Assembly: GCF_000024545.1 (NCBI RefSeq)
Contig: NC_013947.1
Span: 6,696,001-6,760,000 of the forward strand
Length of the DNA: 64,000 nt
Direction of reading: 5' to 3'
Origin: Stackebrandtia nassauensis DSM 44728
GTDB lineage: Bacteria > Actinomycetota > Actinomycetes > Mycobacteriales > Micromonosporaceae
Below are positions 1 through 64,000 of the stretch, piece after piece (positions within the stretch are counted from its first letter, which is position 1; every line of letters starts with the position of its first letter). The translations under genes and the position numbers were made by a program. The notes below the pieces were generated by a model, which was given only the letters and a program-made list of their open reading frames with translations, did not search any database and was not told the DNA's origin.

Positions 1-140
1 ACGTCGATCTGCGGACCGATGACCTGGAGACCGAGATCGCGCGGCTGACCGCGCTGGGCGCGTCGGTGTCGGAACGCTTCGGCGACAACGTCGTCCTGCT
101 CGACCCCGAGGGCAACGAGTTCTGTCTCGCCGTGAACTGA
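1..140 (+). CDS. VOC (glyoxalase-like) family protein, 3' end only
   Basis: Only the last 45 codons lie in the window, read in frame from base 3 to the TGA at 138-140. They end with a DPEGNEFCL stretch, the typical last beta strand of vicinal oxygen chelate proteins (glyoxalase, bleomycin-resistance and dioxygenase fold). The substrate cannot be told from this fragment. It runs in the same direction as the ornithine-cyclodeaminase-like gene that starts 48 bp later. Confidence 0.7.
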   Translation, partial: VDLRTDDLETEIARLTALGASVSERFGDNVVLLDPEGNEFCLAVN

Positions 141-188
141 CGCACCACGCGTCTGGTGCCCCGGCCCCGTCTCTGCCATTCTGGGGCC

Positions 189-1094
189 ATGTGGCTCAAA
201 CCGGTGGTGTTGCGGGACGCGGACCTCACGAAACGGTTGTCCGCCGAGACGACGGTGGCCTGGTGCCGGGAGGCGATCCTGGCCGCGCACCGGGGCGAGC
301 TGTTGGCGCCGCCGCGCGCCCACGCCGATCTGGGTGACGGCCGGTTCGCGTTCACGGCCGGACGCCTGGTCGGTCGCTGGTACGGATACCGCTCCTACGA
401 CACGCTTCCCACCGAGACCGGCGAGCAGACCGTGGTCGTCCACTCCGAACAGTCGGGGCGGGTGGAGGGCGTGGCGGTCGGCAAGGAGATCGGTCCGATG
501 CGCACCGGCGCGATCGGCGGGGTCGCGGCCGACGCGCTGGCCGCGCCGGAAGCGTCCACGATGGGCATCGTCGGTTGTGGTCCGCAGGCGTGGATGCAGC
601 TGTGGGCGATCAACGCGGTGCGGACGTTGAGCGGGGTCTCCGTGTTCTGCCGCGATCCCGAGACCCGGCGACGGTTCGCCGCCAACGCTTCCGAGCGTTA
701 CGGGCTGGAGGTCCGGGCGGCGGACTCGGCCGAGGCGGCGGTGTCGGGCGCGCAGATCGTCGTGCTGGCCACCAGCAGCGGCACCCCGGTGGTGGACACC
801 GGCGCCATCGACGGCTCCGCCTACGTGTCCACGTTGGGGCCCAAGCAGATCGGCCGCGCCGAGTTCGACGATTCGCTGGCCCGGCGGGCCGGGCTGATCG
901 TCACCGACTCGCTGCCGCAGCTGCGCGCATACGACCCGCCGTTCGTGCTGCGCGACACCGAGCACGAGAAGCGCATCGTGTCGCTGGGCTCGGTGCTGGC
1001 GGGCGACACGCAACCCCGGCCCGGGACGCTGTTCTGCTCGGTGGGCCTGGCCGGGACCGAGGCGTATCTCGTCGCGCGGCTGCTGGGGCTGTGA
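189..1094 (+). CDS. Ornithine cyclodeaminase / mu-crystallin family protein
   Basis: The 301-residue protein has the family layout: a split N- and C-terminal dimerisation part around an NAD(P)-binding Rossmann domain. Seen directly are the KEIGPMRTGA substrate-side segment, the dinucleotide loop GIVGCGPQA, and STLGPKQ, close to the family's conserved lid. Members deaminate ornithine to proline or act as ketimine or alanine/lysine dehydrogenases, so the substrate is open. I chose ATG 189 because it begins at the family's usual N-terminus; an upstream in-frame ATG at 156 adds only an arginine-rich tail. It converges on pxpC, whose reading frame runs antisense into the last 194 bases of this gene. 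Confidence 0.8.
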   Translation: MWLKPVVLRDADLTKRLSAETTVAWCREAILAAHRGELLAPPRAHADLGDGRFAFTAGRLVGRWYGYRSYDTLPTETGEQTVVVHSEQSGRVEGVAVGKEIGPMRTGAIGGVAADALAAPEASTMGIVGCGPQAWMQLWAINAVRTLSGVSVFCRDPETRRRFAANASERYGLEVRAADSAEAAVSGAQIVVLATSSGTPVVDTGAIDGSAYVSTLGPKQIGRAEFDDSLARRAGLIVTDSLPQLRAYDPPFVLRDTEHEKRIVSLGSVLAGDTQPRPGTLFCSVGLAGTEAYLVARLLGL

Positions 1095-1983
1095 ACCGCG
1101 AGGCCGTCCCGAACCGTTGCCGCGCCACTAAAACCGTGTTGCGACGGAACCGCAGCCGTTGGCCGGGACGGCACTGGGCCGCCAGCGGGATGTCCTCGTC
1201 GACGACGACCCCGATGACGGGGTAGCCCCCGGTCACCGGGTGGTCGGCGAGGAACAGTACCGGCTGACCGTCCGGCGGCACCTGGATCGCGCCGCACACC
1301 AACGGTTCCGAGGGCAGTTCCCGGTCGGTGGCGCGACGCAGCGGCGGGCCGGACAGCCGCAGCGCGACCCGGTTGCTGTCGATCGTCATCTCGTACTCGG
1401 ACCCGAACAGGTCGGCCAGCGCCTCGGCGGTGAACCAGTCGTCGCGGGGCCCCGGGGTCACCCGCAGCACCGGGTGCTCGTCGGGCAGCGGCTGTGGCGC
1501 GTGGTCGACGGCCGTCACCGCACCAGCGCCGCGACCGAGCGGCAGCCGGTCGCCGCTGCGCAGCGGTTCCGGCCCGAGGCCGGAGAGCAGGTCCGTGGAA
1601 CGGGATCCGGCGACCTCCGGCACCGCGACACCGCCCGACACGGCCACGTAGGTGCGCAGCCGCCGCACCGCGGGACCGATGTGGAGCGTCTGTCCCGCGA
1701 GGACGTGCAGCGGCGAGTTCATGTCCACGCCGCGATCGTCGAGCCGCAGCGGACAGCTGGCGCCGGTGACCGCGACGGTGCGGGCGCCGCTGAACCGCAC
1801 CACCAGGCCGCCGAGGGTGGCCTCCAGTCCGGCGGCGGACTCCGGGTTGCCGACCAGCCGGTTGGCCAGCCGCAGGCTGGGCCGGTCGGCGGCGCCGGAG
1901 TGCCCGATGCCCTGGGACTGGCGTCCGGGCCGTCCCAGGTCCTGAACCGTCGTGAGTGGACCGGCCGCCACGATCTCGATCAT
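901..1983 (-). CDS. pxpC: 5-oxoprolinase subunit PxpC (KipA-like, biotin-dependent carboxyltransferase domain)
   Basis: PxpC pairs with PxpB in the ATP-dependent opening of 5-oxoproline (pyroglutamate) to glutamate, together with PxpA. The N-terminus (MIEIVAAGPLTTVQDLGRPG) and the GHSGAADRPS and HPVTGGYPVIG segments are typical of the KipA / carboxyltransferase family. The ATG overlaps the pxpB stop by 4 bp (ATGA), implying translational coupling. Oddity: members normally end soon after the PGQRLRFR segment, near 1134, but this frame stays open for about 80 more codons to a stop at 901, antisense to the neighbouring gene. It passes a rare TTA codon at 1129-1131; deleting one T of that TTTT run would create an in-frame TAG at once. 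The true end is therefore uncertain. Confidence 0.85.
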   Translation of the reverse strand: MIEIVAAGPLTTVQDLGRPGRQSQGIGHSGAADRPSLRLANRLVGNPESAAGLEATLGGLVVRFSGARTVAVTGASCPLRLDDRGVDMNSPLHVLAGQTLHIGPAVRRLRTYVAVSGGVAVPEVAGSRSTDLLSGLGPEPLRSGDRLPLGRGAGAVTAVDHAPQPLPDEHPVLRVTPGPRDDWFTAEALADLFGSEYEMTIDSNRVALRLSGPPLRRATDRELPSEPLVCGAIQVPPDGQPVLFLADHPVTGGYPVIGVVVDEDIPLAAQCRPGQRLRFRRNTVLVARQRFGTASRFTAPAAARRDTPRSRPGPPSRTASRAGVACRPPAPSPATRCASRARCRAARTAGRMRAAAAASR

Positions 1984-2594
1984 TCGCCCACCTCGACGAA
2001 CCGCACCCGGTCGCCCGGGCTGAGCGCCGCCGGTGGCTCCCGATCGAGGTCCCACATGGACAGACAGGTGTGGCCGATGATGTGCCAGCCGCCGGGGGAA
2101 TCGCGCGGGTACACCGCCGTGTAGCCGCCCCCCAACGCCACCGCCCCCGACGGCACCCGGGTGCGGGGCGTGTCGCGGCGCGGCAGCCGCAGCGTCTCGG
2201 GCAGGCCGGTGATGTACAGGAAGCCGGGCGCGAAACCGCCGAAGGCGGCCAGGTACTCGCCGCCGGTGTGCGATTTGACCACTTCGGACGCGGACAGGCC
2301 GGTCAGTACCGACACCTCCTCCAGGTCCTCGCCGTCGTAGCGGACCGGGATCTCCACCAGCCGGTCGTCCGCCCGCGCGGGACTCTCCGGTGGCACGTCC
2401 TCGACGGCTCTGGCGACCTTCTCCCGATCGGTCAACAGCGGATCGAAGTGGACCAGCAGGGTCCGCGACGCCGGAACCAGCTCGCCGACGCCGACCGGCG
2501 GATGGCGCCGCAACGCGTGGTACCGGCCCAGGACCTCGTCGAGACCGTCCAGTTCGACCAGTAGCGCGTGTTCACCGCACCGCAGGAATCTCAT
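1980..2594 (-). CDS. pxpB: 5-oxoprolinase subunit PxpB (KipI-like)
   Basis: This 204-residue protein matches PxpB/KipI in length and motifs: an N-terminal MRFLRCGEHALLVE strand, then a cyclophilin-like C-terminal domain with AAFGGFAPGFLYITGLP, PRTRVPSGAVALGGG and SPGGWHIIGHT. It forms the heteromeric 5-oxoprolinase with PxpC. In Bacillus subtilis the homologue KipI also inhibits the sporulation kinase KinA; nothing here shows such a role. GAGGTGGGTC directly before the ATG supplies a ribosome site. It lies 135 bp downstream of pxpA, a gap mostly filled by a possible 39-codon ORF. Confidence 0.9.
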   Translation of the reverse strand: MRFLRCGEHALLVELDGLDEVLGRYHALRRHPPVGVGELVPASRTLLVHFDPLLTDREKVARAVEDVPPESPARADDRLVEIPVRYDGEDLEEVSVLTGLSASEVVKSHTGGEYLAAFGGFAPGFLYITGLPETLRLPRRDTPRTRVPSGAVALGGGYTAVYPRDSPGGWHIIGHTCLSMWDLDREPPAALSPGDRVRFVEVGE

Positions 2595-2602
2595 GACCCA
2601 CC

Positions 2603-2722
2603 TCAGAAATCAGCTGTTCCAGTAAACCCGCGAAAGCGCGGTGGGCGGTACCGGGCGCAAGCATCGTTTCGGCTGTCCGACCCGGCCAACACCGCGTATC
2701 CGCCCCACCGCGCGATCCTCAT
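2603..2722 (-). CDS. Possible 39-residue ORF between pxpA and pxpB
   Basis: An ATG at 2722-2720 follows a ribosome-site-like GAGGTGACC that overlaps the pxpA stop codon. The frame runs 39 codons to a TGA 8 bp before the pxpB start, so it fills the gap in the operon almost exactly. The product is basic and aromatic, rich in Arg and Tyr/Phe, with no membrane segment and two cysteines at most. Third-position GC is high in the first half and poor in the second (12 of 38 codons end in A or T), so it may be chance or a degraded spacer. No family recognised. Confidence 0.25.
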   Translation of the reverse strand: MRIARWGGYAVLAGSDSRNDACARYRPPRFRGFTGTADF

Positions 2723-2729
2723 GGTCACC

Positions 2730-3494
2730 TCAGGTGGCGAAGGCCGAGACGTGGATCCCGGCTTCGTCCAGAGCCGACCGGACCCGCCGGGCGATGTCCA
2801 CCGCGCCGGGGGTGTCGCCGTGGACGCACACCGACTGGGCCGTCATGTCGATGACGACGCCGTCGATGCTGACCACCCGGCCGTCCACGGCCATCCGGCG
2901 CACCCGGCCCGCGATCGTCTCGGCGTCGTGCAGCACCGCTCCCGGCCGCGACCGGGGCACCAGCCGTCCCTCGGTGGTGTAAGCCCGGTCGGCGAAGGCC
3001 TCGGTCACGGTGACCAGCCCCGCCTCGGCCGCCAGTTTCAGGAACCGGGAGCCCGGCAGGCCCAGCACCGCCAGCTTCGGGTCGTAGGCGGTGACCGCCG
3101 CGACCACCGCCGCCGCCTGCTCGGAGTCGGTGACGATCCGGTTGTACAGCGCGCCGTGGGGTTTGACGTACCGGACGTGGTCCCCGGCGCGCAGCGCGAA
3201 CGCGTCGAGGGCGCCCAGCTGGTACAGCACCTCGTCGGTCAGCACCCGCGGTTCGACGTCGATGTTCCGGCGTCCGAAACCGGCCAGATCGCGATAGCCG
3301 ACCTGCGCGCCGATCGCCACGCCCCGCGCGGCGGCGCGTTCGCAAACCGCCCGCATGATCGACGGGTCGCCCGCGTGGAAGCCGCAGGCGACGTTCGCGC
3401 TGGTCACGATGTCCAGCAGCGCCTCGTCGTCGCCGAGCGTCCACACGCCGAAACCCTCGCCGAGATCGCAGTTGAGGTCGATGGTCCGTCGCAT
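2730..3494 (-). CDS. pxpA: 5-oxoprolinase subunit PxpA (LamB/YcsF family)
   Basis: The protein (254 aa from the ATG at 3494) carries the LamB/YcsF signature: IDLNCDLGEGFG at the N-terminus, ANVACGFHAGDP, and VKPHGALYN, in the NodB-like TIM-barrel fold. It supplies the third subunit needed for ATP-dependent 5-oxoproline cleavage. An AAGGAGG lies 6 bases before ATG 3494; a GTG one codon upstream is the alternative. It begins 15 bp after the NRAMP-like transporter gene, so both are surely cotranscribed. This order recalls the B. subtilis ycsF-ycsG-kipI-kipA cluster, where ycsG also encodes an NRAMP-like transporter. Confidence 0.92.
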   Translation of the reverse strand: MRRTIDLNCDLGEGFGVWTLGDDEALLDIVTSANVACGFHAGDPSIMRAVCERAAARGVAIGAQVGYRDLAGFGRRNIDVEPRVLTDEVLYQLGALDAFALRAGDHVRYVKPHGALYNRIVTDSEQAAAVVAAVTAYDPKLAVLGLPGSRFLKLAAEAGLVTVTEAFADRAYTTEGRLVPRSRPGAVLHDAETIAGRVRRMAVDGRVVSIDGVVIDMTAQSVCVHGDTPGAVDIARRVRSALDEAGIHVSAFAT

Positions 3495-3509
3495 CACGGT
3501 CCTCCTTTC

Positions 3510-4769
3510 TCAGGCCAGGACGCCCAGTCCCTTGAGGATGTTGAAGACACCGAGCCCGGTCGCCACCAGGACGACCGTACCGCCGGCCAGGTTGCGGGCC
3601 AGGCTGTTTCGGTGTTCACCCATGACCTGCTTCCGGTTGACGACCACCAGCAGGAACACCGCGATGATCGGCAGCAGCAGGCCGTTGGTCGTCTGCGCGA
3701 AGATGATCGCCGGAACCGGGCTCTCGCCGACCGCCACCGCCAGCACGGCGCCGATCACCAGGACAGCCACCCACACGCCCCGGAACCTCCAGGACTTGAG
3801 ATCCATTCTCCACCCGAGCATGCCGCTGACAGCGAAAGCCGCCGCGAGTGGCGCGGTTATGGCACTGGTGAGTCCGGCGGCGAACAGTCCGACGGCGAAG
3901 AACCACTTGGCGGCCGGGCCCAGCAGCGGCTCCAGCTGCTGGGCCATGTCGGCGCCGTTGGAGACGCTCAGCCCGTGGGCGAACAGCGAGGCGGCGGCCG
4001 TGGTGACGACGGCCAGCGTGATGACGCCGCCGACGCCGACCGACACGTAGGTGTCGGTGCGGGCCTGCGGCAGCGACTTCTCCAGTGGAATGTCGGCGGT
4101 CCACTTCTGCCGCACCGAACTGGCGTGCAGGAACAGGTTGTAGGGAACCACGGTGGTTCCGATGAGGGCGATGACGGTGATCGTCGAACCGTCCGGAATG
4201 GTCGGTACGAGTCCGGCGGCCAGCGCACCAAGGTCGGGGCGCACGACGACGGCGGTCACGATGAACACAATGGTCATCACCCCGACCAGCGCGATCATCA
4301 CGGCTTCGATGAACCGGTAGATGCCGGTGTACAGCAACCCGAAGGCCAGCACGCCCACGGCGACGGCCCACACCTGGGTGGGCACGCCGCTGATCGTGGT
4401 CAGGGCGACGGCGGCCCCGGCGATGTTGCCGGTCTGGAAGGCGGCGTTGCCGACCGCGATGGCGGCCACGACCAGCACCGCGACAATGACCCCGGTGACC
4501 GGGTTGGTGAAGGTGGCGCGCAGCGCCTCACCGAGTCCGGCGCGGCTGACGATGCCGAGCCGGGCCGCCATCTCCTGCATGACCATCGTGGCAAGGATCG
4601 CGAAGACGGCGGCCCACACGAGGGCGAAGCCGAATTCGGCACCGGCCACGCTGGCCGTTGTCACCGTCCCGGGCCCGATGAAGGCGGCGGTGACCAGCAG
4701 CCCGGGGCCGAAGCGTTGTCTTTTGGTGGGGGTTGCGGGCGAGGCGTCCGCGATTTTCCTGTCGCTCAT
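3510..4769 (-). CDS. NRAMP-family transporter, divergent metal-site residues
   Basis: A 419-residue membrane protein with about 11 hydrophobic helices and the NRAMP fold. The hallmark metal-binding pieces are altered: the helix-1 DPGN motif reads GPGT (FIGPGTVTTASVAGAEFG) and the helix-6 MPHN motif reads VPYN (TVVPYNLFLHAS). NRAMP relatives lacking these residues include Mg2+ carriers and YcsG-type proteins encoded beside 5-oxoprolinase genes. Heading the pxp operon, it could import 5-oxoproline or another substrate of the pathway, but that is inference. ATG 4769 follows GAGGAG; an upstream in-frame start would add 25 atypical residues running into the operator region. Confidence 0.85.
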   Translation of the reverse strand: MSDRKIADASPATPTKRQRFGPGLLVTAAFIGPGTVTTASVAGAEFGFALVWAAVFAILATMVMQEMAARLGIVSRAGLGEALRATFTNPVTGVIVAVLVVAAIAVGNAAFQTGNIAGAAVALTTISGVPTQVWAVAVGVLAFGLLYTGIYRFIEAVMIALVGVMTIVFIVTAVVVRPDLGALAAGLVPTIPDGSTITVIALIGTTVVPYNLFLHASSVRQKWTADIPLEKSLPQARTDTYVSVGVGGVITLAVVTTAAASLFAHGLSVSNGADMAQQLEPLLGPAAKWFFAVGLFAAGLTSAITAPLAAAFAVSGMLGWRMDLKSWRFRGVWVAVLVIGAVLAVAVGESPVPAIIFAQTTNGLLLPIIAVFLLVVVNRKQVMGEHRNSLARNLAGGTVVLVATGLGVFNILKGLGVLA

Positions 4770-4832
4770 GACAGAGCTCCTCTTACTGAGGGCCCGTGGG
4801 GTAATCCGGGCCACTGGGACCCAGGCTATCCA

Positions 4833-4845
4833 ATTGTTCAACAAT
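4833..4845. promoter_or_regulatory. FadR-type palindrome between the pxp operon and its GntR gene
   Basis: ATTGTT-C-AACAAT is a perfect 13-bp inverted repeat in the 162-bp divergent spacer. It fits the TnGTnnnACnA pattern bound by FadR-subfamily GntR regulators and is the most AT-rich spot of the region. It lies 64 bp before the transporter ATG and 87 bp before the regulator ATG. Binding by the adjacent GntR/FCD protein is inferred from pattern and position. Confidence 0.6.
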
Positions 4846-4931
4846 CAGTCAATCCTTCAATTCAATGATTCCTGAAGTAGCCTTGACCCTGGAGTCCGCG
4901 TCGCGCCGACCCCGACCCGAAGGAGGACCCC

Positions 4932-5630
4932 ATGACCACCCCTCCCCCCGAGTCCTTTGTCTACGAATCGCGCACGGTCGATCCCCCGACCCGCAACAGC
5001 ACCGCCGAATTCGTGGCCGGTCTCCTGCGCACCGAGATCGCCGACGGCAAACGCCAGCCCGGCGACAAACTCCCCGAAGCCGAACTGTGCGAACTGCACC
5101 AGGTCTCCCGCAACACCCTCCGCGAGGCCTTCCAGCTCCTCACCCACGAACGCCTGGTGATCCACAACCTCAACCGGGGCTTCAAGGTCCGCCGCCCCTC
5201 CGCGGAGGACCTCTCCGACATCTACCGGGTCCGCCGCGTCATCGAATGCGGCGCCATCCGCTCGGCCGTCATCGTCCCCGAACGCCTGGCGGGCCTCCAA
5301 CGAGCAGTCGCCGACGGCGAACGCGCGGCCAAACAACACGACGGCCGCGCCGTGGGCTCGGCCAACATCCAGTTCCACCGCTCCATCGGCTCCCTGGCCG
5401 AGAGCGCCCGCATCGACGAGGTGATGAACCAGGTCCTGGCCGAACTGCGCCTGGTCTTCCACGTCATGGGCAACCACGGCGACTTCCATCTGCCGTATCT
5501 CCCCAGAAACCGCGAGATCCTCGACTGCCTGGCCGAACACGACATCATGCGAGCCAGCCAGCTGCTGTCGAACTACCTCGACGACGCCGAGGAGCAACTA
5601 CAGGCGGCCTACGAAGAGGCCGACTCGTGA
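4932..5630 (+). CDS. GntR-family regulator, FadR/FCD subfamily
   Basis: A 232-residue repressor-type protein. Residues about 22-90 form the GntR winged helix (GDKLPEAELCELHQVSRNTL, then LREAFQLL), and residues about 92-225 form the all-helical FCD ligand domain. FCD domains usually bind small organic acids through a metal held by His and Asp; His149 and His186 are candidates here. AAGGAGG before ATG 4932 fixes the start. It is divergent from the 5-oxoprolinase operon and probably senses 5-oxoproline or a related acid. It is not an IclR protein like B. subtilis KipR, so the regulator has been swapped relative to that cluster. Confidence 0.88.
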   Translation: MTTPPPESFVYESRTVDPPTRNSTAEFVAGLLRTEIADGKRQPGDKLPEAELCELHQVSRNTLREAFQLLTHERLVIHNLNRGFKVRRPSAEDLSDIYRVRRVIECGAIRSAVIVPERLAGLQRAVADGERAAKQHDGRAVGSANIQFHRSIGSLAESARIDEVMNQVLAELRLVFHVMGNHGDFHLPYLPRNREILDCLAEHDIMRASQLLSNYLDDAEEQLQAAYEEADS

Positions 5631-5643
5631 CGGGAAACGAAAA

Positions 5644-5681
5644 GACGGTGTCATCGCGGTCCCTACCGCGATGACACCGTC
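5644..5681. terminator. Bidirectional hairpin terminator
   Basis: A perfect 17-bp stem, with arms beginning GACGGTGTCATC at 5644 and ending GATGACACCGTC at 5681, encloses a CCCT loop. It sits between two converging genes (GntR regulator, + strand; four-helix membrane protein, - strand). There is no long T tract, as is usual in actinomycetes. Confidence 0.85.
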
Positions 5682-5693
5682 ACCTATGGAGTG

Positions 5694-6254
5694 TTAGGCC
5701 TTGGGCGCCTTGCAGTAGGCGGCGGAGTTGGAGTTGAAGAGCTTCACGATGGCCAGGATGCTGAACACGACCTGGAGCAGGCCGATCAGGACGCCTCCGG
5801 CCCAGTACCAGTTGGGGACGATCATGCCCAGGCCGGCGTTCTTGGCGGCCAGGTCGGCGGTACCCGAGATCAGCACGGTCATGGCCATGCTGCCCAGACC
5901 CATGAGGGTGAAGATGATGGCGAAGATGGCGCCGGTGATGCGGGCTCCGTTGGAGCCCTTGCGGACCGGGAGGCCCAGGATGCCGATGATGAGGCCGAAC
6001 ACGAGGGTGACGTACATGGTGCCCGGGTTGAACCAGCTCGAGGTGACGGGTTTGCCGTCGAGGCCGGTGACCTTGCCCGCGAGGGTGTCGGCGACCGTGC
6101 CCGCCACGACGAAGTCGATGACCATGGATACGAGGCCGATGAGCAGGAGCACGAACATGAAGGTCGAGGCCGTGCGGAGTTGTTTCGGAGCCTCAGTCGG
6201 GGCCGGTGGGGTGGGTGGGGCCTGGAACTGAGGGGCTTGCGTTGGGTTGGACAT
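5694..6254 (-). CDS. Four-helix membrane protein, function unknown
   Basis: The 186-residue product has a proline-rich cytosolic N-terminus (about residues 1-28, MSNPTQAPQFQAPP...) followed by four hydrophobic segments and a short tail with one cysteine. The layout resembles small actinobacterial DUF4190/DUF4870-like envelope proteins with Pro-rich heads, but I cannot assign a family. ATG 6254 is preceded by GGAGAG at about 10 bases; an in-frame ATG six codons upstream lacks a ribosome site. The 245-bp gap upstream holds no gene I can support. Confidence 0.7.
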   Translation of the reverse strand: MSNPTQAPQFQAPPTPPAPTEAPKQLRTASTFMFVLLLIGLVSMVIDFVVAGTVADTLAGKVTGLDGKPVTSSWFNPGTMYVTLVFGLIIGILGLPVRKGSNGARITGAIFAIIFTLMGLGSMAMTVLISGTADLAAKNAGLGMIVPNWYWAGGVLIGLLQVVFSILAIVKLFNSNSAAYCKAPKA

Positions 6255-6499
6255 GTGCTGATTTCTCTCCAATGGACTCTTGAGGGAGTGGCGCCGCGCG
6301 GATTGAGGGTTGGCGCGACGACCCGGGAGACGATACGGCGCTAAAGTGCCACGTTTGGGCAGGGGATAACGTTTGCACGGTTACTGAGCGGTATGTGTGC
6401 AGGTCATGGATTCGGAGCCCGAATACTGTCCTAAAGGGTAGTTTGGGCGATTGATCCATTCTGGCACGAATTGGGGAGTATCGGATACCGAGAATGGGC

Positions 6500-7513
6500 C
6501 TAAGAGGACAGATTGGCGAGGAACTTCTCCAGCTGGGACGAGTAGGCTCCCGGGTCCTCGTTCCAGGACGAGGTGTGGCCCGAGGAGGTCTTGACCAGCG
6601 TCAGCAGGTCCTCGGGGGCCGCGGCGGCGAAGTCGAGCGTCGCGGACACCTCGACGGTCTCGTCGGCGGTGTCGGCGAACAGCAGCGTCGGGGTCTCCAG
6701 GTCGGGGGCGAAGGCGCGCTGGTCGAGGTCGGCGAGGTCGAAGCCCGCGCGCCACTCGGCGAAGCTCTTGGCCAGGCCGGTGATGGGGGCGGGCAGGAAC
6801 CGTTGGCCGCCCTGCTTGTCGAGCGTGGAGTTCCAGTCGAGCACGGGTGAGTCGAGGATGATCCCGGCGACCCGGTCGGGGGCTTCCATGCGGCGCAGCG
6901 TCGTCATGGTGACCGCTCCGCCCATCGACCAGCCGTGCAGGACGACGTTCTTGGCGCCCTTGTCGAGCGCGTAGTCGATCGCGGCTTCGACGTCGCGCCA
7001 CTCCGAGTCGCCCAGGTGGTGGTAGCCGTCGGGTGAGGCGGGGGCGTCACCGAGTTCGGTGGGAACGTCGACCTCGTCGAAGTCGATGCCGTGGGCCTGC
7101 TTCGGGTCCTCGCCGTAGGTCCAGCCGTCGATGCGGGTGGCGGTGCCCTCGCGCAGTTCGCCGTAGACGATGTCGTCGATCTCGCGGGTGACGGTCTCGG
7201 CGTTCGAGCGCACCACCTCGCCCAGCACCGCGCGGCCGTCGGCCCATTGCAGTCCCCAGGTGCCCGGCCGGACGGTCTCCTCCTCGGTGGGGAGGGTGAC
7301 CTCGGTGTCGGTGACGTCGGTGACCGGCAGCGAGAACTCGGGCGGGTTGTGCTGGACGTTGATGACCTCACCGGCGAAGTACCAGCTGACGCCGGGGGTG
7401 GCCAGCAGGATCACCGCCAGCGTCGCGGCGGCGTATCGGAGCCAGCGGCGGCGTTTGGGCGCGGCGGCGGCCGGTGCGACGTCGGGGACGACGTCTTCGA
7501 CGGGTTTCACCAT
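6500..7513 (-). CDS. Membrane-anchored alpha/beta hydrolase
   Basis: The 337-residue protein has one N-terminal membrane segment (about residues 24-46) after an RRR anchor, then an extracytoplasmic alpha/beta-hydrolase domain. The nucleophile elbow HGWSMGG places the serine at 196. LLFADTADETV and SSGHTSSW supply the likely acid and histidine. A cap-like insertion precedes the elbow. Substrate unknown: esterase, lipase or peptidase activity are all possible. AGGAG lies 6 bases before ATG 7513. It is divergent from the exporter gene with only 55 bp between the starts, so they may share a control region. Confidence 0.8.
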   Translation of the reverse strand: MVKPVEDVVPDVAPAAAAPKRRRWLRYAAATLAVILLATPGVSWYFAGEVINVQHNPPEFSLPVTDVTDTEVTLPTEEETVRPGTWGLQWADGRAVLGEVVRSNAETVTREIDDIVYGELREGTATRIDGWTYGEDPKQAHGIDFDEVDVPTELGDAPASPDGYHHLGDSEWRDVEAAIDYALDKGAKNVVLHGWSMGGAVTMTTLRRMEAPDRVAGIILDSPVLDWNSTLDKQGGQRFLPAPITGLAKSFAEWRAGFDLADLDQRAFAPDLETPTLLFADTADETVEVSATLDFAAAAPEDLLTLVKTSSGHTSSWNEDPGAYSSQLEKFLANLSS

Positions 7514-7568
7514 CTGTTTCTCCTGGCAGGCGGATGAACAATAGCCCGTAACCGGCTAGGGTGCCCAC

Positions 7569-9047
7569 ATGGCCGAGGAGTCGCAGGCCGCGCTGGCCAC
7601 ACCCGCCGGACGCGGCATCGTGCTGGCAGCCGTGCTCGGGTCCAGTGTGGCGTTGCTGGACGGAACCGTCGTCAACGTCGCGCTGCCGCACATCGGCGGT
7701 GATCTCGGATCCGGAATGGATGGTTTGCAGTGGATCGTCAACGGCTACACGCTGATGCTGGCCGCGCTGGTGCTCACCGGTGGGGCGCTGGGTGACCGGT
7801 TCGGGCGACGAAGGCTGTTCCTCGTCGGCGTGATCTGGTTCGGCGTCGCCTCGGCGCTGTGCGGATTCGCGCCCAACATCGGCACCCTGATCGTCGCGCG
7901 CATCGCCCAGGGCATCGGCGCCGGGCTGCTGACGCCGGGCTCGCTGGCCATCATCCAGGCGTCGATCCGCAAATCCGACCGGGCCAAGGCGATCGGCGCC
8001 TGGTCCGGGCTGGGCGGCGTCGCGGCGGCGGCCGGGCCGTTCCTGGGCGGCTGGCTGGTGGACGCGTTCTCGTGGCCCTGGATCTTCTTCCTCAACATCC
8101 CGCTGGTGATCGTCTCGGTGCTGGCGACCCTGAAATGGGTGCCCGAGACCCGTGACGAGACCGCGACCGGGCGCTTCGACATCACCGGCAACGTCCTGGG
8201 GGCGCTGTTCCTCGGCGGGGTCACCTTCGCGCTGGTGCAGTCGGGCGATCCGGGCCCGGCGATTGTCGCCGGTGTCGTCGGCGTGGCCTGCGGCATCGCG
8301 TTCGTCATCGTCGAACGCCGCAGCGCCTCACCGGTGCTGCCGCCGACCATGTTCGCCAGCCGCCAGTTCACCGCCATCAACGCCGTCACCTTCTGCGTGT
8401 ACGCCGGACTGGGCGGGGTGCTGTTCTTCCTGGTGATGCAGTTGCAGGTGGTCTCCGGCTACTCGGCGCTGGAGGCCGGGATCACGATGCTGCCGTTCAC
8501 GATGCTGATGCTGGTGTTCTCGGCCCGGGCCGGGGCGCTGGGCGAACGGCTCGGGCCCCGGCTGCCACTGGCGGTCGGTTCGGCGCTGTCGGCGATCGGG
8601 ATCCTGCTGCTGCTCGGCGTCGGTCCCGACGCGCCGTACCTGACCCGGGTGCTGCCGGGCGTGCTGGTGCTGAGCGTCGGCATGACCATCACGGTGGCGC
8701 CGTTGACGGCGGGAGTGCTGGCCGCCGCCGACGCCGCCCACGCCGGGGTCGCCAGCGGCATCAACAACGCCGTGGCCCGGGCCGCGAGCCTGCTGGCGGT
8801 GGCCGCGCTGCCGATGGCCGCCGGGATCACCGGCGACTCCTATGAGGACCCCACCGCTTTCGCGCCCGGGTACCGGATCGCCGTGGTCATCTGCGCCGGG
8901 CTGGTCCTCGTCGGGGCGGTCATAGCGGCGCTGCTCGTCAGCGGCCGCGAGCCCGAACCGGAGGCTCCGCGTCCGGTGTGCCGCACCCAGTGTCCTTACG
9001 CCGCACCGCAACTGGAGCCGGACGCCGAAGCGGCTACTCCTTCTTGA
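7569..9047 (+). CDS. MFS drug/H+ antiporter, DHA2 (EmrB/QacA) family
   Basis: The 492-residue protein fits the 14-helix DHA2 family. Helix 1 carries LLDGTVVNVALP (motif D1), the first cytoplasmic loop is GDRFGRRR (motif A), and helix 5 carries GPFLGGWL (motif C, antiporter signature). Such pumps export hydrophobic drugs or the cell's own metabolites. The C-terminal tail is hydrophilic with two cysteines. No TetR-type regulator lies next to it; the divergent neighbour is the anchored hydrolase. Its 3' end overlaps that of the converging gene by 14 bp. Confidence 0.88.
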   Translation: MAEESQAALATPAGRGIVLAAVLGSSVALLDGTVVNVALPHIGGDLGSGMDGLQWIVNGYTLMLAALVLTGGALGDRFGRRRLFLVGVIWFGVASALCGFAPNIGTLIVARIAQGIGAGLLTPGSLAIIQASIRKSDRAKAIGAWSGLGGVAAAAGPFLGGWLVDAFSWPWIFFLNIPLVIVSVLATLKWVPETRDETATGRFDITGNVLGALFLGGVTFALVQSGDPGPAIVAGVVGVACGIAFVIVERRSASPVLPPTMFASRQFTAINAVTFCVYAGLGGVLFFLVMQLQVVSGYSALEAGITMLPFTMLMLVFSARAGALGERLGPRLPLAVGSALSAIGILLLLGVGPDAPYLTRVLPGVLVLSVGMTITVAPLTAGVLAAADAAHAGVASGINNAVARAASLLAVAALPMAAGITGDSYEDPTAFAPGYRIAVVICAGLVLVGAVIAALLVSGREPEPEAPRPVCRTQCPYAAPQLEPDAEAATPS

Positions 9048-10113
9048 GCTTCTTGCCGATGTCGTCCCAGTTGACCCAGCCGCACGAGATCGGCTCGTTG
9101 GCGCCCGACCACACCAGGTTGGCCGGAATCCAGCCGTCGTAGAGCTTCTTGTCCGGCTTCTTGCCGATGCGCAGCTCGATCCGGTCGATGGTCTGCTTCT
9201 CGCCGGTGTCGGTGACCTTGCCGCCCTCGCCGGGAACCAGTACGGTGCCGTCGATCTCGGCCGCGTCGGGGTCGGGGGCCAGCCGGACCGGGACCTCCTT
9301 CGTCACGACGTAGTTGGCGTCCTTCTTGTACATGTCGAAGAAGTAGCACCGGTCGACGGCACTGGTGGCGTGGCCGATGCTCACCGGCACGCCGTCCTGC
9401 ACGAACACCGTCTGCGGCGGCGGGTTCTCACCCTGCGAGTCGTTCTTCTCGCCGTCGCAGTTGCCGTCCCCGCTGCGGGTGACCAGCGGCAGCCCCGACA
9501 GGCCGTCCCGCTTCACGGTCAGATCGCTCTCGCCGGGACAGTCCATCCACTGCCAGGCCGCCGGGTGCTTCACCGGCACCACCTTGCCGTCGTTCCACAG
9601 CCAGATGAAGACGCCCTTCCAGGCGGTGTAGCGCTTCTCGGGCGTCCCGGTGAACTCCAAAGTAGCCACGACGTCGGTGTTGCTGTCCCCGTTGACATCG
9701 GTGAAGATCGGCTTGGTGCCCTCGGCCAGCCGCATGTGCGGCTCGTCGCCGCTGTCGCCCTCCGTCGGGTAGTAGAGGCCGTCGGTGAACCGCACCGGCT
9801 CGACGGCGGGCTCGCGGTCGTCCAGGTCGAAACGGTACTTGTCGCCGTACAGGTAGTAGGGCCGGTTGTCGGGCGGCAGGTAGAACGCCGCCGACTTGAG
9901 GTCGAAGTCGATCTCCATGTCCTCGGCCGACACCTCGGCGCTGGGCTGCGAACCGCCCGGATCCGGTTTGCTGGCGAACCAGCCGCCCAGATACGCCACC
10001 AGGCACAGCACCAGCAGCATCACCACGACCCCGGCCACCACCGGCCACCGACGCTTCGGGGCGGGGATCGGCGCGTCGTCGGTCTCGGCCTGCTCCTGCG
10101 AGCCCTCAGTCAT
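9034..10113 (-). CDS. Single-pass membrane protein with SH3b-like C-terminus, function unknown
   Basis: The 359-residue product has a short cytosolic head, a membrane helix (about residues 23-44), and a large outer part. That part contains an FG-GAP/EF-hand-like calcium loop (DVNGDSNTDV) and a C-terminal stretch (PVRLAPDPDAAEIDGT ... DGWIPANLV) resembling a bacterial SH3 domain. I recognise no enzyme motif. ATG 10113 is chosen because the open frame upstream to 10458 lies antisense to the Hsp70-like gene and has no coding character. No ribosome site is visible, so the mRNA may be leaderless; an ATG at 10122 is the alternative. Confidence 0.65.
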   Translation of the reverse strand: MTEGSQEQAETDDAPIPAPKRRWPVVAGVVVMLLVLCLVAYLGGWFASKPDPGGSQPSAEVSAEDMEIDFDLKSAAFYLPPDNRPYYLYGDKYRFDLDDREPAVEPVRFTDGLYYPTEGDSGDEPHMRLAEGTKPIFTDVNGDSNTDVVATLEFTGTPEKRYTAWKGVFIWLWNDGKVVPVKHPAAWQWMDCPGESDLTVKRDGLSGLPLVTRSGDGNCDGEKNDSQGENPPPQTVFVQDGVPVSIGHATSAVDRCYFFDMYKKDANYVVTKEVPVRLAPDPDAAEIDGTVLVPGEGGKVTDTGEKQTIDRIELRIGKKPDKKLYDGWIPANLVWSGANEPISCGWVNWDDIGKKLKKE

Positions 10114-10147
10114 GCAGGCCATCTTATGGGGGCTCGGCGGCGAGGCT

Positions 10148-11290
10148 CTAGCCCTGGTACGGCGGGCCGAAGCGGGAGCCGTCGGCGGTCGGGGTCGGCT
10201 CGGGTACCACCAGACGGCCCGGCAGCTGGGCCACCGTGAGGCTGCCCTCGGCCACCGGCAGTTCCGGCTGCTCCAGGATCGTGGGCGAGATGTCCAGCCG
10301 CTGGTGCAGCATCCGCGACACCAGTGGCACCCGGCTGCTGCCGCCCACAAGGAACAGTCCACTGAGGTGCTGCGGGGTGAGCCCGGCGCCCTCGATGACC
10401 CGCGCGGTCTCGTCGACGGCGCGCCGCAACAGCGGCGTGGCCACCGACTCCAGTTCACCGCGGGTGATGTGCAGGGTCTCGTCGCCGCCGGGCACCGCGA
10501 TCGGCGCCTGGGACGAGCGCGACAGCATCTCCTTGGCGCCGCGCACGTCCTCCCAGAACTGGCGCCGGATCCGGCGGTCCCAGCCGGTGGCCGGACGGGT
10601 CAGCTGCCGCCACAGCGTCGGGCTGCGGGGTTGCAGTTGTTTGCCGACGTGTTCGATGAGGGCCGCGTCCAGGTCGAGCCCGCCCAGGTCGGAGAGGCCG
10701 CCGTCGGAGGCGACCGTGAAACCGTTGGAGCCGTAGCGGACCACCGCGATGTCGAGGGTGCCGCCGCCGAAGTCGAACACGGCGATCGAGCCGCCGCTGC
10801 CGAGCCGCTGCCCGAGCGAGTCCACATAGTAGTGGGCGGCGGCCACCGGCTCGGTGACCAGCCGGACCTCGCCCAGCCCGGCCCACAGTGCCGCCTGGCT
10901 CAACAGGTCCCGGCGCCGGGTGGCCCATTTGGACGGCACCGTCAGCACCACCTCGGTGTCCTTGGCGCCCGACTCCCAGGCCTTGGCGGCCACCCGGGAC
11001 AGGATCGCGGTCAGCAGCTGGTCGGGCCGCAGCTCCCGGTCGCCCAGCAGCACGGTGCCGTCGTCGATGCGCTGCTTGGGGTTGGGCTCAAACCGGGTCG
11101 GGTCGACCTGGGCGAGCCGCTGCGCGTCGCGTCCGACATGGATGTTGCCCTGTTCGTCGCAGAACACCGCCGAGGGCAGCACCGGCGAGCCGTCCCACAG
11201 CAGCGGTTTCACCCGGCCGTCACGGTGCCGCAGCACCGCGACGGTGTGTGAGGTGCCGACGTCGACGCCAAGGCGATACCCGGATCTCAC
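10148..11290 (-). CDS. Hsp70-type ATPase-domain protein without substrate-binding domain
   Basis: The 380 residues cover an actin/Hsp70 nucleotide-binding fold: phosphate-1 loop GVDVGTSHT, VTEPVAAAHYY, phosphate-2 motif VFDFGGGTLDIAVV, and adenosine loop FLVGGSSRVPLV. The beta-sandwich and lid of DnaK are missing; only a short Pro-rich tail follows. Such stand-alone domains occur in actinomycetes, often beside membrane proteins, and their clients are mostly unknown. GTG 11290 has GGAG seven bases upstream; a GTG twelve codons earlier is possible. The anchored SH3b-like gene starts 35 bp downstream on the same strand, so they may form one unit. Confidence 0.8.
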   Translation of the reverse strand: MRSGYRLGVDVGTSHTVAVLRHRDGRVKPLLWDGSPVLPSAVFCDEQGNIHVGRDAQRLAQVDPTRFEPNPKQRIDDGTVLLGDRELRPDQLLTAILSRVAAKAWESGAKDTEVVLTVPSKWATRRRDLLSQAALWAGLGEVRLVTEPVAAAHYYVDSLGQRLGSGGSIAVFDFGGGTLDIAVVRYGSNGFTVASDGGLSDLGGLDLDAALIEHVGKQLQPRSPTLWRQLTRPATGWDRRIRRQFWEDVRGAKEMLSRSSQAPIAVPGGDETLHITRGELESVATPLLRRAVDETARVIEGAGLTPQHLSGLFLVGGSSRVPLVSRMLHQRLDISPTILEQPELPVAEGSLTVAQLPGRLVVPEPTPTADGSRFGPPYQG

Positions 11291-11375
11291 TGCGTCGCTC
11301 CATCGGCCGGACTGGGACAGGTGCACTCATGCAACATACCGGGTATGGCACGTGCCCTCCGGAGTGAGACCGACC

Positions 11376-13232
11376 CTAGCCGACCTCGCCGGTCTTGGGA
11401 TCCACCTTCCAGACCAGAACATCGGCGACCTTGGTCCCCGGGCCCCACAGTCGGGTCAGCAGGGTCCGCAGCTGCCGCTGGTACTTGTGCTCGGGTCCCA
11501 GCACGACGGCCTCGGCCCGCCAGACCCGCAGGTCCTCGGCGGCCTGTTCCCGGTCGGCGTCGGTCACGTTGCCGATCGAGCCGTCGTCCATCGTCTTGAG
11601 GATCCGTTTGGCGGTGGGCAGGTGCTTGCCGCTCCACTGGCCGTCGCCGGTGGAGTCGGGACCGATGAACGCGCCCAGCGGCACCGCGAACTCGAAGTCG
11701 GCGGCCTCCTGCCAGCGCTGCCCGTCGAAGGAGATGTGCTCCGAGATCGGCACCGGGACCATCGTCCCGCCTTCGTCCACATAGTCCCGCCATTCCCCGG
11801 AGGTGATGAACTCGGGGATCGGGGTGCGCGGTTCGGTGGACGGCGCCAGCGGGATCAGCGGCACCAGCGCCACCGCGAAGACCAGGTACCAGGTGCGGCG
11901 CAGTTCCCGGGCCTTGCGGGAGGCCCGGTCGAGCCCGTAGGCGACGAAGATCGCGACCACCGGCAGGATCACCAGCGCGAACCGGGTCGGGATGGTGGAG
12001 TCGAACAGCGGCAGCGGCCGCACCAGCGCGTACGGTCCCCACACGCCGGTGTGGTTGCCGTTGACGCGGATCTGGCTGCCCAGGCTCAGCGCGGCGAACA
12101 CGATCGCGGTGATGCTCAGGCTGCGCAGCACCTTGTGCCGCTTGAAGAACATCAGACCCAGCACGATCGTCAGCGCCGCCAGCGGCAGCCCGAAGAAGGT
12201 GTTCTCCTCGGTGACGTTGTGCCGCAGCCGGACGTTGGGCAGCTGCACCCGTCCGCCCAGCGAGTCGCTGGGGAAGGCCGCGAACGAGGCCAGGTCGGCC
12301 GGGAAGTCCTCCGGCGGCCACGGGATGCCGCTGTAGGACTGCGGTCCCAGGAACTGCAGCCACAGCGGATAGGCCAACAGCGCCAGCGAGACCAGGCCCG
12401 CGATGGTCAAACCCTTGAGGTAGCGCGGGATCAGCGGCTTGACGACGTGCCATTCGGTGATCGCGTACACGGCGGTGAACACGGCCATGAACAGCGCCAG
12501 CAGGAACACGACCTCCTCGCCGATGAAGATCTGCACCACCAGCAGCAGGCCCAGCCACACGCTCTTGCGCAGCAGGTTGCCCGGCTCGCGCAGCCGCAGG
12601 ATCGCGATGAGGATGATCGGCACCATGAACGTCGCGGTGAAGTTGAGGTGCCCGTTGGCGTGCGCGACGCTGGAGGGCCCGAAGGCGCACAGCCCGGCCG
12701 CCACCACGGAGGCCGCGGTCGTCAGTTTCAGGTAGCGCTTGAAGAAGTGGCACCAGGCCAGCGCGGTGCCGAACAGGCCCAGCGTCATCGCCAGCACGTA
12801 GGTCACCGGCGCCCCGAACAGCAGCGTGATCGGTGCGAGCACCAACCCGATGGCCACCACCGAGGTGTTGGCCATGAGGTTGACGCCGTCGGGCACGTTC
12901 AGCAGCTGGCTGAACAGCGGGTTCTCGCCGTGGGTGATGGCACGGGCGGTGTGCCCCAGCACCCACTCGAACAGGACCTGGTCGTCACCCGGGTTGTCGG
13001 CGTGATGCCGTCCGATCGGGTTGACCCACAGGCCGATCATGAGCAGGAACGAGGTCAGCAGGTATCCGGCCGCGATGAGCCGGGGTGTGGTGGCCAGGCG
13101 GCTCAGCCGCTGTCGCCGGGGTTTCTTCTCGGGTTCCTTCGCCGCGCCGGTGACGGTAGGCGGCCGTTCCTCCACCAGTTCCGCGGTCACGACACCCGCG
13201 CTTCCAGGCACTTGCCAATACTCACGGTTCAA
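11376..13232 (-). CDS. Large polytopic membrane protein, GT-C glycosyltransferase-like
   Basis: A 618-residue protein with a basic cytosolic head, 10-12 hydrophobic helices (about residues 55-450) and a soluble C-terminal domain (about 460-618). The first outer loop has an acidic and His-rich stretch (HHADNPGDDQ), the usual position of the GT-C catalytic acid. The overall shape resembles YfhO-like and PMT-like lipid-linked sugar transferases. The sugar and acceptor are unknown. The start is uncertain: TTG 13232 has GGAG only two bases away, while GTG codons at 13211 and 13190 are alternatives. It may be cotranscribed with the downstream Hsp70-like gene, 85 bp on. Confidence 0.7.
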   Translation of the reverse strand: MNREYWQVPGSAGVVTAELVEERPPTVTGAAKEPEKKPRRQRLSRLATTPRLIAAGYLLTSFLLMIGLWVNPIGRHHADNPGDDQVLFEWVLGHTARAITHGENPLFSQLLNVPDGVNLMANTSVVAIGLVLAPITLLFGAPVTYVLAMTLGLFGTALAWCHFFKRYLKLTTAASVVAAGLCAFGPSSVAHANGHLNFTATFMVPIILIAILRLREPGNLLRKSVWLGLLLVVQIFIGEEVVFLLALFMAVFTAVYAITEWHVVKPLIPRYLKGLTIAGLVSLALLAYPLWLQFLGPQSYSGIPWPPEDFPADLASFAAFPSDSLGGRVQLPNVRLRHNVTEENTFFGLPLAALTIVLGLMFFKRHKVLRSLSITAIVFAALSLGSQIRVNGNHTGVWGPYALVRPLPLFDSTIPTRFALVILPVVAIFVAYGLDRASRKARELRRTWYLVFAVALVPLIPLAPSTEPRTPIPEFITSGEWRDYVDEGGTMVPVPISEHISFDGQRWQEAADFEFAVPLGAFIGPDSTGDGQWSGKHLPTAKRILKTMDDGSIGNVTDADREQAAEDLRVWRAEAVVLGPEHKYQRQLRTLLTRLWGPGTKVADVLVWKVDPKTGEVG

Positions 13233-13345
13233 ACTCCAACATGGATAGGTGCGCCGGGGTGGCGGCGTCAGCCTACGAAACGAAACGTGAATAAAGCGCT
13301 CGTCACGGGGGACGACAGATGATGATCAGGTGACGTGTAAATGAC

Positions 13346-13804
13346 TCAGGTGTTCAGAAGCCTGCGCGGGCCCGGTCCCTGGGCCGCGAGTTCGTCGTAG
13401 CGGTTGGCGATCGCGCAGGACTTCAGCGACAGGCAGCCGCAGCCGATGCAGTTGGTCAGCTCGTCGCGCAGGTTCTCCAGTGTGCGGATCTTGGCGTTGA
13501 GCCGGTCCTGCCAGCGCGAGGACAGCCGCTGCCAGTCGGCCTTGTTCGGGGTGCGGGCGTCGGGCAGCTCGGCCAGCGCCGAGGCGATCTCGTCCAGGCT
13601 CAGGCCCACCTTCTGGGCGGTGCGGATGAACGCGACCCGACGCAGTTCGGCGCGCGAGTAGCGGCGCTGGTTGCCGCTGGTGCGCTCGGAGGTGATGAGG
13701 CCGCGCTTCTCGTAGAACCGCAGCGTCGGTGCCGAGACCCCGGCGCGGTCGGCGAACTCGCCGACGGTCAGGTGATCCTGAAACTTCAACGTGACGTCCT
13801 TCAT
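13346..13804 (-). CDS. soxR: Redox-sensing regulator SoxR (MerR family)
   Basis: The 152-residue protein has a MerR winged helix at residues 11-80 (LTVGEFADRAGVSAPTLRFY), a dimerising helix, and the SoxR cluster-binding sequence CIGCGCLSLKSC. From ATG 13804 the four cysteines fall at 119, 122, 124 and 130, the spacing (CX2CXCX5C) and numbering of E. coli SoxR, so a [2Fe-2S] cluster is expected. SoxR activates by untwisting long-spacer promoters when the cluster is oxidised by redox-cycling compounds. It is divergent from the transketolase pair with a dyad between the genes. Actinomycete SoxR proteins often answer to self-made redox antibiotics rather than superoxide. Confidence 0.93.
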   Translation of the reverse strand: MKDVTLKFQDHLTVGEFADRAGVSAPTLRFYEKRGLITSERTSGNQRRYSRAELRRVAFIRTAQKVGLSLDEIASALAELPDARTPNKADWQRLSSRWQDRLNAKIRTLENLRDELTNCIGCGCLSLKSCAIANRYDELAAQGPGPRRLLNT

Positions 13805-13813
13805 GTTCACTTG

Positions 13814-13833
13814 ACCTAAAGTCAACTTCAGGT
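13814..13833. promoter_or_regulatory. SoxR-like operator between soxR and the transketolase genes
   Basis: ACCTAAAGTC-AACTTCAGGT is a 20-bp dyad in which 8 of 10 base pairs are symmetric; the AAGT/ACTT core and flanking CCT/AGG match known SoxR boxes. A TTGACC at 13811-13816 overlaps it on the + strand and can serve as -35 with a long MerR-type spacer. The transketolase ATG lies only 14 bases beyond the dyad, so that transcript would be leaderless or nearly so. Confidence 0.7.
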
Positions 13834-13847
13834 AGCAGTCTATCGAC

Positions 13848-14519
13848 ATGACAGCCACTTTCGAAACGGCGCGACAGCTGGCCCAGCGAACCGTCGTCGA
13901 TCCGCGCTACCCGATCAACACCTACACCCTCGACCCGCTGTGGGTCCTGTACGACCGGATCCTGCGGATCGACTCCGCCGACCCGGACGACCCCAACCGG
14001 GACCGGTTCTATCTGTCCAAAGGGCACGGACCCGGTTCCTACTACGCGGTGCTGGCCGCCAAGGGATTCATCCCCGCCGACTGGCTGGATTCGGTGGCGG
14101 CCACCGAATCCCCGCTGGGGGCGCACCCCGACACCACCCGGGTTCCGGGCGTGGAGATCTCGGCCGGTTCACTGGGACACGGCCTGCCGCTCGGCATCGG
14201 CACCGCGCTCGGCCTTACCGCCCAGGGCATCCACGCGCCCCGCGTCTACGTCCTCATCGGAGACGCCGAGCTCGACGAGGGCTCCAACCACGAGGCGATG
14301 GCCTTCGCCGGAGCCTACGGACTGGGCAACCTGACCACCCTCGTGGTCGACAACCACTCCGCCACCCACGGCTGGCCCGGCGGCATCGCCTCCCGGTTCA
14401 CCGCCCAGGGATGGACCGCCACCACGGTGGGTATCACCGACCACGACGGCCTGGCCTCCGCGCTGACCCGTCACACCAAAGCCGCCCCGCACGCCGTCAT
14501 CGCCACCGTTGAGGACTGA
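13848..14519 (+). CDS. Transketolase, N-terminal (thiamine diphosphate pyrophosphate-binding) subunit
   Basis: The 223 residues correspond to the first third of transketolase: SKGHGPGS, SLGHGLPLGIG, and the thiamine-diphosphate/metal motif starting GDAELDEGSNHEA (138-150) and closing at VVDNH (about 167-170). With the following gene it should make a two-chain transketolase that moves two-carbon ketol units in the non-oxidative pentose phosphate pathway, or a related transferase. This two-gene form is natural, not a broken gene: each half has its own start and the spacer is 5 bp. The position opposite soxR with a shared dyad suggests redox-linked control. Confidence 0.85.
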   Translation: MTATFETARQLAQRTVVDPRYPINTYTLDPLWVLYDRILRIDSADPDDPNRDRFYLSKGHGPGSYYAVLAAKGFIPADWLDSVAATESPLGAHPDTTRVPGVEISAGSLGHGLPLGIGTALGLTAQGIHAPRVYVLIGDAELDEGSNHEAMAFAGAYGLGNLTTLVVDNHSATHGWPGGIASRFTAQGWTATTVGITDHDGLASALTRHTKAAPHAVIATVED

Positions 14520-14524
14520 TCACC

Positions 14525-15448
14525 ATGAACGCCACCGTTGCCGAGGCCATCGCGATGCGCGACGTCTTCATCTCCGAGACCGCCCGACTGCTCGACGACA
14601 ACCCGCGACTCGCGCTGGTGCTGGCCGACATCTCCGCCGGTGAGGGCCGGTTCGCCCAGGCCGGAGTCGACCACCCCGACCGCGTCATCAACGTCGGCAT
14701 CCGGGAACAGCTCATGGTCGGCGTCGCCGGCGGGCTGGCCCTGGCCGGACTGCGCCCCATCGCGCACTCCTACGCGCCGTTCCTCGTCGAACGCGCCTTC
14801 GAGCAGGTCAAGCTGGACTTCGGCCATCAGGGCACCAGCGGCATCCTGGTCAGCGTCGGCGCCTCCTACGACTGGTCCGAGGGCGGCTACACCCACTTCA
14901 GCCCGCGCGACGTGGCCCTGTTCGACACCATCCCCGGCTGGACGGTGCACGTGCCCGGCCACCCCGACGAGGTCACCGGACCGCTGCGCGCCGCCGCCGA
15001 CAGCGACGAGTCCGTCTACATCCGACTGTCGAACCGCCGCAACGCCGAGGCCCACGCCAGCCCCGACGGGAAGCTGACCGTCCTCAAGCGCGGCGGACAG
15101 GCCACAGTGGTCGCCGTCGGCCCGATGCTCGACAACGTCCTGGCCGCGACCGCCGACCTCGACGTCACCATCGCCTACGCGGCCACCGTGCGGCCCTTCG
15201 ACACCCAGACCCTGCGCGAACTGGCCGGTACCACCGCTGACACCATCGCGCTGGTCGAGCCCTACCTGGCCGGGACCTCCGACCACATCGTCAACGCCGC
15301 CCTCACCGACCGTCCACACCGGCTGCTGTCGCTGGGCGTCGGACGGGAGGACCTGCACCGTTTCGGCACCCCCGACGACCACGACTCCTGGCACGGCCTC
15401 GACCCCGCGGGAATCCGCGCGTCGCTGTCGAAGTTCCTGTCAGTGTAG
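14525..15448 (+). CDS. Transketolase, C-terminal (pyrimidine-binding) subunit
   Basis: The 307-residue partner contains the pyrimidine-binding domain with the catalytic glutamate in VGIREQLMVGVAGGLA (Glu61) and the aromatic/His stretch YAPFLVERAFEQ, then the C-terminal transketolase domain (about 190-300). It lacks the pyrophosphate motif, which the upstream gene supplies. The ribosome site GAGG lies within the last codons of the upstream gene, so expression is coupled. A long-armed inverted repeat follows the stop. Substrate preference within the transketolase / DXS-like group cannot be settled by eye. Confidence 0.85.
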   Translation: MNATVAEAIAMRDVFISETARLLDDNPRLALVLADISAGEGRFAQAGVDHPDRVINVGIREQLMVGVAGGLALAGLRPIAHSYAPFLVERAFEQVKLDFGHQGTSGILVSVGASYDWSEGGYTHFSPRDVALFDTIPGWTVHVPGHPDEVTGPLRAAADSDESVYIRLSNRRNAEAHASPDGKLTVLKRGGQATVVAVGPMLDNVLAATADLDVTIAYAATVRPFDTQTLRELAGTTADTIALVEPYLAGTSDHIVNAALTDRPHRLLSLGVGREDLHRFGTPDDHDSWHGLDPAGIRASLSKFLSV

Positions 15449-15452
15449 GAAC

Positions 15453-15520
15453 GTGGGCCGCGCCGGTACATTCAATACACTTTGGATGAACTGATCTTCC
15501 CGTCAACCGGCGCGGCCCAC
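15453..15520. terminator. Inverted repeat between converging genes
   Basis: GTGGGCCGCGCCGGT (15453-15467) and its exact complement (15506-15520) form a 15-bp stem with a 38-base loop. It lies between the transketolase and HAD genes, which converge. It probably ends transcription on both strands; no T tract follows. Confidence 0.6.
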
Positions 15521-15522
15521 AA

Positions 15523-16341
15523 TCACAAGCTGTTGCGACGCTTCCGCTTGCGGGAGTACCAGACCAGCGCGACCGTCAACGCCAGCCCGACACCGACACC
15601 CACCGCCGTGGCGGGCACCGCGGGCCGGTGCCGCAACGCCGCCACCCGGCGCCGCAGCGAGATCGGGTGCTTGAACGACAGGATCGGCCAGCCCCGCTCC
15701 AGGGCCAGCTTGCGCAGCCCCCGGTCCGGGTTCACGGCGGTGGGATGCCCGACCGCCTCCAGCATCGGCATGTCCGTCATCGAATCCGAGTACGCGTAAC
15801 AGTCCTTGAGGTCGTAACCGCGCTCCTCGGCGAACTCCGCCATCGCCTCGGCCTTGGCCGGACCGGCGGCGTAGAACTCGATCTCGCCGGAGTAGCGGCC
15901 GTCCTCGATCACCATCCGGGTCGCGATGACGTCCTCGATACCCAGTAGCCGTCCGATCGGCCGGACCAGTTCATCCCCCGAGGCCGAGACCAGGACGATG
16001 TCCCGGCCCGCCGCCCGGTGCTCGGCCACCAACGCGACCGCCTCGGCGTAGATGTACGGATCGATAAGCTCACCAAGGGTTTCCGCGACGATCTTGCTGA
16101 CCTGCTGGGTCTCCCAGCCCCGGCACAGCTGCGCCAGGTAGTCGCGGGTGCGGGCCATCTGATCCTCGTCGGCCCCCGCGATCAGGTAGGCCAACTGCGC
16201 GTACGCGGCCTTCAGCACATCGCTGCGCGCCATCAACCCGCCGTGGTACAGCGGCCGTCCGAATGCCAGTGCGCTCGACTTGGCGATCATCGTCTTGTCC
16301 AAGTCGAAGAACGCGGCGCTCGATGCCGTGGATGGACTCAT
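15523..16341 (-). CDS. HAD-IB family phosphatase with C-terminal membrane anchor
   Basis: The 272-residue protein carries HAD motif I FFDLDKTMI (nucleophile Asp13, general acid Asp15), motif II VLVSASGDE, and motif IV YSDSMTDMPML. It belongs to the SerB/CicA-like IB subfamily. Residues about 245-262 form a hydrophobic helix followed by a basic tail (SRKRKRR), so it is probably held at the membrane. Substrate unknown; phosphoserine or a lipid phosphate are possible. It is divergent from the 6C RNA. As I recall, the M. tuberculosis 6C RNA (B11) lies next to a HAD-IB gene in the same arrangement. Confidence 0.82.
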   Translation of the reverse strand: MSPSTASSAAFFDLDKTMIAKSSALAFGRPLYHGGLMARSDVLKAAYAQLAYLIAGADEDQMARTRDYLAQLCRGWETQQVSKIVAETLGELIDPYIYAEAVALVAEHRAAGRDIVLVSASGDELVRPIGRLLGIEDVIATRMVIEDGRYSGEIEFYAAGPAKAEAMAEFAEERGYDLKDCYAYSDSMTDMPMLEAVGHPTAVNPDRGLRKLALERGWPILSFKHPISLRRRVAALRHRPAVPATAVGVGVGLALTVALVWYSRKRKRRNSL

Positions 16342-16499
16342 GGGGCCCGAGTCTAGTACCGCTCATCTAAATCCTGACAGACATCGATCCACTACCGACC
16401 GTGGTTCTTATCTCCAGATGTGGACGACAGCCCGCACTTCAGGCATGCTTATTGACATACGGATCTACGGCGCTTTTCCTCCCTTCGGCGCCGTTGCCC

Positions 16500-16620
16500 G
16501 TTGAGACCTCAGCGGTTGCCTCCCCCCCGTGGCCGCTGGGCGGGTCTGGCTCGTCATCCCCCCCGGAGCCAGGCCCCTGACGGCCGCTGGAATCCCCCCC
16601 TCCAGCGGCCGTCCTTTATT
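16500..16620 (+). ncRNA. 6C small RNA
   Basis: Three hairpins in a row each expose a loop with a run of seven C residues: C runs at 16522-16528, 16558-16564 and 16594-16600. The second has arms CTGGCTC / GAGCCAG (16546-16552, 16566-16572). The third is the terminator, a perfect 12-bp stem (16580-16591, 16601-16612) followed by CCTTTATT. C-rich loops of this kind define the actinobacterial 6C RNA, which pairs with G-rich mRNA sites. A further hairpin with a pyrimidine-rich loop lies just upstream (16467-16494), and TTGACA at 16452 could be a -35. The exact 5' end is not known. Confidence 0.85.
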
Positions 16621-16633
16621 GTCCGGGCACGCG

Positions 16634-16665
16634 AAAACCCCGGCAACCACTGGGCCGCTGGGGTT
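16634..16665 (-). terminator. Terminator of the hadA-hadB unit
   Basis: On the minus strand, just after the hadB stop, AACCCCAGC pairs with GCCGGGGTT (9 bp, one G-U) around a 14-base loop, and the second arm runs into TTTT. It stands back to back with the terminator of the 6C RNA. Confidence 0.7.
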
Positions 16666-16666
16666 C

Positions 16667-17062
16667 TCAGATACGGACGGTGGCTCGGGCCGGGGCCAGG
16701 ACCTTGGTGCCGTCACACTGGACGGTGAGGTTGACCTCGATCGCGCCGTCGTCGAGGACCTTGCGGACGGCGCCGGAGACGGTGACCGTGGCCGGGGAGT
16801 CGGCGGGTACCGGGACGGGTTTGGCGAACCGGGCCGTCAAGGCGGCGACCTTGGCCGGGCCACCGGCCCAGTCGGCGACGGCGCGAGCGGCCAGGCCCAT
16901 CGTGTACATGCCGTGGGCGATGACGCCGGGCAGACCGGCGGCCTTGGCCGCCGTGTCGTCGAGGTGGATCGGGTTGTTGTCGCCGGAGGCGGCGGCGTAG
17001 GCGGCCAGGTCGGCGCGGTGGATGGCGTACTCGACGCTGAAGAGTTCGTCGCCCGGGTTCAT
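16667..17062 (-). CDS. hadB: (3R)-hydroxyacyl-ACP dehydratase subunit, HadB type (MaoC hot dog)
   Basis: A 131-residue single hot-dog protein with the hydratase-2 motif YAAASGDNNPIHLDD followed by IAHGMYTMG; the Asp and His of this motif are the catalytic pair in HadB and MaoC. It should dehydrate 3-hydroxyacyl-ACP in the FAS-II cycle as a heterodimer with the upstream hadA product. It overlaps hadA by 4 bp (ATGA). No hadC follows; the unit ends in a terminator and the 6C RNA. Confidence 0.88.
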   Translation of the reverse strand: MNPGDELFSVEYAIHRADLAAYAAASGDNNPIHLDDTAAKAAGLPGVIAHGMYTMGLAARAVADWAGGPAKVAALTARFAKPVPVPADSPATVTVSGAVRKVLDDGAIEVNLTVQCDGTKVLAPARATVRI

Positions 17063-17460
17063 GCCGTCCCTCCCACGAACAGGGTGGTGGTGACGGTCGC
17101 GACGCGGGCGCCGTCGGGGTCGACGGCTTCGGCGCGCAGGCTCAGGATGTCGTTCCCCGCCACCGACTTGATGTCGTCGATGGTGATCTCGCAGACGACG
17201 GTGTCACCGACGCGGACCGGGCGCGCGAAGTCGAAGGACTGTTCGCGGTGCAGGACCTTGGTGTAGTCGAGCCCGAAGTCGGGGTCGTCCTTGAGGGTCT
17301 CGACCGCGGGCATCGTGATCGAGACCAGGAACGTCGGGGGGGCGATGTCGCCGTCGACGGTGTCACCGAGGGCGGCCGCGAAGGCCGAGACGGCTTCGGT
17401 GGTCACCGTGACGGGAGTCGTGGTGGTGACCGTCCGGCCGATGTACGCGCGGTTGAGCAC
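17059..17460 (-). CDS. hadA: (3R)-hydroxyacyl-ACP dehydratase subunit, HadA type
   Basis: A 133-residue hot-dog protein of the FAS1-dehydratase/UPF0336 group (APPTFLVSIT, LHREQSFDFARPVRVGDTV). It lacks the HadB catalytic motif and instead forms the substrate-binding half of the dimer. GTG 17460 lies 7 bp after the rpmG stop. The order tRNA-Thr, tRNA-Met, rpmG, hadA, hadB is the usual actinobacterial one. Confidence 0.87.
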   Translation of the reverse strand: MLNRAYIGRTVTTTTPVTVTTEAVSAFAAALGDTVDGDIAPPTFLVSITMPAVETLKDDPDFGLDYTKVLHREQSFDFARPVRVGDTVVCEITIDDIKSVAGNDILSLRAEAVDPDGARVATVTTTLFVGGTA

Positions 17461-17467
17461 GCTGCCG

Positions 17468-17638
17468 CTAGCGGGTCTCGCGGTGGGCGGTGTGCTTGTT
17501 GCAGCGCGGGCAGAACTTCTTCAGTTCCATCCGGTCGGGGTCGTTGCGGCGGTTCTTCTTGGTGATGTAGTTCCGCTCTTTGCATTCGACGCACGCCATG
17601 GTGATCTTGGGACGGACGTCGGTACCACTCTTGGCCAC
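17468..17638 (-). CDS. rpmG: 50S ribosomal protein L33, zinc-binding form
   Basis: The 56-residue protein begins [20 protein letters not shown] and carries two CXXC pairs (CVEC at 16-19, CPRC at 43-46), the zinc ribbon of the C+ form of L33. The GTG at 17638-17636 starts in the family's usual place. Sitting between tRNA-Met and hadA is typical. Many actinomycetes keep a second, zinc-free L33 elsewhere under zinc-repressed control; that cannot be seen here. Confidence 0.93.
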
Positions 17639-17772
17639 GGTGATGCGCCTTTCCAGAATCTGATTGCTTACGAGCTAGATGGCGCGAAGCGCCGACTGGC
17701 TAGCTTACCTCAAGCCCTGATCAAGCCATACGTGACCACGGGGCTGAAGGGGGCGCACCGCGCCCCGTGCAG

Positions 17773-17845
17773 TAGCGACGGGCGGACTTGAACCGCCGAC
17801 ACAACGATTATGAGTCGTTTGCTCTGCCACCTGAGCTACGCCGCC
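17773..17845 (-). tRNA. tRNA-Met (CAT anticodon)
   Basis: 73 bases fold as a cloverleaf: acceptor GGCGGCG pairs with CGTCGCT (two G-U), D arm GCTC/GAGC, anticodon stem ACGAC/TCGTT-type with loop CTCATAA, and T arm GGCGG-TTCAAGT-CCGCC. The anticodon is CAT. CCA is not encoded. The weak acceptor pairing still starts G1-U72, so the elongator form is likely, also by gene order. Confidence 0.93.
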
Positions 17846-17884
17846 AAGCGGCCGGTTGTGGAAGAACCTGATACCGACCGAGAG

Positions 17885-17957
17885 AGCCCCTTTACGGAAT
17901 CGAACCGTAGACCTTCTCCTTACCATGGAGACGCTCTGCCGACTGAGCTAAAGGGGC
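17885..17957 (-). tRNA. tRNA-Thr (GGT anticodon)
   Basis: 73 bases: acceptor GCCCCTT/AAGGGGC, D arm GCTC/GAGC, anticodon stem TCTCC/GGAGA with loop ATGGTAA (anticodon GGT), T arm ending in TTCGATT. CCA is not encoded. It lies 39 bp before tRNA-Met, probably in one transcript with it and rpmG. Confidence 0.94.
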
Positions 17958-18027
17958 GGGTTATTCGCCTTGCGGTGAACGCGCCGGGACAAGGCTACAT
18001 GACTCGCGAGACGTCTCGCATCGGGGT

Positions 18028-20550
18028 TTAGACCGCGCGCAGTTTGGGGGGTGTGGTGTCGGCGGACTGGGCCGCCATCCAGGCAACGAACCGGTCCGCC
18101 GCCAGCGGACGGGAGAAGTAGAAGCCCTGGGCGATGTCGCAGCCCATCTCGGTGAGGTGGGACAGGGTCATCTCACTCTCGACGCCCTCGGCGACCACGG
18201 TCATGTGGAAGTGGCGGGCCAGGTCGACCACGGCGCGCACGATCGCCAGGTCGCCCTCGTCGGTGGCCATGCCCTGCACGAAGGACTTGTCGATCTTGAT
18301 CTCGCTGGCGGGCAGGTTGCGCAGGTAGGACAGCGAGGAGTAACCCTTGCCGAAGTCGTCGACGGCGAGCCGGATTCCCAGGTCGCGCAGCCGTTGCAGG
18401 GTGTGCGGCATCTTGCCGCCCGCGCTGACCATGCCGTCCTCGGTGATCTCCAGGGTCAGTCGGCCCGCGTCGACGTGGTACTCGTCCAGCAGCCGGGCGA
18501 CCAGGGACGGGAAGTCGGCGTCGGTGAGGGTGCGCGGGGAAAGGTTGACGGCGATGCCGATGGCGCTGTTCTGTTCCGACCATTCGCTCGCCCGGGACAG
18601 GCCCTCGCGCAGCACGAACTCGGTGAGGCGGCTGAGCAGACCGGTGTGTTCGGCCACCGGGATGAAGTCCTCGGGGGCGACGTCGCCGTGAGTGGGGTGG
18701 TGCCAGCGGGCCAGGCATTCCACGCCGACCAGCCGACGGTCGGTGAGCGTGATCTTCGGTTGATAGTGGACGTCGAGTTCACCGGCGTCGAAGGCGCGCC
18801 GCAGATCGCTGGCCAGGCCGAGCCTTCGGACGCTGCCGGACTCAAGGGCCACATTGTACACTTGCACGCCGCTGGTGACGTTCTTCGCCGACTGGGTGGC
18901 CACGTCGGCGCGCTGCAACAGGGTGTCGGCCTTGTCACCGGATTCGGGGTGGATCGCGATGCCGACGGCGGCGTCGATGTCGACGTTGAGGGTGCCCAGC
19001 GTGCAGGGGCGTTGCAGTTCCTCGCGGATCTGGCCCGCCAGTTCGGAAGCCGCCGCGGCGTCGGGCAGCCGCATCACCAGCGCGAACTCGTCGCCGTCGA
19101 TGCGGCCGACGTGGGCGCCGGGTGGGGCCGCGCCCCGCAGTCGGCGGCCCACCTCGACGATGAGCTTGTCCCCGGCGGCATGGCCGATCGAGTCGTTGAT
19201 CTCACGCATGCTATCGACGTCGAACAGCATGACCGCGACGATCTCGTTGGGGACGATGAGCGAGATCGACTCCTCGATGACGTTCATGGTGCGGCGCCGG
19301 TTGGGCAGTTCGGTGAGCGAGTCGTGGTAGGCGTCGAAGCGGAGTTTGTCGACCAGACGGGAGTTCTCGACCGCGACGCCCGCGTGGGCGGCCAGGGTCT
19401 CCAGCAGAGTCAGGTCGTCGCGCCGGAACCGGACCAGGTCGCCACCGAGCCGGTTGGCCACCGACAGACAGCCGAAGGTGGTCTTGCCGGACTTGAGCGG
19501 CACCAGGATGGCGTCCTTGACCCGCTCGGCGGCGAGCAGTTCCCGGTGTTCCGGCTTGCCCTGCTTCGGGGTGACCAGCAGCGGTTCGCCGGTGGACAGC
19601 ACCTCGCGGCGCAGCGGTTCGGGGACCGGGGTGGTGTCGAGCAGTCCCTCGATGTCCATGTACGCGGTGAGCAGCAGTTCGGGGAAGCGCTTCTCCTTGG
19701 GCACCCAGACGGTGGCGGCCTCGGCGGTGAGCATGTCGCGCAGCCGGTGGGTCATGATGTCGACGAGCCGGTTGCTCTGCACGGCTTCGGCAACGGACTG
19801 GGTGAAGTCGTTGAGGTCGGTCAGGCTCTTGCGCTGCCGGACCATGTTGGAGTACGCGCGATAGGCCGCGAAGATCAGCACCACGACGACGGCCAGCGGC
19901 AGCAGCGACCATTTGGTCGCGGTGATGACCAGCAGGATGAGGATGCCGAGGCAGGCGTTGATCCCGGTGATCACCGTGCTGGAACCGAAGCCCTGCACCA
20001 TGACGTCCAGACCCTTGCGGCCCTGGGTGATCAGGATGATCATCGCCAGCCACAGCGCGCTGACCATGTGGGCGACGAAGACCGCGAGCAGCAGCACGCC
20101 CCAGGTTCGGGGTTCGTTGGGTTCGCCGAGACCGGCACTGGCCGCGACGAGTGCCGCGGTCGCTCCGGCGACGCTTTGATTCGCGGCATTGAACACGGTT
20201 TTCAATGCCGGGGCCTGGCTGGTAATCAATCGATATGAGTAAACAACCAGACCGCCACCGACGCGCATGGCAATGAACCAAAACGGCGAGAAGAAGAACA
20301 TCCCGAGAATGAACGGAATCTCACCAGCACTGACCAGAATGGATTGTTGGCGCACTTCGAAATGCAAAGGCAGACTCAGTACGCAAACATAAAGTCCTGA
20401 TACCAGTACGAACGAGAGCCAATCAGGGCTACCCGGGGACACCCGCCACGCGGCGAAGGTCAGTACCGCCGCGAGTGCGATGAGGGCGACGACAACGGCC
20501 CATGCGGTGAACTTGGCCCACCCGCGTGTCGCTGCCGTTTTGGCTGCCAA
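18028..20550 (-). CDS. Membrane GAF-GGDEF-EAL protein (cyclic di-GMP turnover)
   Basis: The 840-residue protein has about seven N-terminal membrane helices (1-240), a GAF-like domain (about 265-400), a GGDEF domain (about 410-575) and an EAL domain (about 590-825). The cyclase signature reads RIDGDEF (first Gly replaced by Asp), so synthesis may be weak or lost. The EAL domain reads ECLARW, but LEITEDG, DDFGKGYSSL, KIDKSF and VAEGVES are intact, so phosphodiesterase activity is likely. TTG 20550 follows AAGGAG by 6-7 bases. Codons of the N-terminal membrane part (about 20200-20420) use more A/T at third positions than the rest. A small secreted peptide gene lies 39 bp upstream. Confidence 0.9.
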   Translation of the reverse strand: MAAKTAATRGWAKFTAWAVVVALIALAAVLTFAAWRVSPGSPDWLSFVLVSGLYVCVLSLPLHFEVRQQSILVSAGEIPFILGMFFFSPFWFIAMRVGGGLVVYSYRLITSQAPALKTVFNAANQSVAGATAALVAASAGLGEPNEPRTWGVLLLAVFVAHMVSALWLAMIILITQGRKGLDVMVQGFGSSTVITGINACLGILILLVITATKWSLLPLAVVVVLIFAAYRAYSNMVRQRKSLTDLNDFTQSVAEAVQSNRLVDIMTHRLRDMLTAEAATVWVPKEKRFPELLLTAYMDIEGLLDTTPVPEPLRREVLSTGEPLLVTPKQGKPEHRELLAAERVKDAILVPLKSGKTTFGCLSVANRLGGDLVRFRRDDLTLLETLAAHAGVAVENSRLVDKLRFDAYHDSLTELPNRRRTMNVIEESISLIVPNEIVAVMLFDVDSMREINDSIGHAAGDKLIVEVGRRLRGAAPPGAHVGRIDGDEFALVMRLPDAAAASELAGQIREELQRPCTLGTLNVDIDAAVGIAIHPESGDKADTLLQRADVATQSAKNVTSGVQVYNVALESGSVRRLGLASDLRRAFDAGELDVHYQPKITLTDRRLVGVECLARWHHPTHGDVAPEDFIPVAEHTGLLSRLTEFVLREGLSRASEWSEQNSAIGIAVNLSPRTLTDADFPSLVARLLDEYHVDAGRLTLEITEDGMVSAGGKMPHTLQRLRDLGIRLAVDDFGKGYSSLSYLRNLPASEIKIDKSFVQGMATDEGDLAIVRAVVDLARHFHMTVVAEGVESEMTLSHLTEMGCDIAQGFYFSRPLAADRFVAWMAAQSADTTPPKLRAV

Positions 20551-20589
20551 GCAACTCTCCTTCGCCGCCTCAATGCCCGAGTCGGAGAA

Positions 20590-20727
20590 TTATCCCCAAT
20601 CGTGTTCGCTGGTGCTCGGCGGCTCGTCTGCCTCGGCATGGGTCGAAACCAAGGCCAGCGCACCCAGTGCTATGAGTATCGCTGCCGCTGCTGCCAAAAT
20701 ACGTCGTAGTCTCTTGGGAACCTTCAT
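20590..20727 (-). CDS. Small secreted peptide precursor, 45 aa
   Basis: From ATG 20727, preceded by a clear AAGGAG six bases away, the frame codes for a basic head (MKVPKRLRR), a hydrophobic core of about 18 residues (ILAAAAAILIALGALAL), and a signal-peptidase-like THAEA site. That leaves about 14 acidic residues (DEPPSTSEHDWG) as the mature peptide. It ends 39 bp before the GGDEF/EAL gene on the same strand, so the two are probably cotranscribed. No family recognised. A signalling peptide is one possibility; an uncleaved membrane microprotein is another. Confidence 0.7.
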   Translation of the reverse strand: MKVPKRLRRILAAAAAILIALGALALVSTHAEADEPPSTSEHDWG

Positions 20728-21052
20728 GGTTGGCTCCTTTTTGCGTGGTTTGCCAAAGCCAGACGCCTTGGGGGCTGAGGATATGGTGCCACAAGTTGCC
20801 ACGCTCGTGGTAGGGGGCGTACGGGTGAGTAACACATAAGAGTGGACTATTTAACCATTTGATTGAGAATACCGGTTTTATGGGGGATTGTCGGCTAATG
20901 CGAATGGTCAAGGACCCAGTGTTCAGGCTCACTTTCGAACAGTTACGGTGTCGGGTGGTCCGCGCCGGTTACGGCTGTCGGACCCTGCGACGGTCACCCC
21001 TCCACGACCGCGTCGTGTCGTCGCTTCCTGTCCGCCGACATGGAGGGTTGCG
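20728..21052. other. 325-bp divergent control region, no gene seen
   Basis: This spacer separates the secreted-peptide gene (-) from the M23 peptidase gene (+). It holds an AT-rich stretch near 20845-20885 and, nearer the peptidase, two direct copies of GTTACGG followed by TGTCGG (20942-20954 and 20968-20981, 26 bp apart), the second inside a hairpin with arms GGTCCG/CGGACC. I looked for ydaO (c-di-AMP) and GEMM (c-di-GMP) riboswitch cores and could not build either. A frame open upstream of the peptidase start has no ribosome site. Confidence 0.5.
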
Positions 21053-21862
21053 GTGAGCGAGACTCACGTCGTCGTCTTCGCGCATGCCGGTGCCCACGCG
21101 CACCGGCGCGGTTGTCACCGGGCGCCGCTGTTCCACCGGGGCAAGCACCGGGCGCCGTTCACGTTCCCGATCCCGCAGCAGGGCCGCTACGCGCTCGTGG
21201 TGGGCGCGGCCGTAATCAGCGCCGGGGCGGTGGCCCTGGGATCGGCGGCGGCGCTGCCCGCCGACGGCAACGGACCCTCCGATTCGGTTGTGGCCGTTGA
21301 CCAGTACGCCACCCACGCCGCCGACTCCGAGGCCTACGGTTCGATGGCGGAGCCCCCGGAAGCCGAGGCCCGGCCGCAGTCGGCCAAGGCCGAGCCCGAC
21401 AGCCCCATCACCGAACAGCCCGCCGAGAAGTACTGGCGGGCACCGCTGGACGACTACGACCTGACCTCGCTGTTCGGTGCCCGGTGGGGGATGCGGCACG
21501 AAGGGCTGGACTTCGGCGCCCCCGAAGGGGAACCGGTGTACGCGGTGTATCCCGGCAGGGTGAAGTCGGCGGGCTGGAACTACGGCGGTTTCGGGCAGCT
21601 GGTCATCATCGACCACGGCGACGGCGTGGAGACCTACTACGCCCACAACTCCCAGATCGCGGTCGCGGAGGGGCAGTGGGTCAAAGCCGGGCAGCAGATC
21701 TCGTCGGTGGGCAACACCGGCAACTCCTTCGGGCCGCACCTGCACTTCGAGTTGCATGTGGACGGTGAGCCGGTGGATCCGAAGCCCTACCTCTTCGAAC
21801 GGGGCGTCGACGTGGAGACACTGGCCGACAAGGTCCTCACCGACGAGAAGCCGCTGCACTAG
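21053..21862 (+). CDS. M23 (LytM-type) metallopeptidase, membrane-anchored
   Basis: The 269-residue protein has a His/Arg-rich cytosolic head, one membrane helix (about 47-69), an acidic linker rich in Ala, Pro and Glu, and a C-terminal LytM domain (about 130-245). Zinc ligands are visible: His149 and Asp153 in RHEGLDFG and His231 in PHLHFE; His198 (YYAHNS) and His229 complete the active site. It should cut peptidoglycan cross-bridges or stem peptides, or activate an amidase. GTG 21053 follows GGAGGG by 5 bases. It converges on a putative amidase, with a shared hairpin between them. Confidence 0.87.
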   Translation: MSETHVVVFAHAGAHAHRRGCHRAPLFHRGKHRAPFTFPIPQQGRYALVVGAAVISAGAVALGSAAALPADGNGPSDSVVAVDQYATHAADSEAYGSMAEPPEAEARPQSAKAEPDSPITEQPAEKYWRAPLDDYDLTSLFGARWGMRHEGLDFGAPEGEPVYAVYPGRVKSAGWNYGGFGQLVIIDHGDGVETYYAHNSQIAVAEGQWVKAGQQISSVGNTGNSFGPHLHFELHVDGEPVDPKPYLFERGVDVETLADKVLTDEKPLH

Positions 21863-21863
21863 C

Positions 21864-21898
21864 ACTGTGGCGGGCGCGCTATGCGCACCCGCCACAGT
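21864..21898. terminator. Bidirectional hairpin terminator
   Basis: ACTGTGGCGGG and its complement form an 11-bp stem around a 13-base loop, starting one base after the M23 stop and ending 15 bp before the stop of the converging amidase gene. Confidence 0.8.
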
Positions 21899-21912
21899 AG
21901 AGGGAGAACTTC

Positions 21913-23853
21913 TTACCGTACGAGCTTCACGTCGGCGGCGTCGACGTACATCAGCCGACCGCCGAGCTGGATCTGGTAGTAGGACCGGTCGCCCTCGACC
22001 AGGATGCCGGGGACCTCGAACTCCTTGGCGTAGTAGTACTCGGAGTCGACCTTGCCCGGCGTGCTGTAGGACTGTCCCTTGTCGATCGTGTAGGGCAGCG
22101 GCGGCAGGTCCTGCACCGGGACACCGGTGCCCTCGTAGGCCTCGGCCTCCGGGTACGGCACGCCGTACACCTTCACGTCGTCGGACTTGGGCGTGATCGC
22201 CTTGCCGTCGGCCGGAATCAGGGTCGGGGCGTCCTTCGGGTTGTGGATCCAGCCCTTCTGGCCCAGATACCACACCGCCGTCCAGTCGCCCTTCTCCTCG
22301 GCCACGACGAAGCGCTGACCGGTACCGGCACGGCTGCCGACGTCGTTGACCCGGTTGGTGGCCGGAGTGCCGTCGGGCTTGATGCCCTTGTCGTTGAGCA
22401 GCGGCGCGTCGGCGCGGGGTTCGCTGCGCAGGAAGACGACCGCCGCACCGCGCTTGCCGCACGAGCCCTGCGGGTTCGACACGTCGCAGCCGATCATCTC
22501 GGGAGTGTTGGTGTCGAAGTCGGGCGCGACCATGACCACGCCGTTGTCACCGTCGCCGGGCTCCAGCGGGGCACCCAGCAGGTCGAAGTAGTGCTGCCAG
22601 TCCCAGAACGGGCCGGTGTCCCAGTGCATCCCCGCGATCTTGGCCGGGGCGGTGCCGGGAACGTTGTCGTGGCCGATGATGTGGTCGCGGTTCAGCGGGA
22701 TGTCGAACTTCTTCGACAGGTACTTCACCAGCTTCGCCGAACTGCGGTACATGGCCTCGGTGAACCAGGAACCCTCGGCGGCGACGCCCTCGTGCTCCAG
22801 ACCCATCGAATGCGCGTTGACCGACCAGTTACCGGCCTGCCAGGCCACGTCCTCGCTTTTGACGTGCTGGGCGACGTGCCCGTCGAAGGACCGCAGCGTG
22901 TACTGCCAGCTGACGTAGGTCGGGTCCTGGACCAGCCGCAACGTGTTGGTGTAACTGGTCTCGGTGTCGTGGATGACCAGGTAGTCGATGTCCATGTCCT
23001 TGGGCCGGTTGGCCTGGTCATGGTTGCCGTAGTCGACGGGTTTCTCGCCGTACTTCTCGTACGGCGCCGGGATCCATTCGCACTTCAGCTTCTTGGGGCA
23101 TTCGGTCTTGCCCTTGCGGCTGTCGCGCAGGCCCGCCTTCTCCAGGCTGCCCCGGTCCGGGGACACGGCGGCGGCCTTGAGCTTGACGGTGCCGTCGTCG
23201 GTCTTCTCGGTGGCACCCGAGGCGATCAGTTCGAAGACGTCGTCGGCGAACCGGCCCGCGGTCGCCGTGTCGGCGGCACCGGAGTACTTCGCCACCGCCG
23301 CGTACCAGTCGCCCGGGTCGTCACTGTCGATGCCCAGCGCGTCCTGGTGGTCGGCCAACAGCGCGGCACCGCCGCGGATGTTGGCCAGCGGGTCGGTGCG
23401 CAGCGCCTCGCGGGAGGCGCCGGTCAGTTCGGCGGCCTTGGGCAGCGTCGCGTACGCGGCCTCCTTCGGGGCCTCGGACGAGCCGCCCTCGGGGGCCTCC
23501 ATGGGACGGCGGTCGTCGCCGCGGGCGTCCTCGCCGTCGTGGTGGCTGCCATCGCCCTCCTCGGCCTTCACGGCCTTGGCGTCGGTGAGATGCATCGGGC
23601 CGAAACCGGCGGCGGTGCTGTAGGTGCCGCCGTGGTCCCGCCACCGCGACTCCATGTAGGACACACCGAGCAGGACCGGCTCGGGCACACCGAACTCGGC
23701 CGCCGCGGCGGCGAACTCACCCTGCCGGTCGGCGGGGGCCTGGGCGTTGGCCCCCGTGCTCCAGGTGATGGCCGCGGTGGTGCCGACGGCCAGTACGGCC
23801 GCGGCCGCGATGGCGCGCTTGGGCAAGCGCGTTCGAATGAGGTTTGCGGACAC
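21913..23853 (-). CDS. Secreted N-acetylmuramoyl-L-alanine amidase (Ami_2) with lysozyme-like and SH3-like parts
   Basis: The 646-residue protein begins with a signal peptide (about 1-38, cleavage near ANAQA). Residues about 45-230 resemble a transglycosylase-type helical domain (GVSYMESRW, TAAGFGPMHL) with a long acidic insert. Residues about 290-450 form an amidase_2 domain: YLVIHDTE, HSMGLEHEG and DHIIGHDNVPG supply likely zinc ligands. The C-terminal 200 residues look SH3-like (FLRSEPRADAPLL, WTAVWYLGQKGWIHN). It should cut the bond between muramic acid and the stem peptide. GTG 23853 follows GGAGGA; upstream in-frame codons show no ribosome site. A hairpin overlaps its leader. Confidence 0.82.
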   Translation of the reverse strand: MSANLIRTRLPKRAIAAAAVLAVGTTAAITWSTGANAQAPADRQGEFAAAAAEFGVPEPVLLGVSYMESRWRDHGGTYSTAAGFGPMHLTDAKAVKAEEGDGSHHDGEDARGDDRRPMEAPEGGSSEAPKEAAYATLPKAAELTGASREALRTDPLANIRGGAALLADHQDALGIDSDDPGDWYAAVAKYSGAADTATAGRFADDVFELIASGATEKTDDGTVKLKAAAVSPDRGSLEKAGLRDSRKGKTECPKKLKCEWIPAPYEKYGEKPVDYGNHDQANRPKDMDIDYLVIHDTETSYTNTLRLVQDPTYVSWQYTLRSFDGHVAQHVKSEDVAWQAGNWSVNAHSMGLEHEGVAAEGSWFTEAMYRSSAKLVKYLSKKFDIPLNRDHIIGHDNVPGTAPAKIAGMHWDTGPFWDWQHYFDLLGAPLEPGDGDNGVVMVAPDFDTNTPEMIGCDVSNPQGSCGKRGAAVVFLRSEPRADAPLLNDKGIKPDGTPATNRVNDVGSRAGTGQRFVVAEEKGDWTAVWYLGQKGWIHNPKDAPTLIPADGKAITPKSDDVKVYGVPYPEAEAYEGTGVPVQDLPPLPYTIDKGQSYSTPGKVDSEYYYAKEFEVPGILVEGDRSYYQIQLGGRLMYVDAADVKLVR

Positions 23854-23868
23854 TAGGACTCCTCCCTG

Positions 23869-23884
23869 ATGCGCAAAGGCGCAT
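23869..23884. promoter_or_regulatory. Palindrome in the leader of the amidase gene
   Basis: ATGCGC-AAAG-GCGCAT is a perfect 6-bp-arm inverted repeat, 16 bases upstream of the GTG start and just before the GGAGGA ribosome site. It could be an operator or an mRNA hairpin that limits ribosome access. No regulator is assigned. Confidence 0.35.
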
Positions 23885-23921
23885 TTTGCACACGGAGTTT
23901 GATAATTCGTCCATAACCGTC

Positions 23922-24668
23922 TCATCCGGACAGCGGCACGTCCTTGGCGGTGGCGGTCACCGCGATGTGGTCGTCGGCGAACTTCGGGTCGCCCAGCTTC
24001 AGATCGAAGGGCATGCTCGGCAGCGGGATCTCCTTGTTGAACTTCTGCGCCACCTCGTTCATCACCGCGTCGCCGCCCTGCGGCAGCTGACCCTCGGCGG
24101 GTTTGAACTCCTGCGCCTGGATGACCAGCTTGTTGTCGGTGACGTCGACCGTCGCGCCGCCGACCACTTCCACCTGCTGTCCGGCGACCTCCATGGTCAG
24201 CTTGATCTCCAGCGTGCTGTCGTCCTTGGCCGAGATCTCGGCGTTGGTGGTGTTCTCGATCGACTTGGTGAGGCTGTCGTAGGAGATGTCGGCCTCGGCC
24301 TCCATCCTGGACGCCTTCACCGGTCCGCTGCCGCCCATCGCGGTCGACATGTCCGCCTGGACGTCGTGCGCGATGATGTCCAGCTTCGGCAGCGTGATGG
24401 TGTCGTTGCCGACCTCGACCAGCTCGATGTCGATGCGGGTGTACTCCCCGGCGATCACCTGGGTCAGGAACGGGAAGCCGCCCATGGTCACCACCGGCGG
24501 CTTGGCGGACTTGACGTCGTTCTCGGTGGCCTTGTTCGCGATGACCTGGCTGAGCTGGTCGCCCGCGATGGACGCCGCCACCCGGTCACCGATGACCAGA
24601 ACCGCCAACAGGATGACGATCGTGGTGATCCAGACGATGGCTTTCTTGCGGGGAGAGGACTTGGCCAT
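23922..24668 (-). CDS. DUF2993 (LmeA-like) envelope protein
   Basis: The 248-residue protein has an N-terminal membrane helix (about 9-31) and a DUF2993 domain, recognisable from GGFPFLTQVIAGEY and the alternating beta-rich body. LmeA of mycobacteria, of this family, binds phosphoinositides and supports lipomannan growth in the periplasm. Whether this copy does so is unknown. It stands between a polytopic membrane protein (30 bp upstream) and the amidase (68 bp downstream), all on the minus strand, consistent with an envelope operon. Confidence 0.8.
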   Translation of the reverse strand: MAKSSPRKKAIVWITTIVILLAVLVIGDRVAASIAGDQLSQVIANKATENDVKSAKPPVVTMGGFPFLTQVIAGEYTRIDIELVEVGNDTITLPKLDIIAHDVQADMSTAMGGSGPVKASRMEAEADISYDSLTKSIENTTNAEISAKDDSTLEIKLTMEVAGQQVEVVGGATVDVTDNKLVIQAQEFKPAEGQLPQGGDAVMNEVAQKFNKEIPLPSMPFDLKLGDPKFADDHIAVTATAKDVPLSG

Positions 24669-24698
24669 GGGGTGGGTTCTCCAATGGGTGGAAGGCGG

Positions 24699-25646
24699 CT
24701 AACCGCCCTGGGTCAGGTAGTAGACGCCCAGCAGATAGGAAACCGGCGCCGCGACCCCGAAGGCCAGCAGGGGCCCCAGGCCGTGGCGTACTGGCCATAG
24801 TGCCACGCCGCCGCCCGCGATGCGCCGACCCGCCTGTGTGTAACCGGCCGCCAGGTCCCCAAGCACCCCAACCAAACCGATGATCAGACCGCCCACGGCG
24901 GCGGTGCCCGGGGTCGGGCCGCCCTCCAGCAGGATCGCGCTGTACGCGGCAACGGCGGTGCCCACCATGCCGCCGATGACGACCCCGAAGGCGCCGCGCG
25001 GCACCTGCCGGTTGATGCGCGGCTTCGGCAGCGTCAGGTCACAGGCCCGGGCGGCCATGACGGCGGCGCCGACCGCGATCGCGCCGGTCCACAGCGCCTG
25101 CTGCCCACCCGGTTTGCCCAACAGGCCGATCCAGCCCGCGAACCCGCTGACCACGACGGACAGGAACAGCGTCGAACCCATCGACACCGTCAGCTCCTCC
25201 CGGCCGGGACCGCGCGAGAACTGTCCGGCCACCGCGATCCCCAGCGCGATCGCCGGGATGTAGACCAGCCGGTCCAGCGAGATCGGGTGCGAGTAGAACA
25301 CCAGCCAGTCGGCGGAGATCGCCGAGACCAGCCCCGCCACCAGGGTGATCGTCGGGGAGGCCGGTTTGCGCAACTGCGTGTACGTCACGACGGTGAGGAT
25401 CTGCATCACCAGGATGACCCCGGCGAACACCTCCCGCCGCAGTCCGGTGGCGGCGATGAGCGCCACCGCCAGGAAGCCGGTGAACACCACGACCCCGGCC
25501 CGCGCCCACAACACGGGGGTGGGCGGCGGCATCGTCGGATCGTCGTCGGGTGTTCCGGGGGACGGGATCGGGGCGGTGGGCCCGGACTCCGGCCCGCCAC
25601 GCTGGCCGTGGCGAGCCTCCGGGTACGGCGGGCTGGGTTCGGTCAC
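24699..25646 (-). CDS. Polytopic membrane protein with Pro-rich head, unknown function
   Basis: The 315-residue product has a Pro/Gly-rich cytosolic head of about 45 residues and 7-8 membrane helices. The last third (IIGLVGVLGDLAAGYTQAG) faintly recalls the GDL stretch of CDP-diacylglycerol synthases, but the rest of that signature is missing, so I do not assign it. First gene of an apparent three-gene unit with DUF2993 and the amidase. It is divergent from glnR with a 118-bp spacer. Confidence 0.6.
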   Translation of the reverse strand: MTEPSPPYPEARHGQRGGPESGPTAPIPSPGTPDDDPTMPPPTPVLWARAGVVVFTGFLAVALIAATGLRREVFAGVILVMQILTVVTYTQLRKPASPTITLVAGLVSAISADWLVFYSHPISLDRLVYIPAIALGIAVAGQFSRGPGREELTVSMGSTLFLSVVVSGFAGWIGLLGKPGGQQALWTGAIAVGAAVMAARACDLTLPKPRINRQVPRGAFGVVIGGMVGTAVAAYSAILLEGGPTPGTAAVGGLIIGLVGVLGDLAAGYTQAGRRIAGGGVALWPVRHGLGPLLAFGVAAPVSYLLGVYYLTQGG

Positions 25647-25764
25647 GCGCCCAGGTTACGTGGGTGCTTGTGAGCGGTCGGTACCACCGATAGGGTTAGG
25701 ACGGCCCGCCACTGTCGCCGAGGTCAACGACTAGGCACGGAACGCGACGCGCGGAGGATTCATC

Positions 25765-26475
25765 GTGGATCTGATAATTCTGACGAACCAGGCTAAAGCC
25801 GTCCCCGCCTCGGTGCTGCCCGCGCTCGACCTCCTCGCCCACCGGGTCCGCTGCGCCAAGCCCGACGTCGGCACCCTGTTGTCGGGGCCGCAGTCCCACA
25901 CGGTGCTGGTCGACGCCCGCACCGATCTGTCCGAGGCCCGCGCCACCTGCCGGGTACTGCGCACCGGCGGCATGACCGTCCCGCTGATCGCGGTGGTGAC
26001 CGAGGCCGGTCTGGCCGGGGTGCACGCCGACTGGGGCATCGACGACATCATCGTGAACACCGCGGGCCCGGCCGAGGTGGAGGCCCGGCTGCGGCTGGCG
26101 ACCGGACGACTCGAGGTGCCCCCGGAGACCGGCCAGTCGACGGTCCGGGTGGGGGATCTGACCATCGACACCGAGACCTACGCGGCGAAGCTCAAGGGCC
26201 GTCCGCTGGACCTGACGTACAAGGAGTTCGAACTGCTGCGGTACCTGGCGCAGCACCCGGGGCGGGTGTTCTCGCGCGAGCAGCTGCTGCGGGAGGTGTG
26301 GGGCTTCGACTACTACGGCGGCACCCGCACCGTCGACGTCCACGTGCGGCGGCTGCGCGCCAAACTCGGCAGCGAGAACGAGTCGATGATCGGCACCGTC
26401 CGGCAGGTGGGGTACAAGTTCGTGGCCCCGCCCGCGAAACCGCTGCCGGACTCGGCGCCGGTGGCCGTGGCCTGA
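25765..26475 (+). CDS. glnR: GlnR, global nitrogen regulator (OmpR-type)
   Basis: The 236-residue protein matches actinomycete GlnR along its length: an atypical receiver domain (1-105) with LVDARTDL (Asp50, the conserved but reportedly unphosphorylated aspartate), [36 protein letters not shown], and an OmpR winged helix (about 125-220; [35 protein letters not shown]). GlnR controls glutamine synthetase, ammonium uptake, nitrite reductase and, in several actinomycetes, sugar transport. It acts without a paired kinase. The C-terminal tail after the winged helix is short compared with the Streptomyces proteins. Confidence 0.93.
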
Positions 26476-26497
26476 CGAGGCTGGCAGACTGTTCCGC

Positions 26498-26899
26498 ATG
26501 AGTTGGGACGTACTGCTGCTGCGGATACCCGAGGGTGTCACCGCGATCGACCAGATTCCGGATGACATCCCGGCGACGCCCCTGGGAAGCCGGGACGACA
26601 TCCTCGCCGCCATCAGCCGGGTCGCTCCCGAGGCCAACCTGTCGGACCCCACCTGGGGCCAGCTGAACGGGGAGGACTGGTCGATGGAGTTCAACATCGG
26701 CTCGGACGATCCCGTCGACTCCGTCATGCTCCACATCAGAGGTGGCGGGGACGACATGGAGAATGTCATGTTCGGGGTGGCCGGGGCCTTGAACTGCCAG
26801 GTGATCGACTGCTCCGGCGGCGACGTGCTCACGCCGGAGAACGGCAGTTCCGGCTGGCGCGCCTTTCAGGAGTATCGCGACCAGGTGATCGGTACCTGA
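26498..26899 (+). CDS. Small acidic protein of unknown function
   Basis: A 133-residue acidic protein with no signal peptide or membrane helix. It has a regular alpha/beta pattern (MSWDVLLLRIP, MEFNIGSDDPVDSVMLHIRG) and two cysteines near the C-terminus (NCQVIDC). The overall look resembles small actinobacterial proteins seen near toxin-immunity loci, but I do not recognise a family and see no toxin here. It starts 22 bp after glnR, and its stop overlaps the ATG of the SARP gene by one base, so the three may be cotranscribed. Confidence 0.6.
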   Translation: MSWDVLLLRIPEGVTAIDQIPDDIPATPLGSRDDILAAISRVAPEANLSDPTWGQLNGEDWSMEFNIGSDDPVDSVMLHIRGGGDDMENVMFGVAGALNCQVIDCSGGDVLTPENGSSGWRAFQEYRDQVIGT

Positions 26900-29800
26900 T
26901 GCGGATCGGGATGCTTGGGCCGTTCGAGGTTCGCCGGGAAGACGGCAGTACCGCCGACGTACCGGGCGCCCGGTTGCGGGGCCTGTTGATCGCGTTGGCG
27001 CTGAACCCGGGACGGGTGGTCCAGAAGGGGACGCTCGTCGACTGGATCTGGGGCGAACAGCCGCCCTCCGACGCCGCGAACGCCTTGCAGCGCTTGGTGT
27101 CGCGGTTGCGGAAGGTGCTGCCGCCGGGCTCGGTCGAGGGCCAGACCGACGGGTACCGGCTGAACCTGGATCCCGAAGCCGTTGACGCGGTGCGGTTCGA
27201 GCGGCTGGTGAGCCGGTCCCGCGACGACGACAACCCGCTGCGGGTGCGGCGGCTGCGAGAGGCGCTCGACCTGTGGCGGGGCGCGGCCATGCAGGACGTC
27301 GGGCTGCCCGACAGTGCCTCCTTCGACGCGGCCGTCACCCGGCTGGAGCGGCTGCGGTTGAGCGCCGTCGAGGAGCGCTTCGACGCCGAGGTCGGGCTCG
27401 GCCACGGCGCGGACCTGGTCGAGGAACTGACCGATCTGGTGGCCGCGAACCCGGGCCGGGAGCGGCTGGCCGCCGCGTTGATGCGGGCGCTGGTCATGGC
27501 GGGACGCGACAACGAGGCGCTGCTGGTCTACGAGCGCACCAAGGAGGCGCTGGCCGACGCGCTGGGTGTCGACCCCTCGCCGGAGCTGTCGGAACTGCAC
27601 GTCGCGCTGCTGCGGGGCGAGCTGGGACGGCAGGAGGAGAACCGTGACACCAACCTGCGCGAGGAGCTCACCAACTACATCGGCAAGGACGCCGACGTCA
27701 CCGCGGTCGGCAAGCTCATCGGCGAACACCGGCTCACCACCCTGACCGGACCGGGCGGCTCCGGGAAGACCCGGATGGCGACCGAGACCGCGCGCACGCT
27801 GCTGACCGACCTGCCCGACGGGGCGTGGCTGGTGGAACTGGCGGCCATCGGCGCCGACGGCGACGTGGCGCAGGCGGCGCTCACCGCGCTGGGGCTGCGG
27901 GACGCGCTGCTGGGCGAGCCGTCCACTCTGGATCCGACCGAACGGCTCGTCGCCGCGTTGCGCGACCGGGACGCGCTGTTGATCCTGGACAACTGCGAGC
28001 ACGTCATCGAGTCGGCCGCCGCCCTGGCGCACCGGCTGCTGGGCGAGTGCCGACGGCTGCGGATCCTCGCCACCAGCCGGGAACCGCTCGGCATCACCGG
28101 TGAGGCACTGTGGCCGGTCGGGCCGCTGGAGCTGCCGGACGAGGACGCCGACCTCGACGCGATCGAGGCCGCGCCGGCGGTCCAACTGCTGCGGGACCGG
28201 GCCCGGGCGGTGCGCAAGGACTTCGCCGTCGACGCCCCCACCCTGGCGACGATGGCCCGGATCTGCCGGACGTTGGACGGGATGCCGCTGGCGATCGAAC
28301 TGGCCGCGGCCCGGTTGCGCATCATGACCATCGAACAGCTCGCCACCCGGCTCGACGACCGGTTCCGGGTGTTGACCGGCGGCAGCCGCACCGCGCTGCC
28401 CCGGCACCGGACGCTGCGCGCGATGGTCGACTGGAGCTGGGAACTGCTGTCCGACGCCGAACGGACGGTGCTGCGTCGGCTGTCGGTGTTCGCGGGCGGA
28501 GCCAGCCTGGAGGCCGCCGAACGCGTCTGCGGCGGCGACACGGTCGAAGTCGACGAGGTGCTGGAACTGCTCGCCGCGCTGACCGAGAAGTCGCTGCTGG
28601 TCACCGGAGGCGAAGGCGCGCCGCGCTACCGGATGCTCGGCACCATCAAGGAGTACGCCGCGCAGCGGCTCGCCGAGGCCGGGGAGTCGGAACTGGCGCG
28701 CCACGCGCACCTGGCCTATGTCACCGAGCTCGCCGAGACCGCCGACCCGCAGCTTCGCCTCGGCGACCAGCTGAAGTGGATCGCCGTGCTGGAGGCCGAA
28801 CGCGACGACATCAGCGCCGCGATGCGCGGCGCGATCGCCGCCGGGGAAGCCCAGGCCGCGATGCGGCTGGCTGCGGGCGCCGGTTTCTACTGGTGGCTGT
28901 GCGGACGCCGCACCGAGGGAACGGAACTGGTCACCGCCGCCAGCGAACTGCCCGGCGACGTCGACGACGAGACCCGGGCCATCGTGTACGGACTGGCCGT
29001 GTCGTTCGCCAGCGCCGGACGGGCGTCCGACGAGAACCACGTCGAGGAACTGATCCACAAGGCGTACCACTACGCGCAGCGCAGCGATTCCCGCAATCCG
29101 ATGCTGGCCATCGCCGTCCCGCTGGAACGCATGATGCAGGGGCCCGACCAGATCCTGCCCGCCTGGGAAACGTTGCTGGACAACGAGGACCCGTGGGTGC
29201 GCGCGCTGGCCCGGTTGCATCTGGGCAAGTCGCGGATCCTGCTCGGCCACGGTGGGCCGGAAGCCGACGAGAGCCTCGCACAGGCGCTCACCGAGTTCCG
29301 GGCGCTGGGCGAACGGTTCGGCATCTCCTTCGCCCTGACCGAACTGGCCGACCGCGTCGCCATGCGCGGCGAGTTCGCCGCCGCCTGTGAGTACTACGAG
29401 CAGGCGGCCGTGGTCGTCACCGAGGTCGGCGCCTTCGAGGACGTCACCCGGATGCGGTCGCGGCAGGCGCTGCTGTACTGGCTGCTGGGCGACACCGAGG
29501 CCAGCGCCGCCGCGATGGCCGAGGCCGAACGGCTCGCCGAGCGGGTCACCTGGCCGGAGGCGCTGACGGAGCTGACCTTCGCGAAGGCCGAACTGGCGCG
29601 GTGGCGTGGCGACACCGACGAGGTGCGCCGACAGCTCGACGTCGTGACGTCGCTGCTGACCGGAATGACGGAACGGCCGACCGTCCGGGTACTGACACAC
29701 AGCCTGCTGGCCTACCTCGCCGAGGATCTCGACGAGGCCCGGGAACACTGCGCCGTCGTCTACCGGTCGATCGTCGAACTGGGGCACCCCGCCCTGATCG

Positions 29801-30039
29801 CGCACGGGCTGCTCATGATCGCGGGCCTGGCGCTGCGGCGCGGACAGTACGAGCAGGCCGCGCGGCTGCTGGCGGCGAGCGAGGCCGTGCGCGGTCTGCC
29901 GGACCGCTCGCAGCCGGACACCGACCGCATCGAGCGGGAAACGCGAGACCGCCTCGGCGACAAGGAGTACGCCGAGGCGGTTCGAGAGGGAACTGAGACG
30001 AGCTGGACTCAGCTGGTCGAGGTCACGCTCGCTTCTTGA
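26899..30039 (+). CDS. AfsR/SARP-family regulator with NB-ARC ATPase and TPR-like region
   Basis: A 1046-residue regulator. Residues 1-90 form a SARP winged helix (RIGMLGPFEVR...), about 95-245 a bacterial transcriptional activation (BTAD) domain, about 255-560 an NB-ARC/STAND ATPase with Walker A GPGGSGKT (284-291) and Walker B LLILDNCEH, and about 600-1046 helical TPR-like repeats. Proteins of this build integrate signals and switch on secondary metabolism or stress genes. No biosynthetic genes are adjacent; the nearest candidate target is the converging DrrAB-type exporter, whose 3' end overlaps this gene by 17 bp. Confidence 0.88.
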   Translation: MRIGMLGPFEVRREDGSTADVPGARLRGLLIALALNPGRVVQKGTLVDWIWGEQPPSDAANALQRLVSRLRKVLPPGSVEGQTDGYRLNLDPEAVDAVRFERLVSRSRDDDNPLRVRRLREALDLWRGAAMQDVGLPDSASFDAAVTRLERLRLSAVEERFDAEVGLGHGADLVEELTDLVAANPGRERLAAALMRALVMAGRDNEALLVYERTKEALADALGVDPSPELSELHVALLRGELGRQEENRDTNLREELTNYIGKDADVTAVGKLIGEHRLTTLTGPGGSGKTRMATETARTLLTDLPDGAWLVELAAIGADGDVAQAALTALGLRDALLGEPSTLDPTERLVAALRDRDALLILDNCEHVIESAAALAHRLLGECRRLRILATSREPLGITGEALWPVGPLELPDEDADLDAIEAAPAVQLLRDRARAVRKDFAVDAPTLATMARICRTLDGMPLAIELAAARLRIMTIEQLATRLDDRFRVLTGGSRTALPRHRTLRAMVDWSWELLSDAERTVLRRLSVFAGGASLEAAERVCGGDTVEVDEVLELLAALTEKSLLVTGGEGAPRYRMLGTIKEYAAQRLAEAGESELARHAHLAYVTELAETADPQLRLGDQLKWIAVLEAERDDISAAMRGAIAAGEAQAAMRLAAGAGFYWWLCGRRTEGTELVTAASELPGDVDDETRAIVYGLAVSFASAGRASDENHVEELIHKAYHYAQRSDSRNPMLAIAVPLERMMQGPDQILPAWETLLDNEDPWVRALARLHLGKSRILLGHGGPEADESLAQALTEFRALGERFGISFALTELADRVAMRGEFAAACEYYEQAAVVVTEVGAFEDVTRMRSRQALLYWLLGDTEASAAAMAEAERLAERVTWPEALTELTFAKAELARWRGDTDEVRRQLDVVTSLLTGMTERPTVRVLTHSLLAYLAEDLDEAREHCAVVYRSIVELGHPALIAHGLLMIAGLALRRGQYEQAARLLAASEAVRGLPDRSQPDTDRIERETRDRLGDKEYAEAVREGTETSWTQLVEVTLAS

Positions 30040-30766
30040 ACGTGGACCGGGCCCACAGGTAGCCGACGAGGGCGATCCCGAGGCACCAGGCGACGGCGGT
30101 GAGCGTGTCACCGGTCTCCGGCTTACCGGCCAGCAGGCCCCGCATCGTCTCGATGATCGGCGTGAAGGGCTGGTACTTCGCGAACTCCCGCAGGCCCGGG
30201 CCCATCATGTCGGCCGGGACGATCGCGCTGGAGAAGAACGGCAGCAGCACCATCGGTACGGCGGCCATGCCCGCCGTCTCGGGGGACTTCGCCGCGATCC
30301 CCAGGGCGATCGTCAGCCAACCGGCCGCGAAGCCGAGCAGGATCACGATTCCGGCCAGGGCCAGCCAGTCCAGCAGGTCCGCCGCCGGGCTGAACCCCAT
30401 CGCGAACGCCACCCCGACCAGGGCCGCGATCGCGATCACGTTGGTCAGCACACTGGTGATGACGTGGCCGTTGAGCACCGCGCCCCGGGAGACGTCCATG
30501 ACCTTGAACCGGTTGATGATGCCCTTGGTCATGTCGGAGTTCACCGCGGTCGCGGTGGCTCCCAGTCCATAACAGACGGCCATCAGCATCAGCCCCGGCG
30601 TCGCGTAGTCCACATAGTCGACGCCGACGCTGAACGCCTCGCCGAACATGTACACGAACATCAGCAGCATGAAGATCGGCATCAGGATCGAGTTGAACAC
30701 CGAGACCGGGTTGCGGGCGATGTGTTTGAAGTTGCGGCGCAACATCACCATCGAATGGGATTTCAT
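30023..30766 (-). CDS. ABC-2 type exporter permease (DrrB-like)
   Basis: The 247-residue protein has six membrane helices and the DrrB/NodJ-like layout: NPVSVFNSILMPIFMLLMFV near the start, and ETAGMAAVPMVLLPFFSSAI then PIIETMRGLL towards the end. It pairs with the upstream ATPase to export a drug or lipid. ATG 30766 overlaps the ATPase stop by 4 bp. An open frame continues upstream but lies antisense-like over the ATPase gene and has no coding character. Confidence 0.85.
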   Translation of the reverse strand: MKSHSMVMLRRNFKHIARNPVSVFNSILMPIFMLLMFVYMFGEAFSVGVDYVDYATPGLMLMAVCYGLGATATAVNSDMTKGIINRFKVMDVSRGAVLNGHVITSVLTNVIAIAALVGVAFAMGFSPAADLLDWLALAGIVILLGFAAGWLTIALGIAAKSPETAGMAAVPMVLLPFFSSAIVPADMMGPGLREFAKYQPFTPIIETMRGLLAGKPETGDTLTAVAWCLGIALVGYLWARSTFKKRA

Positions 30767-31704
30767 CGGGATTCCACCTCCGTGGTGTGGCCCGTCAGGG
30801 CGAGGAAGACGTCGTCGAGGTCGGGAGTGTGGACGGTGAACTCCTCGGCGCTGAGCGAGTTCTCGTTGAGCCGGTTCAGCAGCGTCCACAGTGATTTCGT
30901 CCCGGTGTCGCTGGGGACCCGCAGCGTCAGCGAGTCGGCGTCCGGTGTGGAGCCGGGGAACAGCCGCGTCGCCGCTTCGAGCTCGGCGGGGGCGGCGAAC
31001 TGGAGCCGGACGTGGGTGCCGGGGATCTGACGCTTGAGTTCGGCGGACGTGCCCTGGGCGACCAGGTGTCCCTTGTCGAGCACCGCGATCCGGTCGGCGA
31101 GCTGGTCGGCCTCGTCGAGGTACTGGGTGGTGAGGAAGATGGTCACGCCGTCGGCGACCAGGTCGCGGATGATCGACCACATCGTGCGACGGCTGCGCGG
31201 GTCCAGCCCGGTGGTCGGCTCGTCCAGGAAGATGATGCGCGGGTTGCCGACCAGCGTCATCGCCAGGTCGAGTTTGCGGCGCATACCGCCCGAGTAGGTC
31301 GAAGCGGGCTTCTTCGCCGCCTCGACCAGGTCGAAGCGTTCCAGCAACCGCGCGACGGCGTGCTTGCCGTTGCCGGTGGCGGCCCGGTTCAGGTCCACCA
31401 TCAGTTGCAGGTTCTCCTGGCCGGTCAACAGTTCGTCGACCGCCGCGAACTGGCCGGTGACACCGATCGCGGAGCGCACCGCCTTGGCGTCGGTCTCGAC
31501 GTCGTGTCCGGCGACGCGCACCGAGCCGCCGTCGGCCTTCGTCAGGGTGCTCAGCACGTTGACGGTCGTGGTCTTGCCTGCCCCGTTGGGACCGAGTAGG
31601 GAGAAGATCGTGCCCGCACGGACGTCGAGGTCGATGCCGTCGAGCACGACCTTGTCCTTATAGGCCTTTCGCAGTCCCGAGACCGCGATCGCTGTGTTCG
31701 TCAT
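30763..31704 (-). CDS. ABC transporter ATPase (DrrA-like)
   Basis: 313 residues with Walker A GPNGAGKTT (38-46), Q-loop GVTGQFAAVD, signature YSGGM (137-141), Walker B IIFLDEPTTGLD and a switch-type histidine replaced by TTQY, as is common in the DrrA group. The C-terminal 90 residues form the extra domain typical of DrrA. ATG 31704 fits the family N-terminus; a start ten codons upstream is possible. No resistance or biosynthesis genes are adjacent, so the cargo is unknown. Confidence 0.88.
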   Translation of the reverse strand: MTNTAIAVSGLRKAYKDKVVLDGIDLDVRAGTIFSLLGPNGAGKTTTVNVLSTLTKADGGSVRVAGHDVETDAKAVRSAIGVTGQFAAVDELLTGQENLQLMVDLNRAATGNGKHAVARLLERFDLVEAAKKPASTYSGGMRRKLDLAMTLVGNPRIIFLDEPTTGLDPRSRRTMWSIIRDLVADGVTIFLTTQYLDEADQLADRIAVLDKGHLVAQGTSAELKRQIPGTHVRLQFAAPAELEAATRLFPGSTPDADSLTLRVPSDTGTKSLWTLLNRLNENSLSAEEFTVHTPDLDDVFLALTGHTTEVESR

Positions 31705-31773
31705 GCGGCCAACTATCAGCGGCCGGTCCGCCACCGCCCTGACACCGCACTGACACGGCCTGACACGCGACGG

Positions 31774-32694
31774 CTAGAGCTTCTTGTGGTAGTTGACGTC
31801 GGTGGTCCAGCGGGTGAAACCGGCACCGGTGTACAGCCGGACGGCGCGCACATTGGACTCGTCGACGTACAGCATGACGGTGTCCAGACCCCGGCCGCGC
31901 AGGTAGCGCAGCCCCGCGGTGGTGAGGGCGGCGCCCAGCTTCAGCCCCTGCGCCTCCGGGGCGACGCCCAGCACGTAGATCTCGCCGATCGCCGAGTCGC
32001 CGCTGCCGTGGACCTTGGTCCAGTGGAAGCCCAGCACCTGGCCGTCGACGTCGCGTTCGGCCAGCAGCAGCCCCTCGGGGTCGAACCAGTCCTCGCGTTC
32101 GCGCATCGCGATGTCGCGGACGGTCCAGCCGCCCTGGTCGGGGTGGTCGGCGAACGCCGCGTTGTTGACCTCCAGCAGCCGGGTCTCGTCGCGGCCCGGG
32201 ACGAAGGAGCGGATGGTGATCCCGGCGGCGGGCTCGCCGTCACCGTCGGCGTCGGTCAGGTGGCGGCGCATCTGCCACAGCACCCGGTCGCGGGTGAAGT
32301 CGTGCCGGTCGGCCAACAGCAGCGCGGTGGGGTGGTCGCCGTGCGCCCAGATGGTGAGGGCCCGGCACTTGGCGGCGGTGGCGCGCTTGATCAGGGCCGC
32401 CAGCAACGCCTCGCCGTGGCCGTTGTGCCGGTGTGTCGGGTGCACCAGCATCTCGACGGCCGCGACGCCGTCGTTGTCCAGTTCGAGGTTGGCGTAGCCG
32501 ACCAGGGTGCCCTCCGCGTCCCGGATCATGAGGTGGGCGCCGGGCTCAGCCTCGGCGCCGCCGTGCCGCAGATTCAGGATCGTCTGCTCGTTGAGCGCGG
32601 ACAGTCCGTCCGCCCTGGCACCGGCCTCGACTAGTTCCAGAACCTCGGCGACCGCGGCGGCCTCCAGGCGTTCGTAAATCTCCACGCGAATCAC
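31774..32694 (-). CDS. mshD: Mycothiol synthase MshD
   Basis: A 306-residue tandem GNAT protein. The N-terminal half has VEMLVHPTHRHNGHGEALL and the C-terminal half has YVLGVAPEAQGLKLGAALT with LYVDESNVRAVRLYTGAGF, all matching MshD. It acetylates Cys-GlcN-Ins with acetyl-CoA, the last step of mycothiol synthesis. Only the C-terminal domain is catalytic in characterised enzymes. Start codon GTG 32694; an internal GTG three codons on is possible. Its presence fits an actinobacterial host. Confidence 0.9.
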   Translation of the reverse strand: MIRVEIYERLEAAAVAEVLELVEAGARADGLSALNEQTILNLRHGGAEAEPGAHLMIRDAEGTLVGYANLELDNDGVAAVEMLVHPTHRHNGHGEALLAALIKRATAAKCRALTIWAHGDHPTALLLADRHDFTRDRVLWQMRRHLTDADGDGEPAAGITIRSFVPGRDETRLLEVNNAAFADHPDQGGWTVRDIAMREREDWFDPEGLLLAERDVDGQVLGFHWTKVHGSGDSAIGEIYVLGVAPEAQGLKLGAALTTAGLRYLRGRGLDTVMLYVDESNVRAVRLYTGAGFTRWTTDVNYHKKL

Positions 32695-32860
32695 CGTACG
32701 TGGCTTTGCCCCTAGAGGCGAGTGGGTGCCATTGGACCCGACCGTTTCGATACGTCCGATTGAATCTCAAGTATCCGAGAATTTTCTTGCAACCAAGGCG
32801 CCCCACCTGGCGTGATTACCCGTGTGAAGGCAGATGACTTCGGTCGAAGCCGACACGCTG

Positions 32861-32898
32861 GGACCGAGCGCCGTGCCGGGGCGCTCGGTCCACCTTTT
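32861..32898 (+). terminator. Strong intrinsic terminator with T tract on the + strand
   Basis: A perfect 12-bp stem, GGACCGAGCGCC / GGCGCTCGGTCC (32861-32872, 32880-32891), with a 7-base loop is followed by ACCTTTTT. The T tract makes it a + strand terminator, yet no + strand gene lies upstream in the 166 bp back to the divergent mshD start. It may end a small RNA that begins in this gap; on the minus strand it also lies just past the DUF2264 stop. Confidence 0.7.
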
Positions 32899-32900
32899 TG

Positions 32901-34781
32901 TCACGGGACGCCCGGCAATGCATCAAAATCCACGCTGACCTGGGAATCCTCCTGCCAGCGCACCGTCACCAGGCCCCCCGACACGCTCACCCGGGCCGCG
33001 TCCAGCCACTCGGCCACCGCCGCCTCGGCGTCCTGGGTGTGAGCCAGGACATGCAACGCGGCGAAGATCCGCCCCTCACCCCCGACCAGTTGCGGGGCCG
33101 AAGCGTTGTCGCCCAAGGCGTTGACGGCGGTGAACGTGTCCGAGATCGCACCCTGGTCGTAGCCGAGCAACCCGATCACGGCGCTCGTCAGTCCGTCGGC
33201 GTCGCTCACCCAGGCCCAGCCGTCCCCGGCGTCGGACGCCAGCGGCCGGTCGTCGGCGATGAGCTGACCGGCTTCGCGGACCCGGACGGCCGTCCCGGCG
33301 TCGACGCGGTGGATCCGGACCTCGAACCGGCCGGACACGACCGAGGCCGAGGTGACCGTGCCGGTGTCGAAGCGGTTGCGGGACAGCGCGGAGGTGTCGC
33401 CGACGTGGTGGTGGTCGATGCCCCGGCGACGCGACTCGCGGCCTTGCGCGTCGATGACGACGAACTCACCGTCGGCGCCCTGCTCGAACGCGGCCCCGTG
33501 CCCGGCGGCGGTGTGGGTCGAGTAGCCGTACTTGATGTACACCGGATCCGGGTCGGGGGTGCCCGCGGTGATCTTGTCGCTGCCGTGGTTGAGCAGCCGG
33601 ACGATGCCGTCGGCGGCGGTGGACTGCAACAGCCAGCCCGCGCCCGGCAGCGCCACGACCGCGTCGCCGCGTTCGACGGGTTGCGGCGTCTCCGGCGCGG
33701 CCCACACCGCGTGGTCGGTGGGCAGCGCCAGGCCCAGGAAACCCATGCCCGCGAACAGCGGCGAGCCCGGACCGGAGTAGTACTGGGTCAGCGGCAGGTA
33801 CTCGCCGCCGCGCCAGCCCAGCGAGGGCGGGCCGTCGGCGCCGACCCCGGCGTCCACGAAGTACTTCAGGGTTCCCGAGGCGATCCGGCGCACCGCGCCG
33901 GGGTCCTCGGTGGCGGCGCCGGTGAACTGGCCCAGCCACAGCGGGGCCAGGGTCGCGGTCCGGTAGGTCAGCGACCGTCCCTGCTGCACCGGGGAACCGT
34001 TGCTTCCGAACATGAGACCGTACGAGCGCAGGAACGCGGCCAGCCGCTGCCGCCACCGCCAGGCGCCGTCGGGGTCGCGATCGCCGACCATGTCGTACCA
34101 GGCCCACAGGAACGGGTGGATCACCCAGGCGTTGTAGTAGTCGATGTTGCGGCGCTGGCCGTCGGTGTACCAACCGTCGCCCAGGTGCCAGGACTCGACC
34201 CAGCGGACGTCGGCGTCACTGCGATAGGCCGAGGTGTCGACGCCGACCGAGGACAGGAACGCCTCCACGATCGCGGTGAACAGCACCCAGTTGTTGGGCC
34301 AGGCCTTGCGGGACGCGTGGTGGGCCAGCCAGTCGACGATCGGCTCCCGCTGCCGGTCGTCGAGCCGGTCCCACACCTGTTCCCGGCACAGGTGCAGCCC
34401 CAGGGCGATGTTGGCGGCCTCCACGATCGGCTGCGTCTTGCCGGTCAGCGGCGGGACGCAGTCGACGCCGCGCAGCCAGTTCTCGTCCCCGCCGGGCTCG
34501 GTGCCCGCGATCAACCCCTGCGCGTACCGCTCGGCCAGGTTCAGCGCGTCGCCGCCGCCGGCGATGCGGGGCGCGGCGATCAGGAAGCTGCGGGCGTAGC
34601 CCTCCAGCGCGTCGGATTCGGGACCCGAGGACGCGTGCCGTCCCGGGATGCGGAACAGGGCGTGTCGCGGTGAAGCGTGACGCAGCGCCTGCGTGAGCCA
34701 ACCGTCCGCCACCGTCTCCCAGTGGGCGCGGGTGTAGCCGGTGAGCGGGGAAATGGTGGTGTCGAGTGACGGAAGCCGCAT
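32901..34781 (-). CDS. DUF2264 family protein
   Basis: A 626-residue cytosolic protein. The first 400 residues match DUF2264: YARSFLIAAPRIAGGG, WPNNWVLF, DGWYTDG and NIDYYNAWVIHPFLWAWYD, a Trp/Tyr-rich alpha/alpha-toroid typical of carbohydrate-active proteins. The last 200 residues are a beta-rich domain. Members are thought to act on plant or mucin-type sugars, often unsaturated uronides, but few are characterised. ATG 34781 is chosen; a TTG six codons upstream is the alternative. No transporter or regulator for sugars lies next to it. Confidence 0.78.
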   Translation of the reverse strand: MRLPSLDTTISPLTGYTRAHWETVADGWLTQALRHASPRHALFRIPGRHASSGPESDALEGYARSFLIAAPRIAGGGDALNLAERYAQGLIAGTEPGGDENWLRGVDCVPPLTGKTQPIVEAANIALGLHLCREQVWDRLDDRQREPIVDWLAHHASRKAWPNNWVLFTAIVEAFLSSVGVDTSAYRSDADVRWVESWHLGDGWYTDGQRRNIDYYNAWVIHPFLWAWYDMVGDRDPDGAWRWRQRLAAFLRSYGLMFGSNGSPVQQGRSLTYRTATLAPLWLGQFTGAATEDPGAVRRIASGTLKYFVDAGVGADGPPSLGWRGGEYLPLTQYYSGPGSPLFAGMGFLGLALPTDHAVWAAPETPQPVERGDAVVALPGAGWLLQSTAADGIVRLLNHGSDKITAGTPDPDPVYIKYGYSTHTAAGHGAAFEQGADGEFVVIDAQGRESRRRGIDHHHVGDTSALSRNRFDTGTVTSASVVSGRFEVRIHRVDAGTAVRVREAGQLIADDRPLASDAGDGWAWVSDADGLTSAVIGLLGYDQGAISDTFTAVNALGDNASAPQLVGGEGRIFAALHVLAHTQDAEAAVAEWLDAARVSVSGGLVTVRWQEDSQVSVDFDALPGVP

Positions 34782-34951
34782 TTGGCAAACGCTATCCAAG
34801 GTTTCGGGTATGTGTCCAGTTGGGGGGCGCTACCTGGATGAATAGTTGTGCTGCTGGCCTCACATCGGCATTGCGGGCAAGATAGGGAAGGTCCGCCGGA
34901 CTATCGTTTTCCGGTCGACTGGTTGCGTTCGCCCGACCGAAAGAGTCTCCC

Positions 34952-35641
34952 GTGCTTTACAAAACGCTGCAATGGACAGTGGCACCCGTAATCCGCGCGG
35001 CTTGGCGTCCGGACTTCGAAGGGCGCGAACACATTCCGGAAGAGGGACCGGCGATTCTGGCCTGCAACCACCTGTCGGTCGCGGACCACTACTTCCTCGC
35101 CCTTGCCACCTCGCGGCACATCGCGACCATGGCCAAGATCGAGTACTTCATGCGCCCCGGCCTCAAGGGCAAGCTGATCGGGGCGACGGTGCGCGGGCTG
35201 GGCCAGGTGGCCGTCGACCGCTCCGGCGGCCGCAAGAGCGCCCAGGCGCTCGGCCCCAGCGAGCAGGTGCTCCAGAACGGGCAACTCTTCGCGATCTTCC
35301 CCGAGGGCACCCGCAGCCCGGACGGCAAACTGCACAAGGGCCGCACCGGCGTGGCGCGACTGGCGCTGTCCAGCGGCGCCCCGGTCATCCCCATCGGGCT
35401 GACGGGTACCGACGAGGTGCTGCCCTTCGGCACCACCCGCCCCCGGCTGGCCAAGGTCAGCGTCCGGATCGGCAAGCCGCTGGCGTTCACGAAGTACGCC
35501 AACTCGCTGGCCCCGGACCGGATCACGCTGCGGGCGGTGACCGACGAGATCATGGCGGCGATCGCCGACCTGTCGGGCCAGGAGTACGTCGACACCTACG
35601 CGCGACGTCGCCAGGTCAACAGCGAACCCCCATCGGAGTGA
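34952..35641 (+). CDS. plsC: 1-acyl-sn-glycerol-3-phosphate acyltransferase (PlsC family)
   Basis: A 229-residue acyltransferase with the catalytic HX4D motif NHLSVAD (His40, Asp45) and the substrate motif FPEGTRSPDG, followed by GVARLALSSGAPVIPIGL. It should transfer a fatty acyl chain to lysophosphatidic acid at the inner membrane; related actinobacterial paralogues may use other acceptors. GTG 34952 is the start; the preceding GAAAGAG is a modest ribosome site. A VOC gene follows 31 bp later on the same strand. Confidence 0.88.
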   Translation: MLYKTLQWTVAPVIRAAWRPDFEGREHIPEEGPAILACNHLSVADHYFLALATSRHIATMAKIEYFMRPGLKGKLIGATVRGLGQVAVDRSGGRKSAQALGPSEQVLQNGQLFAIFPEGTRSPDGKLHKGRTGVARLALSSGAPVIPIGLTGTDEVLPFGTTRPRLAKVSVRIGKPLAFTKYANSLAPDRITLRAVTDEIMAAIADLSGQEYVDTYARRRQVNSEPPSE

Positions 35642-35672
35642 CCGGGCCGCGACCTCGTGGCAGGATCGCCTG

Positions 35673-36080
35673 ATGCTGCAATTCACCGACGTCATCATCG
35701 ACTGTCCCGACCCGATGAGGCTGGCGGCGTTCTACGCCGAGCTGACCGGTCGCCCGGTCAAGGACGACAGCACCGACCAGTGGGCCGGGATCAAGTTCGG
35801 TGAGATCGAGCTGGCGTTCCAGCGGGTGGACGACTACCGGCCGCCGAACTGGCCCGACGACGAGCATCCCAAGCAGTTCCACCTCGACTTCGAGGTGGAC
35901 GAGATCGAACCCGAGCAGCGCCGCGTCGTCGCGCTGGGGGCGAGGCTGCGGAAGGACTTCATCGGGCCCGAGGGGTTCGGCTGGCAGATCTACACCGACC
36001 CGGTGGGGCATCCGTTCTGTCTGTGTCGCAACAAGGGTGTGAAGTGGCAGGACGGCAAGGCGGTCTGGCCGCGGAAGTAG
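35673..36080 (+). CDS. VOC (glyoxalase-like) family protein
   Basis: A 135-residue two-module VOC fold: FTDVIIDCPDPMRLAAFYAE opens the first beta-alpha-beta unit and QFHLDFEVDEIEP the second, ending with the DPVGHPFCLC strand. This actinobacterial subgroup (glyoxalase-6-like) has no assigned substrate. It follows plsC closely and may be cotranscribed. Confidence 0.8.
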   Translation: MLQFTDVIIDCPDPMRLAAFYAELTGRPVKDDSTDQWAGIKFGEIELAFQRVDDYRPPNWPDDEHPKQFHLDFEVDEIEPEQRRVVALGARLRKDFIGPEGFGWQIYTDPVGHPFCLCRNKGVKWQDGKAVWPRK

Positions 36081-36185
36081 TCGCGGAGACGTCTTTCAGG
36101 TCCAGGACGGTTTACACGCTTCGGTCAGTCAATTCGCTGTGTTGACCGATGACCGGGTGGCGACTGTCCGCATAGGCTCGTTGAC

Positions 36186-36815
36186 ATGCCCACCACGTCA
36201 CAGTCAGCGAGCGACCTCCCGGCGACCCGTCCGATTTCCACTGTTGCTTCGGTTGCCGCCGCCGTAGTTGGTGTCGCCGCCTTCTTCGGTGCCGGGTGGT
36301 GGCTCTTTCTGTCCTTCGGTGCCGCATTCTTCGCCGACGACACCAGCTCGTCGGTTTTCCTCGCCCACGCGGCGGTGCTCTTCATCGCGCTTGGCGCGGC
36401 GGCAATCGGGATCGCGCGGGGACGCTACTTCGCCTGGCTGGCGGCGGTGTCGGGCTGCGCCGCCACGGTCGGCGCTGGCCTGACGCAGCTGGTCGAAGAT
36501 CTCCGCGTCGAGCCCCCGGTGGATGCCACGGACGCCTTCCTTGAAGGCGCGATGATCATCCCCGCCGCCGTCGCGGCCGCGGCCGTCATCCTGCTGTGGC
36601 TGCGCGGCGTCCGCGACTGGTGCTCGTCGAGAAGCGGTGTCGTCTGGCTGATTCCGGTGCTCGGCCTCGTCATCGCGGGCGGCGTCGGCGTTCCGCTCGT
36701 CTTCGGCTCGTCCTTCAAGTTCGTCGTGGGCGTCGGGGCAGCCGCCGCTGTCGTCGCCGGACTGATCAGCTTCGCCGCCACGCGGCGCCAGCCAAGCGAC
36801 TCCAAGCCGGAATAG
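36186..36815 (+). CDS. Six-helix membrane protein, unknown function
   Basis: The 209-residue product has a hydrophilic head of about 15 residues and six evenly spaced hydrophobic helices with very short loops, and a polar loop (EDLRVEPPVDATDAF) between helices 3 and 4. No motif recognised. No ribosome site precedes ATG 36186, which lies in TTGACATG; leaderless translation is possible. It converges on another small membrane protein. Confidence 0.65.
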   Translation: MPTTSQSASDLPATRPISTVASVAAAVVGVAAFFGAGWWLFLSFGAAFFADDTSSSVFLAHAAVLFIALGAAAIGIARGRYFAWLAAVSGCAATVGAGLTQLVEDLRVEPPVDATDAFLEGAMIIPAAVAAAAVILLWLRGVRDWCSSRSGVVWLIPVLGLVIAGGVGVPLVFGSSFKFVVGVGAAAAVVAGLISFAATRRQPSDSKPE

Positions 36816-36870
36816 GCGGAACCGCGCCGGGCTACAGCCAGCCGCGCCGGGCCAACGTCGCGGCCGCGAG

Positions 36871-37293
36871 TTAGCGGCGCCGGGCCAGCAACGCCGAGGC
36901 GACGACCGCTGCGACCCCCGCGATCACGAGCAGCGCGGCGGTCGCCAGCTGGCCGATCCGCCAGTACTGGAAGTCGTTGCCCAACGAAGCCGAGGCCGCG
37001 TCCAGCAGCACATCGATCGCCCGCCACAGCGCCGCGCCCGTCAGCACGAAAGCGACGACGTGAACACCCTGGCCACCGCGCCGCAGTCGCAGCGCCACGT
37101 ACCCGAAACCCAACGCCAGCAAGCCGTCCAGCGCCACCGTCTTCAGGCCGAAGAAGTCCAGCGAACCCGCCAGCACGGCCGTGGACTTCGCGTCCAGGCC
37201 GGTCAGCAGCAGGTAGGCCACGCAGGTCCCGGCCAGCAGCAGTGTCGCGGCCTTGGGTGGCTTGCCCACGGCCGCAGGGGTTTCGGTCGTCAT
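36871..37293 (-). CDS. Four-helix membrane protein, unknown function
   Basis: 140 residues from ATG 37293 with four hydrophobic segments (about 17-35, 38-66, 76-96, 115-136) and a C-terminal ARRR. No family recognised. It begins 22 bp after the fumarase stop, on the same strand, so it probably rides on the fumarase transcript. After its TAA stop the same frame goes on for 12 codons (ending LARRGWL) to a TAG, possibly an older C-terminus. Confidence 0.6.
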   Translation of the reverse strand: MTTETPAAVGKPPKAATLLLAGTCVAYLLLTGLDAKSTAVLAGSLDFFGLKTVALDGLLALGFGYVALRLRRGGQGVHVVAFVLTGAALWRAIDVLLDAASASLGNDFQYWRIGQLATAALLVIAGVAAVVASALLARRR

Positions 37294-37315
37294 CAAGAAA
37301 ATCCTCTGGGGACGC

Positions 37316-38959
<1,644 letters not shown>

Positions 38960-39008
38960 AACGGGCCAGGCTATACCGCGCCGCAGCCGTTTCCGGCGGC
39001 GGTCAGGC

Positions 39009-40067
39009 TCACTTCTTGTCCTTCTCCGACGGGTCCTTGTTCAGGTAGTCGGGGTGGTCCTTGAGCCACTGCGAGAGCGTGTCGTCCTTGATCGCGTCGA
39101 ACAGCGAATCGGCGTCCTGCTTCTGCTGGCCCTCCTGGATCACGACGTAGGAGATGCCGTCGATGGTCTGCGACTCGCTGGGGAGTTTGACGCTCTCCAT
39201 GTCGCCCGCCTTGATGCCGCGCAACGCGATGGCGTAGTTGGACGTCTTGATGCCGCCCAGGTCCAGGATCAGCTGCTTGCCGACCTGGTCGATGAGCCCG
39301 CCGACCTTGGTGGGGTTGCTGACGTAGCCCTGCTTGTCGGCTTCCTTCAGCAGTTGCTTGACGAAGTGCTGCTGCATCCGCTGACGGCCGTAGTCGCCGT
39401 CCGGCCAGGCGTAGCGCTCCCGGACGATCGCCAGCGCGTCGTCAGGCTTGTAGCGCTGGCAGCCCTTCTTGTAGACGCCGCCGTGTTTGGTGTCGAGGTC
39501 GTGCGGCAGGCACAGGTCGATGCCGCCGAACTCCTTGACGACGTCGAGGAAGCCCTCGAAGTTGACCAGCGCGACGCCGTCGAACTCGACGCCGAAGTTG
39601 TTGGTGATGGTCTTGGCGAGGTTGGCGGCGCCGTCCTTGGGTTTGGAGCCGCCGTAGGTGTAGGAGGCGTTGATCTTGTCGGTGCAGGGCTGGCCGTCAC
39701 CGCAGTCGGGGATCTCCACCCGCAGGTCGCGCGGGATCGACACGATGTTGGCCTGCTCGAGGTCCTTGTCGATGTGCAGGATCATGATCGTGTCGGCACG
39801 GGCGGGTTCGCCGGACTTGGGTCGCAGGTCGGCCCCGACCATGAGCAGGTTCAGCGGGCCGTCGACCTCCCCGTCGGCGTCCTTGTTGCCGAGGATGTCC
39901 TCCTGCTGGATGCTGTCGATCTTGTTCAGCAGGGTCTTGCCGAAGGCGATGGCTCCGCCGGACAGCACGAGGAGGACGCAGCCGAGGCCGAGGACGATCT
40001 TCGACCACAGCGGCGCCTTCCTGGGCCGGGCGTATTTCGCCAGGCGGCCTGAGGTGCGTTCTGCCAC
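39009..40067 (-). CDS. LytR-CpsA-Psr (LCP) family ligase, copy 1
   Basis: 352 residues: short basic head, one membrane helix (about 20-42), then the outer LCP domain. LCP hallmarks are [40 protein letters not shown] and [23 protein letters not shown] enzymes move an undecaprenyl-linked glycopolymer onto peptidoglycan. Closely related to copy 2, sharing whole segments such as [11 protein letters not shown] and [11 protein letters not shown], so a tandem duplication. GTG 40067 fits; an upstream TTG at 40106 is possible. The acidic/Lys C-terminal tail is specific to this copy. Confidence 0.87.
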
Positions 40068-40138
40068 TGAAAACCACGCTCCGTCGAGGGGATTGACAAC
40101 CGACAATCAACGTTACCCGGCCGTGACAAAGATAAACG

Positions 40139-40155
40139 GGTCACAATTTGGTCAC
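40139..40155. promoter_or_regulatory. Direct repeat GGTCAC x2 upstream of LCP copy 1
   Basis: GGTCAC occurs at 40139-40144 and 40150-40155 with an 11-bp period (GTGACC-n5-GTGACC read on the minus strand), 72 bp before the LCP copy 1 start. Two same-face half-sites one helical turn apart suit an OmpR-family regulator. MtrA, which controls cell-wall genes, binds repeats of this general kind; the assignment is tentative. Confidence 0.3.
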
Positions 40156-40232
40156 CTTCGCGGCGTTTTCGCAGGTGAACCCGGAATTGACGGTCCAATA
40201 ACGACAGTTGAACGGCGGGGTTGCTCGCACCT

Positions 40233-41318
40233 TCAGTCGTCCTTGTTGACCCATTCGTTGTTCTCGGGGATCCATTTGTCCAGGTCGTCGGAGCGGATCG
40301 CCTCGTACAGCCGGTCCGCCGTCTCCTGTTGCTCCCCCGGCTGCGTGACCACGTACGACACGCCCTCGATGTCGGCCGGTTCGGAGGGGATCTTCACCGT
40401 GGCCAGCGCCTCGGGCTTGATCCCGCGCAGCGCGAAGGCGAAGTCGACGGGGGTGTGCCCGCCCAGGTCGAGGGTCAGCTGGTCGCCGATGCGGGCGATG
40501 AGGTCGCCGACCTTCGTCGGATCGGACAGGTAGCCCTTCTCGGCGGCGCGCTTGAGCAGCTGTTTCACGAAGTGCTGCTGCATGTGCTGACGGCCGTAGT
40601 CGCCGATGCCCCAGGACGGGTCGAACTCCGGGTTCGTCGGGTCGTAGGCGTAGCGCTCCCGCACGATCCCCAGCGCGTCGGCGTAGCCGTAGTCGTTGCA
40701 GCCCTTGGGGAAGGTCTGCCCCTTCGCGTGCGCCGGGGTCATCTCCATCGGCAGGCACAGCTCGACGCTGCCCAGCGTCTTGACCACGTCCAGGAAGCCC
40801 TCGAAGTTGACGATGGCGGCGCCGTCGAAGCTGACGCCGGTCAGATGGGTGACGGTCTCGGCCAGGTTCGACACCGAGCCCTCCACCGAGGGCCCGCCCG
40901 CCGGGTAGGCGTCGTTGATCTTGGTCTGGCAGGGGCTGGAGAACAGGGTGCCGCAGTTGGCGATCTCGACGCGCAGGTCGCGCGGGATCGACACGATGGT
41001 GGCCTCGGTGAGGCTGGAGTTGACGTGCAGGACCATGATCGAGTCGGTACGCGCCTCGGCCTTGGAACCGACCCGCTGGTCGGTGCCGATCATGAGGAAG
41101 TTCAACGGCCCCTTGATATCGCCGCCGCCCCCAGAGTTGCCCAGCAGGTCCTTGCTGTGCACGGAGTCGTTGACCTTGTCGAGCATCATCTTCGTGTACC
41201 CGACGGTGACCATCGAGGCTGTCATGAGCACGGCACCGGTCCCGACCAGGACCTTCGCCCAGACCGGGGACCGCGGACTGACAGCGCGCCGCCTGCCTCG
41301 TCTGCCCATGTCGCCCAT
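40233..41318 (-). CDS. LytR-CpsA-Psr (LCP) family ligase, copy 2
   Basis: 361 residues with a basic head (MGRRGRRRAVS), one membrane helix (about 22-44) and an LCP domain: [47 protein letters not shown] and [19 protein letters not shown]. It is the nearest paralogue of copy 1. Two cysteines (ANCGTLFSSPCQ) may form a disulfide outside the membrane, and the same pair is seen in copy 1 ([10 protein letters not shown]). ATG 41318 overlaps GAGG; ATG 41309, with GAGG nine bases upstream, may be the real start. Confidence 0.87.
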   Translation of the reverse strand: MGDMGRRGRRRAVSPRSPVWAKVLVGTGAVLMTASMVTVGYTKMMLDKVNDSVHSKDLLGNSGGGGDIKGPLNFLMIGTDQRVGSKAEARTDSIMVLHVNSSLTEATIVSIPRDLRVEIANCGTLFSSPCQTKINDAYPAGGPSVEGSVSNLAETVTHLTGVSFDGAAIVNFEGFLDVVKTLGSVELCLPMEMTPAHAKGQTFPKGCNDYGYADALGIVRERYAYDPTNPEFDPSWGIGDYGRQHMQQHFVKQLLKRAAEKGYLSDPTKVGDLIARIGDQLTLDLGGHTPVDFAFALRGIKPEALATVKIPSEPADIEGVSYVVTQPGEQQETADRLYEAIRSDDLDKWIPENNEWVNKDD

Positions 41319-41417
41319 CCTCGCTTACTCGCCGTAAGCGGGCACCATAACCGGATAAACGCGCGCGAATGTAACCGCCTCAAGGCTTTCAGTGAAAACT
41401 GCTGGTCAATGCCGCTG

Positions 41418-42566
41418 TCAGGAGCCCTTGACGTCCTTGGGATGGTCCTTGGCCCAGGACGCCATGTCGTCGGCCGCGATGGCCTTGTACAGCGCCGAGG
41501 CCTTCTCCTTGTCGGACTCCACGATGCTCTGGCCAGTGGCCTCGTCGTAGCCGTTGGGGATGTTGGGACTGACCATGAAGACCAGGTCCTTGGAGCGCAG
41601 GCTCGACAGCGACACCCCGGTGGAGATCAGGTCGAACTCCTTGTCCACCTTCACCGCGTCGGTGACCGAGGACAGGAAGTCGGTCAGCGAGCCGGGCGAG
41701 GTGATGATCCCCGCGCTGGTCGCCTTGTCCATCATGGCCTTCAGCAGTTCGCGCTGGTGCCGCATCCGCGCGAAGTCGCCCTCGTTGAACTGCTTGCGCT
41801 GCCGGACGTAGTCCAAAGCGGACTCACCGTCGAGGGTCTGCTTGCCCGCCTTCCAGGTCCGGGGTTCCTTGCCCTTGTACTTGTGGATCGAGGTGAGCTT
41901 GCCGGGCGTGGCGTAGTCGGGGGCGTCGGCCTCCTCGACGTTCATCGTGACGCCGCCCAGCGCGTCGACGACCTTGATGAGTCCATTGAAGTCGATCTCG
42001 ATGACGTGGTCGATGTGGACGTCGGTGTAGCCTTCGACGGTCTGCACCATCAGCGGGACGCCGCCGAAGAACGACGCCGAGTTGAGCTTGTTCTTGCCGC
42101 CGCCCCAGTCGCCGGCGGCCGGGACGTTCACCCACAGGTCGCGCGGCAGCGAGATCATGTACGCCTTCTCGCCGTTGGACGGCACGTGCGCGATCATGAT
42201 CGTGTCGGCGCGGCTGTCCTTGGTGGAGTCGGGGTTGCGGGAGTCGCTGCCCAGCACCAGGATGTTGAGCCCGTCGTCGTCCTCGGGCCGGTCGCTGACG
42301 CCGTCGAAGGCGTCGAAGCGGTCCAGGCCGCTGTTGAGCGACTTCGCGTAGCCCCAGGCGCCGATCCCGCCGAGCGTGAAGATCAGCGAGACGACCAGAC
42401 AGGTCAGTACCACCATGCGGGCGGTGTTGGTCGGCGGCTTCACCCGCGGTCCGCCGCCACCGCCGTAGGTCTTGCCGGAGTACTGGTGACCACCGGTGGC
42501 ACGCGGCCCCGACGGTACGCGCGCGCTGGCGCGGGGACGGTCGGAACCGGAGCGGTAGCTACTCAT
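41418..42566 (-). CDS. LytR-CpsA-Psr (LCP) family ligase, copy 3
   Basis: 382 residues; the longest head of the three copies (about 50 residues, Gly/Ser/Arg-rich), a membrane helix (about 51-73) and an LCP domain of the more usual type: ILVLGSDSR, SRADTIMIAHV, YMISLPRDLWV, KLNSASFFGG and DYVRQRKQFNEGDFARMRHQ. It lacks the cysteine pair of copies 1 and 2 and is clearly more distant, so it may use a different glycopolymer. It is the first of the three in transcription order and lies 68 bp after the sugar-phosphate transferase gene. Confidence 0.88.
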   Translation of the reverse strand: MSSYRSGSDRPRASARVPSGPRATGGHQYSGKTYGGGGGPRVKPPTNTARMVVLTCLVVSLIFTLGGIGAWGYAKSLNSGLDRFDAFDGVSDRPEDDDGLNILVLGSDSRNPDSTKDSRADTIMIAHVPSNGEKAYMISLPRDLWVNVPAAGDWGGGKNKLNSASFFGGVPLMVQTVEGYTDVHIDHVIEIDFNGLIKVVDALGGVTMNVEEADAPDYATPGKLTSIHKYKGKEPRTWKAGKQTLDGESALDYVRQRKQFNEGDFARMRHQRELLKAMMDKATSAGIITSPGSLTDFLSSVTDAVKVDKEFDLISTGVSLSSLRSKDLVFMVSPNIPNGYDEATGQSIVESDKEKASALYKAIAADDMASWAKDHPKDVKGS

Positions 42567-42634
42567 CCGTACAAGATTAGGCGGCGATCCTTAAAGCGCC
42601 TCACAGGAACGTGCCGTGTCTCGCGGTGACCGCG

Positions 42635-44203
42635 CTAGTACGCGCCCCGGCGGCGCAGCACGACCGCGATGGTCCGCAGCAGGATCTGCAGGTCGGTGGT
42701 CAGCGACCAGTTGTCGACGTAGAACAGGTCGAGCCGCACCGCGTCGTCCCAGGACAGGTCGGACCGGCCCGAGACCTGCCACAGCCCGGTGATGCCGGGC
42801 CGCACCAGCAGCCGCCTGCGGACGTCGCCGAGGAAGTCGCCGTTGTCGGCGGGCAGCGGCCGGGGACCGACCAGCGACATCTCGCCCTTGAGCACGTTGA
42901 TCAGCTGCGGCAGTTCGTCCAGCGAGGTCTTGCGCAGGAACTTCCCGGCGCTGGTGACGCGCGGGTCGTCCTTGATCTTGAACAGCAGCCCGTCGGACTC
43001 GTTCTGCATCATCAACGCCGCCTGTCGTTCCTCGGCGTCGATGTACATGGTGCGGAACTTCCAGCAGTGGAACGTGCGGCCCTCCATGCCGACCCGGGGC
43101 TGCCGGAAGAACACCGGTCCGGGGCTGGTGGCCTTGATGTAGATCGCGATGGCGGCCAGCACCGGGGTCAGCAGCAGCAGGCCCACGGCGGCGGTGATCC
43201 GGTCGAGCACGTTCTTGACCAGCCAGGACAGGCCGGACAACGTGGGTTCCTCCACGTGCAGCAGCGGCAGTCCCTCGACCGGGCGGATGTGGACGCGCGG
43301 CCCGGCGATGTCGGTCAGCTGCGGCGCCACCACGAGATCGCGGCCGGTGCCCTCCAGCTGCCAGGCCAGCCGGCGCAGTTCACCGGGTTCGGTGCTGGCG
43401 CTGCCGCACACCGCGATGGTGTCGGCGTCCAGGTCGGCGGCCAGTTCGACCACGTCCCGGTTGGAGAAGATCGGCACCGGGGTCTCCAGGCCGCGCACCG
43501 ACGCGGCGCCCTCGGTGAGGTAGATGCCCACCGGGACCATGCCCGCGTAGGTGGTGCGGGTGACGGCGTTGTGCACTTCGATGGTGTCGGGGTAGGCGCC
43601 GACCAGCAGCATCCGCTGGATCGCCCGGCCCTTGGCGCGCAGCGAGTGCAGCACCCGGCGGGCGCCGAACCGCAGCAGCGAGATGTTGATGAACGCGACT
43701 CCCAGCGCGGTGAACAGCGCGGCACGGGAGACGTTGGTCTTGGTGAAGACGGTCAGGATCGCGACCACCGACACGATGATGGCCGCCGAGCGCACCACGC
43801 GTTTGAACTCGTCGGTGCCGATGCCCAGGTAGCGGCGGTCATAGGCGCCGTTGCCCCACAGCACCAGCACCCAGGTCAGCGGCAGCAGCCAGTAGGCGAC
43901 GATGTAGAACATCGGCGAGATGCTGGAGACGCCGTCGCGGACGACGTAGAAACCGGCGGCCGGGGTGTCGATGAGGTCGGAGAACCTGCTGATGACGCTG
44001 ACGGTCAGCACCGAGGCGATCAGCGCGGCCATGTAGTCGAAGGCCAGCAGCAGCAGCACGTACGGTCCATGCCAGGTGGAGGCTCTGGAGTTGAGCATCC
44101 ACGCCGATCGCGGCACACCTTCAGTCACCGGCTCGACGTTCACGTTCACCCGCGTCTCGGTCAGGCGGCGTCCGGAATATGGACGCTGCAGGCTTGTTGT
44201 CAC
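42635..44203 (-). CDS. Polyprenyl-phosphate sugar-1-phosphate transferase (WbaP/PST family)
   Basis: 522 residues: five N-terminal membrane helices (about 25-165), a Rossmann-like CoA_binding_3 domain (about 170-320), and a C-terminal Bac_transf domain with SPGPVFFRQPRVGMEG, FHCWKFRTMY, KTSLDELPQLINVLKGEMSL and VGPRPLPAD. It primes glycopolymer synthesis by adding a sugar-1-phosphate to undecaprenyl phosphate. GTG 44203 has AGAGGA six bases upstream. It is followed on the same strand by the three LCP genes, which would attach the finished polymer. Confidence 0.9.
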   Translation of the reverse strand: MTTSLQRPYSGRRLTETRVNVNVEPVTEGVPRSAWMLNSRASTWHGPYVLLLLAFDYMAALIASVLTVSVISRFSDLIDTPAAGFYVVRDGVSSISPMFYIVAYWLLPLTWVLVLWGNGAYDRRYLGIGTDEFKRVVRSAAIIVSVVAILTVFTKTNVSRAALFTALGVAFINISLLRFGARRVLHSLRAKGRAIQRMLLVGAYPDTIEVHNAVTRTTYAGMVPVGIYLTEGAASVRGLETPVPIFSNRDVVELAADLDADTIAVCGSASTEPGELRRLAWQLEGTGRDLVVAPQLTDIAGPRVHIRPVEGLPLLHVEEPTLSGLSWLVKNVLDRITAAVGLLLLTPVLAAIAIYIKATSPGPVFFRQPRVGMEGRTFHCWKFRTMYIDAEERQAALMMQNESDGLLFKIKDDPRVTSAGKFLRKTSLDELPQLINVLKGEMSLVGPRPLPADNGDFLGDVRRRLLVRPGITGLWQVSGRSDLSWDDAVRLDLFYVDNWSLTTDLQILLRTIAVVLRRRGAY

Positions 44204-44296
44204 CACACATCCTCTAGAACCGGGGAACTCGGAAACCGTCCGGGTTCGCCGCCCGGTTCGGCGCATGGGAGCACCCTAGCCTGCCATGGTCCCGCC

Positions 44297-45760
44297 TCAG
44301 CCTTTCGGGGATGTCGGCACTGGGACGTTCAGGCGAGTTTGCCCAGTGTCCTCCTCGGCATCGGGCTGTGGCCACCAACGGTTCGGCCGGGCCCTGACCG
44401 CCGCCAGTTCGGCCGCGCACACCAGCAGCCAGGCCGGGGCGGTGGACGCGATCTCGTCCTCGGTGAGCCCGCCGACCAGCAGCGCCGCCACCGCGATCGG
44501 CACCCACGGCGGTGAGCCGCGCCGGAAGACGTGCCGTATCAACAGCACCAGCCCGAGGGTGAAGGCGGCCAGGCCCACCACGCCGGAGCGGAACAGCACG
44601 CCGATGGCGGCGTTGTCGGCGGTGTGTTTGGCCTGGGTCTCGTAGTCGGGGTGCTCGGGATCGGTGATGGTGAGGTGGACGCCGCGGGCGTTGTCCGGGT
44701 TGCCGAAGGCCAGCTCGGCGATCGAGCCGTCGGCGTAGTCGGCCAGCATGTCGCCCCAGATCTCGGCGCGCCCGGACAGCAGGCCGTCGACGGAACCGGA
44801 CTGCTGGTCGTCGTAGCGGTTCTTCAGCAGCATGTCGGTGCCGCCCGCGAACGCGAACACGATGGCGGTGGCCAACAGCGGCGCCAGCGCCATCCCGGTG
44901 ACCCGTCGTGCCGCGGCCGAGGCGACCCACCGCCACGGCCGCCACCAGGAGACGCCGCCGCGGGCCAGGTGGCCGAGCGCGAACACCCCGGCGGCCACGA
45001 ACGCGACGATGAAGGAGGTGCGGGATTCCACCAGCAGCAACAGGAACGCGGCCACGCCGCAGGCGGCCAGCCGCTGCGTCCGGGTGAAGCGGGGGTCGGG
45101 GCCGATCCGCATCGCCACCATGACGGCGGTCAGGCCGATGAAGTTCGGGTGGTAGCCCAGCCACGGTCCGCCCCAGAACCGGTTCTGCATCTCGTGGCCC
45201 CACTGGCCACCGACGGTCCAGTGTTCGGCGGCCAGCACCTGGGTGGCGCCGGTGAGCATCAACAGCGCCAGGCACAGCAGGAAACCGGCGGCCAGTCCCA
45301 CCGACACGTCGGAACCGTCGGCGTCCGAGCGCAGCGCCCGGTTGCGGGTGGCGTCGGCGGCGGCGAGGACCAGCAGGATGATCGCCACCGCGAAGCCGCC
45401 GTAGACGACCCGCTGGGCGGCGACGGTGAACCCGCCGAGCAACAGCGGCGCCAGCGCGCCGATGAACCAGGCCGGGACGGCCAGCCAGAACGCGCCGACG
45501 CGGGGCAGCTTCCCCGCGTCGCGCAGCCAGGGATAGGTCCAGGCCAGCGCGACGAGACCGATGCCGCCCTGGACGGCCCACACCACGATCGGCGTGGCGC
45601 CGTAGGTCCATGCGATCATTCCCAGCAAAGGAATCGAGACGCCGAGAAACAGGCTTCGCGGCGAGCTGCCGCGCAAACTCAAGGCGAGCCAGGCCATCGC
45701 ACTCGCAGCGATGAGCGCCGTGGCGACACTGAGTATCGTCAACACGCGGCACAGTCTCAC
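44297..45760 (-). CDS. O-antigen ligase / Wzy polymerase-like membrane protein
   Basis: 487 residues with about 12 helices. A large outer loop lies between late helices (about 300-385; NRYDDQQSGSVDGLLSGRAEIW then HTADNAAIGVLFRSGVVGL), as in the Wzy_C / O-antigen ligase family, where this loop holds the catalytic Arg and His. It probably polymerises or transfers lipid-linked repeat units outside the membrane. Start GTG 45760 is tentative; a GTG five codons later is possible. It is 93 bp upstream of the sugar-phosphate transferase and divergent from the GT4 gene with a 31-bp spacer. Confidence 0.78.
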   Translation of the reverse strand: MRLCRVLTILSVATALIAASAMAWLALSLRGSSPRSLFLGVSIPLLGMIAWTYGATPIVVWAVQGGIGLVALAWTYPWLRDAGKLPRVGAFWLAVPAWFIGALAPLLLGGFTVAAQRVVYGGFAVAIILLVLAAADATRNRALRSDADGSDVSVGLAAGFLLCLALLMLTGATQVLAAEHWTVGGQWGHEMQNRFWGGPWLGYHPNFIGLTAVMVAMRIGPDPRFTRTQRLAACGVAAFLLLLVESRTSFIVAFVAAGVFALGHLARGGVSWWRPWRWVASAAARRVTGMALAPLLATAIVFAFAGGTDMLLKNRYDDQQSGSVDGLLSGRAEIWGDMLADYADGSIAELAFGNPDNARGVHLTITDPEHPDYETQAKHTADNAAIGVLFRSGVVGLAAFTLGLVLLIRHVFRRGSPPWVPIAVAALLVGGLTEDEIASTAPAWLLVCAAELAAVRARPNRWWPQPDAEEDTGQTRLNVPVPTSPKG

Positions 45761-45791
45761 ACAACCAGGTGGCTAGGAAGGTTAACGACGA

Positions 45792-46955
45792 GTGAAGGTC
45801 GTTATCGCGCACAACAGGTACTCCTCGGCACAGCCGTCCGGAGAGAACTCCATGGTGGACAACGAGATCCGCCAGCTCACCGAGGCCGGGGTGGAGGTGG
45901 TGCCGTTCCAGCGTTCCAGCGACGAGATCGCGTCGCTGTCGTTGCCGGGCAAGGTGGCGCTGGCCGCGTCGCCGATCTACTCGCGTAGCACCCAGAAGGA
46001 GCTGACCCGGCTGATCCAGACCGAGAAGCCGGACGTGTTCCACCTGCACAACCCGTACCCGTTCCTGTCCCCGGCGGTGGTGCGCACCGCGCAGAAGCTG
46101 GGCGTGCCCGCCGTGCAGACCGTCCACAACTACCGGCAGGTGTGCATGAGCGCCATGTACTTCCGGGACGGTCACATGTGCCACGACTGCAAGGGGAAGT
46201 CCTTCGCGCTGCCGGGCATCAAGCACGGCTGCTACCGGGGTTCGCGGGCCCAGAGCGTCATCATGGCCACGACGCTGGCGGTCAACCGCTCGACCTGGCG
46301 CGGCATCGACCGCTACATCGCGCTGACCGACCACATCGCCGATCACCTGCGGGACTACGGCATCAGCTCCGAGCAGATCCGGGTGAAACCCAACTCGATC
46401 CCCGACCCCGGCGTGCACGACGAGACCGGTTCCGGCTTCATGTACCTGGGTCGGCTGTCGCCGGAGAAGGGCGTCGGGCTGCTGCTGGAGGCGTGGCGGC
46501 GGCACCCCGAGGGCGCGCTGGGCACGCTGTCGATCATCGGCGACGGCCCGGATCGCGCAATGGTCGAGTCGGCGGCGGCCGCCCGCTCCGACATCGACTT
46601 CGTGGGTCCGCTGCCGCACGACGAGATAGCCGGACGGCTGCGCTCGGCGGCCGCCCTGGTGGTGTCCTCGCTGTGCGAGGACGTGCTGCCGACCGTCGTC
46701 ATCGAGGCGCTGTCCAACGCGCGTCCGGTGCTGACCACCGATCTGGGCGGTCCGCCGCGCATGATCGGCGACGCCGGTGTCATCGTCGAGCCCACCGCGG
46801 ACGGCATGGCGCGGGGCCTGACCGACATGCACCGCACGGCGGCGTCATTGTCCGAAGTGGCCCGTAAGCGCTACCTGAGCACCTTCGCGCCCGAGGTGGT
46901 CGTGTCGCGGCAGCTGGACATCTACGCCGAGCTCTCGGCGGGTACCAGGGACTGA
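45792..46955 (+). CDS. GT4-family glycosyltransferase
   Basis: 387 residues in two Rossmann halves (GT-B). The C-terminal half has FMYLGRLSPEKGVGLLLEAW, IIGDGPDRA and the donor-site SLCEDVLPTVVIEALSNARPV. The N-terminal half has a cysteine cluster (HMCHDCKGKS, KHGCYRGS) found in a GT4 subgroup, perhaps metal-binding. It should add a sugar from a nucleotide donor to the lipid-linked unit on the cytosolic side. GTG 45792 follows GGAAGG. Its 3' end overlaps the converging flippase gene by 34 bp. It is the only cytosolic glycosyltransferase in the cluster. Confidence 0.87.
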   Translation: MKVVIAHNRYSSAQPSGENSMVDNEIRQLTEAGVEVVPFQRSSDEIASLSLPGKVALAASPIYSRSTQKELTRLIQTEKPDVFHLHNPYPFLSPAVVRTAQKLGVPAVQTVHNYRQVCMSAMYFRDGHMCHDCKGKSFALPGIKHGCYRGSRAQSVIMATTLAVNRSTWRGIDRYIALTDHIADHLRDYGISSEQIRVKPNSIPDPGVHDETGSGFMYLGRLSPEKGVGLLLEAWRRHPEGALGTLSIIGDGPDRAMVESAAAARSDIDFVGPLPHDEIAGRLRSAAALVVSSLCEDVLPTVVIEALSNARPVLTTDLGGPPRMIGDAGVIVEPTADGMARGLTDMHRTAASLSEVARKRYLSTFAPEVVVSRQLDIYAELSAGTRD

Positions 46956-48190
46956 CGCACCGGCGGCGTGGTCAACTGCCGCATCGCGTACATCGCCAGG
47001 TAGATCATCACGGCCAGGCCGACGGCCGAACCGACGGTGAGCCCCCAGGCGGCGCCGGTCAGGCCGAAGGTGGTGGCGCCGATGCCGACGCCCAGCAGGC
47101 TGGTGACGGTGAACAGCGCGTACTGGAGGAAGACGAGTTTGCCCTGTCGCATGCCGCGCACCGTCGCGGTGAACGGGATCTGGAGCAGGTAGATACCGGC
47201 CTGGATCCCCACCGGCCAGGCCAGCGGCGCGACCTCGGCGTAGGCGCCGCCCTGGTACCAGCTCAGCACCGGCTCGGCGGCGAGGGTGACCACGGCCAAC
47301 AGCACCACGGCCAGGCCCAGCGCGATCACGACGACCTTCTTCGTCTGGTTGCGCAGTCCCTCGATGTTCCCGGCCTCGGTCAGGGTGGAGGTACGGGGCA
47401 CCAGCAGGCCCATCGAGGCGAGCACCAGGTTCTGGATCGGTTGCAGGATCACCAGGTGCGCCAGCCGCAGTCCGGCGAAGGCCGCCGCGCCCAGCAGGCT
47501 GGGGATCAGCAGCGCGATCAGCTGGATCTGGGCCTGGCCGATGACGGCCGAGCCGGTGAACCACACCGACAGTTTGCGGGTGTGGGCCAGCCAGCGCACC
47601 GGCCGTCCCCGCCACGGGACGATGCCGCCGCGCAGCAGGTAGACGATGGCGCCGATGCAGGCGCCCAGTCCCCAGGCGACCAGCAGCCAGGGCCCGGACA
47701 GGGCGCCGAGTGCCGCACCGATGCCGACCAGGCCACCCTGGACCAGGACCCAGGCGATGTCGATGACGAAGGCGCTGCGCTGCCGCAATTGCGACTGGTA
47801 GGAGTAGCGGGCGGTGTCGTGGGCGAACAGTGCCGGGATGAAGGGGACCAGGTAGATCAGCGGGTCCAGCAGTCGGCCGGGCCACAGCAGCCACAGCAGC
47901 GCGAGCACCACGGCCACGGCGGTCCCGGAACAGCAGGCGGTGGCGATCGCGTCGGTGTGCATGCGGCGGCGGCTGGTGCCCTCGAAGCGGGAGGCCTGGG
48001 CGAGCAGGACGTCGCCGATGAAGGCCCGGTTGAGGCCCATGGCGACGTAGACGGTGGCCAGGCAGACCAGCACGATGCCCGCCTCGGCGGGGGGCAGGAA
48101 GACGGTGGCGAGCAGTCCGTTGCCCGCGTTGGCGGCGGCGATGACCGCTTGGTCGGCAAGACCCCAGGAAAGCCGCCGCCCGATCGTCAT
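46922..48190 (-). CDS. Wzx-type polysaccharide flippase (MOP superfamily)
   Basis: 422 residues with about 12 helices and the MATE/Wzx layout; charged residues within helices and the segment LVILQPIQNLVLASMGLLVPR are typical of the MOP group. It should flip the undecaprenyl-linked unit across the membrane. ATG 48190 overlaps the stop of the CDP-alcohol transferase by 4 bp; the open frame further upstream is antisense-like and lacks coding character. Confidence 0.82.
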   Translation of the reverse strand: MTIGRRLSWGLADQAVIAAANAGNGLLATVFLPPAEAGIVLVCLATVYVAMGLNRAFIGDVLLAQASRFEGTSRRRMHTDAIATACCSGTAVAVVLALLWLLWPGRLLDPLIYLVPFIPALFAHDTARYSYQSQLRQRSAFVIDIAWVLVQGGLVGIGAALGALSGPWLLVAWGLGACIGAIVYLLRGGIVPWRGRPVRWLAHTRKLSVWFTGSAVIGQAQIQLIALLIPSLLGAAAFAGLRLAHLVILQPIQNLVLASMGLLVPRTSTLTEAGNIEGLRNQTKKVVVIALGLAVVLLAVVTLAAEPVLSWYQGGAYAEVAPLAWPVGIQAGIYLLQIPFTATVRGMRQGKLVFLQYALFTVTSLLGVGIGATTFGLTGAAWGLTVGSAVGLAVMIYLAMYAMRQLTTPPVRQSLVPAESSA

Positions 48191-48894
48191 GTTCGCAGGG
48201 CGTTCTTCGCCGTGAACGCGATGCTGGCCAACAGGAACAACCCGTTGACCACAGTGAACAATGCCATCAACCACACCATGCCCTCCGGGTAGACAATTAG
48301 GACGATCGGCACCAACAGGACGATCACTCCGGTGTCCCGGACGAGTTTGACGAGCTCGAAGACCAACTTCTTCGAGGTCACGATCGAGCCGGAGGACTCG
48401 CCCGTTTGCAGAATGGACGTCACTAGGTTCACCATCCACAGCGAAGCGAAGGCGGCGATGAACCAAGCGGGAACGTCGGGTGAATAGGCCACGGCAACAG
48501 CGGCAACCGCCGCGCAGAATGCACCTTGCGCAGCCACATCGCACAGGATGTCGATGCGTTTGCCCGCCGGCGAGCTGAGTCCGGCCGCGCGGGCCAGCTG
48601 TCCGTCCGAGCAGTCCAGAGAATAGGCGATCTGCCAGGCGACGGCGGCGGCGATCGCGATCGGCCACCAGGTCACCTCGCCGTCGGCGGCCGAGGCCGCC
48701 ACCGCGATGATCGTGACCGCCGCGCCCAGCGAGAACACCAGGTTGATGAGGGTCAGCACCGTGGGCGCCAGCCCGGCCCGGTGCGCCTGTAGCGCGAAGA
48801 AGGCGCCGATGCGCTGGTTGACGACATAAGTGAATAGATTTCCGCCGCGGTTGTTGGACAGGAAGTCGGCGTAGCGCAAATCGGTTCGGCTCAT
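48187..48894 (-). CDS. CDP-alcohol phosphatidyltransferase family protein
   Basis: 235 residues from ATG 48894 with five to six helices. It has the complete catalytic motif D-G-x2-A-R-x8-G-x3-D-x3-D: Asp97, Gly98, Ala101, Arg102, Gly111, Asp115, Asp119 (SDGQLARAAG then KRIDILCD). Such enzymes swap CMP from a CDP-alcohol for a hydroxyl acceptor. Inside a glycopolymer cluster and coupled to the flippase, it may add a phospho-alcohol (inositol, glycerol or similar) to a lipid or sugar rather than make a bulk phospholipid; this is inference. Confidence 0.85.
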   Translation of the reverse strand: MSRTDLRYADFLSNNRGGNLFTYVVNQRIGAFFALQAHRAGLAPTVLTLINLVFSLGAAVTIIAVAASAADGEVTWWPIAIAAAVAWQIAYSLDCSDGQLARAAGLSSPAGKRIDILCDVAAQGAFCAAVAAVAVAYSPDVPAWFIAAFASLWMVNLVTSILQTGESSGSIVTSKKLVFELVKLVRDTGVIVLLVPIVLIVYPEGMVWLMALFTVVNGLFLLASIAFTAKNALRT

Positions 48895-49025
48895 GGCCCG
48901 ACAGTGTGTCAAAGTTCAGACAAGGTGTTGTGTCTTGGCGCCCCTGCGGGGATCATGTCTGGAGGTGTATGTAAGTGGCGCGAGTCACTGCACTCGTCGC
49001 CCCGAAGAGGAAAGAGGTGTTGACG

Positions 49026-49427
49026 ATGCAGGTCAAGGACGCTATGAGCACCACAGTGTTGTCCATTGGTCCAGCACACACGCTCCGAAAGGCGGCCGCG
49101 CTGATGTCGGCGCGGCGCGTGGGTGCAGCGGTCGTCGTCGATCCCGACGCCGAGGGGCACGGAATTCTCACCGAGCGGGACATCATGGACTCCCTCGCCG
49201 CCGGACTGGACCCGGACGTGGAACGGGTCGGCGCCCACCTCACCAAGGACCTGGTCTTCGCGATTCCTACCTGGACACTCCAGGAGGCCGCGGCGGCGAT
49301 GGTGCGCGGTGGCTTCCGGCACCTCATCGTCGTCGAGGGCGGAGAGGTCGTCGGAGTGCTCTCGGTTCGCGACGTCGTTCGAGTGTGGACTAAATCGACC
49401 GGAAGAATTCCGGCCGAGCTGACGTGA
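49026..49427 (+). CDS. Tandem CBS-domain protein
   Basis: 133 residues from ATG 49026 (AAGAGGTG upstream) made of two CBS motifs: about 1-58 (MQVKDAMSTTVLSIG, ILTERDIM) and about 66-125 (LQEAAAAMVRGGFRHLIVVE, GVLSVRDVV). Such stand-alone pairs bind adenine nucleotides and sense energy or redox state. No partner enzyme is fused or obviously linked. A longer form starting at GTG 48975 would add 17 residues. Confidence 0.85.
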   Translation: MQVKDAMSTTVLSIGPAHTLRKAAALMSARRVGAAVVVDPDAEGHGILTERDIMDSLAAGLDPDVERVGAHLTKDLVFAIPTWTLQEAAAAMVRGGFRHLIVVEGGEVVGVLSVRDVVRVWTKSTGRIPAELT

Positions 49428-49463
49428 TCGCCGATACATAGCCAAATATGAATGTCTAGTATG

Positions 49464-49491
49464 TGTCGGTTATCCGACAAGGATGATCCTT
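49464..49491. promoter_or_regulatory. Two abutting palindromes upstream of the GCS2 gene
   Basis: TGTCGGTTATCCGACA (49464-49479, 6-bp arms) is followed at once by AAGGATGATCCTT (49479-49491, perfect 13-bp). A TATAGT some 12 bases later, with CCGACA as -35, could be the promoter. The first palindrome recurs almost unchanged at 52753-52768. Confidence 0.45.
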
Positions 49492-49591
49492 CAGCTTCAT
49501 ATAGTGGCACTTTCCCGGCAATCCGAGGGTGGCCAAGGGGTGACTTTTGGCTCTACTGTTGTGGTTTACCTCGACTGCCCGGGGAGGGCCA

Positions 49592-51100
49592 ATGGGTGAC
49601 GACGTAGGAATTCAAGAATTCACTCACGCGGACCTTAAACGATATCGACACAAGCTTCGGCGCTGTCTCGACGCGTTGATTCTATTGACTGACGGCGATC
49701 TATTCGATGTAGAGCGAACTTTAACCGGCATGGAGCTTGAGCTGTCCCTTGTCGACGAAAGTGGCGAACCGTCGATGACGAACCACGAGGTTCTGTCCCA
49801 CCTCGCCGAGAACGCCGTGGCCAACGGCGACTCGGTCCAGGACGAACTTGGACGGTTCAATTTGGAACTGAACCTCGGCCCGCGCCCGGTCGCGGGCTTC
49901 GGTTTCGAGACCTACGAGCAGCGATTGCGACTGTGGTTGCAGGACGTCAACGACTGTGCCCGCAAGGAGCACTCCTCGGTGGTCATGGTCGGCACCCTTC
50001 CCACGGTGCGCCGCGAACACGCCCGGCTGGACATCCTGTCCCGGCGGCCGCGTTACCGGCTGCTCAACGACCAGATCCTCTCGGTCCGCGGTGAGGACAT
50101 CTCCCTCGACATCTCGGGGGCGGAGACCCTGCGCGCCCACACCGACTCCATCGCACCCGAATCGGTCAACACCAGCGTCCAGTTCCATTTGCAACTGACC
50201 CCCGAACAGTTCCCCCGGTACTGGAACGCGGCGCAGGCGATGGCAGGGGTGCAGCTGGCGACAGCCGCGAACTCCCCCTATCTGTTCGGCACCCAACTGT
50301 GGGCCGAGACCCGGATCATCCTGTTCGAGCAGGCCACCGACATCCGCAACGGTGAGCTGCGCGTGCAGGGGGTACGGCCCCGGGCCTGGTTCGGCGAACG
50401 TTGGATCACCTCCGCGACCGACCTGTTCGAGGAGAACCTCAAGTACTTCGTGCCGCTGCTGCCACAGTGTGTCTCGGAGGACCCGATCGAGAAGGTGAAC
50501 TCCGGCGAGATCCCGCAGCTGGGTGAGTTGCGGCTCCACAACGGGACCATCTACCGGTGGAACCGTCCGGTCTACGACGTCGGTCCCGAGGGCCCGCACC
50601 TGCGGGTGGAGAACCGGGTGGTTCCCGCCGGGCCGACACCCATCGACATCTGCGCCAACATGGCCTTCTACCTGGGGCTGGTCACGGCCCTGGCCGAGGC
50701 CGACATGCCCATCTGGACCAAACTGCCGTTCGCGGTCGCCGAGCAGAACTTCCACGCCGCCGCCCGGCACGGCATCGACGCCCACCAGACCTGGCCGGGC
50801 CTGGGTGAACTGCCCGCCCGAGTGCTGGTGTTGGATCACCTGCTGCCCAAGGCCGCCGAGGGCCTGGCCGCCCTCGACGTCGACTCCGCCGTCGCCGAGC
50901 GGCTGCTGGCCATCATCGCCGGACGCTGCCGCAACGGTGTCAACGGCGCCGCGTGGCAGGTCAACTGCGTGCAGCGGCTCCAGCAGCGGCAGGGTCTGTC
51001 ACGGACCCCGGCGCTGCACGAGATGCTCAGCCGCTACGCCGAGCACGCCGCGACGAACACGCCGGTACACGAATGGCCGCCGGAGTTAAAGTCCACATAG
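49592..51100 (+). CDS. Glutamate-cysteine ligase family 2 (GCS2) protein
   Basis: 502 residues. GCS2 features are GMELELSLVDESGEP, DELGRFNLELNLGP, SVNTSVQFHLQLTP and AANSPYLFGTQLWAETR, with Glu and Arg residues that bind glutamate and ATP. Family members join glutamate to cysteine or another amine; since mycothiol is this host's likely main thiol, a gamma-glutamyl ligase with a different acceptor is plausible. The C-terminal 140 residues extend beyond the short YbdK form. Odd: codons 5-44 use A or T at 23 third positions and include TTA at codon 44, unlike the rest of the gene. ATG 49592 follows GGGAGGG. Confidence 0.8.
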   Translation: MGDDVGIQEFTHADLKRYRHKLRRCLDALILLTDGDLFDVERTLTGMELELSLVDESGEPSMTNHEVLSHLAENAVANGDSVQDELGRFNLELNLGPRPVAGFGFETYEQRLRLWLQDVNDCARKEHSSVVMVGTLPTVRREHARLDILSRRPRYRLLNDQILSVRGEDISLDISGAETLRAHTDSIAPESVNTSVQFHLQLTPEQFPRYWNAAQAMAGVQLATAANSPYLFGTQLWAETRIILFEQATDIRNGELRVQGVRPRAWFGERWITSATDLFEENLKYFVPLLPQCVSEDPIEKVNSGEIPQLGELRLHNGTIYRWNRPVYDVGPEGPHLRVENRVVPAGPTPIDICANMAFYLGLVTALAEADMPIWTKLPFAVAEQNFHAAARHGIDAHQTWPGLGELPARVLVLDHLLPKAAEGLAALDVDSAVAERLLAIIAGRCRNGVNGAAWQVNCVQRLQQRQGLSRTPALHEMLSRYAEHAATNTPVHEWPPELKST

Positions 51101-51121
51101 GAGTTGGTAGGAAGTGATGCC

Positions 51122-52030
51122 TCACCGGGTATGCACGTGGGTGTACTGCTCGGTGTGCAGCCGATAACCCAGCCAGGTGTTGACGGCCAGCATGCCCGCG
51201 TTGGTGGCGTCGTTGTTCGTGTAAGCGTCGACGACGCCATCCGCGCGGGCCCGGTGCAGGGCCGCGGACTTGGCCGCCTTGGCCAGTCCCCGCCCCCGGT
51301 ACTCGCGCAGCGTGGCGGTCAGCCCGGACCACATCCGGGTGCCGACCCGTTCCACCCAGGCCACCGACACGGCGGTGTCGCCGTCGAAGGCCAGCACCGT
51401 GTTGTGCCGGTCCAGCCGTGGATCGGCCATGTACTGCTCGACCCATTCGTCGAAGGGCAGCGGGACCCACGGCTCGTCGGCCGGTACGTCGACCATCGCC
51501 GCGCAGTCGAGCGCGTACAGCGCCCGGTCGTCATCCAGTTCGGACAGCGGCTTCAGGACGATGCCCTCGGCCGGTGCCACCACGTCGGGGATGCCGGCCA
51601 GCGACACGTGCGAGATCCGCTCGGTGCGGCTGCGCTTGAAGCCGCGCTTCTCGGCGAAGGCCGCGGCCTCCTCGGAGATCAGCCGCGCGGTGACGGTGGA
51701 GGCCCCGATCGCCTCCCAGTGCGCGCTCAGCGGTTCGATCAGCGCCGACGCGATTCCCGTACGGCGGTGCTCGGGCGCCACGATCAGGTTGACGGTCGCC
51801 GCGCCTTCCACGCTGCTCTCCAGGTCCAGCGAGGTGATGGCGTAGGCGACGAGCTCGCCGTCCTTCTCCGCGACCAGGCTCAGTTTGCGCTTCCGGGGAT
51901 TGCTGTCGTCGAGGTTGCGCCGCATCGTCGCCGCGTTGTGCAGCAGGAAGTCGAACTCCCTGGTGGACAGGGCCGCGATGGCCGCCGCGTCACGGTCGGG
52001 ATCGGCTGGACGAATCGTCACGTCGGTCAT
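51122..52030 (-). CDS. Tandem GNAT N-acetyltransferase
   Basis: 302 residues with two GNAT folds. The first (1-145) has an intact acetyl-CoA loop (VAPEHRRTGIASALI); the second (about 160-302) has LREYRGRGLAKAAK and ends in NTWLGYRLHTEQ, which is typical of actinobacterial double GNATs. The substrate is unknown. It converges on the GCS2 gene with a 21-bp gap. An unknown small gene lies 40 bp upstream. Confidence 0.82.
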   Translation of the reverse strand: MTDVTIRPADPDRDAAAIAALSTREFDFLLHNAATMRRNLDDSNPRKRKLSLVAEKDGELVAYAITSLDLESSVEGAATVNLIVAPEHRRTGIASALIEPLSAHWEAIGASTVTARLISEEAAAFAEKRGFKRSRTERISHVSLAGIPDVVAPAEGIVLKPLSELDDDRALYALDCAAMVDVPADEPWVPLPFDEWVEQYMADPRLDRHNTVLAFDGDTAVSVAWVERVGTRMWSGLTATLREYRGRGLAKAAKSAALHRARADGVVDAYTNNDATNAGMLAVNTWLGYRLHTEQYTHVHTR

Positions 52031-52070
52031 TCCGCCATTGTGGGGCTCGGCCGCAACGGCGGCAAACGTT

Positions 52071-52592
52071 TTACTGATCCCGCAGCTGCTGCGCCAGTTT
52101 GTGCAGCTTGCGGCTGAGCCGCCCGGCCCCGAAGACGACCGCCACGTGATCGGCCCACAGCGCGCCCCAGTCGGGGCCCAGTTCCCGGACCACGTCCTCG
52201 ATGGAGCCGTTGTCGGTGTGGCGCATCCATTTCCACAGCGCCTTGTCCAGACTCCACTCGGTGTACTTGGTGCGGTGGACGCTGCGGGCCTTGAACGTGA
52301 CGAAGACCCCGGCGGCGTAGCCGGGATCTCCGGTGTGGTTCAGGTAGTAGATGTAGTTCTCCGCGTGCCGCCGGGTGCAGATCGGCGGCAGCAGGTTGGC
52401 GATGCGCATCGCCATCGGCGGGTCGGCGAGGAACAGGGCGTCGGTCAGCCGGTCGACGTGCTTCTCCAGGACGGTTTCGGGGACGTCGACGAGCCGGGCG
52501 GCGCGCTCCTCGGAGTCGGGGGCGTAGTTCTCGAGGGCTTCGATGGCACTGGCGATGATGTCCTCGTCCGCGGGTTCGTTGATAAAGGACAT
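52071..52592 (-). CDS. Helical protein of unknown function
   Basis: 173 residues from ATG 52592, all-helical in appearance, with a Trp/Tyr-rich middle (RRHAENYIYYLNHTGDPGY, YTEWSLDKALWKWMRH). No signal, membrane helix or known motif. GGTGG precedes the start; a longer form adds nine residues. It probably shares a transcript with the GNAT gene downstream. Confidence 0.6.
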   Translation of the reverse strand: MSFINEPADEDIIASAIEALENYAPDSEERAARLVDVPETVLEKHVDRLTDALFLADPPMAMRIANLLPPICTRRHAENYIYYLNHTGDPGYAAGVFVTFKARSVHRTKYTEWSLDKALWKWMRHTDNGSIEDVVRELGPDWGALWADHVAVVFGAGRLSRKLHKLAQQLRDQ

Positions 52593-52750
52593 GGACGCAC
52601 CACCTCGCACGGTTCTCAAATCGTGGTCCGACTGTACCGGGACAGCGGCATTTGGTGAAATATCGAGCTCTGCCGATACGCCGGGCTATCGTCACCTCAC
52701 CGGACCTAGGCGCCGGAATTATTGTGTTTCGCGGCATTTACCGGCCGCCG

Positions 52751-52770
52751 GGTGTCGCCTATCCGACACC
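52751..52770. promoter_or_regulatory. Palindrome upstream of the DUF3151 gene
   Basis: GGTGTCG-CCTATC-CGACACC is a perfect 7-bp-arm inverted repeat, 85 bp before the ATG at 52856. Its central 16 bases (TGTCGCCTATCCGACA) differ at only two positions from the palindrome at 49464-49479. Confidence 0.45.
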
Positions 52771-52855
52771 AGCCTGACAGAATATGGGGACGTGCCTATC
52801 CACCGCCACCGCTTGTTATGCGGCGACCTCGGTCCGTTCGAATGGAGCTCAATAG

Positions 52856-53263
52856 ATGCCGAACAGCAACCTGCTGCCCGAACCCCCCGCGACGCTGCTG
52901 CCCGAGGACGACGAACAACTCGCCGTCCAGACCGAGCACGGCCCCGCCGAAGCCGCCCGCCGGTACCCGACGTTTTGCTACGCCTGGGCGAAACTCGCCG
53001 CCGCGGCTCGCGAGCAGGGTGAGGACCTGGCCGCCTACGCGTACGCGCGTACCGGCTACCACCGCGGGTTGGACCAGTTGCGCCGCAACGGCTGGAAGGG
53101 ACACGGCCCGGTGCCGTGGTCGCACAAACCCAACCGTGGCTTCCTCAAGGCGCTGTACCAGCTGAGCCTGGCCGCCGACGCCATCGGCGAGGCCGACGAG
53201 GCGGCCCGGTGCGCCCAGTTCCTGCGCGACTGCGACCCGTCGGCCGCCGACGCGATGAGCTGA
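52856..53263 (+). CDS. DUF3151 family protein
   Basis: 135 residues matching the actinobacterial DUF3151 family (M. tuberculosis Rv0360c type): AYAYARTGYHRGLDQLRRNG, WKGHGPVPWSHKPNRGFLKA and RDCDPSA. The family is nearly universal in actinobacteria but uncharacterised; helical repeats suggest a scaffold or TPR-like role. ATG 52856 fits the family; the 263-bp gap before it holds a palindrome and no gene I can support. Confidence 0.88.
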   Translation: MPNSNLLPEPPATLLPEDDEQLAVQTEHGPAEAARRYPTFCYAWAKLAAAAREQGEDLAAYAYARTGYHRGLDQLRRNGWKGHGPVPWSHKPNRGFLKALYQLSLAADAIGEADEAARCAQFLRDCDPSAADAMS

Positions 53264-53279
53264 CACCCCCCGACGCGAA

Positions 53280-53316
53280 AACGATGGCCTGGCCGCCATG
53301 TGGCCAGGCCATCGTT
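53280..53316. terminator. Bidirectional hairpin terminator
   Basis: AACGATGGCCTGGCC and its exact complement form a 15-bp stem with a 7-base loop between the converging DUF3151 and chitinase genes; the arms end in TT on both strands. Confidence 0.88.
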
Positions 53317-53336
53317 CGTGACCGATCGGGTGCGGG

Positions 53337-54629
53337 CTAACCCATCTCGGCCACCAGGGTGCCGTCATCCCCGTCGAGCGACCAGATCATCGCTCCGCCA
53401 AGGCCCTGTTCGGCTATATAGGACATCTTCTTGGCGATCATCGCCGGATCGTCATAAGACCAGAACTGGGTGCCGTCGTACTTCCACACCGCCATGTTCT
53501 CCTCGTCGCGGAACACCTGGCCGGGTTTGTCCTTGACGAGCTTGTAGTCGTCGATGCCCGGCTCGTACTTCCCGGGTGCCGGGCCCGTGCTCGTCTGGTA
53601 CAGGCCGTTGTTCGCCGAGCCGACGCCGGTCCAGCCGCGCCCGAAGGCGGGCAGGCCCAGCACCAGTTTGTCCGCCGGGGCTCCGGCGTTCTTCCAGGTC
53701 TGGATCGCCAGGTCGGAGCTCCACTTGGCGGGGTTCGGGTTGTCGGCGGGCGAGTGGATCTGGGCCTGGTGGTTGGTGGTCGGGTCCCAGGCCCCGGCCA
53801 GGTCGTAACCCTGGACGTTGACGAAGTCGAAGTTCTCCATCAGTTGCGGGACTTCGAATCCGGCCTCCACCTTCTCGGGGTCGGCGGGCACGAAGGCCGA
53901 CAGTTCGTAGCCGTCGCCCAGCGCGTCCAGCTGCTCGCGGAACTCGGCGACCAGCGCGGTGTAGTTCTGTTTGTCCTCCGGCCGGATCACGTTGCCGTCG
54001 TTGCCGGGACTGCCGGGCCACTCCCAGTCGAGGTCGAAGCCGTCGAAGATCCCCGCCGCGACCCCGTCGCCGCCCTGGGGTTCGCCGCCGATCTTGGGCA
54101 GGTTGCCCTTGATGAACATGTCGATGCAGCTGGACACGAACGCCTCCCGGTTCTCCGGGAGCGCCGCGTTGGAGAAGTACTTCGACCAGGTCCAGCCGCC
54201 CAGCGAGAACAGGATCTTCAGGTCCGGGTGCGCGGCCTTGAGTTCCTTGAGCTGGTTGAAGTTCCCGGCCAGCGGCTGGTCGTAGGTGTCGGCCACGCCG
54301 TCGACGGACTCGGCCGCGGTGTAGCGACGCTGGTAGTCGGCCCACGCGTCACCGACCCCGGCCTGGTTGGCCTCGAAGCAGCGGCCCTGTTCGTTGACGT
54401 TGCCGAAGGCGTAGTTGATGTGGGTCAGGTTGTTGACCTGTCCTGAGTCGACGATGTCCTTGACGAGGAATCCACGGTCGTAGACGCCCCATTGGGTGAA
54501 GTAGCCGACGCTGCGACCTCCGGACTTCGGATCGTCGGCGTCGGGCTCGGCCGCGACGGCGGCCCCGGTGGGCAGTAGCAGTGCCGTGGCGGCGGCGAGT
54601 GCCGCCAGCACGGGGAACGGGCGTTTCAT
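53337..54629 (-). CDS. Secreted chitinase, GH18
   Basis: 430 residues. Residues 1-27 are a signal peptide (cleavage near AVAA). The rest is a GH18 TIM barrel with SLGGWTWS (beta-3) and the catalytic DGFDLDWE (Asp196, Asp199, Asp201, Glu203 as proton donor), then NVQGYDLAGAWD (beta-6) and MIWSLDGDD (beta-8). It hydrolyses chitin outside the cell, with the substrate-assisted mechanism of the family. There is no carbohydrate-binding module, unlike many actinomycete chitinases. I did not find a DasR-type operator in the 100 bp upstream. Confidence 0.93.
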   Translation of the reverse strand: MKRPFPVLAALAAATALLLPTGAAVAAEPDADDPKSGGRSVGYFTQWGVYDRGFLVKDIVDSGQVNNLTHINYAFGNVNEQGRCFEANQAGVGDAWADYQRRYTAAESVDGVADTYDQPLAGNFNQLKELKAAHPDLKILFSLGGWTWSKYFSNAALPENREAFVSSCIDMFIKGNLPKIGGEPQGGDGVAAGIFDGFDLDWEWPGSPGNDGNVIRPEDKQNYTALVAEFREQLDALGDGYELSAFVPADPEKVEAGFEVPQLMENFDFVNVQGYDLAGAWDPTTNHQAQIHSPADNPNPAKWSSDLAIQTWKNAGAPADKLVLGLPAFGRGWTGVGSANNGLYQTSTGPAPGKYEPGIDDYKLVKDKPGQVFRDEENMAVWKYDGTQFWSYDDPAMIAKKMSYIAEQGLGGAMIWSLDGDDGTLVAEMG

Positions 54630-54798
54630 GGGCGGTTAGTCCTTTCCAGAAGGGCAGTCTTTCCGGTGCCGGTAAAGAACCTTTTCTGTTTCACTGGACG
54701 TTATGGCACGCAAGCATCACAGTCAATAGATGTGCATCGATTCATTGATTAATCGGAGGTCGGCCCCGACGGTTCCAGGGCTTTCGTATCCTGGCGCG

Positions 54799-55593
54799 AT
54801 GCGACCGCGACCCCGGGGAACGGTGACCCGAGGGACCACCAACCCCAACCGGCTGCGCCGCCTCGACCGCTGGCTGGCCGCCACCGCCGCGTCCCGGCTG
54901 CGCGCCGCCACCGACCCGCTCGTGGTCGACCTCGGCTACGGCGCCACCCCGGTAACTACATTGGAGTGGTACCGCCGGTTGCGCCGCGTCCGCCCCGACG
55001 TGCGGATCGTCGGCCTCGAGATCGACCCGGCCCGGGTCGCGGCGGCGTCCGAACTGGCCGTCGACGGCCGGGTCGAGTTCGCGCTCGGCGGTTTCGAGCT
55101 CGCCGGGCTGCGCCCGGTGCTCGTCCGCGCCGCCAACGTGCTGCGGCAGTACCCGGAAACCGAAGTGCCGCAAGCCTGGCAGCTGTTGCGGCAGGCCCTG
55201 GCCCCCGGCGGCCTCATCGTCGACGCCACCTGCGACGAACTGGGCCGCGTCGCCACCTGGATCAGCCTCGACGCTTCCGGACCCACCACGCTCACGCTCG
55301 CCGCGTCCCTGCCCTACCTCGAGTCACCCGCGATCCTCGCCGAACGCCTCCCCAAGGCGCTCATCCACCACAATGTCCCCGGCCAGCGGATCCACACCCT
55401 CGTCGCGGCCCTCGACGCGGCCTGGCGGGACGCCGCCCCGGCCCGCGTGTTCGGCCCCCGCGACCGCTGGCGCCGCACCCTCGACACCCTCGCGGCCACC
55501 GGCTGGCCCGTCGCCGAACCCCCGGCCCGCCGCCGCGACGGCACCCTGACACTGCCGTGGCACCTGGTGACCCCTGAGCCGTCAGCACCCTGA
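54799..55593 (+). CDS. Class I SAM-dependent methyltransferase
   Basis: 264 residues. Motif I LVVDLGYGATP (42-51) opens the Rossmann fold, with IVGLEIDPARVAAA as motif II and LAPGGLIVDATCDE as motif III-like. A basic N-terminus (RPRPRGTVTRGTTNPNRLRR) suggests nucleic-acid or ribosome contact. The methyl acceptor is unknown. ATG 54799 is chosen because upstream in-frame codons cross an AT-rich gap without coding character. Confidence 0.75.
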   Translation: MRPRPRGTVTRGTTNPNRLRRLDRWLAATAASRLRAATDPLVVDLGYGATPVTTLEWYRRLRRVRPDVRIVGLEIDPARVAAASELAVDGRVEFALGGFELAGLRPVLVRAANVLRQYPETEVPQAWQLLRQALAPGGLIVDATCDELGRVATWISLDASGPTTLTLAASLPYLESPAILAERLPKALIHHNVPGQRIHTLVAALDAAWRDAAPARVFGPRDRWRRTLDTLAATGWPVAEPPARRRDGTLTLPWHLVTPEPSAP

Positions 55594-55687
55594 CGGGACG
55601 AAACCGGTCGGCGAATCCGGTGCGCGCCAACACCATCCGACCTAGCATTGACAGCGGTCACCGTCATGATCGACAGGGGAGGACATC

Positions 55688-56014
55688 ATGCGCGCCGCCG
55701 ATCTATCCCATCCGACGGTCCGCGGGGTCGTCAACGCGCTGCGGCACGGCGACCGGGACGCGTTCTACGCGGCCTTCGCCGACGACGTCCGCCTCACCAG
55801 CGAAGGCCGCGACCGCGACCTGTACTGCTGGGCGGAATCCGAGATCTTCCCCGAACACGGCCGCATCGCGGTCCGCGCCGAACGCCACGACGGCCGGGTC
55901 GTGATCGGCAGCTACCACTCCGACCGCCGCAACCTGCCCAACACCGCCTGGCGCTTCGACATCGTCGACGGCCTGATCCGCTACCTCGACGTCGGCGAGG
56001 CTCGTGAGTCATAA
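55688..56014 (+). CDS. NTF2-like (SnoaL-type) protein
   Basis: 108 residues with the cone-shaped NTF2/SnoaL pattern: VNALRHGDRDAFYAAFADDVRLTSEG at the N-terminus and WRFDIVDGLIRYLDVGEA at the end. Such small proteins act as isomerases, cyclases or ligand binders; the substrate is not evident. GGGGAGGA lies five bases before ATG 55688. A MITE-like element begins 52 bp downstream. Confidence 0.75.
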   Translation: MRAADLSHPTVRGVVNALRHGDRDAFYAAFADDVRLTSEGRDRDLYCWAESEIFPEHGRIAVRAERHDGRVVIGSYHSDRRNLPNTAWRFDIVDGLIRYLDVGEARES

Positions 56015-56066
56015 CCGCTTTACCGGCGGGTTCGACAACCGTAGTATCACGCGGGATTCTTGAACT

Positions 56067-56230
56067 AGGGCGTGTGTGGGAATTCCATTCCTGCTGCGCG
56101 CCCACCAGGCGGCGCCTGTCTGCGTTGTCGGCACTCCGACATCCAACACCGGGATGCCGGAGCACCTCCGCCTTGCCATGCATCCACCTGGAGGCCGCTC
56201 GCGACGGAAGCGAACTCCCACACACGCCCT
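56067..56230. mobile_element. MITE-like 164-bp fold-back element
   Basis: The ends are 25-bp terminal inverted repeats: 56067-56091 (starts AGGGCGTGTGTGGGA) and the complement of 56206-56230, identical at the first 15 bases and at 22 of 25. The interior continues as an imperfect palindrome, including GGCACTCCGACATCC (56131-56145 region) against GGATGCCGGAGCACC. It holds no gene. The size, paired ends and lack of coding capacity fit a miniature inverted-repeat transposable element or a collapsed insertion sequence. No clear target duplication is seen. Confidence 0.6.
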
Positions 56231-56249
56231 TGACCGGTAAGGAGGCGAC

Positions 56250-56672
56250 ATGACGGACCCGCTGCGGGTCAGCGACTCCGTCGTCGTACCCGAATCCGAA
56301 CTGGAATGGCGCTTCTCCCGCTCCTCGGGGCCGGGCGGCCAAAGCGTCAACACCACCGACAGTCGCGTCGAACTCAGCCTCGACCTGACGACCACCACCG
56401 CGCTGTCCGAACCGCTGCGCCAGCGCGCCCTGGAACGGCTCGCCTTCCGCCTCGTCGACGGCCGCATCACGGTCGCCGCCAGCGAACACCGCTCCCAACT
56501 GCGCAACCGCGAGGCCGCCGCCCAGCGCCTGGCCCAACTGCTGCGCGAGGCCACCGCCGCGCCCCCCAAGAAACGCCGCCCCACCAAACCCAGCAAGCGC
56601 GCCAAACAGCGACGGCTGGACGCCAAGAAACACCGCGGTCAGATCAAACGGCTGCGACGCGGCGAAGACTGA
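56250..56672 (+). CDS. arfB: Alternative ribosome-rescue factor ArfB (YaeJ)
   Basis: 140 residues with the peptidyl-hydrolase GGQ motif in SSGPGGQSVNTTDSRVEL (Gly29, Gly30, Gln31) and a basic helical tail (KKRRPTKPSKRAKQRR...) that enters the empty mRNA channel of stalled ribosomes. It releases the nascent chain from non-stop complexes. AAGGAGG before ATG 56250 fixes the start. It begins 19 bp after the MITE-like element, so the element is part of its upstream region. Confidence 0.93.
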   Translation: MTDPLRVSDSVVVPESELEWRFSRSSGPGGQSVNTTDSRVELSLDLTTTTALSEPLRQRALERLAFRLVDGRITVAASEHRSQLRNREAAAQRLAQLLREATAAPPKKRRPTKPSKRAKQRRLDAKKHRGQIKRLRRGED

Positions 56673-56680
56673 CCCGTCAG

Positions 56681-57598
56681 CTAAGAACCGTTGGCCCGCA
56701 ACCGCTCCAGCCACTGGCTCGCGTCATCGAAATCCCCGTCCGACAGGCCCGGCGGCGCCGGGATCGGCGCCTCACCGGTGTCACGCGGATACGACCCCAG
56801 ATACCGCACCTCGGCGCACACCCGCCGCAGCCCCATCAACGCCTCACCCATCCTCGCGTCGGCGATGTGCCCGGTGCAGTCGAGGAAGAACGCGTACCGC
56901 CCCAACCGCTCCCCGGTCGGCCGCGACTCGATCCGGGTCAGGTTGACGCCCCGCACCTCCAGTTCCGTCAGCACCCGCAACAACGCCCCCACCTCGTCAT
57001 GAGCGATGTAGACGGCCAACGACGTGACATCGTTCCCTGACGGCGCCACCGCCGCCACCGGCCGCGAGACCAGCCCGAACCGGGTCACCGCCCCGGGATT
57101 GTCCCCGATGTCATCGGCGAGGATGTCCAGCCCGTGCCGCTCGGCGGCCAACCGGGCACACACACAGGCGTCGGCGCGCCCACCGGCGACCAACTCGGCC
57201 GCCGCCGCGGTCGACAGCGCGTCCACGGTGCTGGCGCCGGAATGCTTCGACCGCAAGAACTCCCGGCACTGGGCCAACGCGTGCGGGTGCGACGCGATCG
57301 TCGCCACCGCCCCATCGGCACGCCCGGCCAGCACGAAACTCACGGGCAGCACCACCTCCGCGGTGATGACCAACGGCGAGTCCCGCACCAGGCTGTCCAG
57401 CGTCACCGGAACCGACCCCTCGATCGAGTTCTCGATCGGCACCAACGCCGCGTCACACGCTCCGGAGCGGACCTCGTCCATGGCCTCGGGAACACTGCGC
57501 ATCGGCCTGCGCTCGGCCTCGTCGGCACCGGGCAGCCGCAACAGCGCGGCCTCGGTGAAGGTCCCCTGCGGTCCCAGATACGCGATTACGCTCGGCAT
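56681..57598 (-). CDS. pheA: Prephenate dehydratase PheA
   Basis: 305 residues: a catalytic domain (1-180; AYLGPQGTFTEAALL, PIENSIEGSV, and AVTRFGLVSR with the conserved Thr-Arg-Phe) and a C-terminal ACT domain (about 195-280; SLAVYIAHDEVGALLRVL, ESRPTGERLGRYAFFLD), which binds phenylalanine. It turns prephenate into phenylpyruvate; no chorismate mutase domain is fused. It converges on arfB with an 8-bp gap. Confidence 0.93.
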   Translation of the reverse strand: MPSVIAYLGPQGTFTEAALLRLPGADEAERRPMRSVPEAMDEVRSGACDAALVPIENSIEGSVPVTLDSLVRDSPLVITAEVVLPVSFVLAGRADGAVATIASHPHALAQCREFLRSKHSGASTVDALSTAAAAELVAGGRADACVCARLAAERHGLDILADDIGDNPGAVTRFGLVSRPVAAVAPSGNDVTSLAVYIAHDEVGALLRVLTELEVRGVNLTRIESRPTGERLGRYAFFLDCTGHIADARMGEALMGLRRVCAEVRYLGSYPRDTGEAPIPAPPGLSDGDFDDASQWLERLRANGS

Positions 57599-57620
57599 TC
57601 GCCAACGATAGAGCGCCCCG

Positions 57621-58049
57621 TCAGCCGAGGCGGCGGGGGCGGCGGGCCAGGCCGCCCTGGCACCAGTCGTGGTAGTCGAACAGGTCCGGGTCGCGGATCA
57701 GGGCCTGGGTGTTCTGGACCCACAGGTCGACCCAGGCGTCCTGGGCGGCCTCGGCCTGTTCCATGACCTTGCGGACCTTGCGTTTGGGGTGGGCGCGGAA
57801 GCCGGTGCGGACCGCGTCGGCCGCGTAGAGGTAGAGGCAGTGCAGGGCGAAGGTGCGTTTGGGGCACACCGGATCGGCGGCCAGTTCCACCAGGGTGGGC
57901 ATGAGCGGGTCGTCGGCGAGCAGCAGGTCCCACTGGGCGGCGGTCTGCGGTGGTCCCGCGGCGGGGTCGAAAGCCCAGGCGCGCAGTTCCTCGGGTGTGG
58001 GGTTCACCGGGTTGGCGAACCCCGCGAATTCCTTCTGCTCCTCCAACAC
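57621..58049 (-). CDS. Actinobacterial conserved protein of unknown function
   Basis: 142 residues, cytosolic, mostly helical, with Trp-rich segments (AAQWDLLLADDPLMP, AWVDLWVQN, YHDWCQGGLARRPRR). No motif recognised. It ends 22 bp upstream of the pheA start on the same strand and may be cotranscribed with it. Confidence 0.65.
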   Translation of the reverse strand: MLEEQKEFAGFANPVNPTPEELRAWAFDPAAGPPQTAAQWDLLLADDPLMPTLVELAADPVCPKRTFALHCLYLYAADAVRTGFRAHPKRKVRKVMEQAEAAQDAWVDLWVQNTQALIRDPDLFDYHDWCQGGLARRPRRLG

Positions 58050-58164
58050 TGCTCCCCCAAGTTGTTCACACGTAGCGTCAACTTAATGGGAGATGGACGG
58101 ATTTGCCACCGCTGATGCGGGAACTTCATAGAACCGAGATGTCTACCAAGCGGTATATGACGGT

Positions 58165-59172
58165 TCAGCGGCCGCCTAGCACCGCGGAGAGGATGTCGTC
58201 CAGGGTCACGATGCCCAGCGGGGTCGCGCCTTCGCCCACCACCACGATGTGGACCGCGTGGCGGCGCATGTACATCATGAGGTCGGCGAGGCTGCGCTGT
58301 GGCGGGACCACCGACAGGGTGCGGATCTTGGCCGGGTCGATGGGGGAGCGGCGCTGCTCGCCGGTGGCGTTGAGGCTGTCCTTGACGTGGACGAAGCCGA
58401 TGACGCGGCGGGAGTTGCGCGCCACCACCGGGAAGCGGGACCGGCCGGTGCGGGTGGCCAGCAGTTCCAGCGAGGCCGGGGAGACGTCGTCGGTGACCGT
58501 GATGACCTCGGGCCAGCGGCGGAGCACGTCGGCGGCGCTGCGTTCGGACAGGGCCAGGGCGCTGGCGAGGCGTTCGTGCTCACCGGCTCCCAGCAGGCCC
58601 TCGGTGCGGGACTCGGTGACCAGGCCCGCGAACTCGTGGGCGTTGTACACGGTCTTGGCCGAGTCGGAGGTGGTGATGCCGACCCGGCGCAGCAGCCAGG
58701 CCGAGGTGGCCTTCATGGCGACCAGCAGGGGTTTGGTGGCGTTGCAGAAGGCCAGCATGAACGGGCCCAGCCACAGCACCGCCTTCTCCGGACCGGCCAG
58801 CGAGATGTTCTTGGGGACCATCTCGCCCAGCACCGTGTGCAGGTAGACCACGATCGCCAGCGCGATCACCAGGGCGACGGGGTGGATGAGCGATTCGTGC
58901 CAGCCCCAGGACGCGAAGAGCGGTTCCAGGCCGTGGGCGATCGCGGGTTCGGCCACCGCGCCCAGGCCCAGGGAACAGATGGTGATGCCCAGCTGGGCAC
59001 CGGCGATCATCAGCGGCAGCTGGTTCATCGCCGACAGCGCCCAGCGGGCCCGGCGGGAGGAACCCGCCTGCGGTTCCACAATGGTGCGACGGGAGGCGAT
59101 GAGGGCGAACTCGCTGCCGACGAACAGCGCGTTGAAGGCCAGCAGGACGGCGGTGAGGATCGCGGCGATCAC
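58165..59172 (-). CDS. CNNM/DUF21 and CBS-pair membrane protein (HlyC/CorC-related), short form
   Basis: 335 residues: three to four N-terminal helices of the CNNM (DUF21) domain (NALFVGSEFALIASRRT, LGEMVPKNISLAGPEKAV) and a CBS pair (about 205-330; DDVSPASLELLATRTG, GIVTLDDILSAVLG). The C-terminal CorC_HlyC domain is absent. CNNM proteins are linked to Mg2+ or Co2+ efflux. It overlaps the upstream longer homologue by 4 bp, so the two are coupled and may form a heterodimer. Confidence 0.85.
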   Translation of the reverse strand: MIAAILTAVLLAFNALFVGSEFALIASRRTIVEPQAGSSRRARWALSAMNQLPLMIAGAQLGITICSLGLGAVAEPAIAHGLEPLFASWGWHESLIHPVALVIALAIVVYLHTVLGEMVPKNISLAGPEKAVLWLGPFMLAFCNATKPLLVAMKATSAWLLRRVGITTSDSAKTVYNAHEFAGLVTESRTEGLLGAGEHERLASALALSERSAADVLRRWPEVITVTDDVSPASLELLATRTGRSRFPVVARNSRRVIGFVHVKDSLNATGEQRRSPIDPAKIRTLSVVPPQRSLADLMMYMRRHAVHIVVVGEGATPLGIVTLDDILSAVLGGR

Positions 59173-60527
59173 AGCGACTCCTCCTTGGGCACGTACTCAC
59201 CGGCGGGTTCCCAGCCCGGCGGCGGCTGGACCCGCACCTGCTCGACCCGGTGCCGTTCCACGTCGACGACGGTGAACTCCCAGCCCTCGTAGACGACGGT
59301 CTCGCCGACGGCGGGGATGTGCCCCAGCCGGGCCATGATGAAACCCGCGAGCGTCTCATAGGGACCGTCGGGCATCCGGAAGCCGGTGTGCTCGGCGATC
59401 TCGTCCTCGTGCAGCAACCCCGGGAGCAGGTGGGCCAGGTTGCCGGTGGCCTCGATGCGGGTCGAGGTCTCCTCGGCCGGTTCGGTGTCGTGCTCGTCGG
59501 CGATCTCGCCGACCAGCTCCTCCACCAGGTCCTCAATGGTCACGATGCCGTCGGTGCCGCCGTACTCGTCGATGACGATCGCCATGTCGGCGCCCTCGGC
59601 GCGCATCCGGGTCGCCAAACCGTTGAGGTCCAGGTGTTCCGGGACGAACACCGGTTCGCGCGCCACCGAACGCACCGACGTCACCGACCGGCGGGCGGGC
59701 GGCAGTCCCAGGGCGTCGGTCAGCGCGGCGACGCCGACGACCTGGTCGGTGGTGTCCTGGTAGACCGGGAACCGGCTGTAGCCGGTGTCGGCGGCGGTGT
59801 GGATCAGTTCGGCGATGGTGGCACCGGTGGGCAGCGCGACCATGTCCACCCGTGGCGTCATGGCCTCGGCGGCCCGCTTGTCGCCGAAGCGCAGCGTCCG
59901 TTGCAGCAGCATCGCGGTCTCACGCGGCAGCGTCCCGGCCCGGGCCGACATGGCGGCCAGCAACTGCAACTCGTCGGGGGCGCGGGCGGTGGCCAACTCC
60001 TCCTGCGGTTCGACGCCGAAGCGGCGCACCAGCCAGTTGGCGCTGCCGTTGAGCATGTGGATGAGCCAGCCGAACACGCTGGAGAACACCCGCTGCGGCG
60101 TCGCGGTGGCCCGCGCGATCGGGAACGGCCGTGCCAGCGCGGCGTTCTTGGGCAGCAGTTCACCGAACAACATGGACAGCAGGTTGGCCAGCACCATGCC
60201 GATCGCGATCGACACGCCCTCGGCGGCGTCGCCGAACGGTTTCAGCAGCGGCGCCAGCAGCCGCGACAGCGCGGGCTCGGCGAGGTAACCGGTCAAAAGC
60301 GCCGTGATCGTGATGCCCAACTGGGCGCCCGACAGCTGAAAGGACAGTCGCTTCAGGGCGCGCTGCACCGACCGGGCCCGGCGGTCGCCGGAGGACGCGG
60401 CATCGTCAATGGACGGACGGTTGACCGTGACCAGCGCGTACTCGGCCGCGACGAAGAACCCGTTGGCGCCGATGAGCAGCACGAAGGCCAGCAGCGGCAG
60501 TACCGTCTCGGTCAGGGTCGCATCCAT
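59169..60527 (-). CDS. CNNM/DUF21, CBS-pair and CorC_HlyC protein, long form
   Basis: 452 residues with the full family layout: CNNM helices (1-190; GANGFFVAAEYALVTVNRP, GELLPKNAALARPFP), CBS pair (about 205-345; MTPRVDMVALPTGATI, DEYGGTDGIVTIEDLVEEL) and CorC_HlyC domain (about 360-440). The family acts in magnesium homeostasis, not as a true hemolysin. It is the first gene of a two-gene unit 37 bp downstream of purL. Confidence 0.88.
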   Translation of the reverse strand: MDATLTETVLPLLAFVLLIGANGFFVAAEYALVTVNRPSIDDAASSGDRRARSVQRALKRLSFQLSGAQLGITITALLTGYLAEPALSRLLAPLLKPFGDAAEGVSIAIGMVLANLLSMLFGELLPKNAALARPFPIARATATPQRVFSSVFGWLIHMLNGSANWLVRRFGVEPQEELATARAPDELQLLAAMSARAGTLPRETAMLLQRTLRFGDKRAAEAMTPRVDMVALPTGATIAELIHTAADTGYSRFPVYQDTTDQVVGVAALTDALGLPPARRSVTSVRSVAREPVFVPEHLDLNGLATRMRAEGADMAIVIDEYGGTDGIVTIEDLVEELVGEIADEHDTEPAEETSTRIEATGNLAHLLPGLLHEDEIAEHTGFRMPDGPYETLAGFIMARLGHIPAVGETVVYEGWEFTVVDVERHRVEQVRVQPPPGWEPAGEYVPKEESL

Positions 60528-60563
60528 TTAGCGGTTTCTGGTCAGGGTCTCGCCGTCACGTGG

Positions 60564-62840
60564 TCAGGCGAGCAGTTCTGGCAGCGTAGCCCGCGAGGTC
60601 CGGCGCAGTTCGTCCAGACCGATGTGGAAGTGACCGTCCACCTCGAGACCGTCGGCTGTGGAGTCGACGATACCCAGTGCCGTCCACGGCACGCCGTTTT
60701 CCTCGCACAGCGCCCGGAACGCGACCTCGTGGCCGCGCGGGATCGTCACGAGCGCGCGGGCGCTGGACTCGCTGAACAGCGACACGAACGTGTCGGCGTC
60801 CTCCGGCAGCCGGACCCGGGCGCCGTTGCCGCCGCGCATGACGGCCTCGCACAGCGCCTGCGCCAGCCCACCCTCGGACAGGTCGTGGGCCGAGGCGATG
60901 TGGCCGACGGCCGCGCCAGCGCGCAGCACGGTGGCCAGGGCGCGTTCGGCGTTCAGGTCGACGGTGGGCGGCAGACCGCCCAGGTGCTTGTGCTCCACCC
61001 AGGCCCATTCCGAACCGGACAGCTCCTCGCGGGTGGCGCCCAGCTGGATCAGGATGTCGCCGTCGGTGCCCAGCCCCATGCCGACCCGGCGGTTGACGTC
61101 GTCGAGGACGCCCAGCACGCCGACGACCGGCGTCGGGTGGATCGCCTCCATGCCGGTCTGGTTGTAGAAGCTGACATTGCCGCCGGTGACCGGGATGCCC
61201 AGCTGCGAGCAGCCCTCGGCCAGTCCCTCCACGGCCCGCGCGAACTGCCACATGACCTCGGGGTCCTCGGGGGAACCGAAGTTGAGGCAGTCGGTGACGG
61301 CGATCGGGGTGGCGCCGGTGACGGCGACGTTGCGGTAGGCCTCGGCCAGCGCCAGCTGCGCGCCCGTGTACGGGTCGAGCTTGGCGTAGCGGCCGTTGCC
61401 GTCGGTGGAGATCGCGATGCCCATGCCGGTGTTCTCGTCCAGCCGCAGCACCCCGGCGTCCTCCGGTTGCGCCAGCACCGTGTTGCCGCGCACCAGGTGG
61501 TCGTACTGCTCGGTCACCCAGTGCCGGTCGCACAGGTTCGGCGAACCCAGCAGCCGCAGCACGGTGGCACGCAGTTCGTCCCCGGTGGCCGGACGCGGCA
61601 GCGTCTCGGCGCGGTCGACGGCCACCAGCGCGGCGTCGGCCGGTTCGCGCATCGGACGCTCGTAGACCGGGCCCTCGTCGGCGAGGCTCGCGGGTGGACA
61701 GTCCACGACGGTCTCGCCGTGCCAGTCGATGACGAGCCTGCCCGAGTCGGTGACCTCGCCGATCGCGGTGGCGAGCACGCCCCACTTGCGGGCGACCTCG
61801 AGCACCTCGGGCAGCACCCGGGGCTCGACGATCAGCAGCATCCGCTCCTGCGACTCGCTGGCCAGCACCTCGTGCGGCTCCATCGACGCCTCGCGCAGCG
61901 GCACCCGCTCCAGGTCGACGTGCATGCCGAGCTTGGCCGCGGCGGCGGTCTCGGACAGCGCGCAGGTCAGCCCGGCGCCGCCGAGGTCCTGCACGCCGGT
62001 CACCAGTCCGGCGTCGAACAGTTCCAGACAGGACTCGATGAGCAGTTTCTCGGTGAACGGGTCACCGACCTGCACGCTGGGCCGGGATTCGGCGGCGTCC
62101 TCGTCGAAGGTGGCCGAGGCCAGCACCGACACGCCGCCGATGCCGTCACGGCCGGTCTTGGCGCCCAGCAGCACCACGACGTTGCCGACGCCGGAGGCGG
62201 CCATGTTCTGCAGCCGCTTGGTCGGCAGCACGCCGACGCACAGCGCGTTGACCAGCGGGTTGCCCTGGTAGCAGGGGTCGAACACGACCTCGCCGCCGAT
62301 GTTCGGCAGACCGAGGCAGTTGCCGTAGTGGGAGATGCCCTCCACGACGCCGGGCAGTACCCGGGCGGTGTCGGGGTGGTCGGCGGCGCCGAAGCGCAGC
62401 GGGTCCATGATGGCCACCGGCCGGGCGCCCATGGCCAGGATGTCGCGGACGATGCCGCCGACACCGGTGGCCGCGCCCTGGTGCGGTTCCACGAAGCTGG
62501 GGTGGTTGTGCGACTCGACCTTGAAGCTGACGGCCAGTTCGTCGCTGACGGCGATGACACCGGCGTTCTCGCCGATACCGGCCAGCATGTGCGGCGAACT
62601 CGGGTTCTTCTCGGCGAACTTGCGCAGGTGCACCCGGCTGGACTTGTAGGAGCAGTGTTCGCTCCACATGATCGAGTACATCGCCAGCTCCGCCTGGGTG
62701 GGGCGGCGCTTGAGGATCTCGTGGATGCGCTCGTACTCGTCGGTCTTGAGGCCCAGCTCCGCGTAGGGCTGCGCCTCGTCGGCGGTCTTGACCGCCCGCT
62801 CGACGGTGTCGAGACCGTCGGTGGTTTCCACATTGGTCAT
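60564..62840 (-). CDS. purL: Phosphoribosylformylglycinamidine synthase, large subunit PurL
   Basis: 758 residues, the length of the small, three-component Pur[13 protein letters not shown] carries the active-site His, [15 protein letters not shown] and [11 protein letters not shown] are ATP- and FGAR-binding segments, and the second half repeats the AIRS-type fold. With PurS and PurQ it makes FGAM from FGAR, ATP and glutamine (purine step 4). ATG 62840 overlaps the purQ stop by 4 bp. Confidence 0.96.
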
Positions 62841-63517
62841 CTGGTGCCGACCCCCAGTTGTTTCAGCACGGACGAGAAGATGGTCAGGCCGTCGGACGAG
62901 GAGCCGGTCAACGGGTCGATGGCGTGCTCGGGGTGCGGCATCATGCCCACGACGTTGCCCGCCGCGTTGCGGATCCCGGCGATGTCGCGCATCGAGCCGT
63001 TCGGGTTCCCGTCCAGGTACCGCGCCACGACCCGGCCCGAGGACTCCAGTTCGTCCAGGGTGGCCTCGTCGGCCACGTAGCAGCCCTCACCGTGCTTGAC
63101 CGGGATGACCGCCCGCTGGCCGGACTCGTACCCGCTGGTCCAGGCCGAGTCGTTGCTCATCGCCAGCGGCTGGTGCCCGATCCGGTAACGCCGGTGCTTG
63201 TTGCGCACCAGGGCACCGGGCAGCAGGTGCGATTCGCACAGCACCTGGAAGCCGTTGCAGATGCCCAGGATGGGCATGCCCTCGGCCGCGACCTCCACGA
63301 TGGTCTCCATGACCGCCGAGAACCGCGCGATGGCACCGCAGCGCAGGTAGTCGCCGTAGGAGAAGCCGCCCGGCAGGACGATGGCCGCGACGCCGCGCAG
63401 TGCGCTGTCGTCGTGCCACAGTGGAACCGGTGTGCCACCGGCCCGTGCGATCGCCCGGTGGGTGTCGACGTCGTCGAGCGAACCGGGAAAGGTCACCACC
63501 CCGATACGAGCACTCAC
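62837..63517 (-). CDS. purQ: Phosphoribosylformylglycinamidine synthase, glutaminase subunit PurQ
   Basis: 226 residues, class I glutamine amidotransferase. The nucleophile is Cys87 in GICNGFQVL, and MPHPEHAID near the C-terminus gives the His and Glu. It frees ammonia from glutamine and feeds PurL. Its first base is the last base of the purS stop codon (63517). Confidence 0.96.
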
Positions 63518-63792
63518 TACGCCGACTCCGCGTTGACGGCGTGCGGTGTCTCCACCCGGAGCGTGTAGGTCTCGATGACGGGGTTCGCCAGCAGCTTGTC
63601 CGCCGCCTCGTTGGCTCGTTCCAGGACGGTGGCCTCGTCGAGGTCGTCCGAGAACTCAAGTTCGATGCGTTTGCCTATACGTACGCCCGACACCCCGGCG
63701 ACCCCCAGACGAGGCAGGGCGTTGACCACCGCTTCGCCTTGTGGATCCAGGATTTCCGGCTTGAGCATGACGTCGACGACGACGCGCGCCAC
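63517..63792 (-). CDS. purS: Phosphoribosylformylglycinamidine synthase subunit PurS
   Basis: 91 residues with the PurS pattern: VVVDVMLKPEILDPQGEAV, SGVRIGKRIELEF and ANPVIETYTLRVE. It bridges PurQ and PurL. GTG 63792 follows AGGAG by nine bases. It is the promoter-proximal gene of the purSQL operon; the spacer upstream (63793-63932) holds short GC-rich hairpins but no riboswitch I recognise. Confidence 0.94.
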   Translation of the reverse strand: MARVVVDVMLKPEILDPQGEAVVNALPRLGVAGVSGVRIGKRIELEFSDDLDEATVLERANEAADKLLANPVIETYTLRVETPHAVNAESA

Positions 63793-63932
63793 GAATCTGC
63801 GCTCCTGTTGATAGATGAAACAACCCGATGACCAGCATATGTGTGCCCCTCGGACGCGCCTACCCGCCCCCGGATTCGAGACCGGCGTCTCACCCGCCCG
63901 AAGGGCTCACCGGCGGAGTTCCGGTGCGGGAC

Positions 63933-64000
63933 TCACAGGATCTGCCCCGGCGTGTAGGCCGCGGCCTGCGGGTGTTCGGCCACGACGGCCGCCACCCGTT
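63933..64000 (-). CDS. 3' end of an unidentified gene
   Basis: The last 22 codons of a minus-strand gene, reading RVAAVVAEHPQAAAYTPGQIL in its final part, end at the TGA at 63935-63933. Third positions are almost all G or C, so it is coding. Too little is present to name it. Confidence 0.5.
   Translation of the reverse strand, partial: RVAAVVAEHPQAAAYTPGQIL

What the first reader, a model, noticed from the sequence alone, without database searches (positions are those of the whole stretch)
56067..56230. 164-bp MITE-like palindromic element before arfB
Terminal inverted repeats of 25 bp (22 matches, the first 15 identical), an interior that is itself an imperfect palindrome, and no coding capacity are the marks of a miniature mobile element. 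It sits 19 bp before the ribosome-rescue gene, so it may bring a promoter, a terminator or a folded RNA to arfB. I see no matching full insertion sequence in the window.
Basis: partly seen in the sequence, partly recalled or inferred. Interest (0 to 1): 0.6.

Follow-up and report, generated by a model that had tools for sequence, protein, structure and literature searches.

The report
Jumping hairpin with conserved RNA core
The 164-base palindrome before arfB is one of about twenty copies of a protein-free jumping DNA in this genome, and its body is an apparently uncatalogued structured RNA that recurs, with ever different but matching ends, in distant bacteria from Streptomyces to gut Clostridia.

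Summary
The palindrome is real (56067-56230) and is not an arfB element. The genome (6,841,557 bp, evidently Stackebrandtia nassauensis) holds about 21-23 copies, and relatives hold up to 56. Copies are 160-168 bp, have direct 3-bp TNA duplications, and share ends with IS5-family insertion sequences, one of them in the same genome as the matching copies.

The body is the surprise. On one strand (window minus) the whole element folds into one rod-like RNA. In 48 diverse copies 52 of 57 pairs change on both sides. Arm mismatches are G.T 300 times and A.C 43 times, so one defined strand is selected to fold. The ends are only 40% identical between copies yet 96% paired, while the loop-bearing core is 76% identical. 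The window copy and another copy share a 122/122 identical body but have different, self-complementary ends. The core occurs in Actinomycetota, Betaproteobacteria, Clostridia and viral contigs, and has no match in Rfam 15.

Best reading: a family of IS5-type MITEs whose heritable part is a structured RNA that has moved among transposon ends. What the RNA does is not shown. arfB orthologues in two relatives lack it.

The parts
56068..56229 (-). IS5-type MITE proper; the minus strand is the strand that folds
   Evidence: Covariance model R1 matches 56233-56065 on the minus strand with 179 bits, E 5e-40, against 48 bits on the plus strand
56067..56091 (+). left terminal inverted repeat (3' end of the RNA strand)
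   Evidence: 22/25 match to the right arm
56206..56230 (-). right terminal inverted repeat (5' end of the RNA strand)
   Evidence: 22/25 match to the left arm
56165..56177 (-). 5' side of the conserved core, GGCAAGGCGGAGG
   Evidence: Conserved across phyla
56122..56130 (-). 3' side of the conserved core, CGACAACGC, holding the GACAA loop
   Evidence: Conserved across phyla
56131..56164 (-). apical stem-loop, variable in sequence and length but paired
   Evidence: Helix 10 covaries in 14 of 15 pairs
56198..56202 (-). GCGAG, 5' side of the basal internal loop
   Evidence: Conserved in the alignment of own-genome copies
56093..56098 (-). CGCAGC, 3' side of the basal internal loop
   Evidence: Conserved in the alignment of own-genome copies
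56250..56672 (+). arfB, the neighbouring gene, not part of the element
   Evidence: NF006718, E 1e-45; PF00472

Best explanation
It is a non-autonomous IS5-type transposable element (MITE) whose body is a conserved structured RNA. Shown: it is multi-copy, the family carries IS5-type ends with TNA target duplications, and one defined strand (window minus) has kept a single rod of about 80 pairs with conserved internal loops while sequence and ends changed. Inferred: IS5-family transposases (DUF4096 plus DDE domains) acting on the ends move it; stop codons TAA and TGA fit the TNA target, so copies often land at gene ends; the body has spread across phyla by passing among different transposon ends, gene conversion between copies being the simplest route; and the folded strand most likely serves the element itself, by binding or being processed by a widely conserved factor, rather than serving the neighbouring gene. 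That last step is the least supported.
For: About 21-23 copies in the genome, up to 56 in relatives. TNA duplications: 27 of 46 identical against 16.1 expected, p 0.001, and direct rather than inverted. IS5-family insertion sequences with the same first 14 bases as element ends, including L310 in G015 together with G015's own copies; proteins are IS5 transposases. Two nearly identical Streptomyces plasmids with and without a copy, although an extra indel blurs the left junction. Structure: 52 of 57 pairs with changes on both sides, 92% paired against 34-41% in slid controls; G.T 300 against A.C 43 under strand-neutral scoring. Ends 40% identical but 96% paired, core 76% identical. Bodies identical with different ends. 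Cross-phylum occurrence.
Against: No transcript has been shown. Copies are not preferentially sense to the upstream gene and seem to point against the replication fork (71 of 99 with the best-fitting origins), which would suit a DNA-level role. No parent transposase was found in this genome or in G017. The window copy itself has no clear target duplication. A3 was fitted to the model, so its pair counts lean towards the structure.
Confidence: 0.6

Rival explanations
1. The strand-specific fold works as DNA, not RNA: single-stranded hairpins or cruciforms formed in replication or in the transposition complex are recognised by the transposase or by a replication protein.
For: G.T is also better tolerated than A.C in DNA hairpins. 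The folding strand tends to point against the fork (71 of 99). The structure includes the transposon ends. No preference for sense orientation to genes.
Against: Fork bias depends on the choice of origin and terminus (G017 13 of 29 with another terminus, G004 8 of 19 with another origin). IS5-type DDE transposases are not known to use folded single strands (general knowledge). Conserved internal loops with G.T-rich stems are typical of RNA.
Confidence: 0.25
2. An ordinary MITE without any RNA function: a snap-back palindrome kept regular by repair between the arms, its body merely copied.
For: MITEs often are palindromic and lack function. Matched changes in both arms can arise by template switching.
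Against: Repair between arms ignores strand, but mismatches are 7:1 G.T on one strand. Unpaired loop bases are conserved over phyla. Length is nearly fixed at 160-168 bp in 80 of 84 copies.
Confidence: 0.1
3. A regulatory RNA or leader of arfB.
For: It ends about 19 bp before the arfB start codon.
Against: arfB in two congeners has other neighbours and no element. The structured strand is antisense to arfB. No promoter or terminator pattern. Other copies sit beside unrelated genes.
Confidence: 0.03

Closest known systems
Prokaryotic MITEs with hairpin transcripts (NEMIS/Correia, ERIC, RUP, Nezha, QMITE of Coxiella; PMC3733652, PMC10969869, PMC5896051)
   Same: Short, no genes, terminal inverted repeats, multi-copy, intergenic, whole element can fold as one hairpin.
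   Different: Described as families of one or a few related hosts. Here the body, not the ends, is conserved over several phyla, with strand-specific covariation and conserved loops, and the ends vary.
IS5-family insertion sequences (NCBIfam NF033580, DUF4096 plus DDE_Tnp_1)
   Same: Same terminal sequences and TNA-type target.
   Different: They encode a transposase and are 880-970 bp; the element has no gene.
Structured RNAs of transposons: IS110 bridge/seekRNA (PMC11187229), omega RNA of IS200/605 and IscB elements (general knowledge)
   Same: A structured RNA travels with a mobile element.
   Different: Those belong to elements with their own recombinase or nuclease gene. This one has no protein gene, its fold spans the ends, and it has no Rfam match.
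REP/REPIN elements with RAYT (PMC3733652)
   Same: Repeated intergenic palindromes.
   Different: REPs are 20-40 bp with a GTAG end and tyrosine transposases; here DDE-type ends and TNA duplication.

Membership tests
MITE | short, no coding capacity, terminal inverted repeats | tested here: met
   162-164 bp, 22/25 arms, no real ORF
MITE | many dispersed copies | tested here: met
   About 21-23 in the genome, up to 56 in relatives
MITE | target-site duplication | tested here: met
   Met for the family: TNA, 27 of 46 identical, p 0.001; the window copy itself shows none clearly
MITE | ends shared with an autonomous element | tested here: met
   Met in relatives, 14/14 bases; no partner found in the own genome
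MITE | polymorphic presence, empty sites | tested here: inconclusive
   arfB orthologues lack it but neighbours differ; a Streptomyces plasmid pair shows presence and absence with an extra indel
IS5 family (as mobilising system) | IS5 transposase between matching ends | tested here: met
   L308, L310, L322, L323, L335; L310 and L322 proteins named IS5
IS5 family (as mobilising system) | transposase moves these ends | not testable with these tools
   needs a transposition assay
Rfam RNA families | score at or above a family's gathering cut-off | tested here: not met
   none
Structured RNA | compensatory changes and strand-specific G.U pairs | tested here: met
Structured RNA | transcribed | not testable with these tools
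   no RNA-seq data available here
REP/REPIN | 20-40 bp units with GTAG end and tyrosine transposase | tested here: not met
   size, ends and TNA duplication differ; definition from PMC3733652

The most novel reading that the evidence does not exclude
A cross-phylum class of protein-free mobile elements whose heritable unit is a structured RNA: the RNA body swaps ends between different DDE transposons, and its fold takes part in its own spread or survival.
Probability: 0.3. Interest if true: 0.92.

Novelty: new variant of a known kind. Interest (0 to 1): 0.75.

Why it matters
MITEs are usually treated as decayed insertion sequences with meaningless bodies. Here the body is the conserved part and the ends are the variable part, over at least three phyla. 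That points to a structured RNA family absent from Rfam that lives inside transposons, and makes the question of what a MITE body does testable by loop mutation. It would also explain a large set of intergenic palindromes in Streptomyces and relatives.

Tried and rejected
Conserved arfB leader: no element at the arfB orthologues L288 and L289. Known RNA family: none in Rfam. Parent insertion sequence in the own genome: no PF13340 hit. Parent by end search in G017 and G004: only MITEs, decayed copies and 60-bp derivatives among the ends read. Parent in the Clostridiaceae genome G438 by end search: the two single ends whose surroundings were read (L348, L349) showed no recognisable transposase; others not read. 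Copies in phage records: none with a Streptomyces query. Strand-neutral palindrome upkeep: spoken against by the G.T/A.C asymmetry. Literature: ten searches of open-access papers found no description; subscription journals and ISfinder could not be searched, so an earlier report is possible. A kink-turn in the GA/GACAA loop was considered by eye and does not fit the consensus order; not claimed.

Full report
OBSERVATION. The sequence at 56067-56230 is as described. Two 25-bp arms match at 22 positions, the first 15 are identical, the interior pairs with itself, and the fold is 3.6 standard deviations better than shuffles. The nearest genes are a 108-aa ORF without a Pfam match (55688-56014) and arfB (56250-56672). 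The arfB ribosome-binding site lies outside the element. The genome is a single contig of 6,841,557 bp, the length published for Stackebrandtia nassauensis (PMC3035245).

COPIES. BLASTN finds four more full-length copies at 86-92% identity, one with an insert (78%), and many partial matches. A covariance model (R1) built from twelve copies finds about 21-23 loci in the genome and copies in 20 of 41 genomes searched (this one and 40 relatives): 56 in G004, 45 in G015, 44 in G001, 36 in G017, 23 in G024, 21 in G034. In a spread of 396 genomes of the phylum 18 have a hit, a lower bound because only seven candidates per genome were scored.

THE BODY IS A STRUCTURED NUCLEIC ACID READ ON ONE STRAND. 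The minus strand of the window folds at -110 kcal/mol as RNA and the plus strand at -84. RNAalifold on the twelve copies gives 57 pairs, 32 with changes on both sides. On 48 aligned rows (two of them antisense matches of copies already included) 52 of 57 pairs have changes on both sides, 92% of cells are paired against 34-41% when one arm is slid, and the covariation score is 0.785 against 0.09-0.13 (this alignment was fitted to the model, so the figure is an upper one). To avoid that bias I aligned the arms of 113 copies with a scoring that does not favour either strand. Isolated mismatches between paired neighbours are G.T in 300 cases and A.C in 43; counting each sequence context once, 204 and 32. 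On the opposite strand those numbers would be exchanged, so a process that ignores strand does not produce them. The copies are related, so these are not independent events, but the bias recurs in each genome with mismatches to count. It extends into the transposon ends (42 against 5 contexts at nucleotides 10-20). Unpaired positions are conserved: AAG and GA on one side, GACAA on the other.

ENDS VARY, BODY STAYS. The end helix is on average only 40% identical between copies but 96% paired, and the loop core is 76% identical. Inside this genome the window copy and the copy at 121,857 have bodies identical at 122 of 122 positions while the ends agree at only 14/21 and 15/22 positions, with differences matched in both arms. 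Another pair has 119/122 bodies with ends of different types (11/21 and 12/23). Body and ends therefore have separate histories. Gene conversion of bodies between copies is the simplest route; this is inference.

MOBILITY. Copies are 160-168 bp in 80 of 84 cases and are flanked by direct TNA duplications (27 identical of 46, expected 16.1, p 0.001). IS5-family insertion sequences of about 880-970 bp carry the same first 14 bases: L310 in G015 matches copies of G015; L308 in G004 matches a G017 copy; L322 and L335 in G036 match a copy of this genome (L044); L323 in G010 matches a copy of G032. Chance inverted repeats at other loci scored mostly 8-11 of 14. The proteins are IS5 transposases by NCBIfam and Pfam. 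No such transposase was found in this genome, so the copies here may be stranded. TAA and TGA fit TNA, which may explain why many copies begin within a few bases of a stop codon and few lie in divergent promoter regions (20 convergent, 18 and 12 co-directional, 6 divergent, with a home-made gene finder that put 26 further copies inside predicted ORFs, many of them probably false).

RANGE. The outgroup copies fold into the same kind of rod. A Clostridiaceae genome has 21 copies, Streptomyces sp. SirexAA-E 29, Kitasatospora xanthocidica 22. Streptomyces plasmids carry copies (43 records). Several outgroup records are metagenome bins, where binning errors are possible; isolates (Thiomonas, Anaerobium) support the range. 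No Rfam 15 family matches, and ten paper searches gave no description.

ARFB. In G001 and G002 arfB lies among other genes with no element. The link to arfB looks accidental.

MECHANISM. Shown: a multi-copy IS5-type MITE, and a strand-specific conserved fold. Inferred: IS5 transposases move it; the folded strand is RNA; it serves the element. Against an RNA made by read-through, copies are not preferentially sense to the upstream gene. In four chromosomes they point against the fork in 71 of 99 cases, but only with the origins and termini that fit best, so this is suggestive at most. A DNA-level role of the hairpin therefore stays open (0.25).

Noticed in passing
G000, G004, G017, G453: The folding strand tends to point against the replication fork (71 of 99), but the result depends on weak GC-skew placement of origins and termini.
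   Followed up: partly
L046, L049 (own genome), L358 against L361 (Streptomyces plasmids), L248, L258, L261: Small extra GC-rich hairpins are inserted inside some copies, at loop or junction positions, leaving the main rod intact. L361 has two more of them than its near-identical partner L358.
   Followed up: no
G000:C1:4239459-4239727 (L012, L056, L061), L052, and G004 L301, L305-L307: Reduced derivatives of 60-100 bp that keep the ends but lack the core; at 4.239 Mb several lie side by side.
   Followed up: no
L183 and L223 (Thiomonas): Two or three cores lie close together, some in inverted orientation, so larger composite versions may exist in betaproteobacteria.
   Followed up: no
window 51104-63080: Very long mechanical ORFs on the wrong strand (up to 1276 aa at 59250-63080) arise from the high GC content and should not be taken as genes.
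   Followed up: no
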